The notes beneath the pieces are model-generated. The model saw only the letters and a program-made list of their open reading frames with translations. It searched no databases and had not been told where the DNA came from. 48,224 bases of DNA from Okeania sp. SIO1I7 (lineage in GTDB: Bacteria; Cyanobacteriota; Cyanobacteriia; Cyanobacteriales; Microcoleaceae): positions 1 to 48,224 of the forward strand of contig JAAHGF010000043.1 of NCBI GenBank assembly GCA_010672585.1, read 5' to 3'. Positions within the stretch are counted from its first letter, which is position 1, and the number at the start of each line of letters is the position of its first letter. The translations under genes were made by a program, and so were the position numbers. This document shows, piece after piece, positions 1-48,224 of this stretch.

Positions 1-659
1 CCACATTCAGCAATGGTAAAAAAGTAGATGTACCAAAACCATTAAAAAAACGCGAATTAAAAAATATAGAAAATTAAGTAAATCATTATCTAAAGAAAAC
101 TCAAGGCTCTAAAAGATATGAAAAAGCCAGACTGAGGGTAGCTAAGTATTCCTTCGGAATGCTGCGCAAACATTGTAAATTAAAAGACACTAGAAGCGAT
201 TTTCTGCATAAATTATCCACCGAAATAATTCGTGAAAACCAAACAATTATTCTGGAAGATTTAAATGTTTCAGGTATGATCAAAAAGTGGTGCGACCCCG
301 CGACGACCCCAGCTCGCTTGCAGAACGCGCACCAAGAGAGCGGAAATTCTCCAGAGCAATCAGCAATCTAGGTTGGAGACAATTTCGTACATTACTTAGA
401 TAGAAGGAAAAGCAGAAAAGTACGGTCGCGAGCTAAGAGTAATTAGTCGTTGGGAAGCTACGACCCAAATCTGTTCATGTTGCCATTTTCGAGGGGGAAA
501 ATTAGACCTGAAAGTGCGAGAATGGGAGTGCCTCAACTGTGGTACAAAACACGACCGCGATGAAAACGCAGCAAATATATTAGTCGCTCCTTGGACATGC
601 CTCATCCGGAGGAGCTGCGCTAACGGAGACACAAAACGGACGTGGAGGGAAGCATCAGA
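1..659 (+). pseudogene. tnpB: Decayed TnpB (IS200/IS605 OrfB), truncated by the window edge
   Basis: Remnant of an RNA-guided nuclease/transposase accessory protein. Read across frames, the plus strand gives the TnpB core (SKRYEKARLRVAK, then TIILEDLNVSGMIK with the RuvC-II glutamate), then GWRQFRTLLR, then the C-terminal zinc finger (QICSCCHFRGGK, ECLNCGTKHDRDENAA). Frames are broken several times. One break is an insert near 148-172 carrying the dispersed short repeat GGAATGCTGCGCAAAC. Another is a GC-rich insert near 285-333 starting GTGCG and ending CGCAC, placed between IK and the following arginine. An in-frame TAG follows LLR near 400. The N-terminus lies outside the window. It is clearly non-functional. 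It resembles the remnant at 4340-5328 more than the IS at 33978-35975. Confidence 0.85.
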
Positions 660-711
660 TTAAGAATTCCCCCCATTTTACCGCGCGGGAGTGTCAATTG
701 AAAGTTTAAAT

Positions 712-814
712 ACAGCGGTTTTCAAAGTGATGAACCACATCTTCACAAGCAAAACCTTGTAGGGACTTTTCATGGAACGTCCCTACTGTAGTCTACCCAA
801 ATGAAAACCGCTGT
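712..814. repeat. MITE-like element with perfect 13-bp terminal inverted repeats
   Basis: The left end ACAGCGGTTTTCA and right end TGAAAACCGCTGT are exact inverted repeats about 100 bp apart. A nested hairpin sits inside (GTAGGGAC ... GTCCCTAC, 761-789). There is no coding potential. It fills most of the spacer between the tnpB remnant and the next gene. The rest of that spacer is AT-rich, and I see nothing else in it. Confidence 0.75.
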
Positions 815-976
815 AATACTAAAACAGTTTATTGATTATTTAATTGGTTTTATATTTTTGATTAAAAAAAATCAATATTTTTCACCCTTAGAATTTAAAA
901 ATGTGAAACAAATTGACAAAATTTAATCTAAAATCCAAATTATATTGAAAAGTTCATTGATTGCGGGAGTGAGGGT

Positions 977-2050
977 GTGCCAAAATCTGCCAATCATTTG
1001 CTAATTGGATCGACCGAAGCTTATAGTGGCAAGTCTACAATTACTTTAGGAGTAGCTCATAAGCTGCAAAAGCAAGGGATAAGCATTGCTTATGGAAAAC
1101 CCTTGGGAAACTCTTTAAATTCAGTATCTGTAGAAATGGATGCTGATGTACAGTTTATTACTGAAACTCTCAAGCTTTCAGAAAATAGTATTCGGCCAAC
1201 TCTGTTGATGCTGGATGAAAGTACTATAAAAAAGCGTTTGCTTGGAGAGGACAACACTGACTATCAAGAATCTCTAGCCCAATATCTACAGGTAGAAGGA
1301 GGAGATTTAGTTATATTAGAAGGACCAAGTAACTTAGATGAGGGTAATCTATTTCAATTATCCCTAGTACAAGTTGCGGAAATTCTGAATGCTTCCGTAA
1401 TTTTGGTTACTCGTCCAAATTCAGGGTCTTATATAGACTCTTTACTCTCAGCTAAACAACGTTTGGGTAGTTCCCTGTTGGGTGTGGTAATCAATGATGT
1501 ACCACTAGCAGCACAGGAAACAGTAACTACTTTAGTGAGACCTTTTCTAGAGTCTAGGAACATTCCTGTATTAGGAATATTGCCGAGAAGCAGTCTCTTA
1601 CGCAGTGTCACAGTGGCAGAATTAGTGAAGCAATTAAACGCCCAGGTACTTTGTCGCCCTGACCGCCTGGATTTAATGGTAGAAAGCTTGACAATTGGTG
1701 CAATGAATGTTAGTGCAGCTATAAAATATTTCCGTAAAGCTACAAATATGGCAGTAGTTACCGGAGGCGATCGTACAGACATTCAACTAGCAGCTTTAGA
1801 GACTTCTACCCATTGTCTAATTTTAACTGGGCAACTACCTCCGGATGAGTTAGTGCTAAGTCGTGCTGAGTATGTGGAAGTACCTGTGTTGTCAGTGGAC
1901 TGTGATACTCTATCTACTGTAGAAATTATAGATAGAACTTTTGGTAGTGTCCGTCTACACGAACCTGCGAAAGTGGAATGTGTCAATAGACTAATGGCAC
2001 AAGGCTTCGACTTTGAGCATTTGCTTAGTCATTTTCAGCTAGGGGTTTAG
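977..2050 (+). CDS. BioD-like P-loop / DRTGG domain protein (phosphotransacetylase-family N-terminal type)
   Basis: A 357-residue protein. It opens with a dethiobiotin-synthetase-like P-loop (GSTEAYSGKST, residues 11-21) and a BioD-type ATPase fold to about residue 210 (VILEGPSNLDEG, VVINDVPL). A DRTGG-type domain follows around residues 215-330 (AVVTGGDRTDIQLAAL). The same pair of domains precedes the catalytic domain in some long phosphotransacetylases, but the acetyltransferase domain is absent here, as in the stand-alone cyanobacterial form. The role is unknown; a nucleotide-sensing regulator is plausible. The start is GTG at 977, preceded by GGGAGTGAGG. It looks monocistronic and intact, among decayed genes. 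Confidence 0.85.
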   Translation: MPKSANHLLIGSTEAYSGKSTITLGVAHKLQKQGISIAYGKPLGNSLNSVSVEMDADVQFITETLKLSENSIRPTLLMLDESTIKKRLLGEDNTDYQESLAQYLQVEGGDLVILEGPSNLDEGNLFQLSLVQVAEILNASVILVTRPNSGSYIDSLLSAKQRLGSSLLGVVINDVPLAAQETVTTLVRPFLESRNIPVLGILPRSSLLRSVTVAELVKQLNAQVLCRPDRLDLMVESLTIGAMNVSAAIKYFRKATNMAVVTGGDRTDIQLAALETSTHCLILTGQLPPDELVLSRAEYVEVPVLSVDCDTLSTVEIIDRTFGSVRLHEPAKVECVNRLMAQGFDFEHLLSHFQLGV

Positions 2051-2061
2051 TCAGAAAATTA

Positions 2062-3201
2062 TTACTCCTGACTCCTGGTGCCGTGGAAATCCATTGGTAC
2101 GACTTTTGGCAAGGCTAGCTGACAAATAGGTTCGGCATCTAAGTTAGAAGCATCAAATATCCAGACCTCACTACAGTTCCGCTCACCGTCAAAAATAACA
2201 GTTAATACCCATCCTTTATGAGAATCTTCAGCATCAGGGGCATAGATAGGTTCCATTGGGTAGTAATTTGGCCTTAAGTCGGTTGTAGTGAGGATATTTT
2301 TTTGATGGTCGAAACAGGCGATCGCCCCAAACATTTCTTGACTAATATCATGTCCGGTTGAATACTTACACTTTGGAGGAAGACCCGCTCTCATACTCCA
2401 GTCTTAGACCAGGGACTAAAGCTAGTGTGGATGACCCGAAAATATCCATTGCGTTCGGGAAGGTCTCGAAAGGGGATGCCAGCCCGAAATCTATCAAGCA
2501 CCGCTTCGAGGAACAAACGGTTATTTTGGGCTTTTACTCCCATCGAACCAGGGCGACCAGGTAGCAGGCCTTTGATAGGTTCCCATTGGTGATCACCTAG
2601 AGCATAGCGCCGAGTCATTGCGTTCCTTTGAAACTAAAAACTATCTGATTAGTCAAATATACATATCAACAACTTTTTGTCAACTCTTTTAATTGATGAC
2701 ATGCCCTAGTTCAAAAGTTGCCAAGGTTTCCAAATTGAGAGGGGATGTCCACCTGAACATAGTGCTAAAAGCCGATCTGGCAAAGCCAAAACATAACAAA
2801 ACATAAGTATTCGCAGCATTTTTGATTGGTTGAGTGAGCTTATCCTACAGATTTCCTGGAGGGTTCATTCCATAGTCACCAAAAATAAATCTTTTTTTTT
2901 CTGTCTCAAGGTGATACCCTGCTGTTTGGACATAAAAATAAGTAGTCCAAGGTTCTTGATTTTCCAGAAAAGAAGAATTAAAATGCAGTGCTAGAATTTC
3001 ACCATCTCCATCAAACCAATGTCCTACTTGTTGTTGATTACGGGATAATCTAGCAGGACCATTTCTATATAAACAACCTTTCAGTCCAGAGGGGACAACA
3101 CCAGAAATAATTGGTAGGGGAGTAGGAGAAAATTCTTGAGCTGGTTGAGCAAAAGCCTTTGCCCATGCTGGAGTTTTTAGTGATTGATTTTTAACGATCA
3201 A
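2062..3201 (-). pseudogene. Carotenoid cleavage oxygenase, internally deleted and interrupted
   Basis: Remnant of an RPE65-type carotenoid oxygenase, the non-heme iron enzymes that cleave carotenoids to apocarotenals or retinal. The N-terminal part (2845-3201) reads LKGCLYRNGPARLSR, then WFDGDGEI, then FGDYGMNPPGNL and a stop. Decayed frames continue the family sequence to about 2700 (PIKNAANT, NLETLATF). The C-terminal part (2062-2358) reads FGAIACFD, then YAPDAEDSHKGWVLT, and ends with PMDFHGT, the typical C-terminal histidine region. Roughly the central third, holding other iron-binding histidines, is missing and replaced by an IS5-family remnant. It cannot make an active enzyme. Confidence 0.88.
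2348..2640 (-). mobile_element. IS5-family (DUF4096-type) insertion remnant inside the carotenoid oxygenase
   Basis: The minus strand 2391-2618 encodes 75 residues typical of the N-terminus of IS5-group transposases (MTRRYALGDHQWE, AGIPFRDLPERNG, then WSKTGV). The next codon, usually Trp in these proteins, is TGA, followed by ERVF. The catalytic DDE region is deleted. The terminal motif ATGTCCGGTTGAATA at 2350 recurs at 38311, and its core ATGTCCGG recurs at 20449, so this looks like an internally deleted IS that also spawned small non-autonomous copies. Confidence 0.75.
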
Positions 3202-3290
3202 TTGTTATTTTTCCTACAAATTATAGATGTACAAAAATATATTTAATTGTTATAATCCTTTAGGCAATTTTATTACAGTAGATAAAATCT

Positions 3291-3794
3291 TTGAGTCAAT
3301 CAATTGATATTCCCAAGGTAGATGATTTTTTAGAGGAACTTTTAGCAATCCAACAAACAGGTTCTAAACGAATTGCTATTTTGGGTTCTCGTCATGTTCC
3401 TATTACTCATCAACAATTAATTGAGTTGTTAAGTTATGCCTTGGTTTTAGGATCGAATCATGTTATTACATCAGGTGCAACAGGTACTAATTTAGCAGTA
3501 GTTCGGGGGGCAATGAGAGCCGATCCTAACTTAGTTACTGTTATTTTACCTCAAAGTATGAAACGGCAACCAAGAGAATCTCGCCAGCAATTGGATAAGG
3601 TTATTCATTTAGTGGAAAATCCTAAAAACGACCAATTATCTTTAGCTGAAGCAAGCTCTATTTGTAACCAGGAAATTATTTCTCGATGCCAACAGCTTAT
3701 TTGCTTTGCTTTTCACGAAAGTAATACTCTGTTGAAGACTTGTCAAGATGCAGAAGAACAACGTAAAGTAGTAACTCTGTTCTATCTAGATTAA
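3291..3794 (+). CDS. DprA-like DNA recombination-mediator protein A (cyanobacterial Rossmann family)
   Basis: A 167-residue, apparently full-length protein of the cyanobacterial DNA recombination-mediator protein A type. Family features visible are KRIAILGSRHVPITHQQ, the glycine-rich SGATGTN and RGAMRADPN, consistent with a DprA/LOG-like Rossmann fold. By analogy with DprA it may load RecA on single-stranded DNA, but this short form lacks the extra domains of classic DprA and its role is inferred. The start is TTG at 3291 (no in-frame ATG upstream), which fits the family N-terminus (SQSIDIPKVDD). It ends 14 bp before the MAPEG gene. Confidence 0.82.
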   Translation: MSQSIDIPKVDDFLEELLAIQQTGSKRIAILGSRHVPITHQQLIELLSYALVLGSNHVITSGATGTNLAVVRGAMRADPNLVTVILPQSMKRQPRESRQQLDKVIHLVENPKNDQLSLAEASSICNQEIISRCQQLICFAFHESNTLLKTCQDAEEQRKVVTLFYLD

Positions 3795-3808
3795 CATAGC
3801 GAAAAAAA

Positions 3809-4231
3809 ATGAGTTTGTTGGAGTTACCAGCATCATCGATATTACTAGATTCCATAGTAATAGCAGTAGTGCTAGTCTACGCACCTTTTTTAGTAGTAGC
3901 CTACGGTCGTGTTAAAGTAGGCTATGACTTGGGTGCGCCTCGGGCTATGTTTGAAAAATTGCCTGATTATGCTAAGAGGGCAACCTGGGCACATCAAAAT
4001 TCTTTTGAAACTTTTATTGTGTTTACAGCAGCATCTTTGATGGCATATTTAACACAACAAGATTCTATTTGGGCAATAGGAGCGGCAGTTGCTTTTGTCG
4101 TTGGGCGATTTTTTTATTCGATATTTTATATTTTGAATGTGCCGATCGGGCGATCGCTAATGTTTGTTGTTAGCTCTTCTGGTACTACTATTTTATTTAT
4201 TCTCAGTTTGATTAGTATTAATAATTTTTAA
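3809..4231 (+). CDS. MAPEG-family membrane protein
   Basis: A 140-residue integral membrane protein with about four hydrophobic helices (residues 13-33, 68-84, 87-107, 114-136). MAPEG signatures visible are RATWAHQNSFETF and VGRFFYSIFY. The family includes microsomal glutathione transferases and prostaglandin/leukotriene synthases; bacterial members are mostly uncharacterised, so the substrate is unknown. It follows the DprA-like gene closely on the same strand and may be co-transcribed. The start is ATG at 3809. Confidence 0.88.
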   Translation: MSLLELPASSILLDSIVIAVVLVYAPFLVVAYGRVKVGYDLGAPRAMFEKLPDYAKRATWAHQNSFETFIVFTAASLMAYLTQQDSIWAIGAAVAFVVGRFFYSIFYILNVPIGRSLMFVVSSSGTTILFILSLISINNF

Positions 4232-4339
4232 TCCCATGTCCCAAGAATTCCCCATCCCTCTATAGGGTTGCCCAGGGATTTGGAGCAGTTATTGCCCTAA
4301 TTGGAACACCCACATCTCCTCCCAAAAAGACTTTTGAGC

Positions 4340-5328
4340 GCAAACCCTATTTAGTCTAAACTCCAGTCATAAGCGACCACGTCGTTAGAGTGGACTACGC
4401 AGCGCGCCAGTCTCTTGGGGTGTTCTTCACGTTGCCTACTTATTTTTAGGTGTACTCGACCTAGTTTATTGATGGCTTTGAAGGGGTTGGCACTGCCTTG
4501 ATGCTTGCGAGAAACGCGACGTTGACAGAACTTCATTAGTTTCTCGCTTTTTCTGTAGAATCGTGGGTATGGTTCAGTCTTGCCATCTGAGTCGGTGTAG
4601 AATTCTTTGAATCCAACATCCAACCGTGACTCTCGTCTGACCAGTCTCACTCGTTTCATCTTCTCAACCGGATAGAATGCTAAGTCCCAGCCTCCAATTA
4701 GTTTGAGTTTACCGAATTATTAATTATTAATTATTAATAATTAAATAATTCGCGCCTTGAAGCTGACCCTTTTAAGGGGGAAAAAGCGGTCGTTAGCGTA
4801 GCTTCCCGCAGGGTGGGATGGCGAGGTCTTTTCGCCATATCCAATCGACCAAGAGAAGAAATAATATCTCCTGATATTCAATTGCGTAACGGTTAAAACC
4901 CGAGGTAATTATCCATTATCCATTATCAATTAATGAACAATCCCTTTTTTGTCGGTAAATTCAATGTGTTTGGGATTTAATAACTTCCAACCAGATGTTT
5001 TATATTCAACAGAGCGGCTACGTTTTTTGAACTGTGGGTATCCCTTCTTACCAGGGATGTTGTTCTTGCAATTCTCAAAAAAACGAGCAATTGCTGACCA
5101 ACATCATTCTACAGACGCCTGGCAAGGATGGGAGTTTAAATTTTTCACAAAGGGATACATAGCACGCAGTTCAGTGTTGTACCTATACAGCTATTTTCTA
5201 CTTATCCCAATGTTGTCTATCCAAAATCTCAAGCAGCAATTTCTGACGAATTGACCCGTCCGGATTGCTTCATCAATCGCTTGATATTGCTGAGGTTTTC
5301 CTTTGACCTTGAATTCGTAGACGATCAT
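4340..5328 (-). pseudogene. tnpB: TnpB (IS605 OrfB) split by a small repeat insertion
   Basis: From 5328 down, the minus strand gives the TnpB N-terminus (MIVYEFKVKGKPQQYQAIDE, RNCCLRFWIDNIG), a premature stop, then KKGYPQFKKRSRSVEYKTSG and HIEFTDKKG. The reading is interrupted between about 4938 and 4717 by a roughly 220-bp element. It resumes with KLKLIGGWDLAFYP and RKSEKLMKFCQRRVSRKHQG, then VVHSNDVVAYD, before the sequence ends near 4350. The C-terminal nuclease half and zinc finger are missing. The plus-strand frame at 4949-5254 is only its antisense. Confidence 0.85.
4717..4938. repeat. MITE-like element inserted in tnpB (family also at 7827-7970)
   Basis: An insert of about 220 bp bounded by AT-rich repeats: TTAATTATTAATTATT on the left and AATTATCCATTATCCATTA on the right. 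It contains CCATATCCAATCGACCAAG and a GGTAATTATCCATTATCC module that recur at 7890-7970. A GC-rich core (AGCTTCCCGCAGGGTGGGATGG) recurs near 46850. Reading through it restores the TnpB protein on both sides, which defines it as an insertion. Confidence 0.7.
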
Positions 5329-5369
5329 AACTCCGATACTGGCTTGCTTAGGGTAGATTTAATATTTTT

Positions 5370-5458
5370 AGGACTTACGCAGATACGCTATATATAGCGC
5401 TCAAAACTATTGTCCAATAGTCTTTGGACTCTGTACATAGTGCCTTTGCATAAGTCCT
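5370..5458. repeat. 89-bp MITE-like element with AGGACTTACGCA ends
   Basis: The left end AGGACTTACGCA and right end TGCATAAGTCCT form a near-perfect 12-bp inverted repeat (one mismatch). Inside lies the small palindrome CTATTGTCCAATAG, whose reverse complement is found in every unit of the tandem array at 11377-12100. It has no coding capacity. Confidence 0.7.
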
Positions 5459-5595
5459 GATTTTAGCACGTTCAGTCCAATTTTGGGGACTCGATTTAAG
5501 TTGACCGTCCTTCTAGGAGGAGGCTTGAAACCCTCTTTTCTTGGTCAAATCCGGTGCTGATTCTTATTCTTAACAGACTCACTTCTAGTCTACTT

Positions 5596-5690
5596 CATAT
5601 CAAATTTGCCTAATTGCTGAAAGATACAATTGTCTCATCACAAAGATTTCAGCTATTTTTTTGTGAGGTTGTTTAACCGGATTTGATGTA
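5596..5690. repeat. Imperfect inverted repeat downstream of the hydrogenase-protease gene
   Basis: ATCAAAT near 5600 pairs with ATTTGAT near 5682. A nested pair (GCTGAAA / TTTCAGC, about 5617-5653) could fold into a hairpin just past the end of the minus-strand gene at 5703. It may be a degenerate MITE or act as a transcript-end structure; the evidence is weak. Confidence 0.35.
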
Positions 5691-5702
5691 ATTATTATTT
5701 GT

Positions 5703-6248
5703 CTAAAGGGTGATGCTCTGCCAATAGTTTTTCAACTTTTGCTTAACAACAATTTGTTGAATTTGTGCTAAAGCATCTGTAATTCCTTGGGATGTTTCCC
5801 TCGAAAAATCTTCTCCAAATTCAAAATTAACTGCGGGTATTAATATCCACCAAGCTGGAGGCACATTGTTATAAACAAATTGACTAAGAGCAAGTAGCGA
5901 TCGCGGGTCTCCAGTATGCCCAATATTTAAACCCTGACTCTCAAGTTCCCCTCTTTCTGGAGTGTGGGAAGTGTGGGAAGTGTGGGGAGAGGGGGGAGTT
6001 TGGGGAGAGGGGGGAACGCAAAGTTGATGTATTTGTAAACCTTGTTCAGAAGTTGCCGGATAAGCATCCACAAAAATCACTAATTCTGCTTGAGATATAG
6101 GTTCTGCAAATTCTGGGGTAAGTTGATGAACAGGGAGCGATCGCACATTGGGCAACTTCCATTCCGCCACCAACTCTGCCACCTGTTGACCAGCACCATC
6201 ATCACTGCGGAGGGTATTACCGTAACCTATGATTAATATTTTCGCCAT
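5703..6248 (-). CDS. HoxW-like hydrogenase maturation protease
   Basis: A 181-residue member of the HycI/HybD/HoxW endopeptidases, which clip the C-terminal tail of a [NiFe]-hydrogenase large subunit after nickel insertion. Visible are the nickel-sensing N-terminal motif IIGYGNTLRSDDGAG, the second acidic motif VIFVDAYPA and the HoxW-type HTGDPRSLLAL with PPAWWILIPAVNFEFG. It is more HoxW-like than the HupW at 40035, which suggests a bidirectional Hox hydrogenase elsewhere; no hox gene is in this window. Between residues about 75 and 105 is a low-complexity insert (PPSPQTPPSPHTSHTSHT) encoded by a G-rich short tandem repeat, which may be a recent expansion in a surface loop. The start is ATG at 6248. 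Confidence 0.85.
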   Translation of the reverse strand: MAKILIIGYGNTLRSDDGAGQQVAELVAEWKLPNVRSLPVHQLTPEFAEPISQAELVIFVDAYPATSEQGLQIHQLCVPPSPQTPPSPHTSHTSHTPERGELESQGLNIGHTGDPRSLLALSQFVYNNVPPAWWILIPAVNFEFGEDFSRETSQGITDALAQIQQIVVKQKLKNYWQSITL

Positions 6249-6377
6249 TAATAAATAGATATCTCCAATAATAAAAAATCAAATCAATTATCCCAGTCTT
6301 ATTCATCAATTATTTCTCCCTACTTCCTACTGCCTATTTGAAGATTTAGGGTGCGGAATATGCACCAAAATTTTCAA

Positions 6378-7265
6378 CTATTCAGTATATAGTTTTCGCA
6401 ATTCATCCATTGAGGAAATCTGGGGAATTTGAGAAACAATAGTCTCTAACAATTTCACATCATCTATTTTTGAAATATCTGATAAAATTCCCACATATTC
6501 ATCACCAAATTTGAGTTTTAATCCCATTTCAATTGCCAATAATAACGCCTGTTTAATTTGAGCGTCTTTTTGGGATATTTCAAGGTTTTTTTCTGTTGCT
6601 ATTTCATCTCCTGTTTTAATTACATTCCCATCAGCATCGCACCAACGTAACCAAGTACCATTAATATTTTCAAATACACCATTCCATAGAGTTAGTCCCA
6701 AATTAACATGGGCAAACCAAGCATCATTTTTAGGAAGGTAAGAATTAATTTGTAGTTGAAATACTTGCAGTACATTTTCGCTGAGTTTTTGCAATGGATC
6801 GTAGACAACATAATAAGGAATTCCTAACTTTGCATAGTCCGTTAATTTACTTCCTAATTCATTGCCGGGAGTGGGATAAACAATTTCTATTACGACATCT
6901 GGTGCTTTGCCAAATTCCCAGAATAAATAAGAACGAACATTACGTTTCCACCATTCTTTCTCACCAATAATATTCAAACTTAAAAACATATCCGGCACAA
7001 TTCCTGAATCTCGGAGATGAGAAAATAAACCTACATTGGCAGCAACAATAAAAGGAACATTTATAGGTATTTCCGCACCACTATAAAATACAGTTGTGAG
7101 TAAACGTTGTTGTTTTTCATTAATAAAACTATCCAAGGGAGCATCATCCTCCAGAATCATGTGACTGGTGTCTGGTTCTCCATGGGGGAAGTGAGTATCA
7201 TTCTCCAGAATCATATTATTGGTGTCTGGATATTCATGGGGCAGAATAGTCAATTTTTCTGACAT
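6378..7265 (-). CDS. Uma2-family (DUF820) PD-(D/E)XK nuclease-like protein
   Basis: A 295-residue Uma2-family protein, a restriction-endonuclease-like fold heavily expanded in cyanobacteria. Core motifs are VPDMFLSL, APDVVIEIVYPTPGNE and KLTDYAKLGIPYYVVYD, matching the PD and ExV/K-type active-site strands. The C-terminus is a helical tail with Q/E/K-rich segments. Near the N-terminus a short peptide is duplicated (PDTNNMILENDTHFPHGE then PDTSHMILEDDAP, residues 14-43), a small tandem gene duplication. The biological role of Uma2 proteins is unproven. The start is ATG at 7265, preceded by GGAGGT. Confidence 0.85.
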   Translation of the reverse strand: MSEKLTILPHEYPDTNNMILENDTHFPHGEPDTSHMILEDDAPLDSFINEKQQRLLTTVFYSGAEIPINVPFIVAANVGLFSHLRDSGIVPDMFLSLNIIGEKEWWKRNVRSYLFWEFGKAPDVVIEIVYPTPGNELGSKLTDYAKLGIPYYVVYDPLQKLSENVLQVFQLQINSYLPKNDAWFAHVNLGLTLWNGVFENINGTWLRWCDADGNVIKTGDEIATEKNLEISQKDAQIKQALLLAIEMGLKLKFGDEYVGILSDISKIDDVKLLETIVSQIPQISSMDELRKLYTE

Positions 7266-7403
7266 AATTACCTCCAGATTAATTGGGATTTTTTTAATAT
7301 ATTATATACGAAATTAAACCTAAAAAAACCTTACTAATGTTGTAAGTATTTAGCCATCAGCTATTGGTTTTAGTTTAGGATAAATATGATTTATTAAAAA
7401 ATT

Positions 7404-7668
7404 GGCGTTGCTGATTCTGGGTATGATTTTGCCCCCCTACCCCCCCAAAATTGGGGGGAATAAAATTCTAAAAGTCCCCCTTTAATCCCCCTCCCGTCCC
7501 CCTTGGAAATCCCCCTCCCGTCCCCCTTGGGAAGGGGGAAAGCCAGAGGATGCTGCGCATTTGAAGGATGGGAAGCCAGAAGATGCTGCGCTTTTTGTTG
7601 AATGGGGGATTTAGGGGGCTTGAGAACAACCAAACAATCGCACATTCATAGTTCAATTCAGCAACACC
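7404..7668. repeat. GGCGTTGCTGA inverted-repeat element, copy 1
   Basis: A 265-bp non-coding element with ends GGCGTTGCTGA and TCAGCAACACC. It contains a GGGGG-rich hairpin core and an internal duplicated GCCAGA(A/G)GATGCTGCGC segment. Copies lie at 24836-25043 (same orientation) and 40512-40757 (inverted). Reading frames in it (GCGIKGG-like low-complexity peptides) are repeat-derived and not called as genes. Confidence 0.85.
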
Positions 7669-7683
7669 AAAAAATTTAACTGT

Positions 7684-8355
7684 TCAATTGTTTAATGGGT
7701 AAACTTAAAATAGCTAAAATCTTAGAAACATTTATATCTTCTGCATTTTCAATGACTAATTCCTCATTATCAATGGCAACATTTTGACCAAAAAGTTTGA
7801 GAAAGCGCCAGATACGACCAGTCTTCAACAATTAATAATTACCTATCTTTGTAAAAAAAAGATTGGCTAAAAGGATTTTTTTTCTTTTCTTGGTCGATTG
7901 GATATTTCCTTATATTCAATTCTGTTCCAGTTTAAACCAGAGGTAATTATCCATTATCCATTAATGAAAGGAGTTTCTATTTCTAAAGTGAACTCTGAAA
8001 CACTCAAAATGTAGTAACAAAACCTATTTAGCCCGCTGGTAATATCGACATTAAATATCTACCATAAAAGAAACTAATTTTACCATCAAATATTTCTCTA
8101 ATTTCTATCAACAAGGGTGCAATAATTAACTCCGTTTGCGGAGCATTCCGTCAGGAAACGAGCTTTTTCAGTATTATTATCAAAAGCAACTTTGAGATTA
8201 GGCTTCAGAGTCATTTTCAAATATTCACTCGGTTCAACTAACTCGATATTAGGAAACAGATTAATCATATTAATACTAAGGTCAAAACTGGCTTGAGCTT
8301 GATTAATAGTTTGAAAATCACTGTAAGCCATTTTTACATATTCCTTGAATCCCAA
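7684..8355 (-). pseudogene. Broken nuclease-like hypothetical (cyanobacterial FTLE..NTEKARSE.. family)
   Basis: The N-terminus (MAYSDFQTINQAQASFDLS, EPSEYLKMTL, NTEKAR) matches a family of cyanobacterial proteins thought to carry a restriction-endonuclease-like fold; I know it only as hypothetical. After NTEKAR an insert of about 25 bp (8131-8157, holding GGAATGCTCCGCAAACG) shifts the frame. The original frame then reads IIAPLLIEIREIFDGKISFF. A further frameshift gives NVDITSGLNRFCYYILSVS. An element of about 145 bp (7827-7970) splits the gene, and the C-terminus resumes as TGRIWRFLKLFGQNVAID and ends at 7684. At least three independent lesions make it non-functional. Confidence 0.75.
7827..7970. 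repeat. MITE-like insertion in the nuclease-like pseudogene
   Basis: The left end is TTAATAATTACC. The right end, reverse-complemented, is TTAATGGATAATGGATAATTACC. It shares CTTGGTCGATTGGATAT and the AAACC-GAGGTAATTATCCATTATCC module with the insertion at 4717-4938. Protein homology continues on both sides, which delimits the insert to within about 10 bp. Confidence 0.65.
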
Positions 8356-8494
8356 AATAATAATAACTAAATTGTTAACTGACCGGAATAGCGATCGCTC
8401 ATTTATCTTTTTTTGTTAGTTAGTTTAGTAGGGGTTTTATCTCTCAACCCTGACAATGTTGAATTGTACCAATACTACCAGATTTTATATGAGA

Positions 8495-8632
8495 TATAGC
8501 AATTATCGAATCGATGAGGTACACTTACGATCCCCCTAAATCCCCCTTTTCAAGGGGGACTTTGAAGTTCTCCCCTTCTTAAGGCTAGGGGGAATCGAAT
8601 ATCTGTACCTCACAGATTAAAGAATTGCTATA
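8495..8632. repeat. 138-bp MITE-like element with TATAGCAATT ends
   Basis: The left end TATAGCAATT...AATC..TGAGGTAC and the reverse complement of the right end match over about 28 bp with a short mismatch block. The core is a CCCCCT/AGGGGG hairpin. It occupies most of the 340-bp spacer before the gene pair at 8695. Confidence 0.75.
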
Positions 8633-8694
8633 GCTAATTTATTCTTACTTCTGTTATTATAAATAAACAATCCTTTTTTTGGAGCATAATATTG

Positions 8695-8967
8695 ATGGAA
8701 ACACTCTTATTAAGTTATGAAGAAGTTGGGAAGATTGCTGAACAGCTTTATCAAAATAGTATCCGCGCTGCTGTTTAAACACCAGATAATATAGGCAAAA
8801 TGGTGATTATTGATATTGAAACGGGGGATTATTCTGTTGATAAAGATGGTTTAAAAGCAGCAGATTATCTCTATGATAAAAATCCCCTAGCTAGATTATT
8901 TGGCATTCGTATTGGATATAAGGTAGCTGTCTCTTTTTGTGGTAATATGGAGCGTGTTAACGAGTGA
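8695..8967 (+). pseudogene. Paralog of the 90-residue gene at 16381, with an in-frame stop
   Basis: About 92% identical by eye to the gene at 16381-16650, including upstream sequence (ACAATCC...GGAGCATAA). Codon 28 is TAA where the paralog has GAA, so the protein stops at about residue 27. The rest of the frame (DNIGKMVIIDIETGDYS, ARLFGIRIGYKVAVSF) is open to TGA at 8967. That stop overlaps the GTG start of the aspartic protease gene, so translational coupling of the second gene is now probably lost or reduced. The function is unknown. Confidence 0.75.
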
Positions 8968-9329
8968 TTTCTGGTATTGTTAATAATGGACATCCTACAG
9001 TATCAATAACATTTCGTCTCCCTAATTATCCTGATTTTTCCATTCAGTTTGTTGTTGATACTGGATTTACAGGTGAACTATGCTTACCAAGTGAAGTTGT
9101 TGCTTCGTTAGGTTTACCTTTTAAGTGGGCTACCCGTGCCAATTTAGCTGATAATACAGAAGTTATGTTACCAATTTATGAAGCAATTATTCTCTGGAAT
9201 GGAGAAGAAAAGACAGTTCGAGTTTTGGGAACTGGAAAACGACCTTTATTGGGAACGGCGATGTTAGAAGAAGCAGAATTGGTAATTCAGTTTACTGAAG
9301 GTTGGTTGGTAACTATTGAAGATTTATGA
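8964..9329 (+). CDS. Clan AA (retropepsin-like) aspartic protease family protein
   Basis: A 121-residue single-domain protein with the aspartic-protease signature VVDTGFTGELCLP (catalytic Asp near residue 32). A second half ends with LGTGKRPLLGTAMLEE, resembling the hydrophobic-hydrophobic-Gly strand of retropepsins. Such one-domain proteins would work as dimers. In cyanobacteria they often sit beside a small partner of the type seen immediately upstream; the arrangement resembles a toxin-antitoxin-like pair, but its role is unproven. The start is GTG, overlapping the upstream stop (GTGA). In the second copy of this locus (16381-16700) this gene is missing. Confidence 0.78.
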   Translation: MISGIVNNGHPTVSITFRLPNYPDFSIQFVVDTGFTGELCLPSEVVASLGLPFKWATRANLADNTEVMLPIYEAIILWNGEEKTVRVLGTGKRPLLGTAMLEEAELVIQFTEGWLVTIEDL

Positions 9330-9357
9330 AAAAGGAGAAGAGCAAAGAGGAAGAATC

Positions 9358-10788
9358 TTAGAAACGGGAAGAAACCACCGGAATAGACGAAACGATCCGA
9401 AAACCCCTAATGATGCTGCGGTTGACGGTATTTCTGCTGCTACGCCTAGCACTCCGGCAAGTCCTAGAATAGTCGTTCCAGCAACCGCCACGCAGCAATC
9501 TCATATAACTCTCTCCCTCACTTTCCCAAGCACTACCATCAGTAGGCGCACCTTCGTAGTTCTGATGCCACACATCCTGACACCATTCCCAGATATTCCC
9601 GTGCATATCATATAAACCAAAAGCATTAGGAGGAAAAATTCCCACATCGGTTGTTTTTTGTCGATATTTTCCTTTAGGCGCCTTGCTATAAGTATAGTTG
9701 CCATCATAGTTAACTAACTCAGACGTTATAGTTTCTCCAAAATAAAATGGTGTGGTTGTTCCAGCGCGACAAGCATATTCCCACTGACTTTCACTTGGCA
9801 GTGTGTAAGTTTTTCCCATTTTTTGGGATAGTTTTTGACAAAATTCTACAGCATTGTACCATGAAACCTTTTCTACAGGGCAGTTTCCTCCTTTAAAGCT
9901 AGAGGGATTTTTTCCCATAATGGCTTGATATTGGTTTTGAGTAATAGAATATTTACTCATATAAAAAGGTTGCAGAGTAACTTCATGTTGGGGACTTTCA
10001 TTATCACGTCTTCCCTCTTCATTTTCTGGCGAACCCATAATAAAACTACCACCAGGAATAGCCACCATTTCCAATATCACACCATTACCCAAATCTTCAG
10101 TAAAAAATACTGCTTCATCGGAACGACGATCAATTTCTTCTCCTTTGTTGTTTACCGTTATTACATCAAATAGGTACAAATAAGAAATAGCAGGAGGCAT
10201 TCCAGGCCAAATTTTCTTCAAAGCTTCTACAGAAATAGCCAATCCCTCCGCCCCATCTTTCTCCATATTCGTAGCTACACCCAACACATGACCAGTTTCC
10301 AAGTCAACAACAGGTGCGCCACTATAACCTCTACGGAGGCGATCGCTTTCATCAACCAACAAATTCCAAACTGCCACCCTCTCATTATTTTGACGAGCGA
10401 AACGCTTTTTCCCAAAAGTTCCATCAATAGTTTCCAGCAAGATTTTTTTCTCCTCACCATAGAGATAATGACCTGCTGTCCGAAATTTTCGATTTTTTGC
10501 TTCAGATAAACTTATTAACTGAAAAAGTGGCACATTCAGCTTTTCAACTCGCAATACTGCTAAATCAAAACCCTTAACATCTCCCGTTGCCAAAACTTCT
10601 GCCGGAATATTATTAACCAAAACATTTTCCTCACCACCCACATCCTCAACAACATGAGCACAGGTTAGCAAATAAGTATAATTATCCTCTCGATAAAAAG
10701 CAAATCCAGTTCCAATAACGTCTGCTTTGAAAGAGTTGTCACTAGCACTGGTAATTAAAACTATAGATTCTTCTAGGGGTAGACTCAT
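9358..10788 (-). CDS. Trypsin-like protease fused to a formylglycine-generating-enzyme (SUMF1) domain, copy 1
   Basis: A 476-residue two-domain protein. Residues 1-205 are a trypsin-like serine protease with His in LLTCAHVVED, Asp in GFDLAVLRVE and Ser in RRGYSGAPVVDLE. Residues about 230-470 are an FGE-sulfatase/C-type-lectin-like domain (GGSFIMGSPENEEGR, YSITQNQYQAIMG, LPSESQWEYACRAGTTTPF, NAFGLYDMHGNIWEW, GGCWNDYSRTCRSARR). No signal peptide is seen, so it is probably cytoplasmic. Trypsin-FGE fusions are typical of bacterial conflict/signalling systems in which the protease is kept inactive until triggered. True FGE oxidase activity is not implied; I cannot place the paired active-site cysteines. 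It is a paralog of 16670-18100. Confidence 0.88.
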   Translation of the reverse strand: MSLPLEESIVLITSASDNSFKADVIGTGFAFYREDNYTYLLTCAHVVEDVGGEENVLVNNIPAEVLATGDVKGFDLAVLRVEKLNVPLFQLISLSEAKNRKFRTAGHYLYGEEKKILLETIDGTFGKKRFARQNNERVAVWNLLVDESDRLRRGYSGAPVVDLETGHVLGVATNMEKDGAEGLAISVEALKKIWPGMPPAISYLYLFDVITVNNKGEEIDRRSDEAVFFTEDLGNGVILEMVAIPGGSFIMGSPENEEGRRDNESPQHEVTLQPFYMSKYSITQNQYQAIMGKNPSSFKGGNCPVEKVSWYNAVEFCQKLSQKMGKTYTLPSESQWEYACRAGTTTPFYFGETITSELVNYDGNYTYSKAPKGKYRQKTTDVGIFPPNAFGLYDMHGNIWEWCQDVWHQNYEGAPTDGSAWESEGESYMRLLRGGCWNDYSRTCRSARRSSRNTVNRSIIRGFRIVSSIPVVSSRF

Positions 10789-10988
10789 TTAACTCTAATA
10801 GATATATTTAAGGAAATACTGAATATTATAAATTATTGAACAATAATAGAGTTTTTACTCATTAAAGTAGCTAGGATATCGTCTCTTTCTAAATCATCAA
10901 AAAAACTGTTAGACAACATTCAGGAAGTTTAGGTTTGAGTAGTAAAATTCGTAGGCTGAATATTGAAAGAAGGGAGTTATAATCTGAA

Positions 10989-11348
10989 ATGATAAATATT
11001 CCTTTATCTACAGTTGAAAATTTAGGAAAACATCAAAATTTAGCAGAAATTCTAACTAGGTTGAAGCAGGAATTTCAACAAATTTATCAAGATAATTTAA
11101 TTAGTTTAGTTTTATTTGGCTCTCAAGCAAGAGGAGACGCAAAACCTGACTCAGATATTGATGTTTTAGTAGTTTTAAAAGAAAAGATTACTCTAGATAA
11201 TAAGCGTCAAAAAATCATTGAATTTATTTCCGATATATGTATCGAATATGGGGTGTTAGTAAGTTGTGTTTATGTGAGTGAATATCAATTTAAACAAGAG
11301 AAAAGTCCCTTATTATTGAATATTCATCAAGAAGGTATTTTTCTGTGA
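10989..11348 (+). CDS. MNT-type minimal nucleotidyltransferase (antitoxin-like), partner lost
   Basis: A 119-residue nucleotidyltransferase with the canonical GSQARGDAKPDSDIDVLVVL (GS...DxD) active site, residues about 45-64. MNT proteins act as antitoxins that modify HEPN RNase toxins and are normally encoded just upstream of one. Its TGA stop overlaps a GTG in the classic coupled arrangement, but the downstream frame stops after seven codons (11345-11368), where the tandem array begins. It is either an orphan antitoxin or has lost its toxin. Confidence 0.82.
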   Translation: MINIPLSTVENLGKHQNLAEILTRLKQEFQQIYQDNLISLVLFGSQARGDAKPDSDIDVLVVLKEKITLDNKRQKIIEFISDICIEYGVLVSCVYVSEYQFKQEKSPLLLNIHQEGIFL

Positions 11349-11368
11349 ACATTGAACAACAATATTGA
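11345..11368 (+). pseudogene. Seven-codon stub of a HEPN-domain toxin gene
   Basis: GTG overlaps the MNT stop codon and is followed by codons for NIEQQY and then TGA. This matches the usual first residues and spacing of a HEPN gene, but nothing of the HEPN domain follows. The 83-bp repeat array starts about 10 bp downstream. Confidence 0.45.
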
Positions 11369-11376
11369 TTTAATCT

Positions 11377-12100
11377 AAACTCAAGATAACTATTGGACAA
11401 TAGATAAATCAAATATTAATCTCCTGAAACTGAGCGATCGCTTGAGTGTGACTATATCTAAACTCAAGATAACTATTGGACAATAGATAAATTAAACATC
11501 CATCTGCCTCAAATCAGCGATCGCTTGAGTGTGACTATATCTAAACTAAAGATAACTATTGGACAATAGATAAATCAAATATTAATCTCCTGAAACTGAG
11601 CGATCGCTTGAGTGTGACTATATCTAAACTCAAGATAACTATTGGACAATAGATAAATCAAATATTAATCTCCTGAAACTGAGCGATCGCTTGAGTGTGA
11701 CTATATCTAAACTCAAGATAACTATTGGACAATAGATAAATCAAACATTAATCTGCCTCAAATCAGCGATCGCTTGAGTGTGACTATATCTAAACTCAAG
11801 ATAACTATTGGACAATAGATAAATCAAACATCCATCTCCTGAAACTGAGCGATCGCTCTCGCGGAACGGATGTTCTATCGCTTCGTGTGACTGTATCTAA
11901 ACTCAAGATAACTATTGGACAATAGATAAATCAAACATTCATCTCCCTCAACTGAGCGATCACTTCATCTGACTGTATTTAAACTCAAGATAACTATTGG
12001 ACAATAGTTAAATCAAACATCTATCTCCTGAAACTGAGTGTTCGCTTTCTTCTGACTGTATCTAAACTCAAGATAACTATTGGACAATAGTCTTATACTA
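11377..12100. repeat. Tandem array of nine ~83-bp units, each with a 14-bp palindrome and a HIP1-like site
   Basis: Units start (AAACTCAAGATAACTATTGG) at about 11377, 11460, 11543, 11626, 11709, 11792, 11899, 11981 and 12064, giving spacings of 83, 83, 83, 83, 83, 107, 82 and 83 bp. Each carries the palindrome CTATTGGACAATAG. Most carry HIP1 (GCGATCGC), which decays in the last two full units. The middle of the unit varies between two versions (ATTAATCTCCTGAAACTGA and CATCCATCTGCCTCAAATCA) that are mixed along the array, suggesting unequal crossing-over or gene conversion. One unit holds a 24-bp insert (CGGAACGGATGTTC). It is not a CRISPR: there are no unique spacers. It lies about 310 bp upstream of hupS. 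Confidence 0.93.
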
Positions 12101-12408
12101 TCGGTTTTTTATTCCTCCTGTTGCCTGTTGCCTTCCGGAGCTGCGCACAGCGGTATAAGTGTAGAAATTTAATTAAGTTTTAGTTTTTTTTATATTTTCT
12201 TACCAATAAAATCTTGAAAATAAAGTATCAAAAACAACAAAAAAATATCAAAAAGCCAACAATTAATCAATAATTAAAAATTTCATAAAATATACAAAAT
12301 CATCATTATCTATCCTTTATAATTTCATAAAGGTTGAATTAGGGTGCGACAAATTCTATCGTGAATTCCATCTCAACCTCATATAACAGAGAGGAGAATC
12401 AGGACAGA

Positions 12409-13371
12409 ATGATAAATCTACTGTGGCTTCAAGGCGGAGCTTGTTCTGGCAATACCATATCATTTCTCAATGCTGAAGAACCAAATATTTGTGACTTAAT
12501 TACAGACTTCGGCATTAATGTACTTTGGCATCCTTCTTTAGGATTTGAACTTGGTACAGACGTTCAACAATTATTAAAAGATTGTATTTCGGGAACAATA
12601 CATTTAGATATATTAGTATACGAAGGAACTATAATTAACGCTCCCAATGGTACGGGAGAATGGAACCGTTTTGCCGATCGCCCCATGAAAGATTGGGTAA
12701 AGGAATTATCGGAAGTTGCTGGTTTCGTGGTCGCGGTGGGAGACTGCGCTACTTATGGCGGTATTCCAGCAATGTCACCAAACCCCAGTGAGTCTGAAGG
12801 TTTGCAATTTCTCAAACGGAAAAAAGGCGGATTTTTAGGAGAAGACTTCAAAAGTAAAGCTGGATATCCTGTTATCAATATTCCTGGTTGCCCCGCTCAC
12901 CCAGATTGGATTTCCCAAATATTAGTAGCAGTTGCCACTGGTAGACTTGATGACATTACCTTAGACGAATTTCACCGCCCGGAAACATTTTTCAAAAGCT
13001 TCACTCAAACAGGTTGTACTCGCAACGTTCACTTTGCTTACAAAGCTTCAACCTCAGATTTTGGGCAGCGTCAAGGATGTCTATTCTATGACTTGGGTTG
13101 TCGCGGACCGATGACTCATTCTCCTTGTAACCGCATTTTATGGAACCGGGTTTCGTCTAAGACTCGCGCGGGAATGCCATGTTTAGGTTGTACGGAGCCA
13201 GAATTTCCATTCCATGACCTCGCACCGGGAACAGTATTTAAGACTCAAACAGTTATGGGTGTTCCCAAAGAATTACCCACGGGAGTTAACCGTAAAGATT
13301 ATGCTTTGCTGACTATGGTTGCCAAAGATTCAACCCCAGCATGGGCTGAGGAAGATTTCTTTACAGTTTGA
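12409..13371 (+). CDS. hupS: Uptake [NiFe]-hydrogenase small (FeS) subunit
   Basis: The small subunit carries the three FeS clusters that pass electrons from the HupL nickel-iron site. The protein (320 residues from ATG at 12409) begins MINLLWLQGGACSGN and keeps the conserved cysteine blocks GDCATYGG, INIPGCPAHPDW, QTGCTRN, RQGCLFYDLGCRGP and PCLGCTEPEF. There is no Tat signal peptide, as in other cyanobacterial HupS. I prefer 12409 over the GTG at 12361 because of AGGAGAATCAGGA just upstream and because family members start there. A TATAAT-like box lies at 12318; I found no clean GTA-N8-TAC NtcA site in the 300 bp upstream. Its stop codon is the first TGA of an IS605-type end. Confidence 0.95.
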   Translation: MINLLWLQGGACSGNTISFLNAEEPNICDLITDFGINVLWHPSLGFELGTDVQQLLKDCISGTIHLDILVYEGTIINAPNGTGEWNRFADRPMKDWVKELSEVAGFVVAVGDCATYGGIPAMSPNPSESEGLQFLKRKKGGFLGEDFKSKAGYPVINIPGCPAHPDWISQILVAVATGRLDDITLDEFHRPETFFKSFTQTGCTRNVHFAYKASTSDFGQRQGCLFYDLGCRGPMTHSPCNRILWNRVSSKTRAGMPCLGCTEPEFPFHDLAPGTVFKTQTVMGVPKELPTGVNRKDYALLTMVAKDSTPAWAEEDFFTV

Positions 13372-13480
13372 CATACTCCCGACGTTGCGCTTACGCGAAA
13401 AAACGGGATTCTTCAGCCTGGGAAACCCTGGCTGCTGTTTTAACAGAGGTGATGTCCTCCCCCTGTGTTTATTGACATTG
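13369..13480 (-). mobile_element. Solo IS200/IS605 right end (omega-RNA region remnant) in the hupS-hupL spacer
   Basis: The sequence starting TGACATACTCCCGACGTTGC and continuing through GGGATTCTTCAGCCTGGG and GAGGTGATGTCCTCCCCCTG closely matches the tnpB-side end of the IS at 33978-34075. No transposase gene accompanies it here. The TGA at its edge doubles as the hupS stop codon. The stretch is orphaned and probably inactive. Confidence 0.75.
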
Positions 13481-13624
13481 ATTATAATAAAATACTTCCT
13501 GCTTGTCAAGGGGAGCAGAAGGTTTTATCTGTGGAGGTATCCGACTGTTGACCAATGCTTTCATCTATCCCCCCTAACCCCCCTTTGAAAGGGGGGATGG
13601 AGAGGCCGGGACTTTCAAGCAGTC

Positions 13625-13842
13625 TAGTAGGGTGTGTTAGACAGCGAAAATCTAGATGATGAAAGGGATTCAACAATCTGTCGTAACGCACCGTTTTAGA
13701 TGTGTCAGCGTTACGTTACTAGATGATGGTGCGTTACGCTGGCGCTTTGTCGCGGAGCGTTTCATGTCGGCTCTTAGCCGTTAGCGTTTGCGGAGCATTC
13801 CGATAGGAAAGCTTTGCGCCAGCAAAAACACACCCTACTGAA
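13625..13842. repeat. MITE-like element with AGTAGGGTGTGTT ends
   Basis: The ends are AGTAGGGTGTGTTAG and, reverse-complemented, CAGTAGGGTGTGTTTTTG. Inside are GTAACGCACCGT / GGTGCGTTACG inverted segments and the dispersed short repeat GTTTGCGGAGCATTCCG. Related pieces occur at 26277-26436 and 31147-31190. It adds to the unusually long (615-bp) hupS-hupL spacer. Confidence 0.7.
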
Positions 13843-13852
13843 GCTTTTGTTT

Positions 13853-13899
13853 GTAGTAGGACTTTAGCACGAAGATAGATATTGCTAAAGCCCTACTAC
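13853..13899. repeat. Strong hairpin in the hupS-hupL spacer
   Basis: GTAGTAGGACTTTAGCA pairs with TGCTAAAGCCCTACTAC (one mismatch) around a 13-base loop. It would form a stable RNA stem between hupS and hupL. Hairpins in this spacer are known from heterocyst-forming cyanobacteria, where they have been proposed to tune the hupS:hupL ratio. Confidence 0.7.
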
Positions 13900-13986
13900 G
13901 AGCTTTGGAATAATATTTAATATTGTTTGTTGGGTTGCGCTGCCGCTTAACCTAACCTACAGCACTAATAACTGATAACTAAAATA

Positions 13987-15591
13987 ATGGTTCAAACTAA
14001 AGTACAAACATTAGATATTTCTCCCGTAGGTCGTGTTGAAGGCGACCTAGATGTAAGAGTTGATATTCAAGACGGATATGTAACCAATGCTTGGACTCAA
14101 GCTCAAATGTTCCGCGGTTTTGAAGTCATTCTCAAAGGTAAAGACCCTAAAGCTGGTCTCATTGTCACTCCCAGAATATGCGGAATTTGCGGTGCTTCCC
14201 ACCTCACCTGTGCATCCTGGGCGTTAGATACAGCTTGGCAAACAGAAGTACCTCGTAACGCTATCCTTGCTCGTAACCTCGGTCAACTGGTAGAAACTCT
14301 CCAAAGTCATCCGCGCTTCTTCTACGGTTTATACGCGATCGACTTAACTAACAAAAAATACCACAATAGTCCTTTCTACGAGGAAGCTTGTAAGCGTTTC
14401 GCAGCATTTACAGGTACATCCTACGAACCAGGTATTACCGTTGCATCCAAACCTGTAGAAATATACGCTCTATTCGGCGGTCAATGGCCGCACTCTAGTT
14501 TCATGGTTCCCGGTGGCGTCATGTGCGCTCCCACTCTCACCGATGTTACCCGCGCCTGGGCAATGTTGGAATATTACCGCACCAACTGGTTAGAACCGAT
14601 ATGGTTGGGTTGTTCCATTGACAGGTTTGAACAAATTCAAACTTATGAAGATTTCATGGAATGGTTGGATGAAAATCCTAATCATGCTAGTTCTGACCTC
14701 GGTTTCTATTGGCGCATGGGTCTGAATATTGGTTTAGATAAAATTGGTGCGGGTGTTGGTAAATATATGAGTTGGGGATATTTGCCTCACGAAGATAAAT
14801 ATCAACGCCCGACTATTGAAGGTCGCAATGCTGCGATGATTATGAAAAGTGGTGTCTACGATAGCGCTACAGATATTCATCAATTGATGGAGCATACTTT
14901 TACGCGGGAGAATACTGCCCACGCTTGGTATAACGAGGGTGATGGAGATGTACATCCTTTTGACCGGACTACCGTACCCATTCCTAATAATGATATTGAC
15001 TTTGATGGTGCTTATTCTTGGTCAACTGCTGTATCTCACCAAGATTTAGGTCGGATGGAAGTTGGTGCTTTGGCGCGGGAGTTGATATCAGGTGGCGACC
15101 ATGGGGAAAGTTGGCAGCAGAAAGACGGTTTAGTTTTGGATATGTTCAAGAAAATGGGCGGACCGAACGTACATTTGCGCGTGTTTGCCAGAATGCACGA
15201 ATTAACTAAGTTGTACCGTGAAACAGAACGTTGTTTGCGGGAGTTGAAGTTGCGCGATCCTTGGTATATTAAGCCTGAAGAAAAAGACGGTCGTGGTTGG
15301 GGTGCCACTAATGCTAGTCGTGGTTCTCTCTGTCATTGGGTAGAAATAGAAGGCGGCAAGATTAAGAATTATCAGGTTATTGCGCCGACTACTTGGAATG
15401 TAGGGCCCCGTGATGGTGAAGGTGTGCGCGGACCTATTGAGGAAGCGTTAGTAGGTATTCCTATTGCTGATGTGAATGACCCTGTAGAGGTTGGTCATGT
15501 TGCTCGGTCTTTTGATTCTTGTTTGGTGTGTACCGTTCACGCTCATGATGCGAAGACTGGGGAAGAGTTGGCTAGGTTTCGGACATCATAA
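13987..15591 (+). CDS. hupL: Uptake [NiFe]-hydrogenase large subunit
   Basis: The catalytic subunit, which oxidises H2, typically recycling hydrogen made by nitrogenase. It has 534 residues, the usual length. The nickel ligands are in L1, RICGICGASH (residues 63-72), and L2, DSCLVCTVH (510-518). The 16-residue tail after the L2 histidine (AHDAKTGEELARFRTS) is the peptide removed by HupW. The gene is contiguous, with no sign of the DNA element that interrupts hupL in some heterocystous strains. It is downstream of hupS across a 615-bp, repeat-loaded spacer, so co-transcription is uncertain. The start is ATG at 13987; no strong ribosome-binding site is seen. Confidence 0.96.
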   Translation: MVQTKVQTLDISPVGRVEGDLDVRVDIQDGYVTNAWTQAQMFRGFEVILKGKDPKAGLIVTPRICGICGASHLTCASWALDTAWQTEVPRNAILARNLGQLVETLQSHPRFFYGLYAIDLTNKKYHNSPFYEEACKRFAAFTGTSYEPGITVASKPVEIYALFGGQWPHSSFMVPGGVMCAPTLTDVTRAWAMLEYYRTNWLEPIWLGCSIDRFEQIQTYEDFMEWLDENPNHASSDLGFYWRMGLNIGLDKIGAGVGKYMSWGYLPHEDKYQRPTIEGRNAAMIMKSGVYDSATDIHQLMEHTFTRENTAHAWYNEGDGDVHPFDRTTVPIPNNDIDFDGAYSWSTAVSHQDLGRMEVGALARELISGGDHGESWQQKDGLVLDMFKKMGGPNVHLRVFARMHELTKLYRETERCLRELKLRDPWYIKPEEKDGRGWGATNASRGSLCHWVEIEGGKIKNYQVIAPTTWNVGPRDGEGVRGPIEEALVGIPIADVNDPVEVGHVARSFDSCLVCTVHAHDAKTGEELARFRTS

Positions 15592-15596
15592 TTAGC

Positions 15597-15665
15597 TGTC
15601 AGCTTTCAGCTATCAGCAGTCAGCGATCAGGTCAAAAAGGGACGTTGGATGCAGCGTCCCTATTG
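15597..15665. repeat. Short tandem repeats and a hairpin after hupL
   Basis: A run of CAGCTATCAGC-type heptamers is followed by the stem AGGGACG-TTGGATGCAG-CGTCCCT (about 15638-15661). It could act as a 3' end structure for hupL but lacks a T-tract, so a terminator is not claimed. Confidence 0.5.
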
Positions 15666-15722
15666 TGACTCTAAACGTTTTTTAGCTAAAGAATAAAAGT
15701 TATTAGTTTGGTTTAGTTATAG

Positions 15723-16118
15723 TTAAGTTTGAGAGATGGTTTTAATATGAGCTTGTAGCCATTGGGTGAATGCTTCTCGATTTAATTCTCCAGAAGCTAC
15801 TGCTAAAATAACTTGTTCTTGTTCATCCACAGAAGCATTAATTTCTAGTCCATTCAGGATTAAAAAAACTTCCATTGCTGCGTGTCCTGTTCGTTTGTTA
15901 CCATCAAGAAAAGGATGGTTCATAATAATCAAAAAACCGAGGGCAGCAGCTTTATCAATGACAGTTGGATATAAGTCTTGCCCAGAAAATGTTACTGCTG
16001 GTTGTGCTACTGCTGACTCTAAAGCAGGGCGATCGCGTAAACCATTAGCTCCTCCTGTTTGAGTAATGATTTGCTGATGCAGTTCCATAATTTCTGATAG
16101 AGTGAGATAGCGAGTCAT
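15723..16118 (-). CDS. doc: Doc/Fic-type toxin (death-on-curing family)
   Basis: A 131-residue Fic-fold protein with the active motif HPFLDGNKRTGHAA (residues about 66-79). Doc-type toxins phosphorylate elongation factor Tu, while other Fic proteins AMPylate targets. Length and the LTLSEIMELHQ N-terminus fit Doc. Its start overlaps the stop of the upstream antitoxin gene (ATGA at 16115-16118), giving a two-gene toxin-antitoxin operon. It appears intact. Confidence 0.88.
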   Translation of the reverse strand: MTRYLTLSEIMELHQQIITQTGGANGLRDRPALESAVAQPAVTFSGQDLYPTVIDKAAALGFLIIMNHPFLDGNKRTGHAAMEVFLILNGLEINASVDEQEQVILAVASGELNREAFTQWLQAHIKTISQT

Positions 16119-16312
16119 ACTAACCGCTTATAAAGTTCAGAATTTTTAGTTAATACATAATTGGCTGCTTGATTAAAGTCAGTTTGAGATTCCTGTAACC
16201 ATTCAGCAATTTTTGATTCTAGAATTTTCTCCGGTGATGTTTTCTGCTGGTTGGCAATTTGTTGGATACATTGGTATTGTTCTTTTGATAGTTGTATAGT
16301 TATTTGGTTCAT
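16115..16312 (-). CDS. Small antitoxin paired with Doc
   Basis: A 65-residue protein encoded just upstream of, and overlapping by 4 bp, the doc gene. The N-terminal half (MNQITIQLSKEQYQCIQQIA) looks like a ribbon-helix-helix-type DNA-binding start. The acidic/polar C-terminal half would neutralise the toxin. Assignment rests mainly on position and size; it is not a recognisable Phd. Confidence 0.72.
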   Translation of the reverse strand: MNQITIQLSKEQYQCIQQIANQQKTSPEKILESKIAEWLQESQTDFNQAANYVLTKNSELYKRLV

Positions 16313-16380
16313 GGCAGTATGCTATAAATACTTTCTTTTGCTATTATAGACAGACAATCCTTTTTTGGGAGCATAAATTG

Positions 16381-16650
16381 ATGGAAACACTCTTATTAAG
16401 TTATGAAGAAGTTGGGAAGATTGCTGAACAGCTTTATCAAAATAGTATCCGCGCTGCTGTTGAAATACCAGAAAATATAGGCAAAATGGTGATTATTGAT
16501 ATTGAAACAGGAGATTACTCTGTTAATAAAAATGGTTTAGAAGCAGCAAACTACCTCTATGAGAAAAATCCCCTAGCTAGATTATTTGGCATTCGTATTG
16601 GATATAAAGTGGCTGTTTCTTTTAGTGGTTCTATGGAGAGAGTTATTTGA
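16381..16650 (+). CDS. Conserved 89-residue protein, intact paralog of 8695
   Basis: I do not recognise a function. Family features are LSYEEVGKIAEQLYQNS, then KMVIIDIETGDYSVN and ARLFGIRIGYKVAVSFSG. Its homologs commonly precede clan AA aspartic proteases, as at 8695-9329, and may be antitoxin-like. Here the protease gene is absent: the stop is followed after 19 bp by the 3' end of the trypsin-FGE gene on the other strand. The start is ATG at 16381 with GGGAGC upstream; a TTG just before it is less likely. Confidence 0.7.
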   Translation: METLLLSYEEVGKIAEQLYQNSIRAAVEIPENIGKMVIIDIETGDYSVNKNGLEAANYLYEKNPLARLFGIRIGYKVAVSFSGSMERVI

Positions 16651-16669
16651 AGTCAGAAAACTTCTGACT

Positions 16670-18100
16670 TCATCCAGTTCTCCCGGCATCGCATACTACA
16701 CGAAAACCAATATAAAAGTAGTGATTGTTGCGCCAAGAGAAGTCGTCGCGATACGCAGAACGGCAGGAATCAGCATAGAAGAACCAGCAACCGCCCCGCA
16801 GTACGGAATAATGTTCTTTTTCATCATTTTCTAGCCAAGTACTGCCATCAGTAGGAGCACTTTCATAGTTATCATGGAAATCATCAGCGCACCATTCCAA
16901 AACATTCCCGTGCATATCATATAAACCAAAAGCATTGGCAGGAAAACTTCCCACATCCGTTGTTTGTTCTCGATATTTGCCTTCAGGAGCATTACCATAG
17001 GCATAACGGCCATTACAGTTAACTAACTCAGACGTTATAGTTTCTCCAAAATAAAATGGTGTGTTTGTTCCAGCGCGACAAGCATATTCCCACTGACTCT
17101 CACTCGGTAGTCTGTAGTTTTTCCCAGTTTTCTGAGATAGCTTTTGACAAAATTCTACAGCATCGTACCATGACACACATTCTACTGGGCGGTTTCCTCC
17201 TTTAAAACTAGAGGGGTTTTTTCCCGTAATGGCTTGATATTGATTTTGAGTAATGGGGTATTTACTCATATAAAAAGGTTGGAGAGTAACTTGGTGTTGA
17301 GGACTTTCATTTTTATATCTTCCCTCTTCATTTTCTGGCGAACCCATAAGAAAAGTACCACTAGGAATGGAAACCATTTCTAAAATTACACCTTGACCCA
17401 AATCTTCAGTGAAAGGTTGTCGAAAAATGGCAAGAGGAATTTGAGGCCAAATTTTCTTCAAAGCTTCTACCGAAATAGCTAACCCCTCCGTTCCATCTTT
17501 CTCCATATTCGTAGCTACACCTAACACATGACCAGTTTCCAAGTCAACAACAGGTGCGCCACTATAACCTTTACGGAGGCGATCACCTTGATTTATTGAC
17601 AATCTCCAAGCTTTGACCTTTTCAGTAGATTTGTGAACGAGAGAAACCTCTTCAATCAAAATTCCATCCACTTTTTTGAAAAAATATTTTTTCTCTTCAC
17701 CATAGAGAGAATGACCTACTATCTGAACCCTTTTCTTGTTTAGATCCATCTGTAAATTAAGATTTGACCACCATTTTTTCAGAGGTTCAAAAATTGAATT
17801 ATCGGGGATTTCTTTTACCTTAAATAAACATATTGTCAGTAGTGGGATATTGAGATTTTCAACTTGCAAAACAGCTAGATCACAGCCCCGAATATCTCCT
17901 GTTGCAACAACTTCTGCCTGAATATCATTAACCAAAACATTTTCCTCACCACCCACATCCTCAACAACATGAGCACAGGTTAGCAAATAAGTATAATTAT
18001 CCTCTCGATAAAAAGCAAACCCAGTACCAATAACATCCGCTTTGCGAGAGTTGTCACTAGCACTGGAAATTAAAACAATAGATTCTTCTAAATTACTCAT
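16670..18100 (-). CDS. Trypsin-like protease fused to an FGE (SUMF1) domain, copy 2
   Basis: A 476-residue paralog of 9358-10788. The protease half keeps LLTCAHVVED, GCDLAVLQVE and RKGYSGAPVVDLE. It carries an extra segment (PLKKWWSNLNLQMDLNKKRV, residues about 103-122) absent from copy 1 and lacks the linker copy 1 has before the FGE domain. The FGE half has GTFLMGSPENEEGR, SESQWEYACRAGTNTPF, FGLYDMHGNVLEWC and GGCWFFYADSCRSAYRDD. Its ATG overlaps the 3' end of the Trypco1-like gene by 8 bp, so the two are translationally coupled. A conflict-system effector is the best guess. Confidence 0.88.
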   Translation of the reverse strand: MSNLEESIVLISSASDNSRKADVIGTGFAFYREDNYTYLLTCAHVVEDVGGEENVLVNDIQAEVVATGDIRGCDLAVLQVENLNIPLLTICLFKVKEIPDNSIFEPLKKWWSNLNLQMDLNKKRVQIVGHSLYGEEKKYFFKKVDGILIEEVSLVHKSTEKVKAWRLSINQGDRLRKGYSGAPVVDLETGHVLGVATNMEKDGTEGLAISVEALKKIWPQIPLAIFRQPFTEDLGQGVILEMVSIPSGTFLMGSPENEEGRYKNESPQHQVTLQPFYMSKYPITQNQYQAITGKNPSSFKGGNRPVECVSWYDAVEFCQKLSQKTGKNYRLPSESQWEYACRAGTNTPFYFGETITSELVNCNGRYAYGNAPEGKYREQTTDVGSFPANAFGLYDMHGNVLEWCADDFHDNYESAPTDGSTWLENDEKEHYSVLRGGCWFFYADSCRSAYRDDFSWRNNHYFYIGFRVVCDAGRTG

Positions 18101-18416
18101 TCTCTGACTTTTTAGGTTTCAGAACTAACTTAACCTTTAAATTCGTACCTGCCTTTGCTTTAGTAATATAAAGATTACCCTCCCCCTCAAAATTAAAACC
18201 CACTTCCACCTCAGCTTGTTCAATTTCCATATCTTTATTAATTTCTTGCCAAGCTTCAGCAATAGGGCGACTAATACTAATTAATATAGGTTTAACTTTA
18301 GCAAAACTAGACTTAACTTCTTTAATACCATTAGTAGAAATAGGCTGGGCTTCATTCTCTGGGACTTCTGCCTCAACTAAAATACCATCTTCTAATTCAA
18401 TTAATCTGGTGGCCAT
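18093..18416 (-). CDS. Trypsin-co-occurring domain (Trypco1 / CU044_2847-like) protein
   Basis: A 107-residue protein with the typical layout of this family: LIELEDGILVEAEVPE at the start, a middle helix (RPIAEAWQEINKDMEIEQAEVEVGFNFEGEGNLYI) and a final strand (AGTNLKVKLVLKP). The family is known for sitting beside trypsin-like proteases in predicted bacterial conflict/signalling systems. Here it directly precedes and overlaps one. It probably acts as an adaptor or regulator of the protease. Copy 1 of the locus has no equivalent. Confidence 0.78.
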   Translation of the reverse strand: MATRLIELEDGILVEAEVPENEAQPISTNGIKEVKSSFAKVKPILISISRPIAEAWQEINKDMEIEQAEVEVGFNFEGEGNLYITKAKAGTNLKVKLVLKPKKSENE

Positions 18417-18558
18417 ATATAATTATTGGTAAACTTAACAGCTATTCTATTCCAGAATATCTCTTGAATTTTCAGGATAATGTGTAAATATAGGAAAATT
18501 TAACTTGGTTAGAACTCACCTTCAGAGTAAAGCGATCGCCCAAGTTATGATTATTAAC

Positions 18559-19449
18559 CTAACCGCCAGAAATTTGCCTTACTTCCTCAACAGTGAAATT
18601 AAGAATTTGTGCCACTTGTGCCACATCCATTCCTGTTGCTAATAGTTGAGAAACAGCATTTATCCGTGCTTGTTCTGCTTGTTCAGCTCGTTGTTCAGCT
18701 TGTTCCATTCGTTGTTCAGCTTGTTCAGCTCGTTGTTCACTTTGTTCTGCATGGGCTTTTTCTATTTCTGCTCTTTCTGCTCCTGTTAACAACAAATTGC
18801 CATCTTTGTCCCACCAACGCAACCAAGATAGAGTTTGATTTTGATAGGAACCGTGCCATATCCCTAATTCTACTCCCAGAGGTTCAATGAAATAGTGTCC
18901 TCGTTCATTAGGAGACATTTTTTTATAACCACCATTACCAAAACAATACATTTCTAATTGATTGCTTTTGATAATATATACTCCGTAGTAAGAAATTCTA
19001 ATGATGCGTTCGTAAACCCAAAATTTACCTGGTTTTGTTGTTTCCCCTTCAGCAGAAACCGATAAAGGAGTTTTGTCTAATTCCTCTGAACCATCACCAC
19101 TGGCAAATTCCAGAGCAATGAAAGGAGCAAGATGTTCTCGCCACAAAGAATAGGAACGACGAAACTCACCATTCAATAACGGCGGTACATCAGGAACATA
19201 AAACCAATCTGGTGCTTCCGCGCCTTTTTCTGGAGGTTCCGTTTCCCGCCAATAGATGCCACAGTCTTGTCCAATAGCATAATTTCCATCCGGGTGTCGC
19301 TGTTGTAAAACTGGTCCGATGGAATCAGTTAAAAGAATACTTTGGGGATGTTCCTGGAAATTTTTCACAAAGGTTCCGTCTTCATCTGGTAATTGAGTAT
19401 GGTCTGGAAAAGGTGGCGGTAGTTCTACTTTTATTTTTGTTTCACTCAT
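18559..19449 (-). CDS. Uma2-family protein with a C-terminal heptad coiled coil
   Basis: A 296-residue Uma2/DUF820 protein. The nuclease-like core includes APDWFYVPDVPP, HLAPFIALEFASGDGSEE and RISYYGVYII. It ends in a coiled coil of AEQAEQR-type heptads (residues about 232-262) followed by a short helical module (LLATGMDVAQVAQILNFTVEEVRQISG) that resembles the tail of some cyanobacterial Rpn/Uma2 proteins. The lysine and aspartate pattern of the core is less canonical than in the 6378 and 30360 copies. The start is ATG at 19449. Confidence 0.82.
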   Translation of the reverse strand: MSETKIKVELPPPFPDHTQLPDEDGTFVKNFQEHPQSILLTDSIGPVLQQRHPDGNYAIGQDCGIYWRETEPPEKGAEAPDWFYVPDVPPLLNGEFRRSYSLWREHLAPFIALEFASGDGSEELDKTPLSVSAEGETTKPGKFWVYERIIRISYYGVYIIKSNQLEMYCFGNGGYKKMSPNERGHYFIEPLGVELGIWHGSYQNQTLSWLRWWDKDGNLLLTGAERAEIEKAHAEQSEQRAEQAEQRMEQAEQRAEQAEQARINAVSQLLATGMDVAQVAQILNFTVEEVRQISGG

Positions 19450-19599
19450 TACTAATCCTACCTTTAGTTCATCTTAATACCAATGCTAGCAGATTTGATC
19501 GGGACTTACGCACGGACACTAAATCTATTGAGGGCGCAATTCGGAGCTTTGCGGAACGCAAATGCCATTCGTCCCTACTGACTTCTGACTTCGTTAATC

Positions 19600-20133
19600 C
19601 TATTCCCGCCAATATTTAGGGTCATCCAAACTATCTGCACAGATAATTTTTCCACTGAAATTTCCAATAATTCCCGGACGCAATTCTTGAAGCATCCAAG
19701 CATCTGCGTTTTTTTCTGGTATGGGATAGGAAGGCTCAAACCCAAGATTTCCTGCTGGTTTAAATCCGAAACGTGGATAATATGTGGGATGACCGAGAAC
19801 AAAAACGAGGTCTACGCCAGATTTCGATAAAATATCTAATCCATTTTTAATGAGTTTACTACCAATACCTTGTTTTTGAACATCAGGCATAACTGCTAGG
19901 GGACCCAGAATTGAAATTGATAAGGGAGTGTTGGGTTCCAGAGTAGCTCTAGAGAACATAATATGTCCTACTGCTCTATTTTCTTGGAAAGCTAACAGGG
20001 AAATAATAGGTTTAGCACTATCGTCCCCAAGAAGCAGTTGCACAATTTCAACACACTCGTCTGAACCAAACGCAGCGCGTTCGACAGATAGTACATCGTC
20101 TAAATCTGAATCTAAAGCTTTTCTTATAATCAT
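19600..20133 (-). CDS. GNAT-family N-acetyltransferase (YhbS-like)
   Basis: A 177-residue acetyltransferase. The acetyl-CoA loop is VMPDVQKQGIGSKLIKNGLD (residues about 78-97), with AVGHIMFSRA and the YhbS-type VLGHPTYYPRFGFKPA. The substrate is unknown. The gene is intact, but its first 20 codons plus about 140 bp of upstream DNA are repeated at 20155-20343 and again near 39504-39720. Confidence 0.88.
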   Translation of the reverse strand: MIIRKALDSDLDDVLSVERAAFGSDECVEIVQLLLGDDSAKPIISLLAFQENRAVGHIMFSRATLEPNTPLSISILGPLAVMPDVQKQGIGSKLIKNGLDILSKSGVDLVFVLGHPTYYPRFGFKPAGNLGFEPSYPIPEKNADAWMLQELRPGIIGNFSGKIICADSLDDPKYWRE

Positions 20134-20271
20134 TAATCTGTCTCAGAATTTAATCCTATTATTTTCTCCCAATATAACAGTGGAGTTGGCGATCGCCAAC
20201 ATTCTCAAATTCTCTTGCCTCAGTCACGGTAATAAATTAACTTCTGAGTTCTGACTTGGGGACTTCTGACT

Positions 20272-20343
20272 TCAAATAAATGCCGCGCGTTCGACAGACA
20301 GAACATCGTCTAAATCTGAATCTAAAGCTTCTCGTATAATCAT
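20272..20343 (-). pseudogene. Duplicated GNAT 5' fragment encoding a 23-codon mini-ORF
   Basis: ATG at 20343 is followed by codons for IIREALDSDLDDVLSVERAA, then FI and TGA. It matches the GNAT gene up to its Phe-22 and then runs into TTCTGACTT heptamer repeats. It lies just upstream of the intact gene in the same orientation. A sister copy (21 codons) lies at 39504-39569. Confidence 0.7.
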
Positions 20344-20448
20344 TATTTGTTAATGCTATAGTTAATCTCTACCTTATATATTAACAACTAGACTAATTGA
20401 AACGTAGAGGAAAATAAATTTCGGCTTGGTGATTTGAGGTATGATATC

Positions 20449-20640
20449 ATGTCCGGATAAAAGCCAGATAGAACTCCGTTCCACTTACACGTTAACGTGC
20501 GTTGTGCGCCAGCAAACAAAAAACTTTCTCTTTCTACTCCTGTTTCTTCTTCTTCCTTCCCTCCTGACTCCTGACTCCTGACTTCCCCTCCTGGGAGGGG
20601 GAGGGGCGAGGGGTGGGTTGACTCCTAAGTAATTAAGATT
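20449..20640. repeat. Solo IS5-type end motif plus G/C-rich heptamer repeats
   Basis: ATGATATCATGTCCGGATAA near 20441-20460 matches the ends of the elements at 2350 and 38311. It is followed by CTCCTGACTCCTGACT repeats and a GGGAGGGGGAGGGGCGAGG tract like those at 41850-41910. The remaining stretch to 20713 shows nothing further; a long reading frame across it is low-complexity and not called. Confidence 0.5.
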
Positions 20641-20713
20641 AATATTATACACTAATTCAGCAAGGCTGAAATTTCCACCCCACGAAATTAATTTGGAGTG
20701 GAAAAATATCAAC

Positions 20714-20986
20714 CTAATAACGACGCATCTCATTCAGAAACTTATTCTGATAACGCAAAAATTCTCTCCGAGACTCCTGGGTACGACGTTTATTATATTG
20801 ATAAATAGACTCACGCAAATTTTCTAATTCCTTAATCCGACGTCGCTGATCCTTGAGAAATTCTTGCTGATATCTGAGATATTTTGTATGCCACTCATTA
20901 AAACGACGTTGACCATCACGAACTAACATTTGACGATAATGTTCGTGATTCAGCAAATGTATCGGAACATTACTAAGATCCCTCAT
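20714..20986 (-). CDS. Small basic, helical protein of unknown function
   Basis: I do not recognise this 90-residue protein (ATG at 20986; an alternative GTG lies one codon upstream). It is highly charged and predicted helical, with a repeated R-R-x(n)-EFL-x(2,3)-Q pattern (RYQQEFLKDQRRRIKELEN and SRREFLRYQNKFLNEMRRY), so it may form a coiled coil or bind nucleic acid. An AGAGG sits about 8 bp upstream. It lies downstream of the gas-vesicle genes on the same strand, but 210 bp of spacer separates them, so membership in that operon is uncertain. Confidence 0.55.
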   Translation of the reverse strand: MRDLSNVPIHLLNHEHYRQMLVRDGQRRFNEWHTKYLRYQQEFLKDQRRRIKELENLRESIYQYNKRRTQESRREFLRYQNKFLNEMRRY

Positions 20987-21198
20987 CACTCAATACCTCT
21001 CAAATAAACATCTAAATCCTAAAATTTTAACATTTTAGTTATTTAATTTAATATATCACAAAGGAATCAGGAATAAAGAAGAAGAAATAAATATTGAATC
21101 AAAAAAGGTAAATAATGATAGAGATAGGTAGTTTATACAATTTTAAAAACTTATTCTAGGCAGAAATTGATGACTTTCTTTGATTCTCTAACTCAAAT

Positions 21199-23226
21199 TT
21201 AAGACATTTTATTTATACTAGGATGCAATTTTACACTCATTCCAGCCCAAGAAACATTTTGTTCTATATAAGTTACAAACTTTGCTTTACCAGTAACTAA
21301 ATCATACTTAAATATTTGACCATTAAATATAGCAAATAATTCATCACCATAAAAATCTAGACAACCATAATTCTTGACTCCACTAGCACCACCAACAGCA
21401 ATGGGAGTACCATTATGATTAAGTCGCATCAGGTATCTTTGCCGATTATTATTATTACCAAAATTTGAATATGCTCTGCCCTTACTATCAAAAGCTAAAC
21501 CACCACAATAAAAAGGATAATAAGATTTATAAGACCTAATAATTCTTCCCGCGCCTGTCTTTACATTTACTCTTAATAATGTTTGAGGACTCATTGCATA
21601 AAGAGTTTTTCTATGTTTAGAAAAAGCTAAACTAGCTACTTTACTATTACCTAATTTCCCAATAATTGTAGTTTTGGCAGTGGTGGGATTTATTCTGACT
21701 AAATCAGTTGTTTTTTGGTCGCGCCACCGAATACCATAGAGTATATTTCCACAAAAAGCAATATCAACTATGTGCATACCCATAGAACCAATTAAGACTG
21801 TTTTTCCTGATTCTATATCTAGGGTATAGAGATTACTTGCTTTGCCTCTAGAGTACAAATCTTGAATATAGATTAATCCTTTAGTCTTTTTATAAACTAC
21901 GTCTAATGTTTCTGGAAGTTCTGAGGGGGAAACTTCGTCTGGGTCTTCTTGTTCTATATCGGTGGGGGGTTCCGAGGACTCTGGGGGTAATGGGATACCT
22001 GATGGGGATGCTTCGTCTAGCAGTTGGAATTGTTCTACTATATCGGTTGGTAATTCCGAGGAGTCTGGTTGTGACGGTGGTGGATCTGATTCTGGTTTTT
22101 TTTTTGGCTTTCCCAGGGGTTTTGTCTTCTGATTTTTTGTCTTTTTGTTTTGCTTACTACCAAGTAAATTATCTGTAACTGCCCCTATTCCTCCAGATAA
22201 ATTGTCTACAACTTCTCCTATTCCTTCAGATAAATTGTCTGTAACTTCTCCTATTCCTTCAGATAAATTATCTGTAACTTCCTCTAGTCCCTCAGATAAA
22301 TTATCTGTAACTTCCTCTAGTCCCTCAGATAAATTATCTGTAACTTCTCCTAGTCCTCCAGATAAATTGTCTACTATTTCTCCTCCACTATTACCAAGAG
22401 ATTTCAAACTTTGCAATGGATTAGTAAGTAGGGATAAAGGGTTCAAAAAGAGAAGTTTTAAAAAATTGCCAATTGTAGTAATAAATGCTATTAAAGTTTT
22501 AACAATATATTTGATAAATGACCAAATTTTACCAACTACATCAACTATAAATAAATAAATTTTTACTGGAATAGCAATGAATACTTGAAATAGTATTTTC
22601 ACCCATAAAAATATTTTCTTAACAGTGTCAATTATAAATTCATAGATTTTGATAATTAGATTTATACAAGCTTTAAAAACAGCTTTTATCCATGACCTAA
22701 TTTTGCCGACAATTTGAACTATAAATAAATAGGTTTTAACTGGAATAGCAATGAATATTTGAAATAGTATTTTGACTCCTAAAAATATTTGGCTAATTTT
22801 ATCGATTATAAATTCATATATTTTGACGATTAAATTCACACAAGCTTTAAAAACAGCTTTCAGCCATGACCAAATTTTGCCGATCGCCTGAAGTAAAAAG
22901 AGATATATTTTTACGGGAATCGCAATAAATACTTGAAATAGTGTTTTTATCCCTGAAAATATATTGCTAATAAAAGTGAAAATGAATGGAAAAAAGTTTT
23001 TGATATAACTAAACATTCCTATCAAAAGATTCAAACCTGGTAAAGGTAGTTTTTCTGTAACATTTTCCACCTTATCTGTTAATTCATTTGGCAAATATTT
23101 GAGAGAAGATAAATTTTCTGTGGGCAAATTTTCAGTAATATTTTCTACGACATCAGTAGTTTTATTGAAAGGATTGGGAATACTAGGTAAATTCCCTTTC
23201 TCTTGCAGATTTTTGAAATTTTTCAT
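21199..23226 (-). CDS. Large modular protein: amphipathic 58-mer repeats, 11-mer repeats, beta-propeller-like C-terminus
   Basis: A 675-residue protein I cannot place in a family. Residues 1-65 hold short VENITENLP / VENVTEKLP motifs. Residues 89-262 are three near-identical 58-residue hydrophobic, lysine-spaced repeats (each with FQVFIAIPVKIYLF, GKIWSW and IKIYEFIID). Residues about 292-367 are seven 11-residue repeats (GEVTDNLSEGL). A K/P/S-rich linker follows to about 440. The last 230 residues carry repeating NLYTLDIESGK / DLVRINPTTAK / LLRVNVKTGAG blades, like a beta-propeller. No signal peptide is seen. A strong ribosome-binding site (AAAGGAG) precedes ATG. It lies 430 bp downstream of gvpA on the same strand. 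The repeats could lie on a membrane or on the gas-vesicle shell; this is inference. Confidence 0.8.
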   Translation of the reverse strand: MKNFKNLQEKGNLPSIPNPFNKTTDVVENITENLPTENLSSLKYLPNELTDKVENVTEKLPLPGLNLLIGMFSYIKNFFPFIFTFISNIFSGIKTLFQVFIAIPVKIYLFLLQAIGKIWSWLKAVFKACVNLIVKIYEFIIDKISQIFLGVKILFQIFIAIPVKTYLFIVQIVGKIRSWIKAVFKACINLIIKIYEFIIDTVKKIFLWVKILFQVFIAIPVKIYLFIVDVVGKIWSFIKYIVKTLIAFITTIGNFLKLLFLNPLSLLTNPLQSLKSLGNSGGEIVDNLSGGLGEVTDNLSEGLEEVTDNLSEGLEEVTDNLSEGIGEVTDNLSEGIGEVVDNLSGGIGAVTDNLLGSKQNKKTKNQKTKPLGKPKKKPESDPPPSQPDSSELPTDIVEQFQLLDEASPSGIPLPPESSEPPTDIEQEDPDEVSPSELPETLDVVYKKTKGLIYIQDLYSRGKASNLYTLDIESGKTVLIGSMGMHIVDIAFCGNILYGIRWRDQKTTDLVRINPTTAKTTIIGKLGNSKVASLAFSKHRKTLYAMSPQTLLRVNVKTGAGRIIRSYKSYYPFYCGGLAFDSKGRAYSNFGNNNNRQRYLMRLNHNGTPIAVGGASGVKNYGCLDFYGDELFAIFNGQIFKYDLVTGKAKFVTYIEQNVSWAGMSVKLHPSINKMS

Positions 23227-23262
23227 CTCAAACTCCTTTAATCAATTAAAAGGTTTAAAAAG

Positions 23263-23443
23263 GTAAGCATTCAGCCGTCAGCTATTAGCTATCAGCCATT
23301 AATTTTGAGTCTACGTAAAAGCAACCTTTGAAATGGAAAAAGAATAAAAATTTACGGCCAAAGTATCTGGACAAAACCTTATAAGTAAAGTAATTATTCA
23401 TTACTAATTGCTGATAGCTGACTGCTGATAGCTGAATGCTTAC
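23263..23443. repeat. MITE-like element with perfect 13-bp ends, GTAAGCATTCAGC
   Basis: GTAAGCATTCAGC at 23263 is exactly inverted at 23431-23443. The arms continue into CAGCTATCAGC heptamers. The core includes GCCAAAGTATCTGGAC. It lies immediately 5' of the 675-residue gene and could carry or displace its promoter. Confidence 0.7.
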
Positions 23444-23460
23444 TTAAAAAGAGACATCTC

Positions 23461-23652
23461 CTTAACTAGCTATCAGCTATCAGCCATCAGCTTTTAGCTA
23501 ACATCGGTGGGTTCGGTATCCCCCACTATATTTGAAAAATTAGTGGTGTGCGTGTTCTGGGGGTTTGTAGACGCGGAACGGCTTCTCTTGAGTATCCCCC
23601 ATCATACGCCTTGAGAGCTGACGGCTGACGGCTGACGGCTGACTGCTATTTC
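23461..23652. repeat. AGCTATCAGC-ended element, copy 1 (inverted copy at 45868-46028)
   Basis: It runs from CTTAACTAGCTATCAGC to GGCTGACTGCTATTTC with a central GGGTTCGG..CCCCCA..TCTGGGGG..TATCCCCCAT segment. The region 45868-46028 is the same element in the opposite orientation, with a shorter core. It follows the stop of gvpA copy 2. Confidence 0.75.
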
Positions 23653-23655
23653 AAA

Positions 23656-23928
23656 TTATACTAAACTAGGAGAAGCCATCGGTTGTCCTATTTCAGTTTC
23701 ATCAACAACTTCTGCTCCTGGTGCTGCTGCTAGAGCTGTTAAACCAACTGCTTCGGCATATTTTAAGTAAGTTTCTACTGAAGCAATAACTATCCTAGCT
23801 TCAACTGCAAGTAATTCAATACCTACTAAAGAAACTCGTACCCAGGCATCAATGACAACACCTTTGTCAAGAATGCGGTCTACGACTTCTGCTAGACTGG
23901 AAGATGAGTTAACTTTTTCTACTGCCAT
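23656..23928 (-). CDS. gvpA: Gas vesicle structural protein GvpA, copy 2 (acidic C-terminal tail)
   Basis: The main shell protein of gas vesicles. The first 67 residues are canonical: [49 protein letters not shown]. At 90 residues it is longer than the usual ~70; the extra tail ([20 protein letters not shown]) is acidic and differs from that of copy 1. AAAGGAAT lies upstream of ATG. It is the third gene of gvpA-gvpC-gvpA on the minus strand, 39 bp after gvpC. Confidence 0.95.
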
Positions 23929-23967
23929 AATTTTGATTTATTCCTTTACTTCAAAGTCTTGAACTAC

Positions 23968-24447
23968 TTAAGAACCCCAAACATAATCATGCAATTTAGT
24001 TCGGAAGCGCTGTAATTTCTCAGTCAACTCCTGAGACATTAATGCCCGCTCAGAACTGAATTGTTCCTGAAGTTGCAACACCTCAAGCTTAAGTTCTAAT
24101 ACTTCTTGTTTGCGTTTAGCAATATCTTCTAACCGCTCCTGACGTGCTTGTTGTTCATACAAACGAAGTGCTTCAACATAATCTTCTAACATTGTCCGCA
24201 CTTGTTGATGACGTTCGGCATTATCCAGTTGTCTTTGCTGTTTTTCTGCCAAACCTGTTTCCTGAAGTTTTGTCACAAACTCCTGTAACATAGTGTGAAG
24301 CATCTGAGCTTCTTCATTAAGCTCTTGTCTAATAGCACGAAGTTCCGCTTGAGTTTGTTGTCTGTGTTGGGCAACCTCTAGTTTGCGTTCGGCAATTTCC
24401 GTTAATCTTTGCGATCGCTCTTTTGCCCATGTATCTTTAAGAGCCAT
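23968..24447 (-). CDS. gvpC: Gas vesicle protein GvpC
   Basis: A 159-residue, almost entirely helical, glutamine/glutamate-rich protein. GvpC stiffens the gas vesicle from outside and is built of imperfect 33-residue repeats; here these are degenerate (QTQAELRAIRQELNEEAQ, LHTMLQEFVTKLQETGLAEK, VRTMLEDYVEALRLYEQQA, LQRFRTKLHDYVWGS). The N-terminus MALKDTWAKERSQRLTEIAE is typical. It sits between the two gvpA genes, 21 bp after copy 1, and is surely co-transcribed. Confidence 0.93.
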   Translation of the reverse strand: MALKDTWAKERSQRLTEIAERKLEVAQHRQQTQAELRAIRQELNEEAQMLHTMLQEFVTKLQETGLAEKQQRQLDNAERHQQVRTMLEDYVEALRLYEQQARQERLEDIAKRKQEVLELKLEVLQLQEQFSSERALMSQELTEKLQRFRTKLHDYVWGS

Positions 24448-24468
24448 AATTAAAGTTGTGCTTTAGTA

Positions 24469-24762
24469 TTAATAAGCTCCAGCAGCAGAAGGTTCTGTTA
24501 CTCCTATTGCGTCCATAGGTTCATCATCTAAATCATTAGACATAGCTTCTCCTGGTGCTGCGGCTAGAGCTGTCAAACCAACTGCTTCGGCATATTTTAA
24601 GTAAGTTTCTACTGAAGCAATGACTACCCTAGCTTCAATTGCCAGTAATTCAATACCGACTAAGGAAACACGAACCCAAGCATCTATGACAACACCTTTG
24701 TCAAGAATGCGGTCTACAACTTCGGCTAGACTGGAAGATGAGTTGATTTTTTCTACTGCCAT
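24469..24762 (-). CDS. gvpA: Gas vesicle structural protein GvpA, copy 1
   Basis: First gene of the minus-strand gvpA-gvpC-gvpA operon. The core differs from copy 2 only by conservative changes (EKI/EKV, AIEARVV/AVEARIV). It has 97 residues, with its own tail ([20 protein letters not shown], then SAAGAY) beyond the usual end. AAAGGAATAAAAATT precedes ATG at 24762. The promoter must lie in the ~75 bp before the repeat at 24836, or beyond that repeat. Confidence 0.95.
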
Positions 24763-24835
24763 AATTTTTATTCCTTTTTTGCAATAAGCATCAATTTAAC
24801 AGTTTTATTCCTTGGTTTAGCAACTATGTAATTTT

Positions 24836-25043
24836 GGCGTTGCTGATTCTGGGTATGATGCAAGCCCCCCTAACCCCCCAATTTTGGGGGGAATAAAACT
24901 CTAAAAGTCCCCCTTTTTTATCCCCCTCCCGTCCCCCTTGGAAAGGGGGAAGCCAGATGTTGCTTCGCTTTTGAAGGATGGGGGATACGCGGGGGCGTGG
25001 ACCAGAACCAAACAATCGCGCATTCATACTTCAATTCAGCAAC
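24836..25043. repeat. GGCGTTGCTGA inverted-repeat element, copy 2, upstream of gvpA
   Basis: Same family as 7404-7668. The 17-bp sequence AGCAACTATGTAATTTT occurs on both sides (24819-24835 and 25038-25054), consistent with insertion into AGCAAC-containing DNA. It sits less than 80 bp upstream of the gvpA start, so it may move or supply regulatory sequence. The rest of the 477-bp spacer to 25239 is AT-rich with GGAACAGGAAACAGGGAA repeats near 25183-25210. Confidence 0.85.
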
Positions 25044-25239
25044 TATGTAATTTTTTAGTTGACTTTACAAGTAGACACTGTTAAATATTAGGATGCTGAG
25101 ATAATGAGCTTTACAGAGATTTTTAAGTCTCAGTTAACTATAACATTAGACTTGTCATTCTGATGATAATTTTCATATAGCAGGGAACAGGAAACAGGGA
25201 ATAGGCAACAGTGGGAAAAACATTTCTTTTTGTTTCTTG

Positions 25240-25917
25240 CTATACAAAATGATAAGGAGGAAGTGCTTCACTCAAACTAATTTCCCAATAGGAACACTCA
25301 GCTTGCCAAGTTGGTAATTGTTGAGTAGTTAGAACTTCCACTTCACTATTGGCCAACAAATGGACTTGCTTAATTTCGCTTTCTGTACTATTTTTCCAGA
25401 CTGCTTCAGGATATTCTTTGAGAATTAACTGACGTATATTTTCCCACTGTTGACGTTGCTCAGTTTGAAAAGCTTGTTGTTGTTGAAAGCGTTGTTTTTT
25501 TGCTAATAAATAAGCTTTGCCACGAGCATTACTACTTTCTAGAGTAGAAGGAGGAGAAACAGGAGAAAATTTGATGGTATATTCTGCCTTTTCTACCAAT
25601 TGAGTTAAAGTAGTCAGATATTGTTGCTGATGATTTTGTAAGTGATTAACAATATTTTCAACAGTAGCAAAAGCATTTCCAAATCTGAGTGGTATTAGGG
25701 GAGTTTGCTGAAATATTTCTCTAATTACGCGATCGTGAGTTAAAACAGCTTGGAGTAATTTTTTGTCTGTTTCCTGTATTGCTTCAATAGATATATTTGC
25801 TTCAGTTACAGCAGCAAGGTTTTGATATGGAATTAATTCGACTTCCTGTTTCATACCTTTTGGCAATGCTAGGGATGATTTGGGTAAATTAACGAAAGCG
25901 TAGACATAAAATGACAT
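25240..25917 (-). CDS. gvpL: GvpF/GvpL-family gas vesicle protein (L-type position)
   Basis: A 225-residue GvpF/L protein needed for gas-vesicle assembly; family members bind GvpA and may cap or chaperone nascent vesicles. Features are MSFYVYAFVNLP, LAAVTEANIS, AVLTHDRVIREIFQQTPLIP with LRFGNAF, and the C-terminal domain EVEVLTTQQL then CSYWEISLSEALPPYHFV. F versus L is hard to decide; I use L because the other paralog has the F-like N-terminus. The start is ATG at 25917 with a weak ribosome-binding site. Confidence 0.82.
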   Translation of the reverse strand: MSFYVYAFVNLPKSSLALPKGMKQEVELIPYQNLAAVTEANISIEAIQETDKKLLQAVLTHDRVIREIFQQTPLIPLRFGNAFATVENIVNHLQNHQQQYLTTLTQLVEKAEYTIKFSPVSPPSTLESSNARGKAYLLAKKQRFQQQQAFQTEQRQQWENIRQLILKEYPEAVWKNSTESEIKQVHLLANSEVEVLTTQQLPTWQAECSYWEISLSEALPPYHFV

Positions 25918-25957
25918 TTTGCGTGCTTGGTTTTATGGCAGTGAGTTTTTTTTGCTC

Positions 25958-26127
25958 GTAGGTTGGGTTGAGGGTGCCCCGTTAGCGCAGCTTCTCCGTA
26001 GGATAAACCCAACACAAGTAATATCGTTTCACGGAAGTTAAAAGTTAAAAGTAAGATTTTATAGGCTCAAAACTTTATTAAAATGGTATAAGAATTTGTT
26101 GGGTTTCACTGGTTCAACCCAACCTAC
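25958..26127. repeat. MITE-like element with perfect 14-bp GTAGGTTGGGTTGA ends
   Basis: GTAGGTTGGGTTGA at 25958-25971 and its exact inverse at 26114-26127. The inside carries GTTAGCGCAGCTTCTCCG and a second internal pair (AACCCAACA / TGTTGGGTT). A smaller relative lies at 44422-44537. Confidence 0.8.
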
Positions 26128-26133
26128 ATTATT

Positions 26134-26276
26134 CTACTTACTAGAATCAGAATTAAAATTATGAGACTGTTTTTGATTCATTAGAGCATTGTAAGCATTA
26201 GTAAAGTGAGCATTTCTAATCCGAATTTTGTTTGGAGACTTAATTCCTTTAGCACTATAACTACGAATAGTAGTCC
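26134..26276 (-). pseudogene. Duplicated 3' end of the AAA ATPase gene
   Basis: It repeats about the last 45 codons of the ATPase at 26432 (IRSYSAKGIKSPNKIRIRNA, FNSDSSK and TAG), with a few substitutions (THFTT to TNAY-type changes, SQKQ to NQKQ). It is separated from the intact gene by the 160-bp element 26277-26436. The start of the fragment fuses into that element, so no functional protein is expected. Confidence 0.8.
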
Positions 26277-26436
26277 AGTAGGGTGCGTTAGCGTTTGCGC
26301 AGCATTCCGCACCGAAAGCGTAACTGAGCGAAATATTTGGCAGAGTAACCGTTTGCGCAGCATTCCGCACCGAAAGCGTAACTGAGCGAAATATTTCGGA
26401 TAGAAGGTGCGTTACATTTCATTAACGCACCCTACT
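26277..26436. repeat. 160-bp MITE-like element with perfect AGTAGGGTGCGTTA ends, between duplicated gene ends
   Basis: AGTAGGGTGCGTTA (26277-26290) is exactly inverted at 26423-26436. The core is a roughly 60-bp tandem duplication of GTTTGCGCAGCATTCCGCAC plus CGAAAGCGTAACTGAGCG. The last bases overlap the TAG stop of the AAA ATPase. Flanking DNA on each side is the same ~135 bp of ATPase coding sequence. Confidence 0.88.
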
Positions 26437-28381
26437 TGCTAGAATCAGAATTAAAATTGTGAGACTGTTTTTGACTCATTAGAGCATTGTAAGCAGTAGT
26501 AAAGTGAGCATTTCTAATCCGAATTTTGTTTGGAGACTTAATTCCTTTAGCACTATAACTACGAATAGCAGCTAAAGCCGCTTGATTAGTCAACAATGCC
26601 AAATCTGCTCCATTCCAACCTTCGGTACAATTTGCCCAATCATCCAAATTTACTCCTTGCAGTGGACGGTCTTGATTATGAACTTTCAAAATTGCTAAAC
26701 GACCTGCTTTATCTGGTAAGTCTACTTTAATTTGCAAATCTAATCTTCCCGCTCGCAGTAATGCTGAGTCTAGAGCATCAGGACGGTTAGTTGCTCCTAC
26801 CAATAATACCTGAGTACAGTCGCGTAAACCATCTAATTCTGTTAATAGCTGACCAACTAGGCGATCGCTTACTCCAGAATCTCCGATAAATTTACCACGA
26901 GCAGGAGCTAGAGTATCAATCTCATCAATAAATATTACACAAGGTGCAACTTGTCTAGCTTTAGAGAAAAGTTCTCGTACTGCTTCTTCTGCTGCTCCCA
27001 CCCATTTACTGAGCAACTCTGGTCCGTTGACAGCAATAAAATTAGCTTGTGCTTGGGAAGCAACTGCTTTTGCCAGCAAAGTTTTTCCGGTTCCTGGTTC
27101 GCCCCATAATAAAATTCCTTTGGGAGCTTTTGCCTTAGTTTGTTCGTATAATTCTGGATACAGTAATGCTCCCTCCACTGACTCTTGTAATTTTTGTTTG
27201 ACTGCATCCAGACCACCAATATTTTGCCAACTTACATTAGGAACTTCTACCGCTACAGACCGTAACACAGAAGGTTTAATTTCTTTAATTGCTGCCAGAA
27301 AATCAGTTTGCAACAAACTCATATCCTCCGGAGTCGGACTATCCAAAGATGGAACTTGACGACGGAGAGCTAAATAAGCTGCTTTTTGACATAAAGCTTT
27401 TAAGTCAGCACCCACTAACCCAACTGCCATATCAGCAATTTCTCCCAAATCAACAGAACTATCTAATGGCATAGAATTTGTCATTATCTGCAAAATTTCT
27501 AATCTTCCATTGCGGTCTGGAATACGGAAATTAATTTCTCGGTCAAATCTTCCCGGACGACGGAGAGCAGGATCGATATGGTCTGGGCGATTTGTTGCAG
27601 CTAAAATTAAGACACCCTGATGTTCGACAAATCCATCCATTAGTCCCAATAATTGGGCAACTAATCGTTTTTCGACTTCTCCTTCGACTTTGCTACGGTC
27701 TGGAGCAATACTATCAATCTCATCTATAAATATCAGACAAGGAGCAGATTGTTTTGCTTTGGTAAAAATTTTGCGTAATCTCGCTTCTGCTTCCCCATAA
27801 TATTTGCTGATTACTTCGGGCCCGTTAATTGCAATATAATTGAGTCTCAGTTCTTCTGCTATTGCTTTAGCTGTGAGAGTTTTACCCGTACCTGGCGGTC
27901 CAACTAATAAAACTCCACGAGCAGGTTCTAGTCCTAATTGTGATAATAGATCGGGGCGTTTGAGAGGGAGTTCTATTACTTCTCTTAATTCTTGAATTAT
28001 TTCGGACATACCTCCAATGTCTTTGAGGGTAGGTCTTGATTTAGTTTCTGGGGGTGGGGGAGTAAAGTTAGTTTGCTGTTGAGGTCTGTTTTCTGTGACA
28101 CCGCCAGTTTCTTTTGGGGTGGGTGCTGGTTTTGTGTCTGGCGGTGGGGGAGTAAAATTAGTTGGTTGTGGAGGTCTAGTTTGTCTGGGAGGTTGTCTGA
28201 TTTGGGTTTGATAAGGGTCTCTTCTTCTTGGTATGTTAGTGTTAGTTCTTCTGGGAGTATTGTTAATAGTTCGAGACTGTACCTGATAGGAAGTTTTTAC
28301 TTCCCCTGTTTCGGATTTTTTTTCTAGAACTTTTGCTAATTCTATTATTTGTCTTAAGTCTAATCTTAAAAAATGATTCAT
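26432..28381 (-). CDS. Tandem-AAA ATPase of the CDC48/p97 type, gas-vesicle-cluster associated
   Basis: A 649-residue protein. Residues 1-120 form a short helix plus a Pro/Arg-rich low-complexity linker in which TNFTPPPP(D/E)TK is repeated. AAA-1 has GPPGTGKT with IFIDEIDSIAPDRS and ATNRPDHIDPALRRPGRFD. AAA-2 has GEPGTGKT with IFIDEIDTLAPARG and ATNRPDALDSALLRAGRLD. It is a p97-like unfoldase without the p97 N-domain. Such ATPases recur in cyanobacterial gvp clusters and may remodel Gvp complexes. It lies between the two gvpF/L genes on the same strand. Its 3' end is duplicated around a small element. Confidence 0.9.
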   Translation of the reverse strand: MNHFLRLDLRQIIELAKVLEKKSETGEVKTSYQVQSRTINNTPRRTNTNIPRRRDPYQTQIRQPPRQTRPPQPTNFTPPPPDTKPAPTPKETGGVTENRPQQQTNFTPPPPETKSRPTLKDIGGMSEIIQELREVIELPLKRPDLLSQLGLEPARGVLLVGPPGTGKTLTAKAIAEELRLNYIAINGPEVISKYYGEAEARLRKIFTKAKQSAPCLIFIDEIDSIAPDRSKVEGEVEKRLVAQLLGLMDGFVEHQGVLILAATNRPDHIDPALRRPGRFDREINFRIPDRNGRLEILQIMTNSMPLDSSVDLGEIADMAVGLVGADLKALCQKAAYLALRRQVPSLDSPTPEDMSLLQTDFLAAIKEIKPSVLRSVAVEVPNVSWQNIGGLDAVKQKLQESVEGALLYPELYEQTKAKAPKGILLWGEPGTGKTLLAKAVASQAQANFIAVNGPELLSKWVGAAEEAVRELFSKARQVAPCVIFIDEIDTLAPARGKFIGDSGVSDRLVGQLLTELDGLRDCTQVLLVGATNRPDALDSALLRAGRLDLQIKVDLPDKAGRLAILKVHNQDRPLQGVNLDDWANCTEGWNGADLALLTNQAALAAIRSYSAKGIKSPNKIRIRNAHFTTAYNALMSQKQSHNFNSDSSK

Positions 28382-28599
28382 TGTTTTAATTTTTGATAGT
28401 TAAAGTAATTGTTTTTGTTTGTAAACTATTCAGTATTTAAACTATTTGTATCACAGTAATTATAATTGAATCAATATAGCAATCCTATTTTATTTGTGTA
28501 TAAAAATTTTACCGCTTTTAGGCAACAGGTAACAGACGGGAGTTTCAGTTTTTTATCTACTTTTTGATTTGTCATATCAAATCTGGATAATTACTATAC

Positions 28600-28682
28600 C
28601 CAAGTCATTGCGAGTGGAACGGAGTGGAAGGAAGCAATCTCAGGGGTCCTACGAGATTGCTTCCTATCGTCGCAATGACGAG
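28600..28682. repeat. Palindromic repeat GTCATTGCGAG...CGCAATGAC
   Basis: GTCATTGCGAGTGGAACGGA then GGAAGCAATCTC pairs with GAGATTGCTTCC and CGTCGCAATGAC. This is a widespread bacterial palindromic-repeat type. It lies in the spacer between gvpF and the AAA gene. The remainder of 28382-28840 also holds a GGGGCGGGTTT / AAACCCGCCCC inverted pair (28740-28812). Confidence 0.7.
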
Positions 28683-28840
28683 TGTTCAATCGGATTCTAT
28701 ATCACAACCTATTTAGGATTCCTACAGTAATTATTGTAGGGGCGGGTTTCACCAAAAACTTTGAAATCTTAGCAATAATTTTTTCAAAACCCGCCCCACT
28801 TCAAAACCCGCCCCAGTACATTAAACTTATCAATGCAAAA

Positions 28841-29584
28841 TCAATCTTTTTGTTCGATTCGAGCAAAATTAAAAGGAGCAGTAAAACTATTGTACCGAAT
28901 TTTAAATCTTCCCTCAAATTTACTATCAATAACTTCTACCTTTTCACCAAATTCTGATTCTTTTTCCCAAGGTATTAGATAAGCTGCATTATAAATCATT
29001 TTTTCAGTTTGCAGGTCATTTTCTACTACTTCAATAGCCATTTCATTCAGAGTTGTTTGGAAAATTTCAATAACATCTTGTTTCCGATTATTCATTTCTT
29101 GCTCAATAGTTTGCCCAATCTGAATTACCTCATCCATACTTAAATTTTTGCCAACTAAACTATCTCTTTTACTTTTTAATTCTGGATTTTCTACAAGTAA
29201 TTTTTGAATTTCTGCATCTGGTTCCCAATATACTTTTATTCCTACTTCTCGATTATTTTCTAACTTAGCAAAAAGTTCTTTCATTACCTGCTCAAAAGGG
29301 TTAGTCAACTGTTGAGAAAATTTTTCCCAATCAGAAACTACTAAACCAAATCGCATAGGCAAAACATTTCTATAACCTGCCTCCATCGCTGACTCAAGCA
29401 CCTTTTCATGGGTAACTAAATTGCGACGACTTGCCAGATAACGTTCCTGTTTTGCCATGGAGTAAAGTACTGCAAATTCATCAACAATTTGAATATTTAC
29501 AGCTTCTTTATCCAATCCTTGTAAACTTAAATTTTGCGGACCAGGTGGTAGGAATATACCATAAACATAGAAACCAGATTTCAT
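28841..29584 (-). CDS. gvpF: GvpF/GvpL-family gas vesicle protein (F-type)
   Basis: A 247-residue GvpF/L protein. The N-terminal domain has MKSGFYVYGIFLPPGPQNLS, VDEFAVLYSMA, LVTHEKVLESAM and NVLPMRFGLVV. The C-terminal domain has NAAYLIPWEKESEFGEKVE, then VIDSKFEGRFKIRYN with SFTAPFNFARIE. It is an assembly factor that contacts GvpA. It starts at ATG 29584 without a visible Shine-Dalgarno, because the upstream DNA is a (GGGAGTA)n simple repeat. It is the first minus-strand gene of the divergent pair with gvpG. Confidence 0.9.
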   Translation of the reverse strand: MKSGFYVYGIFLPPGPQNLSLQGLDKEAVNIQIVDEFAVLYSMAKQERYLASRRNLVTHEKVLESAMEAGYRNVLPMRFGLVVSDWEKFSQQLTNPFEQVMKELFAKLENNREVGIKVYWEPDAEIQKLLVENPELKSKRDSLVGKNLSMDEVIQIGQTIEQEMNNRKQDVIEIFQTTLNEMAIEVVENDLQTEKMIYNAAYLIPWEKESEFGEKVEVIDSKFEGRFKIRYNSFTAPFNFARIEQKD

Positions 29585-29589
29585 AATTA

Positions 29590-29745
29590 ATTTAGGGAGT
29601 AGGGAGTAGGGAGTAGGGAGTAGGGGAGTGGGGGAGTGAGGGAGTAGGGGAGTGGGGGAGTAGGGGAGTGGGGGAGTAGGGGAGTCTTACAAGGGTAAGT
29701 TTTAAGATTTGACACGGAGACACGGAGACACGGGGACACGGGGAT
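29590..29745. repeat. Simple tandem repeats in the gvpF-gvpG divergent spacer
   Basis: About a dozen copies of AGGGAGT / GGGGAGT heptamers (29594-29690) directly abut the gvpF start, followed by four GACACGGA octamers (29711-29742). The rest of the 450-bp spacer holds TTTTGACTT heptamers. Slippage here could alter gvpF expression; no promoter box is convincing. Confidence 0.8.
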
Positions 29746-30034
29746 TTAGTGCTTTCTTTGATGAACAGAGCGAGTAGTAGAAATTGTCCATTTTTCGGGT
29801 GATGAAGTCATTTTTACTAACTGACCTAGTATTTCTTCGAGTAAGGTAACAAATAGTCTCAAAGTTATAATGTCAAATAATCCGTTGAAATGTCAAAGTT
29901 TTCTGTCTATTGAATAAATATTACTTTTGACTTTTGACTTTTGTACGGGCGAATGGCCATTCGCCCCTACGACTTTTGACTTCAGCAAATGGGACAATTT
30001 TTGCTTACAAAACTAATTTTAGGACTTCATTATT

Positions 30035-30286
30035 ATGATTATCCGTTTATTAACTCTGCCTATTACTGGTCCATTGGGAGGAATAGTTTGGTTAGGGAAA
30101 AAAATTCAAGAACAAGTTGATACAGAAGTAGATGATAAGGAAAATCTGAGTAAAAAACTTCTAGCTCTTCAACTTGCTTTTGACATGGGAGAGGTTTCAG
30201 AAGAAGATTTTGAAGAACAAGAAGAGGAGCTTTTATTAGCAATTCAGGCGGCAGAAGAAGAAAGACTTAAAGAGGAAGAAGAATAG
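30035..30286 (+). CDS. gvpG: Gas vesicle protein GvpG
   Basis: An 83-residue minor gas vesicle protein. The conserved N-terminus LTLPITGPLGGIVWLGKKIQ is followed by helices with strongly acidic ends (EEDFEEQEEELLLAIQAAEE). GvpG is needed for vesicle formation, probably with GvpF. First gene of the plus-strand half of the cluster; the start is ATG at 30035, with AGGA 10 to 13 bp upstream. Confidence 0.93.
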   Translation: MIIRLLTLPITGPLGGIVWLGKKIQEQVDTEVDDKENLSKKLLALQLAFDMGEVSEEDFEEQEEELLLAIQAAEEERLKEEEE

Positions 30287-30359
30287 TTATTTTACCCTCA
30301 GTTTTTTATTTAGTTAATTGACCTCAAAACTTCTGTATTAGTTAACAGGAATTTAATTT

Positions 30360-31007
30360 CTGACAAATTTACAAGTAAAAATTCCAACAGATACATGGGT
30401 TTCAGCTACTTGGGATGAATATCTCGAAACTATTGAAAATCCCATTTATGCTAAAGCAAAATCATATTATCATCAAGGAAAATTTAGAATAGAAATGTCA
30501 CCAGTAGGTTACGACCATGCTAGCGACCATTCTCTTATTGCCACAGCTACTATTATTTTTTGTACTTTCAAAAATATCGACTGTAATGGTTTAATTAATT
30601 GTAGTTATAGAAAAACTGGAGTTCAAGAAATACAACCAGATATTTCTTATTATATAGGTGATAATGCTAATATTTTTCCCAGGGGAAATTATATTATAGA
30701 TTTAGATACATATCCATCGCCAGATTTAGTAATAGAAATAGCCAATACTTCACTGTCTGATGATCAAGGTGAGAAAAGGTTGATTTATGAAGATTTAAAA
30801 GTTAAAGAATATTGGATAGTTGACGTAAAAAATGTAGATATTATTGCTTTTACTATGATTGATGGTGGCAGTAAAAGGATTACAGAATCTCAAGTTTTAC
30901 CAGGATTAGTAATAGATGTTTTAAAAGAGGCTTTACAACAGAGTATAAGTATCAATCAAAATCAAGTTATTGCCTCCCTACTTTCTCAATTTAAAGAGAG
31001 GGAATAG
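30360..31007 (+). CDS. Uma2-family protein, probable CTG start
   Basis: A 215-residue Uma2 protein from CTG at 30360. Motifs are EMSPVGYDHASDHS, EIQPDISYYIGD, SPDLVIEIANTSLSDD and EDLKVKEYWIVDV, a good PD-(D/E)XK-like core. An ATG at 30495 would remove 45 residues that are conserved in the family (VKIPTDTWVSATWDEYLETI). The frame is closed just upstream by TAA at 30354. AACAGGA ends 9 bp before the CTG, so CTG is probably used or is a mutated ATG. It is inserted between gvpG and the ArsA-like gene. Confidence 0.8.
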   Translation: MTNLQVKIPTDTWVSATWDEYLETIENPIYAKAKSYYHQGKFRIEMSPVGYDHASDHSLIATATIIFCTFKNIDCNGLINCSYRKTGVQEIQPDISYYIGDNANIFPRGNYIIDLDTYPSPDLVIEIANTSLSDDQGEKRLIYEDLKVKEYWIVDVKNVDIIAFTMIDGGSKRITESQVLPGLVIDVLKEALQQSISINQNQVIASLLSQFKERE

Positions 31008-31315
31008 GGAATAGGGAATAAGGAATAGGGAGCCAATAGAATGTGTGATTAATTTTGCTTATGAACTTATATTAGTTATTAGTTAATAGCTAAATTTGTA
31101 GGCTCAGTTAGACGGCTTAAATTTAAACTATGAAATAGATTTAGCAATCTGTCGTAACGCACCATTGAATATGTGTCAGTCTAGTAGGGTTTTAGTTTCC
31201 AAATCAGATTTTAACTTAGGTTTAGAGAGCAAACCTCTACAGTTTATGATTTCTGCTTCAAGAACTCATTTAAGGGTATAATCATTTTATTCCTGAAAAA
31301 TAATAATTAAACATT

Positions 31316-31510
31316 ATGTCATTAGAAGATATTCAACTAACAATTACTCTATCTGACCCACAATTAGATGACGAGGAGAGACTTCAAACAGATACCGAAA
31401 ATATGTTGTCGGAAATTCAAGAATTTGATGGCGTACAAAAGGCAGATTTAATGCCAATCGAAAAAGCCGAAAAGGTTGTAGAAAACTCAAAAGATAAACT
31501 TTTTAATTGA
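31316..31510 (+). CDS. Small acidic protein, possible EACC1-like fragment
   Basis: A 64-residue protein starting at ATG 31316. The pattern ITLSDPQLDDEERLQ...LSEIQEFDGVQKADLMP is reminiscent of the ferredoxin-like effector-associated component EACC1 of bacterial conflict systems, but it is short, lacks the usual C-terminal hydrophobic segment and may be truncated. I cannot assign a function. It lies 50 bp before the ArsA-like gene and may be co-transcribed. Confidence 0.5.
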   Translation: MSLEDIQLTITLSDPQLDDEERLQTDTENMLSEIQEFDGVQKADLMPIEKAEKVVENSKDKLFN

Positions 31511-31560
31511 AATAAAAAAAATTCTGAATTGCCTGTTCCTTTTTATCCATAAAAAAACTG

Positions 31561-33441
31561 ATGGAACTTTTTAATAACCTAAACTTAGCAATGTTTAGTG
31601 GCAAAGGAGGCGTGGGAAAAACCACAACTTCTTGTGCTTTTGCTTGCCAATGGGCGAAAAAATTCCCTAATGAAAAAATCCTCTTAATTTCTACCGATCC
31701 TGCCCACTCTTTAGGAGATGTCCTGCAAATACAAGTCACAGATACACCAATACCCTTACAAACTTTACCCAATCTTTCAGTTAGAGCTTTAGACGCTAAT
31801 CTCCTGCTCGAAGAATTCAAACAACGTTACGGCGATATCCTAGAACTACTGGTAGAACGAGGTAGTTTTGTTGAAGGGGAAGACCTCACCCCAGTCTGGG
31901 ATTTAGATTGGCCAGGATTAGACGAATTAATGGGTTTACTGGAAATACAACGCCTCTGTAACGAAAAGGTAGTCAATCGAGTAGTAGTAGATATGGCTCC
32001 GAGTGGTCATACTCTCAACTTATTCCGACTAATGGATTTTTTGGATACCCTACTCAACTCCCTAGAACTTTTTCAACAGAAATATCGCTACATAAAGGAA
32101 AGTTTCGCGGGTAAGTATACACCAGATGAGGCAGATGAAACATTAAAAAATCTTAAGGAAGAATTAGCAGCAGGTCGTCATTTATTACAAGAGTCTCCTA
32201 ATACCGCTTGTTTAGTTATGGCACTACCCGAACCTATGAGTTTTCAGGAGACCAGGAGATTTTTAGATTCTTTGGAAAATCTGAAAATTCCTTACGGTGC
32301 GATTTTTGTGAATCAAATTGTTATAGATAAGGATAGTAGTGGCGATCGCTGTCTGGAACAAGGAAAGTTAGTTAGTCAGTTTATGGAACTGGCAGGAGAA
32401 AAATCGGTATACCTGATACCCCAACAAAAATTTGAACCTTTAGGTATAACTGCCCTAGAAAATCTAATAGACCAAATTTCTCCAGCAGAAAGTCTACCAC
32501 TCTCAACTTCTGGGAAAGTAGATATTAAATGGCCGGAAAAAATTCCTCCTGGTTTTACCGACTTTATTGAAGAGGGTAAGCGTTTATTAATTATTGGGGG
32601 AAAAGGAGGAGTAGGGAAAACTACTATAGCTGCTGCCATTGGTTGGGAAATGGCACAACGACATCCTGACTGTCAAATTAGGACTGTTTCTATTGATCCT
32701 GCCCATTCTTTAGGAGATGCTTTTGGTCTAACTCTAAGCCATGAACCATCTATAATTAATACTAATCTCAAAGGACAAGAAGTAGAATCAGATCGAGTTC
32801 TTGACAAATTTCGAGAAGATTATTTGTGGGAATTAGCAGAAATAATGAGTGGGGAAAAACCAGATAATTCAGCATCTTTTGAAATGGCATTTGCTCCCCA
32901 GGGATGGCGTCAAATTGTCGAGCAAGCTTTACCTGGTATTGATGAAATATTATCCTTATTAACAGTAATTGAATTGTTGGAGGAAAACCAAGAAGATTTA
33001 ATTATTTTAGATACTGCTCCGACTGGTCATTTATTACGTTTTTTAGAAATGCCTAGTGCCATGCAAGATTGGTTAAGTTGGATTTTTAAACTATGGATAA
33101 AATATCAAGATATTATTGGTCGAACCGAATTTATGGGGCGTTTAAGAACTTTACGAAAACGGGTAGTTAATGCACAAAAAATTCTCAAAGATTCACAAAA
33201 AACAGAATTTATTGGAGTCATGCGTCCCCAGACTGGAGTTATTGCCGAAGCAGAACGTCTTTATCAATCTCTTGTAGAAAAGGAGATAGCACAAAATTAT
33301 GTAGTTTTAAATTGTTTTACCTCTAATAGCCTTGTTCCTAGAGATAAATTTCCAGGAGCAAAAATTGTTTGTATGCCAATGTTACCTCGTTCAATTGAAC
33401 CTATCGAACAAATTAAAGGAGCAGCTAATTATTTATTTTGA
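31561..33441 (+). CDS. Tandem ArsA/Get3-type ATPase, gas-vesicle-cluster associated
   Basis: A 626-residue protein with two signal-recognition-GTPase-like (deviant Walker A) ATPase domains: SGKGGVGKTTTS at the N-terminus and GGKGGVGKTTIA near residue 347. Each has STDPAHSLGDV / SIDPAHSLGDA and a switch DMAPSGHTL / DTAPTGHLL. ArsA powers arsenite export and Get3 inserts tail-anchored membrane proteins. In the gvp neighbourhood, without arsB/arsD/arsR, a chaperone role for hydrophobic Gvp proteins is more likely than arsenic resistance (inference). It has the full double-domain length. Confidence 0.88.
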   Translation: MELFNNLNLAMFSGKGGVGKTTTSCAFACQWAKKFPNEKILLISTDPAHSLGDVLQIQVTDTPIPLQTLPNLSVRALDANLLLEEFKQRYGDILELLVERGSFVEGEDLTPVWDLDWPGLDELMGLLEIQRLCNEKVVNRVVVDMAPSGHTLNLFRLMDFLDTLLNSLELFQQKYRYIKESFAGKYTPDEADETLKNLKEELAAGRHLLQESPNTACLVMALPEPMSFQETRRFLDSLENLKIPYGAIFVNQIVIDKDSSGDRCLEQGKLVSQFMELAGEKSVYLIPQQKFEPLGITALENLIDQISPAESLPLSTSGKVDIKWPEKIPPGFTDFIEEGKRLLIIGGKGGVGKTTIAAAIGWEMAQRHPDCQIRTVSIDPAHSLGDAFGLTLSHEPSIINTNLKGQEVESDRVLDKFREDYLWELAEIMSGEKPDNSASFEMAFAPQGWRQIVEQALPGIDEILSLLTVIELLEENQEDLIILDTAPTGHLLRFLEMPSAMQDWLSWIFKLWIKYQDIIGRTEFMGRLRTLRKRVVNAQKILKDSQKTEFIGVMRPQTGVIAEAERLYQSLVEKEIAQNYVVLNCFTSNSLVPRDKFPGAKIVCMPMLPRSIEPIEQIKGAANYLF

Positions 33442-33635
33442 TTTAGCCGTCAGCTATCAGCTATCAGCTATCAGCTCAGAAAAATATGCAAAATACTAAC
33501 AAATACCATTTTAATAAAGTTATGGCTTAAGCCTGAATTATTAAGCCCCCCTTTCCAAGGGGGGTTTGGGGGGATAAAACTATTCTATATCTTTAAAAAA
33601 TTGGTATAAATAACTAACTAACTAATTTATTAACT

Positions 33636-33980
33636 ATGCACCGTTCAGCCAAACGTGGAAAAATCCCACAAAAAATTAGTAGTATGCCTCGCCAACGTTC
33701 GGAAGCAACTACATATTTAACAGTATATAAAAATGTTGTAGAAAAAGAACGTTTACAAAAAGAACTACAAAATTTAGAAAGGCGATGTAATCAAATAAAA
33801 GAACGTCTTGCTGTTCTGGATGAACAAACAAATAAAGAGCTAAAAAGTCAATCTCAGCAACCAATTAAATCTAATAAAACCAGCATGAATAAATTAACAA
33901 GTAAGAAACTAGAAAAATCTCAAACTAGGACACAAGAACCACCAAAATCAAAATTCAAAACAATTACTTTAGGCTATTGA
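33636..33980 (+). CDS. Basic coiled-coil protein of the gas-vesicle island, 3' end altered by an IS
   Basis: Unrecognised, 114 residues. An arginine/lysine-rich start (MHRSAKRGKIPQKISSMPRQ) is followed by a short coiled coil (VVEKERLQKELQNLERRCNQ) and a lysine-rich tail. It may be a gas-vesicle accessory protein, judged only by position between the ArsA-like gene and gvpN. The stop codon TGA (33978-33980) is the first three bases of the IS200/IS605 element, so the native C-terminus may be lost. Confidence 0.65.
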   Translation: MHRSAKRGKIPQKISSMPRQRSEATTYLTVYKNVVEKERLQKELQNLERRCNQIKERLAVLDEQTNKELKSQSQQPIKSNKTSMNKLTSKKLEKSQTRTQEPPKSKFKTITLGY

Positions 33981-35420
33981 CATACTCCCGACGTTGCTAT
34001 ATTCGTGACAACGCGGGATTCTTCAGCCTGGGAAGCCCTGACCGCTGTTTTGACAGAGGTGATGTCCTCCCCCTGTATTGATAATAATCCTATTTTTTGT
34101 ATTAGAAGGGCTGAGTTATAGTCTCTGTCCAACTCTTGTCCACACTTAGGGCATGAATGCCAGCGCTCAGATAGGATTTTAGAGACTTTACTCAAGCATT
34201 CCCAACAATGTTGAGATGTGCCTTTGGGGTCTACTTTGATAACTCGCTTTCCCAATTTCCAGGCTACATACTCTAGAAATCAAGAAATTGATAGTAGCTG
34301 CATCTTGCAAAGACTTATTGAGTCTTGACTTAGCTGATTGACCATTGGGTAAGAATTGACCATTGTCGCCTAATTTAGCTTTACAACGTCGAACTAAATT
34401 AGCTATCTGTAAGTCTTCGATGAAAATAACACTTACATCTGAAAACAGATGATAAGCTAATTTGAATTGCCAGTCTAAGCGTTGTCTAGCCACCAATTGA
34501 TGGAGTTTAGCTATTTTGTGCTTGAGAATCTTCCAAGGCTTTGAATGTTTTTGTCTCTTAGCCAATCTCACCTGAAGTGTAGATAAACGATGTTCAGAGA
34601 ACCTGAAAAACTTAGGAACTTCTATAAATTCTCCATCACTGGTAACAGCATAGTGCAACAGTCCTAAATCAATACCTTTTGAGTTATCTTCGGTGGGTTG
34701 AATTTCTACAACCTCGCAAGGTACACCCTTATCTTCTATCGTGAAGCTAATATAGCACCCGTCAACTTCACGAATCACTGTACCTGTCTTAACCTTGAAT
34801 CCTACTGGTATTGGACGATTGTAGACAAAAGGGACTAAACCAATCTTTGGCAGATGTATACAAAAACGGCCGTTGGCATTTTTGACAATATTGGTATTTG
34901 ATAGCTGAGGATAACTGAACGAATTGTAGTAATGTTTACCTTTGAATTTAGGTCTACCACTGGTTTTACCGTTTTTATCAGCTTTAGTAAAGTTATCCAT
35001 TGTTGTTTGTACTCTTTGGATAACATCTTGTAAAACCTGGGAGTGTATGGACTTATATTCAGGAAATAGTTTTTTAGTTTGTGCTAAGTCTGCTAGTTGA
35101 ACAGTCTCCCACAAAACATAGCCATTGACTAGATTCGGATGTTTGTCCCCTTTCTTCGTTATTGGATTACCATCGCTGTCTTTCTTTCTGCCGTCCCGTG
35201 TTTGTACTCTAAACTCTGGAATATTTTGATAAATCCGTTCTACTGGCACTACTGAAACATTAAGTGGACAAGCGTTGACTGGTGTGCGGGTTGCTTCAAA
35301 CCAGTTTAACCTTTCAGCTAAACGGTAATTGTATTGCTTTCTGGCTAATTCCAACCAATTAGCTATAATTACCGTTTGCCTTTTATGAGGTTTTAGCTTG
35401 TATTTATATTTCAGTAGCAT
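33974..35420 (-). pseudogene. tnpB: TnpB RNA-guided nuclease, frameshifted near the C-terminus
   Basis: From ATG at 35420 it reads MLLKYKYKLKPHKRQ, the RuvC-I block GIDLGLLHYAVTSDG and the RuvC-II block VIFIEDLQIANLV. After ATINFLIS (about 34270) the frame is lost. The continuation EYVAWKLGKRVIKVDPKGTS, the zinc finger QHCWECLSK / CPKCGQEL and the RuvC-III aspartate in DRDYNSALL are in another frame (34255 down to 33974). Two single-base losses in TTGATTTCTAGAG would explain the shift. The last ~30 codons overlap the omega-RNA region, as usual. Probably inactive unless frameshifting occurs. Confidence 0.88.
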
Positions 35421-35975
35421 TCTAGTATCGACCTTTATCCCTATACTTGTTATTATAATGACTGTATGTTTTCTTGTCAACAGTTATATTGAAGTAATTA
35501 TGAAAAATGATTTTGTATCAAGTGGTAGAGCAGTTTCTGACATGAAAGCTCACTTAGTCTTGGTAACTAAATATAGAAAAAAAGTAATCAACCAGGAAAT
35601 GCTCAAGCGCTTAGGAGAAATAGTAGACAATCTATGCACTAAATGGGACTGCAAACTAATAGAGTTCAACGGTGAACCCGACCATGTACATTTGTTATTT
35701 CAATACTACCCACAGTTAGAATTACCTAAATTTATTACTAACCTCAAATCTGTAAGCAGTAGAAGACTTAGGGCAGAGTTTTCAGAACAAATAAATCAGG
35801 TTTACTTCAAAGCTGTTTTGTGGAGCGAATCCTATTTTATAGCTAGCTGTGGTGGTGTCAGTGTTTCAGTGCTAAAAAAGTACATAGAGAATCAGGAGGA
35901 ACCACACATATAATGCCCGGCTTTCCCATACGGCGCTGAATTGAAAATTACAGCCCGGGACTTCCCGCTGGGGGA
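33978..35975. mobile_element. IS200/IS605-family insertion sequence with divergent tnpA and tnpB
   Basis: An element of about 2.0 kb. The tnpB-side end starts TGACATACTCCCGACG and contains the structured segment GGGATTCTTCAGCCTGGG ... GAGGTGATGTCCTCCCCCTG expected for the omega-RNA/right end. The other end, after tnpA, has CGGGACTTCCCGCTGGGGGAG near 35960. tnpB (minus) and tnpA (plus) diverge from an ~80-bp gap. A solo copy of the right end lies at 13369. tnpA looks intact and tnpB does not. Confidence 0.88.
35500..35913 (+). CDS. tnpA: IS200/IS605 TnpA, HUH tyrosine transposase (Y1)
   Basis: A 137-residue single-strand transposase, full length from ATG at 35500; an open frame upstream to 35398 is not expected to be translated. 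Visible are the AHLVLVTKYRKKV start, the HUH motif in GEPDHVHLLFQ, SVSSRRLRAEF and the C-terminal catalytic tyrosine region VLKKYIENQ. It appears intact and could mobilise this element and the solo end at 13369 if the ends are recognised. Confidence 0.93.
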   Translation: MKNDFVSSGRAVSDMKAHLVLVTKYRKKVINQEMLKRLGEIVDNLCTKWDCKLIEFNGEPDHVHLLFQYYPQLELPKFITNLKSVSSRRLRAEFSEQINQVYFKAVLWSESYFIASCGGVSVSVLKKYIENQEEPHI

Positions 35976-35979
35976 GTTA

Positions 35980-36108
35980 AAATAATTAATAATTAATAAT
36001 TAATAATGACCTATCCTGACAAAATCTTACTTTTGACTTTTGACTTAATAATGACCTATCCTGACAAAATCTTACTTTTGACTTTTGACTTTTGACTTTT
36101 GACTTAAT
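35980..36108. repeat. AATAAT and TTTTGACTT repeats leading into gvpN
   Basis: TTAATAA trimers are followed by two copies of a ~46-bp unit (AATAATGACCTATCCTGACA plus AAATCTTAC and TTTTGACTT heptamers). The gvpN start itself reads AATAATGACT, so each unit duplicates the start-codon context. No Shine-Dalgarno precedes gvpN. Confidence 0.75.
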
Positions 36109-36109
36109 A

Positions 36110-37048
36110 ATGACTACTGTACTTAATGTCTCACCCCAACAATTTGTCAGCACCCCCGGTGTCGAACGCATAGCTCAACGTGCTTTGCGTTATTTAAAAT
36201 CTGGCTATTCAGTTCATTTGCGCGGTCCAGCAGGAGTCGGCAAAACCACCCTGGCATTACACTTAGCTCATCTACGTCGTCAACCCATTGTTTTAATGTT
36301 TGGGGATGATGAATTTAAAACCTCAGATTTAATAGGAAATCAATCTGGATATACTAGGAAAAAAGTTGTGGATAATTATATCCATACCGTATTAAAAGTT
36401 GAAGATGAACTGAAACATCATTGGATTGACTCTAGATTAACCTTAGCTTGTAAGGAAGGTTTTACTCTAGTTTATGACGAATTTAATCGCTCCCGTCCAG
36501 AGGTAAACAATATTTTACTCTCAGTTTTAGAAGAGAAAATGTTGGTTTTGCCTCCCAACCAAGACCGCTCAGAATATATTCAGGTTAATCCCAGGTTTAG
36601 AGTAATTTTAACTTCCAACTCTGAAGAATATTGTGGAGTTCATGCTACTCAAGATGCTTTATTAGACCGAGTGGTGACAATTAATATGGGAGAACCGGAT
36701 GCTCTGACCGAACAAGAAATAGTTATACGTCAAACAGGTATCGACCCGAAAAAAGCCGAAACTATAGTTAATCTAGTGCGTACTTTTCGGACAACAGTGG
36801 GGGAAGAAAAATTAGGTGGTTTGCGTTCCTGCCTAATTATTGCTAAGGTTTGTCACGACCATGATGTTCCTGTGAATGGTCAAGACCCTAATTTTCAAGA
36901 TATTTGTGCTGATATATTAATATCGCGAGCTAGTTTACCTAGAGGAGAAGCTATGGAGAAACTTCAGGAAGTTCTACAGGAATTATTTCCCACAGAAGTT
37001 GAACAGAAAACTGTAAAGCAGAGTAGTCGCCGTTGTACTAAGAAGTAA
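36110..37048 (+). CDS. gvpN: Gas vesicle protein GvpN (MoxR-type AAA+ ATPase)
   Basis: A 312-residue AAA+ ATPase needed for gas vesicles to grow to full size. Walker A is [11 protein letters not shown], Walker B is [13 protein letters not shown], sensor 1 is [12 protein letters not shown] and the finger is [12 protein letters not shown]. The N-terminus [18 protein letters not shown] is typical. The start at 36110 is chosen over an upstream in-frame ATG (36092), which lies in repeat DNA. It is followed 42 bp later by gvpJ. Confidence 0.95.
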
Positions 37049-37090
37049 TCTCACGATGATAAGATATATATAGAACTGGAAATAGAAATT

Positions 37091-37486
37091 ATGAATACCA
37101 AAACTAACAATACATTAGCGACAGCAACTAATGGGTCTAGTTTAGCAGATATATTGGAAAGAGTTCTGGATAAGGGGATAGTCATTGCTGGAGATATTTC
37201 TGTTTCCGTTGGTTCGACAGAACTTCTCAGCATTAAAATTCGCCTGTTAATTTCTTCTGTGGATAAAGCTAGAGAAATAGGGATTAACTGGTGGGAAAGC
37301 GACCCCTATCTCAGCAGTCAAAGCAATTCTCTAATGGAGGCAAATCAAAAACTTCTTGACCGAGTTGCTTCCCTAGAGTCAGAGATAAAAGCACTTAAGA
37401 GCGATGGATATGAATATCATACCAATGGTCAGTCTCCAAATAACAGTAACAATAATGGTCACAATAACGGGAAAACATGGCAATAG
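37091..37486 (+). CDS. gvpJ: GvpJ, GvpA-like minor gas vesicle protein
   Basis: A 131-residue protein whose first ~75 residues are GvpA-like (SSLADILERVLDKGIVIAGD, VGSTELLSIKIRLLISSV), followed by a coiled coil (ANQKLLDRVASLESEIKALK) and an Asn/Gly-rich tail (PNNSNNNGHNNG). GvpJ proteins are thought to form or nucleate the vesicle tips. The stop overlaps the next gene by 10 bp, indicating a coupled operon. Confidence 0.9.
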   Translation: MNTKTNNTLATATNGSSLADILERVLDKGIVIAGDISVSVGSTELLSIKIRLLISSVDKAREIGINWWESDPYLSSQSNSLMEANQKLLDRVASLESEIKALKSDGYEYHTNGQSPNNSNNNGHNNGKTWQ

Positions 37487-37695
37487 ATACAGCAATAAAA
37501 ATCAAAACTAGCAAAGATATTCTCAGTAGTAAAGCTATTCGTGGGTGTTTGTCTTGTCGCGGTTTCCATGGTCGCAATAATAGAGCAGTGGAAAGAGCTA
37601 GAATGCGTATTGCCAGAACTGAAGTTATGTCTCACAGAGAACTTCAACAATGGCGGTTTGTTCGATGGCAAGCTTTACAACGTTTGAGAATTTAG
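37477..37695 (+). CDS. Small arginine-rich protein between gvpJ and gvpK
   Basis: A 72-residue, very basic protein (FHGRNNRAVERARMRIARTE, WRFVRWQALQRLRI) with a CLSC motif (residues 24-27) that could bind metal or a disulfide partner. It overlaps the gvpJ stop by 10 bp, which supports a real, co-expressed gene. I do not recognise the family. Its location suggests a gas-vesicle accessory role, unproven. Confidence 0.65.
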   Translation: MAIDTAIKIKTSKDILSSKAIRGCLSCRGFHGRNNRAVERARMRIARTEVMSHRELQQWRFVRWQALQRLRI

Positions 37696-37796
37696 AATTT
37701 AGAATTCAGAATTTAGAAGTAATTCCTGACCAGTTAGTTAGCAAGAGCCAAAAAATTACACCCCTACTCCCCCACTCCCCTACTCCCCTACTTCTT

Positions 37797-38264
37797 ATGT
37801 CTCCAGAAGAACCCTCAATAATTCCTATTGGCAAATCTAAAAGTAAGTCTGAAGCAGGGTTAGCTCCATTGTTATTAACAGTAATTGAGTTAGTACGGCA
37901 ATTAATGGAAGCTCAGGTAATTCGGCGAATGGATGCAGAAATGTTGAGTGATGAAGAATTAGACCGTGCTGCCGAAAGTCTGCGACAGTTGGAAGAACAG
38001 GTGATTAAACTGTGCGAAGTATTTGATATTGACCCCGAAGATTTGAATTTGGATTTGGGTGAAATTGGTACTTTGTTGCCCAAGTCGGGAGAGTATTATC
38101 CAGGAGAAAATTCTGAAAGTCCTTCTATATTGGAATTATTAGACCGAATCATTAATACTGGGGTGGTTTTGGATGGCAGTCTTGATTTGGGGTTAGCAGA
38201 GTTAAGTTTGATTCATGCTCGTTTACACTTGGTTTTAACTTCTAAACCAATTTCTCAAAGATAA
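37797..38264 (+). CDS. gvpK: Gas vesicle protein GvpK
   Basis: A 155-residue minor gas vesicle protein with LAPLLLTVIELVRQLMEAQV, RRMDAEMLSDEELDRAAESL and, at the C-terminus, ILELLDRIINTGVVLDGSLD, the family hallmarks. The start is ATG at 37797 (MSPEEPSIIP); an upstream in-frame extension to 37650 runs through GAATTTAGAATTC heptamers and CTCCCC repeats and is not credible. Last recognised gvp gene in the plus-strand group; gvpV and gvpW are not in the window. Confidence 0.93.
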   Translation: MSPEEPSIIPIGKSKSKSEAGLAPLLLTVIELVRQLMEAQVIRRMDAEMLSDEELDRAAESLRQLEEQVIKLCEVFDIDPEDLNLDLGEIGTLLPKSGEYYPGENSESPSILELLDRIINTGVVLDGSLDLGLAELSLIHARLHLVLTSKPISQR

Positions 38265-38310
38265 ATCATAATTTTTGAGGTAGTCTTCCATATTTTTAAT
38301 TATTAATATC

Positions 38311-38421
38311 ATGTCCGGTTGAATAGTTACACTTTGGAGGAAGGAAGGCAAATAACAGAAGGCAGAAGGGCAAGAAAGGTTCAAAGGGAAAAGGTTTTTT
38401 TATCACTGATTATCCGGACAT
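38311..38421. repeat. Small element with ATGTCCGG ends, related to the IS5 remnant at 2348
   Basis: The left ATGTCCGGTTGAATAGTTAC (through CACTTTGGAGGAAG) matches 2350-2385 almost exactly. The right end CCGGACAT at 38414 is the inverse of the first 8 bp. The core is GGCAGAAGGGCAAGAAAGG. A non-autonomous derivative of the IS5-type element is likely. Confidence 0.7.
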
Positions 38422-38515
38422 AATATAAAATAAGTTGCATGTAAAAACAAGGGTAAAAAAAGTAATGCTATAGTTACTGATATCTACAAAACTTAAAGTT
38501 TAAGGATATATAAAT

Positions 38516-39412
38516 ATGAGCTTAGATTTAGATAAAGAACAGGTTAAACAATCTCACCAACAGTTAATTAGTCAATATTCAAGTTTAACAGAAAACATTT
38601 CCAGCATTAATTACCAACCTTGTAAAATTGCCAGAAAATACTTATCAACAACTTTAGGTGATATTAGTTATTGTCTTCGCGAAAAAATGCCTAACCACCG
38701 CCGGATTGCCAAAGTATTTTCAAAATTTTTACAGGGTATTATCATTATTTATATATTTTTTAATCTAAACTTTTTTATTATCACTGTTATCTTAGCAAAG
38801 ATTCCATTCGTAAGCCAATTCATTAATAGAATATTTGTTATATCACATATTAAATCTAGGTTGGTTCAAATGAAAGAGATTTACATTTTCAAAAGTAATC
38901 AAACCTCTGATGGCACAATAAAAGATTTTCTGAAACCGCTTATTGAAGAATGTAAAGAATTTTCTTCTGTCTCTTCTCTAAATATGACTTATATATACAT
39001 TTTTAGATTAATTTGTATATCTCCTGTTATAGCTTCCTTAGGCAAATTATTTAGCGAGATTAATCAATTACCTTTGTGGGATGTAATTATAATTTATTTT
39101 ATAGTTTTTTTGGCTTTGCTTCTTTATTTACCATTTATTTATAAACGCTTCATTTTCATCGAAAAAAAAATTTATAATTTGGAAAATAATTTGTTTGATA
39201 GTATAAATAAATTCAAACAAAGAGAATATGCTTGGGATTTATTAATGTTAACAGTTTTCTCTGTTTCTGGATTCTATAGTACTTTTAGAATAATGTGGCC
39301 GTGGATATCTAGTATTTTAGATAGCGATATGCATATTTTATATATAATCCAGTTATTAGATTTAATTGCTCTTATAACATTGTGGTTAATCCGTAGATAT
39401 AGTAGAACTTAG
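38516..39412 (+). CDS. Multi-pass membrane protein of unknown function
   Basis: 298 residues. The first ~80 are soluble and charged (SLDLDKEQVKQSHQQLISQY). Hydrophobic segments then appear near residues 75-95, 157-175, 188-208, 240-258 and 272-290. A cytoplasmic-looking loop (LVQMKEIYIFKSNQTSDGTI) separates them. No family is recognised. It stands alone between gvpK and hupW, and its base composition is very AT-rich. The start is ATG at 38516 with AAGGATAT upstream. Confidence 0.65.
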   Translation: MSLDLDKEQVKQSHQQLISQYSSLTENISSINYQPCKIARKYLSTTLGDISYCLREKMPNHRRIAKVFSKFLQGIIIIYIFFNLNFFIITVILAKIPFVSQFINRIFVISHIKSRLVQMKEIYIFKSNQTSDGTIKDFLKPLIEECKEFSSVSSLNMTYIYIFRLICISPVIASLGKLFSEINQLPLWDVIIIYFIVFLALLLYLPFIYKRFIFIEKKIYNLENNLFDSINKFKQREYAWDLLMLTVFSVSGFYSTFRIMWPWISSILDSDMHILYIIQLLDLIALITLWLIRRYSRT

Positions 39413-39503
39413 ACAAAAAGTCCTAAAGAAATTTCCACTACCATATAAAAAAAGGCAAACGATAATCAGTTAACTTCTAACTTCTGACTTCTGACTTCTG
39501 ATT

Positions 39504-39569
39504 TCAAATAAATGCAGCACGTTCGACCGACAGAACATCCTCTGAATCTAAAGCTTTTCTTATAATCAT
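39504..39569 (-). pseudogene. Dispersed GNAT 5' fragment, 21-codon mini-ORF
   Basis: ATG at 39569 is followed by codons for IIRKALDSEDVLSVERAAFI and TGA. It breaks from GNAT homology at exactly the same residue as the copy at 20272-20343 and then enters the same TTCTGACTT repeats. The ~140 bp upstream (39570-39720, with GCGATCGCCA and CAAATTCTCTTGC) also matches 20155-20235. It lies 19 kb from the parent gene. Confidence 0.7.
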
Positions 39570-39829
39570 TATCTTTTTAAGAATTAAATGCTATTATTTT
39601 AATTTTTTTCGCAATATATCAGTAGACAGAGCGATCGCCAAAATTATCAAATTCTCTTGCTTCACTCACAGCAATAAATTAACTTCTGACTTCTGATTTT
39701 TGACTTCTGACTTCAAATATATGTTACCAGGTTACAAAAATGGTTTAAAAAATGGGTTAGTGTTGAGTACGTAAAGTTAATAAACTAGATAAAATCTACT
39801 TTTCAGCACATCTAATACCCCACTTGAAA

Positions 39830-40033
39830 TAGCAGTCAGCGGTCAGCGGTCAGCTATCAGCTCTCATGAGGAGGCTTTAATGAATATAGACTGTTTCAGC
39901 CAGTTTTTATAGTAAGTATAAATTCTGACAATTAGTCAAGCTTTGATCTCAAACTAAAAGCAATAGCTGATGGCTGAAGTGCTGACGGCTGTTGGCGCAG
40001 CATTCCGGAGGAAATGCTTACTAACAAATAAAT
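39830..40033. repeat. Repeat-derived spacer before hupW
   Basis: It starts with AAATAGCAGTCAGCGGTCAG, a partial copy of the 23461/45868 element end, then CATGAGGAGG. It ends with GCTGACGGCTGTTGGCGCAG and CATTCCGGAGGAAATGCTTA. The GGAGGAAATG of the short dispersed repeat lies 22 bp upstream of the hupW ATG, too far to be its ribosome-binding site. Confidence 0.5.
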
Positions 40034-40034
40034 A

Positions 40035-40496
40035 ATGTTGACAATTATTGGTTGCGGTAATCTTAACCGTAGTGATGATGGGGTAGGAGTAATTATTGCT
40101 CAACGCTTGCAGCAATATTTGACTGAACATCCTCATCCGAATGTCCGAGTTTATGACTCCGGTACTGCGGGAATGGAAGTGATGTTTCAGGCACGGGGAA
40201 CTCAGCAATTAATTATTCTGGATGCTAGTGCTACAGGTTCTGAACCAGGTGCAATATTTAAGGTGCCTAGTTCGGAGTTGGAAGCACTACCAGAACCTAG
40301 TTATAGTTTGCATGATTTTCGTTGGGATAATGCTCTAGCGGTGGGTCGAAAAATATTTCGGGAGGATTTTCCTCAAGATGTAATTGTCTATTTAATAGAA
40401 GCTGAATATTTGGATTTTGGTCTAGAACTTTCTTCTGTAGTTCAACGTTCTGCTGAGAAGGTTTTTCAAGAACTTATATCAACTTTAATTGATTAA
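40035..40496 (+). CDS. hupW: Uptake hydrogenase maturation protease HupW
   Basis: A 153-residue endopeptidase that removes the C-terminal peptide of HupL after nickel insertion. Motifs are IIGCGNLNRSDDGVG (nickel-binding Asp near 16), LIILDASATGSEPG and SLHDFRWDNALAVG, which match HupW more than HoxW. It would act on the tail after HupL His-518. In many cyanobacteria hupW lies near hupSL; here 24 kb including the gas-vesicle island separates them. Confidence 0.92.
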   Translation: MLTIIGCGNLNRSDDGVGVIIAQRLQQYLTEHPHPNVRVYDSGTAGMEVMFQARGTQQLIILDASATGSEPGAIFKVPSSELEALPEPSYSLHDFRWDNALAVGRKIFREDFPQDVIVYLIEAEYLDFGLELSSVVQRSAEKVFQELISTLID

Positions 40497-40511
40497 GTAT
40501 CTGTGAAAATG

Positions 40512-40757
40512 GGCGTTGCTGAATTGAAGTATGAATGCGCGATTGTTTTGTTCTCGCCTTCGCCCCCGCGCATCCCCCATTCAACAAAAAGCGCAGCATC
40601 CTCTGGCTTCCCATCCTTCAAATGCGCAGCATCCTCTGGCTTCCCCCTTCCCAAGGGGGACGGGAGGGGGATTAATAAGGGGGGACTTTTAGAGTTTTAT
40701 TCCCCCCAATTTTGGGGGGTTAGGGGGGCTTGCATCATACCCAGAATCAGCAACGCC
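40512..40757. repeat. GGCGTTGCTGA inverted-repeat element, copy 3 (inverted)
   Basis: The ends GGCGTTGCTGA and TCAGCAACGCC are perfect. The body is the reverse complement of 7404-7668, including the two GC-rich AGCGCAGCATCCTCTGGCTT-type segments. It lies 15 bp after hupW. The spacer to 41003 continues with CTATCAGCTATCAGC heptamers and two copies of the GAGCATTCCGG / CCGGAATGCTACGC short repeat. Confidence 0.85.
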
Positions 40758-41003
40758 TGAAAATGAATTTAACTAGCTATCAGCTATCAGCTATCAGCCT
40801 AAAAATTTGCGCATATAATTAGGCATCTGTTTGCAGAGCATTCCGGAACGGAAAAGCTTGGGTAAAACATCCCCGACTTCTAGCTTGTCGCTTAATTTTA
40901 GGAGGGGTTTAAAATCTTTTCATCCGGAATGCTACGCAAACGCGCAAAGCTGACCGCTGATAGCTGACGGCTGAATGCTTACCCATAACACAAGGAAATT
41001 ATC

Positions 41004-41267
41004 ATGGACGAACAAAGAACAGAACAATATTATGAATTAATTGATAAATTAGTACAATGTCCTAATGGAAAAGAGCCTGATGTTTTAGATGAAAATATTG
41101 AATTAGTTGATGCTGGTTTTGTGTCAGTTTTAATGCAAGTTGGTCAAGCACAAATTCATCATGGTAATCAAGATGGAGCTAAGTTTTTATTCCATCTTGC
41201 TCGTGAATTAGCTAAACAATTAGGATTATATCCTGACCCTGAAGCTGCTGCAGCACCTGCCCAATAA
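41004..41267 (+). CDS. Small acidic conserved protein of the hup accessory group
   Basis: 87 residues, helical and acidic (ELIDKLVQCPNGKEPDVLDE, HHGNQDGAKFLFHLARELAK), ending in an Ala/Pro tail. It resembles the small conserved protein encoded between hupSL and the hyp operon in Nostoc, part of a gene group proposed to mature the HupS small subunit. This match is from memory of gene order and size. AAGGAAATT precedes ATG, giving a good start. It is followed after 16 bp by the next gene. Confidence 0.7.
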   Translation: MDEQRTEQYYELIDKLVQCPNGKEPDVLDENIELVDAGFVSVLMQVGQAQIHHGNQDGAKFLFHLARELAKQLGLYPDPEAAAAPAQ

Positions 41268-41283
41268 GTAGATAATTAATGTT

Positions 41284-41610
41284 ATGTTTTCTCAGACAGA
41301 AGCAGAAAAATTAGCCATTGATTTTTTGGGGAATGATTGGGAAATTCCCCAGGCAGAACAAGAGTGGTTTACTATTAGAAATACGAAACAAGAGCCTAAT
41401 TGGTATATTGTGGAAGTAGCAATAGAAGGATATCCTGATTATTGGATTCTTCAGGTTTATGATACGGGTGAATGTGACCCTTGTTATACTTTTGTCTCTC
41501 CTTTAAGTGGTTCTCAAGATACAGATGATTTGCAGGAATTACCAGAATCTATTGCTAATATGATTAGCTTTGAGCGTAATTCACAAATGTCTGAAGCAGC
41601 AAAAGTTTGA
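41284..41610 (+). CDS. Conserved hypothetical of the hup accessory group
   Basis: 108 residues, acidic, predicted alpha/beta (DWEIPQAEQEWFTIRNTKQE, WYIVEVAIEGYPDYWILQVY, TGECDPCYTF). The CDPC pair could bind a metal or FeS precursor, although this is speculation. It directly follows the 87-residue gene and matches the position of a second small ORF in the Nostoc hupSL-hyp interval. The start is ATG at 41284. Confidence 0.68.
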   Translation: MFSQTEAEKLAIDFLGNDWEIPQAEQEWFTIRNTKQEPNWYIVEVAIEGYPDYWILQVYDTGECDPCYTFVSPLSGSQDTDDLQELPESIANMISFERNSQMSEAAKV

Positions 41611-41849
41611 ATATAAAATACTAAATCAAGTTCGATATCTGGGGAAATATTAATAGTTGAAATTGGTTATTTATTCTGATTTTTTTCTATTAATAAACAT
41701 TGATACGAGCTTGATTTTTTATATACAGAAGTTTCTTACTTGATTAAGTACATATATTAATAATTTGGCGTTGCTAAACAGAAAGATGAACTGAGTAATA
41801 CCAGTTTGATAAATATTTGCTACAAATAGGTAGGCTATTTCTTAGGATT

Positions 41850-42510
41850 CAACCCACCCCTGCCCCTCCCCAACCCACCCCCGCCCCTCCCAGGAGGGGA
41901 GCCAGGAGGGGAAGGACTGAGTCAGAATAAATGGCTTTGATATCATTTTTAAGGTCGTAACTTATCTTTTTCTTCAAAAGTACATCTCCAAAAAAGTCTT
42001 TTAAATACTCAAATTATTCGTAAAATTCTTGTTTAAAAATAATATAATCTACTCATCCTAAATATTCTTTTTCGGATATGTCTAATGAAACAGAAAATAT
42101 TTGATAGTTACGTTTAAATTTGTGAAGAAATGCAAATAGATACAACAGATTCTTTGATACCCATAAATATGTTATAATATTGTTAGTTTAAAATCAAAAT
42201 AATGAAAGTTAGGTACAAATAGCGAATCTATCTAACACCAAGAGCAAAATACTGAGAGCGCAAAGCAATTGATTTTGCCCATGTTGTCTTGAACGATAGC
42301 CTAACTTGTTGTCAAGAAAAATACAAGTCAGGAGAAAATAAATCAACCAATTCTGAACTACAAAAATTAAATTATTTATCAAAATAATTGAGTCCCACCA
42401 CCCCGCCTTTTAAGGCCAAATATTTTTGGAGCGAAGCTCAAATCCCCTACTTCCCCTCCACCAGAGGGGCGGGGGTGGGTTGGGTTAGGGCAGGGGTGGG
42501 TTAACTTCTG
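41850..42510. repeat. Inverted G/C-rich blocks flanking a decayed tnpB fragment
   Basis: CAACCCACCCCTGCCCCTCC at 41851 is mirrored by GGCAGGGGTGGGTTAA near 42490; both blocks contain several CCCC/GGGG runs that could form G-quadruplexes. Between them lies AT-rich DNA with the fragment described at 42202. The remaining ~230 bp (41611-41850) of this 970-bp spacer shows nothing clear. Confidence 0.6.
42202..42393 (+). pseudogene. tnpB: N-terminal fragment of a TnpB/IS1341-type transposase
   Basis: Reading from ATG at 42202 with two in-frame stops gives MKVRYK*RIYLTPRAKY*, then FAHVVLNDSLTCCQEKYKSG with ENKSTNSELQKLNYL and a stop. This fits the TnpB N-terminal pattern (RYxYRxYP..., VxNDxLxxCQExYK, NTELQK). 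The rest of the gene is gone. Confidence 0.65.
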
Positions 42511-42584
42511 ACTTCTGACTTCTGACTTCGTTAAAACTCAGACTAAAAAGACTGAAGAGAGAACACCAAACAGGAGAAAAAATT

Positions 42585-44237
42585 ATGTCTATGTTTTGCG
42601 AACAATGCGAACAAACTGCCAGTGGACAAGGATGTCATCAATGGGGAGCTTGTGGCAAAAGTCCAGAACTCAACGCCATACAAGATTTATTGGTTTACTG
42701 CTTGCGTGGGTTGGCACAAGTCAGACTCCGAGCAAAAGAATTAAATATTCCCACAACAGAAATAGATATTTTCATCTGTGAGTCAATATTTGCCACAATG
42801 ACAAATGTTAACTTTAACAAAAAAAGCTTTGCTGAATATATCAAACAGGCGATCGCTCACCGGGAAAATCTGAAAACAAAAATCCAAGAAACTAATACAT
42901 CTATTCAATGGTCTGCTTTAGTTAACTACCAACCAGACTATACAGAAAGTTTATCCCTCCAAGGCGAAAATGTTTCCCTGAAATTTCTTACTCAGTCTGG
43001 CAGTAACGTTGATATATTCTCCCTCAAACTCACCGTTATTTATGGCATCAAAGGAGTTGCTTCTTACAATTTCCATGCTCAGGAGTTGGGAGAAGAAGAT
43101 GAAAAAATTTATGACTTCATCGCCGAAGCATTAGTTGCCCTGGATAACCAAGACCTTACCCTGGATGACTGGGTAAACCTAGCGTTGAAAGTGGGAGAAA
43201 TTAATCTCAAAACAATGGAACTTTTAGATGCAGGTCATACCAAAACCTACGGTCATCCCGTTCCCACCACCGTACCTTTGAACCCCCGGACAGGAAAAGC
43301 AATTTTAGTTTCTGGGCACGATATTAGACAACTCGCAGAAATCTTAAAACAAACTGCTAATACTGGCATTACCGTCTACACTCATGGAGAACTTTTACCT
43401 GCTCACGGTTATCCGCTGTTGAAGCAACAATATTCTCACTTCTACGGTCACTATGGCACCGCTTGGCAGAATCAAACTAAGGATTTTGCTAAGTTCCCTG
43501 GTCCAGTTATCGTCACAACTAATTGTTTGATGCCTCCCCATGAAAATTATGAGGATAAGTTGTTTAGTATTGGTCCGGTGGGATATCCCGGAATGACTCA
43601 TTTGGATGCGACAACAGATGGTATCCCTGATTTTACTTCTGTAATTCAAAAGGCGTTGTCGATGCCTGGGTTTACTGAAGATGGTGAACCGAAACAGGTA
43701 ATGGTTGGTTTTGCTCGAAATACAGTTTTGAATGTTGCTGATACTGTGGTAGAGGCAGTGAAACAAGGAAAAATTCGTCATTTCTTTTTAGTCGGTGGTT
43801 GCGATGGAGCAAAACCTGACCGCAATTATTATACGGAATTTGTGGAAAAGGTACCAGAAGATTGTGTGGTTTTGACTCTTGCTTGTGGTAAATTCCGCTT
43901 TTTCGATCAAGAAATGGGTATGATTGGGGAAATTCCTCGGTTGATGGATGTTGGTCAATGTAATGATGCTTATTCGGCAATTCAAATTGCTGTAGGTTTG
44001 GCAAAAGCTTTTGATGTGGGTGTGAACGAGTTGCCGTTGTCGATGATTTTGTCTTGGTATGAGCAGAAGGCAGTAGCTGTATTGTTGACTTTATTATATT
44101 TGGGAATTCAGGATATTCGGTTGGGACCAACTTTACCTGCATTTATTTCGCCCAATGTGTTCCAGTTGTTAAGCCAAAAGTATAATTTACAGGCGATCGC
44201 TACTCCGGATGAAGATTTAGCTGCTTGTTTGGGTTGA
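42585..44237 (+). CDS. hcp: Hybrid cluster protein (hydroxylamine reductase-like)
   Basis: A 550-residue FeS protein with an N-terminal cubane-cluster motif C5-x2-C8-x8-C17-x5-C23 (FCEQCEQT, GCHQWGACGKS), the short spacing of class I Hcp. It also has the hybrid-cluster ligands in VVTTNCLMPPHENYEDK, VGGCDGAKPD, LTLACGKFRF and VGQCNDAYSA. Hcp reduces nitric oxide and hydroxylamine and takes part in S-nitrosylation in E. coli; the role in cyanobacteria is less clear. AGGAG lies 8 bp before ATG 42585. It sits between hup accessory genes, so linkage to hydrogen or nitrogen metabolism is possible. Confidence 0.95.
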   Translation: MSMFCEQCEQTASGQGCHQWGACGKSPELNAIQDLLVYCLRGLAQVRLRAKELNIPTTEIDIFICESIFATMTNVNFNKKSFAEYIKQAIAHRENLKTKIQETNTSIQWSALVNYQPDYTESLSLQGENVSLKFLTQSGSNVDIFSLKLTVIYGIKGVASYNFHAQELGEEDEKIYDFIAEALVALDNQDLTLDDWVNLALKVGEINLKTMELLDAGHTKTYGHPVPTTVPLNPRTGKAILVSGHDIRQLAEILKQTANTGITVYTHGELLPAHGYPLLKQQYSHFYGHYGTAWQNQTKDFAKFPGPVIVTTNCLMPPHENYEDKLFSIGPVGYPGMTHLDATTDGIPDFTSVIQKALSMPGFTEDGEPKQVMVGFARNTVLNVADTVVEAVKQGKIRHFFLVGGCDGAKPDRNYYTEFVEKVPEDCVVLTLACGKFRFFDQEMGMIGEIPRLMDVGQCNDAYSAIQIAVGLAKAFDVGVNELPLSMILSWYEQKAVAVLLTLLYLGIQDIRLGPTLPAFISPNVFQLLSQKYNLQAIATPDEDLAACLG

Positions 44238-44255
44238 TTGGGATGTTTATCGTCA

Positions 44256-44310
44256 GAATTTAGAATTCAGAATTTAGAATTTAGAATTCAGAATTCAGAA
44301 TTTAGAAGTA
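44256..44310. repeat. AGAATTCAGAATTT tandem repeats after hcp
   Basis: About seven degenerate copies of the heptamer AGAATT(C/T). A shorter copy lies before gvpK (37686-37720). The motif is low-complexity. Confidence 0.8.
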
Positions 44311-44421
44311 AAGAAAGGATTTGAATAGCATGAATTTTTAAATTCGTATTCAATAGAACATCTGTATTAAGATCGGGAGTCAGGAGTTAGCTATTGATAG
44401 TGGCGTGAACCACCTAAAAAT

Positions 44422-44537
44422 GTAGGTTGGGTAGAATGAAGTGTTAGCGCAGTTTCCCGGAGGGAAACCCAACACGCGCGTTGTTGTTCGGTTTATCCTA
44501 CGGATAAGCTCCGAAGATCCTTTCTCAACCCAACCTA
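44422..44537. repeat. MITE-like element with GTAGGTTGGGT ends
   Basis: GTAGGTTGGGT and its exact inverse at 44527-44537. The inside has GTTAGCGCAGTTTCCCGGAG and an ACCCAACAC segment. It is related to 25958-26127. The remaining spacer to the TPR gene (44538-44892) is AT-rich with no clear feature. Confidence 0.78.
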
Positions 44538-44892
44538 CGGTTATTAATACCAATTTTATTTTCATCTAAATAAGTAGCCAAGATAACAGTTTTTTTTAAT
44601 GGTAAATGATATTAATAGTGTCGTTTTCATCAAAAAATTAGTCTGCTCTGCTTTCTCTCTCATCCCTCTACCTTATTCCTTACCTTCATAAATATTGGTT
44701 CTGTAGATCGCCGGATTTAGCGTAGTATGCGATCAATAATATTACTCAAATTCGGCAAAAATATAAAAAGAGTATAAACAATAAGAGGGTAATTGAGTAT
44801 ATTGATAAAATAAAAATAACTTTAAAGTTAGACTTGGATAATCATAACAAAAACAACATATTTTTGTTGAAAATACTAATTTATTAAAAACT

Positions 44893-45918
44893 GTGCTTCA
44901 AACTATTAGTGATACCTCCGTTAGAGCAGCATTGAAAGCTATAGAATCTGAATCAGCAAATGTTGCAGAAAAAATTCAGATGCTGATAGAAATGGCAAAT
45001 GGGTTGCAACAAAAACCAAAAGACCCTAAACAACTAGATGATGCTATTGGTTTATATCAACAAGCTATAGAATTATCCAGCAACGATTATCCTTTGCTGC
45101 AAGCAAGAGCATTGGTAGGAATGGCAACAGCCTTAAGATCTATGCCAGGAGAAGGACCAGATCTATTGCTGGAGGCAAGAGAAGCTTATGAAACTGCCCT
45201 AGAAATATTACGGGAAGAAGGAATACCTGAAGAAGTTGCAGAAGTGGAAATGAATTTAGGCTTGGTATTACAAGCATTAGTTAATTTTAACTTGGCAACA
45301 ACTAAACAGGTAATAGAAACATATCAACGGGGGTTACTAATATTTACCGCAGATAAACACCCGCAAGAATATGCCATATTACAGAATAATATCGCGATCG
45401 CCTATCTCTCGATGACCCTATCTCCAGAAAGAGAAGGTATGCGACAAGCAATGGCAGTACAATCATTTGAGGAAGCATTAAAGGCAGTTAACCTCATCGA
45501 ACATCCCAAGGAATATGCGATGTTGCAAAACAACTTGGCCAATGCCTTACAATACCTCCCCAGTCTGCATCCGGTAGATAATAATTTGCGGGCATTAACT
45601 GCATACAATGAAGCCTTGAAAGTCCGTACTGCAAAAGATACACCATTAGAGTATGCAGCTACAATCTCTAATAAAGCCAACCTGCTATACAACTTACCAG
45701 ATAATCCAAAACACCCAGAAGCAGGAAATCAGCAAAATCTACTCCAGGCAAAAATGCTCTACGAAGAAGCTCAAGCAATTTTTTGTCAGTATAGCGAAGT
45801 AGAAAGAGCAACAATAGTTTCGGAAGCATTAGCAGCAGTAGAAAGTGAACTATCACTTTTTGATGTTGAAATAGCAGTCAGCGGTCAGCGGTCAGCCATC
45901 AGCTCTCAAGGCGTATGA
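44893..45918 (+). CDS. TPR-type protein of the hup accessory group, repeat-derived C-terminus
   Basis: A 341-residue helical-repeat protein. TPR-like pairs include DDAIGLYQQAIELSSNDYPL, EAREAYETALEILREEG, TYQRGLLIFTADKHPQEYAI and SFEEALKAVNLIEHPKEYAM. It corresponds by position and type to the TPR protein in the gene group upstream of the Nostoc hyp operon. The start is GTG at 44893, as no ATG is available. The last residues (after DVE: IAVSGQRSAISSQGV) are encoded by the repeat element beginning at 45868, so the native C-terminus was replaced or extended by that insertion. Confidence 0.82.
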   Translation: MLQTISDTSVRAALKAIESESANVAEKIQMLIEMANGLQQKPKDPKQLDDAIGLYQQAIELSSNDYPLLQARALVGMATALRSMPGEGPDLLLEAREAYETALEILREEGIPEEVAEVEMNLGLVLQALVNFNLATTKQVIETYQRGLLIFTADKHPQEYAILQNNIAIAYLSMTLSPEREGMRQAMAVQSFEEALKAVNLIEHPKEYAMLQNNLANALQYLPSLHPVDNNLRALTAYNEALKVRTAKDTPLEYAATISNKANLLYNLPDNPKHPEAGNQQNLLQAKMLYEEAQAIFCQYSEVERATIVSEALAAVESELSLFDVEIAVSGQRSAISSQGV

Positions 45919-46028
45919 TGGGGGTTTCCTACCCCCAGAACACACACACCATTAATTTTTTAGAATAAGCGTGGGGGACACCGAACCCGCCGATTTTAGC
46001 TAAAAGCTGATAGCTGATAGCTAGTTAA
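45868..46028. repeat. AGCTATCAGC-ended element, copy 2 (inverted relative to 23461)
   Basis: GAAATAGCAGTCAGCGGTCA at the left, CTGATAGCTAGTTAAG at the right and a central GATGGGGGTTTCCTACCCCC hairpin. It is collinear with the reverse complement of 23461-23652. Its first 50 bp are translated as the TPR protein's tail. Confidence 0.78.
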
Positions 46029-46064
46029 GTCAGCAGTTACTAAATAAAAAGGAGAATCAACGAA

Positions 46065-46355
46065 ATGAGCAGTCTAATTACTGTTTTCAATACTCTGATT
46101 ACAGACTTGGAAGCTATACCAAGCTTTCAAATTTTTATCAGTGACTTAGTTACTGGAGAAATTACTCTACTAACAGCCATATTTTGGCTAGGACTTGCTA
46201 GCGGAATTTCGATTATCGCTGGTGCTATTGGTGGAATATGGTTAGCAAGAAAAGATTTAGGTTATAGTCTAGCTGCCATGATTGGTGGGCTGTTTGGCCC
46301 TGCTGGTGTAATTCCGGCAGTTATTGTTGGCTTGGCAATTTTAAAATTTGTTTAG
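46065..46355 (+). CDS. Small glycine-rich membrane protein
   Basis: 96 residues with two hydrophobic segments (ITLLTAIFWLGLASGISIIA, MIGGLFGPAGVIPAVIVGLA) joined by WLARKDLGYS. The glycine-rich helices suggest close packing. No family is recognised. AAAGGAG precedes ATG 46065 by about 10 bp. Located between the TPR and NifU/Rieske genes, it may belong to the hydrogenase accessory group or be incidental. Confidence 0.68.
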   Translation: MSSLITVFNTLITDLEAIPSFQIFISDLVTGEITLLTAIFWLGLASGISIIAGAIGGIWLARKDLGYSLAAMIGGLFGPAGVIPAVIVGLAILKFV

Positions 46356-46548
46356 GAGCAAGACATTAATTTGGGGAGGATGCACAGATGTTTGGCATCT
46401 TGCTCGCTGATTAGACATCTGGTGATCATAAAAAATAAAATCAATTGTCACACTCTTATTTATCAATTCTTTCCCCTACTGCCTCTTTTGGAGGAGATGT
46501 CTAATTAATGTATTTGTCAACCCTCAGTTGAAAAAAGGAGAAACAATT

Positions 46549-46773
46549 ATGCTAGAAGTTGGTTGGTTTAGCACCAAATTATTACTCAAAGGAAAACTAC
46601 TACGAAATCCATTTTATTTTTTCAAACAAGTAACTATAGCTACTTCTTTTGGTGCTTTATTACTAATAGCAATGGCAAAAATGGGCACAACACTATTGCT
46701 TCCAATTATTATTTCTAGTCTGGTAACTGGAATCTCTATGCCATTTTTGCTGAAAGATCTGAAGTTGCAATAG
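46549..46773 (+). CDS. Small two-helix membrane protein
   Basis: 74 residues from ATG 46549 (AAAGGAG ends 8 bp upstream; an in-frame TTG at 46528 is less likely). Two hydrophobic segments (FGALLLIAMAKMGTTLLLPI, IISSLVTGISMPFLL) follow a basic N-terminus (KLLLKGKLLRNPFYFFKQ). Unrecognised; possibly paired with the preceding membrane protein. Confidence 0.6.
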   Translation: MLEVGWFSTKLLLKGKLLRNPFYFFKQVTIATSFGALLLIAMAKMGTTLLLPIIISSLVTGISMPFLLKDLKLQ

Positions 46774-46794
46774 GAAGAAAATCATTAAAATGAC

Positions 46795-47012
46795 CAAAAA
46801 ATTAGGTCAATAGCCTCCCCTTTTAAGGGAATAAAAAGCTGTCGTAGCGCAGCTTCCCGTAGGGTGGGATGGCGAGAGGAACTCGCCATATCCAATGAAC
46901 CAAAAGAAAAGAGAATTCTGTATTTTCAAGCCTCCCTATTACAGGAGGTACTGTTAACGCAGTTCCTCCGACAGGAGGCTAACTGATAACTGATAACTGA
47001 TAACTGATAACT
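46795..47012. repeat. Repeat-filled spacer before the NifU/Rieske gene
   Basis: AGCTTCCCGTAGGGTGGGAT and CGCCATATCCAATGAACCAA (46850-46905) match the core of the element at 4717-4938. A CCTCC..GGAGG pair around GTTAACGCAGTTCCTCCGAC follows. Then five AACTGAT heptamers (46980-47014) run right up to the GTG start at 47016. Confidence 0.7.
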
Positions 47013-47015
47013 GAA

Positions 47016-47888
47016 GTGACTCAAGCTAAACTTCCTTTGCAAGAATCTGTGAGTCTAGAATCTCTAGTATCTGATATTACTCACTTTGAGCAGGCGATCG
47101 CTCATTGGGATGAAAATCAAAAGGTAGTGGTTGAAGGGTTGAAAAATGCCATAGAAGCATTACACAAAGAAGCTTTAACCCGATTAATTCGTAGTGTTAA
47201 ACAGGAGTCTATGCCAGCATTGCGTCAGGCAGTGCAAGATGAAGTAGTTTATAGTCTACTGCGCTACCACGAATTGATTAAACCACCTACACCTTCTCTA
47301 GAAATTAGGATTCAACAGGCATTAGATGAAGTGCGTCCCGGTTTGCAAAGCCATAATGGCAATGTGGAATTAGTCGCCATCAAACTACCCGATACCGTGG
47401 AAGTAAAATTAGTGGGAAATTGTAGTAATTGTCCTGCTTCAACCTTAACCATGAAAGAAGGAGTCGAGCAGGCAATTAAAACCCACTGTCCGGAAATCAA
47501 AAATGTGGTTTCGGTCAATACTCCGGTTAGTGGAAAAGCAAACAATACTATTGCGAGTCCCTTTGCTGCACAAGAGGAAACAGGTTGGGTTGCTTTAGCA
47601 AATATTGACCAGATACCGAAAGGTGGTATTTTAACTATTGATGTGGATGGGTTGAAATTAATTTTGACTCGTGTGGGTAATAATGTCATTGCCTATCGTA
47701 ATAGTTGTAGTCATTTAGCTAAACCTTTAGATAAAGGAGAAGTAATAGAAGGTATTCTAACTTGCCCATTTCATAACTTTAAGTATAACTTAGCAACCGG
47801 AGAATGTTTAACTGCTCCAGAAATGACCTTACAACAATATCCGGTAACTATGAGAGGCGATCGGATTTTGATTCAGTGTGATGCGTAA
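47016..47888 (+). CDS. NifU C-terminal domain + Rieske [2Fe-2S] fusion (hup accessory)
   Basis: 290 residues. Residues 1-90 are helical. Residues about 90-165 form a NifU-type scaffold domain with the cluster-binding CSNCPAST (CxxC). Residues about 190-290 are a Rieske domain with CSH (NSCSHLAKPLDKGEV) and CPFH (GILTCPFHNFKYNLATGECL), giving two Cys and two His ligands. A NifU/Rieske protein of this kind lies between hupSL and hyp in Nostoc and has been proposed to help build HupS FeS clusters. The start is GTG at 47016, immediately after heptamer repeats; no Shine-Dalgarno is visible. Confidence 0.9.
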   Translation: MTQAKLPLQESVSLESLVSDITHFEQAIAHWDENQKVVVEGLKNAIEALHKEALTRLIRSVKQESMPALRQAVQDEVVYSLLRYHELIKPPTPSLEIRIQQALDEVRPGLQSHNGNVELVAIKLPDTVEVKLVGNCSNCPASTLTMKEGVEQAIKTHCPEIKNVVSVNTPVSGKANNTIASPFAAQEETGWVALANIDQIPKGGILTIDVDGLKLILTRVGNNVIAYRNSCSHLAKPLDKGEVIEGILTCPFHNFKYNLATGECLTAPEMTLQQYPVTMRGDRILIQCDA

Positions 47889-47905
47889 ATACGTGTGACT
47901 CTTTC

Positions 47906-48118
47906 CTATATTGATATGCGTACATAATTTTCATATCTTATGAGAAATTCTTCTGTAGATAACTGATATTTAGTCTCAAATTTCTGCAGTCTTTGTTTTG
48001 TTCGTTCAATACCATCAGACGGCGTTGGTGAATTAAGGTATGATTGGAGAAATTCGCGATCGCTGCTAATATCTATAGAACCCCTGAGTGGTATCTTTTG
48101 AAGAAAAGGTATACTTAG
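47906..48118 (-). pseudogene. Fragment of a small cyanobacterial hypothetical (possible antitoxin-like) gene
   Basis: The minus-strand frame reads PLRGSIDISSDREFLQSYLN, SPTPSDGIERTKQRLQKFET and KYQLSTEEFLIRYEN, then an abrupt YVRISI and a stop. The block FETKYQLSTEEFLIRYEN is familiar from small cyanobacterial proteins often paired with toxin-like genes. No usual start codon lies in the open frame, which is closed upstream by TAA (48119-48121). The usual tail after RYEN is missing, so I call it a broken gene. Confidence 0.5.
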
Positions 48119-48224
48119 TTAGTCATAGAGCTGGCGTTGTGCCCACAGCGTACGCCAATTATCATCAACAACAGTTGGGTAAATGCCAGCCTTCAAACAG
48201 TTTGACAGACTTCGAATAGGTCTT
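48119..48224 (-). CDS. C-terminal end of an unidentified gene, cut by the window edge
   Basis: The minus strand is open from the edge to TAA at 48119-48121, reading RPIRSLSNCLKAGIYPTVVD and DNWRTLWAQRQLYD. It looks like protein-coding sequence but is too short to identify, and it could equally be part of the decayed gene next to it. Confidence 0.3.
   Translation of the reverse strand, partial: RPIRSLSNCLKAGIYPTVVDDNWRTLWAQRQLYD

What the first reader, a model, noticed from the sequence alone, without database searches (positions are those of the whole stretch)
21199..23226. Unrecognised 675-residue repeat/propeller protein next to gvpA-gvpC-gvpA
Three near-identical 58-residue cationic, amphipathic repeats (FQVFIAIPVKIYLF, IKIYEFIID) are followed by seven 11-residue GEVTDNLSEGL repeats, a K/P-rich spacer and a beta-propeller-like domain. 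I know of no gas-vesicle protein with this layout. The strong Shine-Dalgarno and co-orientation downstream of gvpA suggest it is expressed with the vesicle genes. The hydrophobic repeats could lie along a membrane or the vesicle surface, with the propeller as a display or docking head, making it a candidate for vesicle tethering, clustering or buoyancy signalling.
Basis: partly seen in the sequence, partly recalled or inferred. Interest (0 to 1): 0.8.

Follow-up and report, generated by a model that had tools for sequence, protein, structure and literature searches.

The report
Probable gas-vesicle docking protein
A large, lineage-restricted protein encoded beside the gas-vesicle shell genes of an Okeania-like cyanobacterium joins a long greasy, positively charged helix array to a positively charged propeller head, and it turns up together with a negatively charged tail on the vesicle shell protein, so it probably docks on vesicles and may link them to a membrane or to each other.

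Summary
The ORF is real: 675 aa, single copy, good Shine-Dalgarno, right after gvpA-gvpC-gvpA. Layout: three 58-residue hydrophobic cationic repeats (pairwise 71/52/45% identical, not near-identical), seven 11-residue repeats (282-357), a charged linker, a DUF6923-like beta-propeller. No Gvp model matches. Orthologs were found in seven related genomes plus one remnant: beside gvpA in five, unlinked in one (G011), context unknown in one (G034, frameshifted, no gvpA found).

Beyond linkage: all six genomes with gene and gvpA have an acidic C-terminal GvpA tail (89-97 aa). In 84 others read, GvpA is 67-75 aa in 83; one has an unrelated tail. G011 has the tail although its gene is unlinked; two Trichodesmium-like relatives lack both. 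The propeller is basic (+13 to +20, 7 of 7), unlike eight related propellers (-7 to +4).

Best explanation: the basic propeller docks on acidic GvpA tails and the helices bind a membrane or other surface, tethering or coating vesicles. Association is fairly well supported, docking is inferred from co-evolution, tethering is speculative. The pattern is about one gain and one loss.

The parts
21199..23226 (-). 675-aa ORF, the protein of the finding
23233..23239 (-). Shine-Dalgarno AAAGGAG
23041..23226 (-). residues 1-62, polar N-terminal segment with helical periodicity
   Evidence: 1 of 1000 shuffles reaches the observed moment
22441..23040 (-). residues 63-262, hydrophobic cationic helix array with 58-residue repeats
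   Evidence: low-confidence helices
22156..22383 (-). residues 282-357, seven 11-residue (11/3) acidic amphipathic repeats
21895..22155 (-). residues 358-444, K-rich then P/E/D-rich linker
22096..22105 (-). A10 homopolymer in the linker; A9 with a frame break in G034, A10 in G002, A11 in G004 and G021
21232..21894 (-). residues 445-665, basic beta-propeller (DUF6923-related, about five blades by my count)
23656..23928 (-). gvpA copy 2, 90 aa with acidic C-terminal extension
23659..23712 (-). acidic GvpA tail [18 protein letters not shown], proposed docking site
23968..24447 (-). gvpC-like ORF, 159 aa (label from position and composition; no Gvp match in Pfam)
24469..24762 (-). gvpA copy 1, 97 aa with acidic C-terminal extension
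24472..24546 (-). acidic GvpA tail of copy 1
20714..20989 (-). 91-aa basic ORF downstream; repeat-bearing relatives elsewhere in the family

Best explanation
This is a lineage-specific accessory gas-vesicle protein that binds the outside of the vesicle. Inferred mechanism: the strongly basic beta-propeller at the C-terminus recognises, or is held electrostatically by, the acidic C-terminal tails that GvpA carries in this lineage, which would be displayed in many copies on the shell. The charged linker and the 11-residue-repeat helix act as a stalk, and the hydrophobic cationic amphipathic helices lie in an anionic membrane surface (thylakoid or plasma membrane) or bind neighbouring proteins, so that vesicles are tethered or coated. 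Shown: anatomy, co-occurrence of gene and tail, different charge of the propeller, purifying selection on the propeller. Inferred: docking on the tail. Speculative: the membrane partner and the tether or coat outcome.
For: Adjacent to gvpA-gvpC-gvpA in G000, G001, G002, G004 and G021. Acidic GvpA tail in 6 of 6 genomes with gene and gvpA; of 84 other genomes with GvpA read, 83 have 67-75 aa and one (G019) has an unrelated non-acidic tail (91 of the 108 gvpA-matching genomes were examined). Tail motif shared with G011 (DESEMGQPVASPNI against [15 protein letters not shown]), where the gene is unlinked to gvp. The rpoB tree places G011 outside g1 plus g7 (support 0.977), so tail and gene look ancestral, and both are missing from G010 and G028. 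Propeller net charge +13 to +20 in 7 of 7 against -7 to +4 in the 8 related propellers compared; Lys at 518 and 524 where 7 of the 8 have Asp. Propeller omega 0.20-0.50, like gvpC 0.26-0.44. In G003, where most of the gvp cluster is gone, about 0.4 kb of this gene is left. Elongated GvpA C-termini are suggested to lie on the shell surface in B. megaterium (PMC10185304, passages).
Against: The pattern amounts to about one gain and one loss, so the Fisher value of 1e-8 ignores shared ancestry; gene against gvpA presence alone gives p 0.017-0.037, ancestry again ignored. Gene and tail sit side by side in most of these genomes and could be lost together by chance. G034 keeps most of the gene (frame broken, contig cut) with no gvpA or gvpN found. 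G001 keeps the tail and the propeller but has lost the hydrophobic and 11-mer repeats and the Shine-Dalgarno. G019 has a long GvpA without this gene. Linker and 11-mer region are weakly constrained in several comparisons. The full-length model is poor (pLDDT 43). In G003 genes outside the gvp cluster on that side decay too. Okeania is described as lacking aerotopes (PMC11820161, passages). No interaction or expression data.
Confidence: 0.42

Rival explanations
1. Opposite polarity: the cationic amphipathic helices lie on the vesicle shell over the acidic GvpA C-termini, as GvpC does, and the propeller is an outward head that binds something else (another vesicle, a polyanion, a membrane protein).
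For: Each hydrophobic segment carries 6-9 basic against 1-2 acidic residues and keeps one helical face. [quoted passage not shown]
Against: No detectable similarity to the local gvpC-like ORF. G001 has lost the helices but keeps the propeller and the acidic tail. The family-specific charge difference is in the propeller.
Confidence: 0.25
2. A membrane- or interface-coating protein unrelated to gas vesicles, which merely sits beside the gvp cluster.
For: Unlinked copy in G011; persistence without detected gvpA in G034; propeller relatives away from gvp; the flanking region is syntenic among close relatives anyway.
Against: Match with the acidic GvpA tail among 90 genomes read, G011 included; decay alongside the gvp cluster in G003.
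Confidence: 0.22
3. A degenerating or phase-variable repeat protein with little present function; the A10 tract in the linker switches the propeller on and off.
For: Repeat copy number varies (three in G000, G002, G004; two in G021; none in G001); A9 with a frame break in G034; linker omega 0.52-1.20.
Against: Propeller omega 0.20-0.50 and an open frame in six of seven non-remnant copies, one of them cut by a contig end. The A9 could be a sequencing error in a homopolymer.
Confidence: 0.08
4. A derivative of a phage tail tape-measure protein.
For: PHROGs tape-measure models match residues 20-358 down to E 5e-13; the forward segment alone reaches 4e-11.
Against: The reversed segment matches the same kind of families to E 1.7e-9 while two shuffles match none, so most of the match reflects helical periodicity. 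No phage gene was recognised among the neighbours that I annotated with Pfam.
Confidence: 0.02

Closest known systems
GvpC, the outer stabilising gas-vesicle protein
   Same: Encoded with gvpA; long amphipathic helical repeats; possibly binds over acidic GvpA C-termini
   Different: No sequence similarity to the local gvpC-like ORF; periods of 58 and 11 residues instead of 33; adds a propeller; a gvpC-like ORF is present as well
DUF6923 / DUF4394 domains (PF21959, PF14339)
   Same: The C-terminal domain matches DUF6923 (26.8 bits against a cut-off of 27 here; 36.3 in the G011 homolog)
   Different: Strongly basic, fused to hydrophobic helices, next to gvp genes
Perilipin-type 11-mer amphipathic helices
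   Same: 11-residue repeats with 11/3 helical periodicity, as in perilipins that coat lipid droplets (PMC5889406, passages)
   Different: No family match at cut-off (Apolipoprotein 21.1 bits against 90); a bulky hydrophobic cationic segment precedes it; likeness of pattern only
Propeller proteins with open frames of about 1100-1190 aa in g11 genomes (G019, G029 and others; Microcoleus-like by my guess)
   Same: 36-38% identical propeller in a protein with a long helical-looking repeat region
   Different: Near-neutral propeller at the N-terminus, different repeats, not in gvp clusters where I looked

Membership tests
Known Gvp families | Match to a curated Gvp model | tested here: not met
   No Gvp match in Pfam or NCBIfam up to E 1. 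Neighbouring gvpA, gvpF/L, gvpG and gvpK genes do match; the local gvpC-like ORF does not match in Pfam either, so such models can miss a Gvp
GvpC | 33-residue amphipathic repeats similar to GvpC | tested here: not met
   Periods of 58 and 11 residues; no BLASTP or profile match to the local gvpC-like ORF
GvpC | Bound to the outside of the vesicle shell | not testable with these tools
   Needs vesicle purification
DUF6923 | Score above the Pfam gathering cut-off | tested here: inconclusive
   26.8 bits against 27 for the window protein's domain; 36.3 for the G011 homolog
Beta-propeller fold | Predicted fold matches solved propellers | tested here: met
   pTM 0.78, 20 strands; 1076 PDB matches at E 0.001 or better; the 50 listed are Kelch, TolB, LRP-type, designed and other entries that I know as propellers, with query TM-scores of about 0.5-0.65
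Perilipin / apolipoprotein 11-mer proteins | 11-residue repeats with 11/3 periodicity | tested here: met
   Best angle 98 degrees, moment 0.53 against a shuffle mean of 0.13
Perilipin / apolipoprotein 11-mer proteins | Match to the family model | tested here: not met
   Apolipoprotein 21.1 bits against a cut-off of 90
Phage tape-measure proteins | Similarity clearly beyond helical periodicity | tested here: not met
   The reversed control matches too: 1.7e-9 against 4e-11 forward

The most novel reading that the evidence does not exclude
A two-part docking system for gas vesicles: GvpA gained an acidic peptide tail that turns the shell into a docking surface, and a dedicated basic-propeller adaptor with membrane-lying helices reads it, giving a gas-vesicle tether. 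Both parts were gained together and lost together in the Trichodesmium-like branch.
Probability: 0.3. Interest if true: 0.78.

Novelty: new variant of a known kind. Interest (0 to 1): 0.6.

Why it matters
How gas vesicles are positioned, clustered or attached inside cells is, to my knowledge (recalled), poorly understood. A specific tail-adaptor pair would give a testable handle on it, and a basic propeller plus an acidic GvpA tail could serve as a modular way to decorate engineered vesicles. Three searches of the open-access library ('gas vesicle' + 'propeller' + 'gvpC'; 'GvpA' + 'C-terminal extension' + 'gas vesicle'; at least four of 'gas vesicle protein', amphipathic, membrane, anchor, Microcoleaceae) listed one, one and three papers. 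By title and start of abstract none is about such a protein; of these five I looked at passages of one only (PMC10185304).

Tried and rejected
Phage tape-measure origin: matches down to E 5e-13, set aside because the reversed sequence also matches. Relationship to GvpC: none found. Trans-membrane protein: the best 19-residue Kyte-Doolittle window is 2.06 and all 16 listed windows above 1.8 contain a lysine, so in-plane amphipathic helices are preferred, but spanning segments are not excluded. Distant relatives of the helix domain: none outside this clade in a sample of 292 phylum genomes or 388 order genomes (where at most 8 candidates per genome were scored, so absence is weaker). Viral contigs (propeller), plasmids (whole protein) and PDB sequences (propeller) gave no match. 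Weak hits in G047, G354 and G331 are an acidic frame, a WD40-like frame with a helix-rich N-terminus, and a simple-repeat frame by my reading; dropped as chance or convergent. For the charge comparison I left out the weaker or broken propeller matches of G332, G171, G023 and G017. PADLOC was not searched. Co-transcription stayed open.

Full report
WHAT IS THERE. The window is a whole contig (C48) of a 9.48-Mb genome. I therefore call the host Okeania-like; its own record is unnamed. ORF 21199-23226 (-) encodes 675 aa, in single copy, after gvpA (97 aa), a gvpC-like ORF (159 aa) and gvpA (90 aa), all on the minus strand. The cluster continues with GvpF/L-family ORFs, a CDC48-like AAA ATPase, GvpG, a double ArsA-type ATPase, ORFs that I label gvpN and gvpJ, and a GvpK-Gas_vesicle fusion.

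ANATOMY. Residues 63-262 hold the 58-residue repeats, hydrophobic and cationic (6-9 K/R against 1-2 D/E per segment). The helical hydrophobic moments of segments 93-150, 151-208 and 209-262 (0.42-0.49) are reached by 0 of 1000 shuffles each. Residues 275-358 have their best periodicity at 98 degrees, the 11/3 helix, again with 0 of 1000 shuffles reaching the value. The linker (148 of 1000) and propeller (972 of 1000) show no such helical periodicity (all). A 58-residue unit is 16 turns at 99.3 degrees (my arithmetic), so successive units can keep one face. The full-length AlphaFold2 model draws helices 65-100, 106-160, 163-217, 222-275 and 286-354, at very low confidence (pLDDT 43, pTM 0.34). 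The propeller alone models better (pLDDT 73, pTM 0.78, 20 strands; the five models ranged from 40 to 73; five blades is my count). Foldseek finds 1076 PDB matches at E 0.001 or better, led by Kelch and TolB propellers with query TM-scores of about 0.5-0.65; these folds are known to me from memory for binding peptides.

FAMILIES. No Gvp model matches. The propeller is DUF6923-related (26.8 bits against 27; 36.3 in the G011 homolog). PHROGs tape-measure matches were tested with controls: the forward segment reaches 4e-11, the reversed segment 1.7e-9, and two shuffles match nothing, so this is mostly shared helical periodicity.

DISTRIBUTION. Of 61 held genomes of the family, 19 match at E 0.001. 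Eight are orthologs: G000, G001, G002, G004, G021, G011, G034 and a remnant in G003; the other 11 are propeller-only or weak. The helix domain was found in no other lineage in samples of 292 phylum genomes and 388 order genomes (at most 8 candidates per genome scored). The gene lies beside gvpA in G000, G001, G002, G004 and G021. In G011 it lies near sodB- and hemC-like genes (my reading of the translations) with no match to the window's gvp ORFs in the 20 kb read, while gvpL-gvpC-gvpA lie on another contig. In G034 the contig ends inside the gene, the frame breaks at an A9 tract (A10 in the window), and neither gvpA nor gvpN was found. G001 lacks the hydrophobic and 11-mer repeats and has an expanded spacer. 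G003 has lost most of the gvp cluster; about 0.4 kb of this gene remains, and genes beyond it on that side are decayed too. In the 59 genomes, gene and gvpA co-occur in 7 (G003 remnants included), gene without gvpA in 1, gvpA without gene in 19, neither in 32 (Fisher p 0.017; 0.035-0.037 under other countings). So the protein is not needed for gas vesicles in general.

THE GVPA TAIL. GvpA in every genome with gene and gvpA is 89-97 aa with an acidic C-terminal tail. In the order-wide search (388 genomes, 108 with a match) only G000, G001, G002, G004, G021 and G011 matched to residue 89-90 of the 90-residue query (the listing is cut, best first). I then examined GvpA in 91 of the 108 genomes, often one copy per genome; 17 were not examined. 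It was read in 76 and in 14 of the remaining 15 (G025 has only a GvpJ-like match). Of these 90, 83 are 67-75 aa and 7 are longer: the six with this gene, and G019, whose 154-residue GvpA has a Gly/Val/Pro-rich, non-acidic tail and which lacks this gene, though it has a neutral propeller relative elsewhere in its genome. The tail motif is shared between Okeania and G011. An rpoB tree of 22 genomes puts G011 outside g1 plus g7 (support 0.977), with G010, G016, G025, G028 and G031 grouped (0.919) inside g7 with G021 and G034; the order of the last two is unresolved. Gene and tail thus look ancestral to this clade, and both are missing in G010 and G028, whose GvpA cores are 88% and 96% identical to the window's. 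That is about one gain and one shared loss, so the Fisher value 1e-8 overstates the evidence.

CHARGE. The seven family propellers carry net +13 to +20; the eight related propellers compared carry -7 to +4 (Mann-Whitney p 0.0014; phylogeny ignored in both). Four weaker or broken propeller matches (G332, G171, G023, G017) were left out. Residues basic in all seven and in none of the eight include R500, K505, K518, K524, K529, K567 and K582 (one search prints them one too high; numbering checked); at 518 and 524 seven of the eight have Asp. As a composition control, rpoB net charge is similar in the seven family genomes (-1.7 to -2.2 per 100 residues) and in G019 (-2.0) and G007 (-2.4), the only two of the eight in the rpoB set.

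SELECTION. Omega (NG86) is 0.20-0.50 for the propeller, 0.26-0.44 for gvpC and 0.11-0.34 for gvpA. Leaving out pairs with G001, it is 0.16-0.91 for the hydrophobic region and 0.50-1.95 for the 11-mer region; for the linker, all pairs, it is 0.52-1.20. The extremes rest on few substitutions. The propeller is maintained; the stalk is loose.

MECHANISM. Acidic tails on GvpA and a basic propeller in the same lineage suggest docking. Extended GvpA C-termini are suggested to lie on the shell surface in B. megaterium, and GvpC is modelled over the negatively charged GvpA C-terminus (PMC10185304, passages). The helix array resembles in pattern the 11-mer helices with which perilipins bind lipid droplets (PMC5889406, passages). 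I therefore propose propeller on vesicle, helices on a membrane or neighbouring surface. The reverse polarity is the main rival; G001, which keeps propeller and tail without the helices, leans against it, but that copy may be decaying (degraded Shine-Dalgarno, 1.2-kb upstream gap). Okeania is described as lacking aerotopes (PMC11820161, passages), so whether and when these vesicles are made is open.

VERDICT. Observation confirmed with small corrections; interpretation partly supported. Subjective probabilities: functional association with vesicles about 0.75; docking through the GvpA tail about 0.5; tethering as the outcome about 0.35.

Noticed in passing
window 20714-20989 (-): A 91-aa basic ORF downstream of the finding. 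Relatives with several roughly 34-residue repeats occur in G010, G028, G031 and G025 (in G010 next to a gvpF/L-family gene), and matches of 38-51 residues occur in six g3 genomes, in G015 and G024 far from their gvpA genes. Possible second accessory vesicle protein.
   Followed up: partly
window 37650-38264 (+): GvpK fused to a second Gas_vesicle (GvpA/J-type) domain; similar ORFs in G010, G025 and G021.
   Followed up: no
window 31561-33441 (+): A double ArsA/GET3-type ATPase inside the gvp cluster, also beside gvp genes in G010, G025 and G028. A membrane-insertion type ATPase in a gas-vesicle cluster is unexpected to me.
   Followed up: no
window 26432-28381 (-): A CDC48-like double-AAA ATPase in the gvp cluster with very low omega (0.06-0.16).
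   Followed up: no
L033/L095 (G003 contig C223): A close relative that has lost most of its gvp cluster, apparently in separate deletions, leaving gvpN and GvpK-fusion remnants.
   Followed up: partly
L192 (G019 C1:1900000-1915000): A 154-aa GvpA with a Gly/Val/Pro-rich repeat tail.
   Followed up: no
L032:8817-11273: The G011 homolog has an extra C-terminal stretch of about 180 residues; its last 177 residues have no Pfam match up to E 1.
   Followed up: partly
window 16670-18416 and 9358-10788: Trypsin-FGE-sulfatase protein with a Trypco1/CU044_2847 partner, and a second 476-aa ORF upstream that seems to be of the same family (the same relatives match both); looks like a conflict-type module.
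   Followed up: no
L084 (G354 contig C45): A 585-aa frame with a helix-rich N-terminal part followed by WD40-like repeats, a similar plan to the finding but probably convergent.
   Followed up: no
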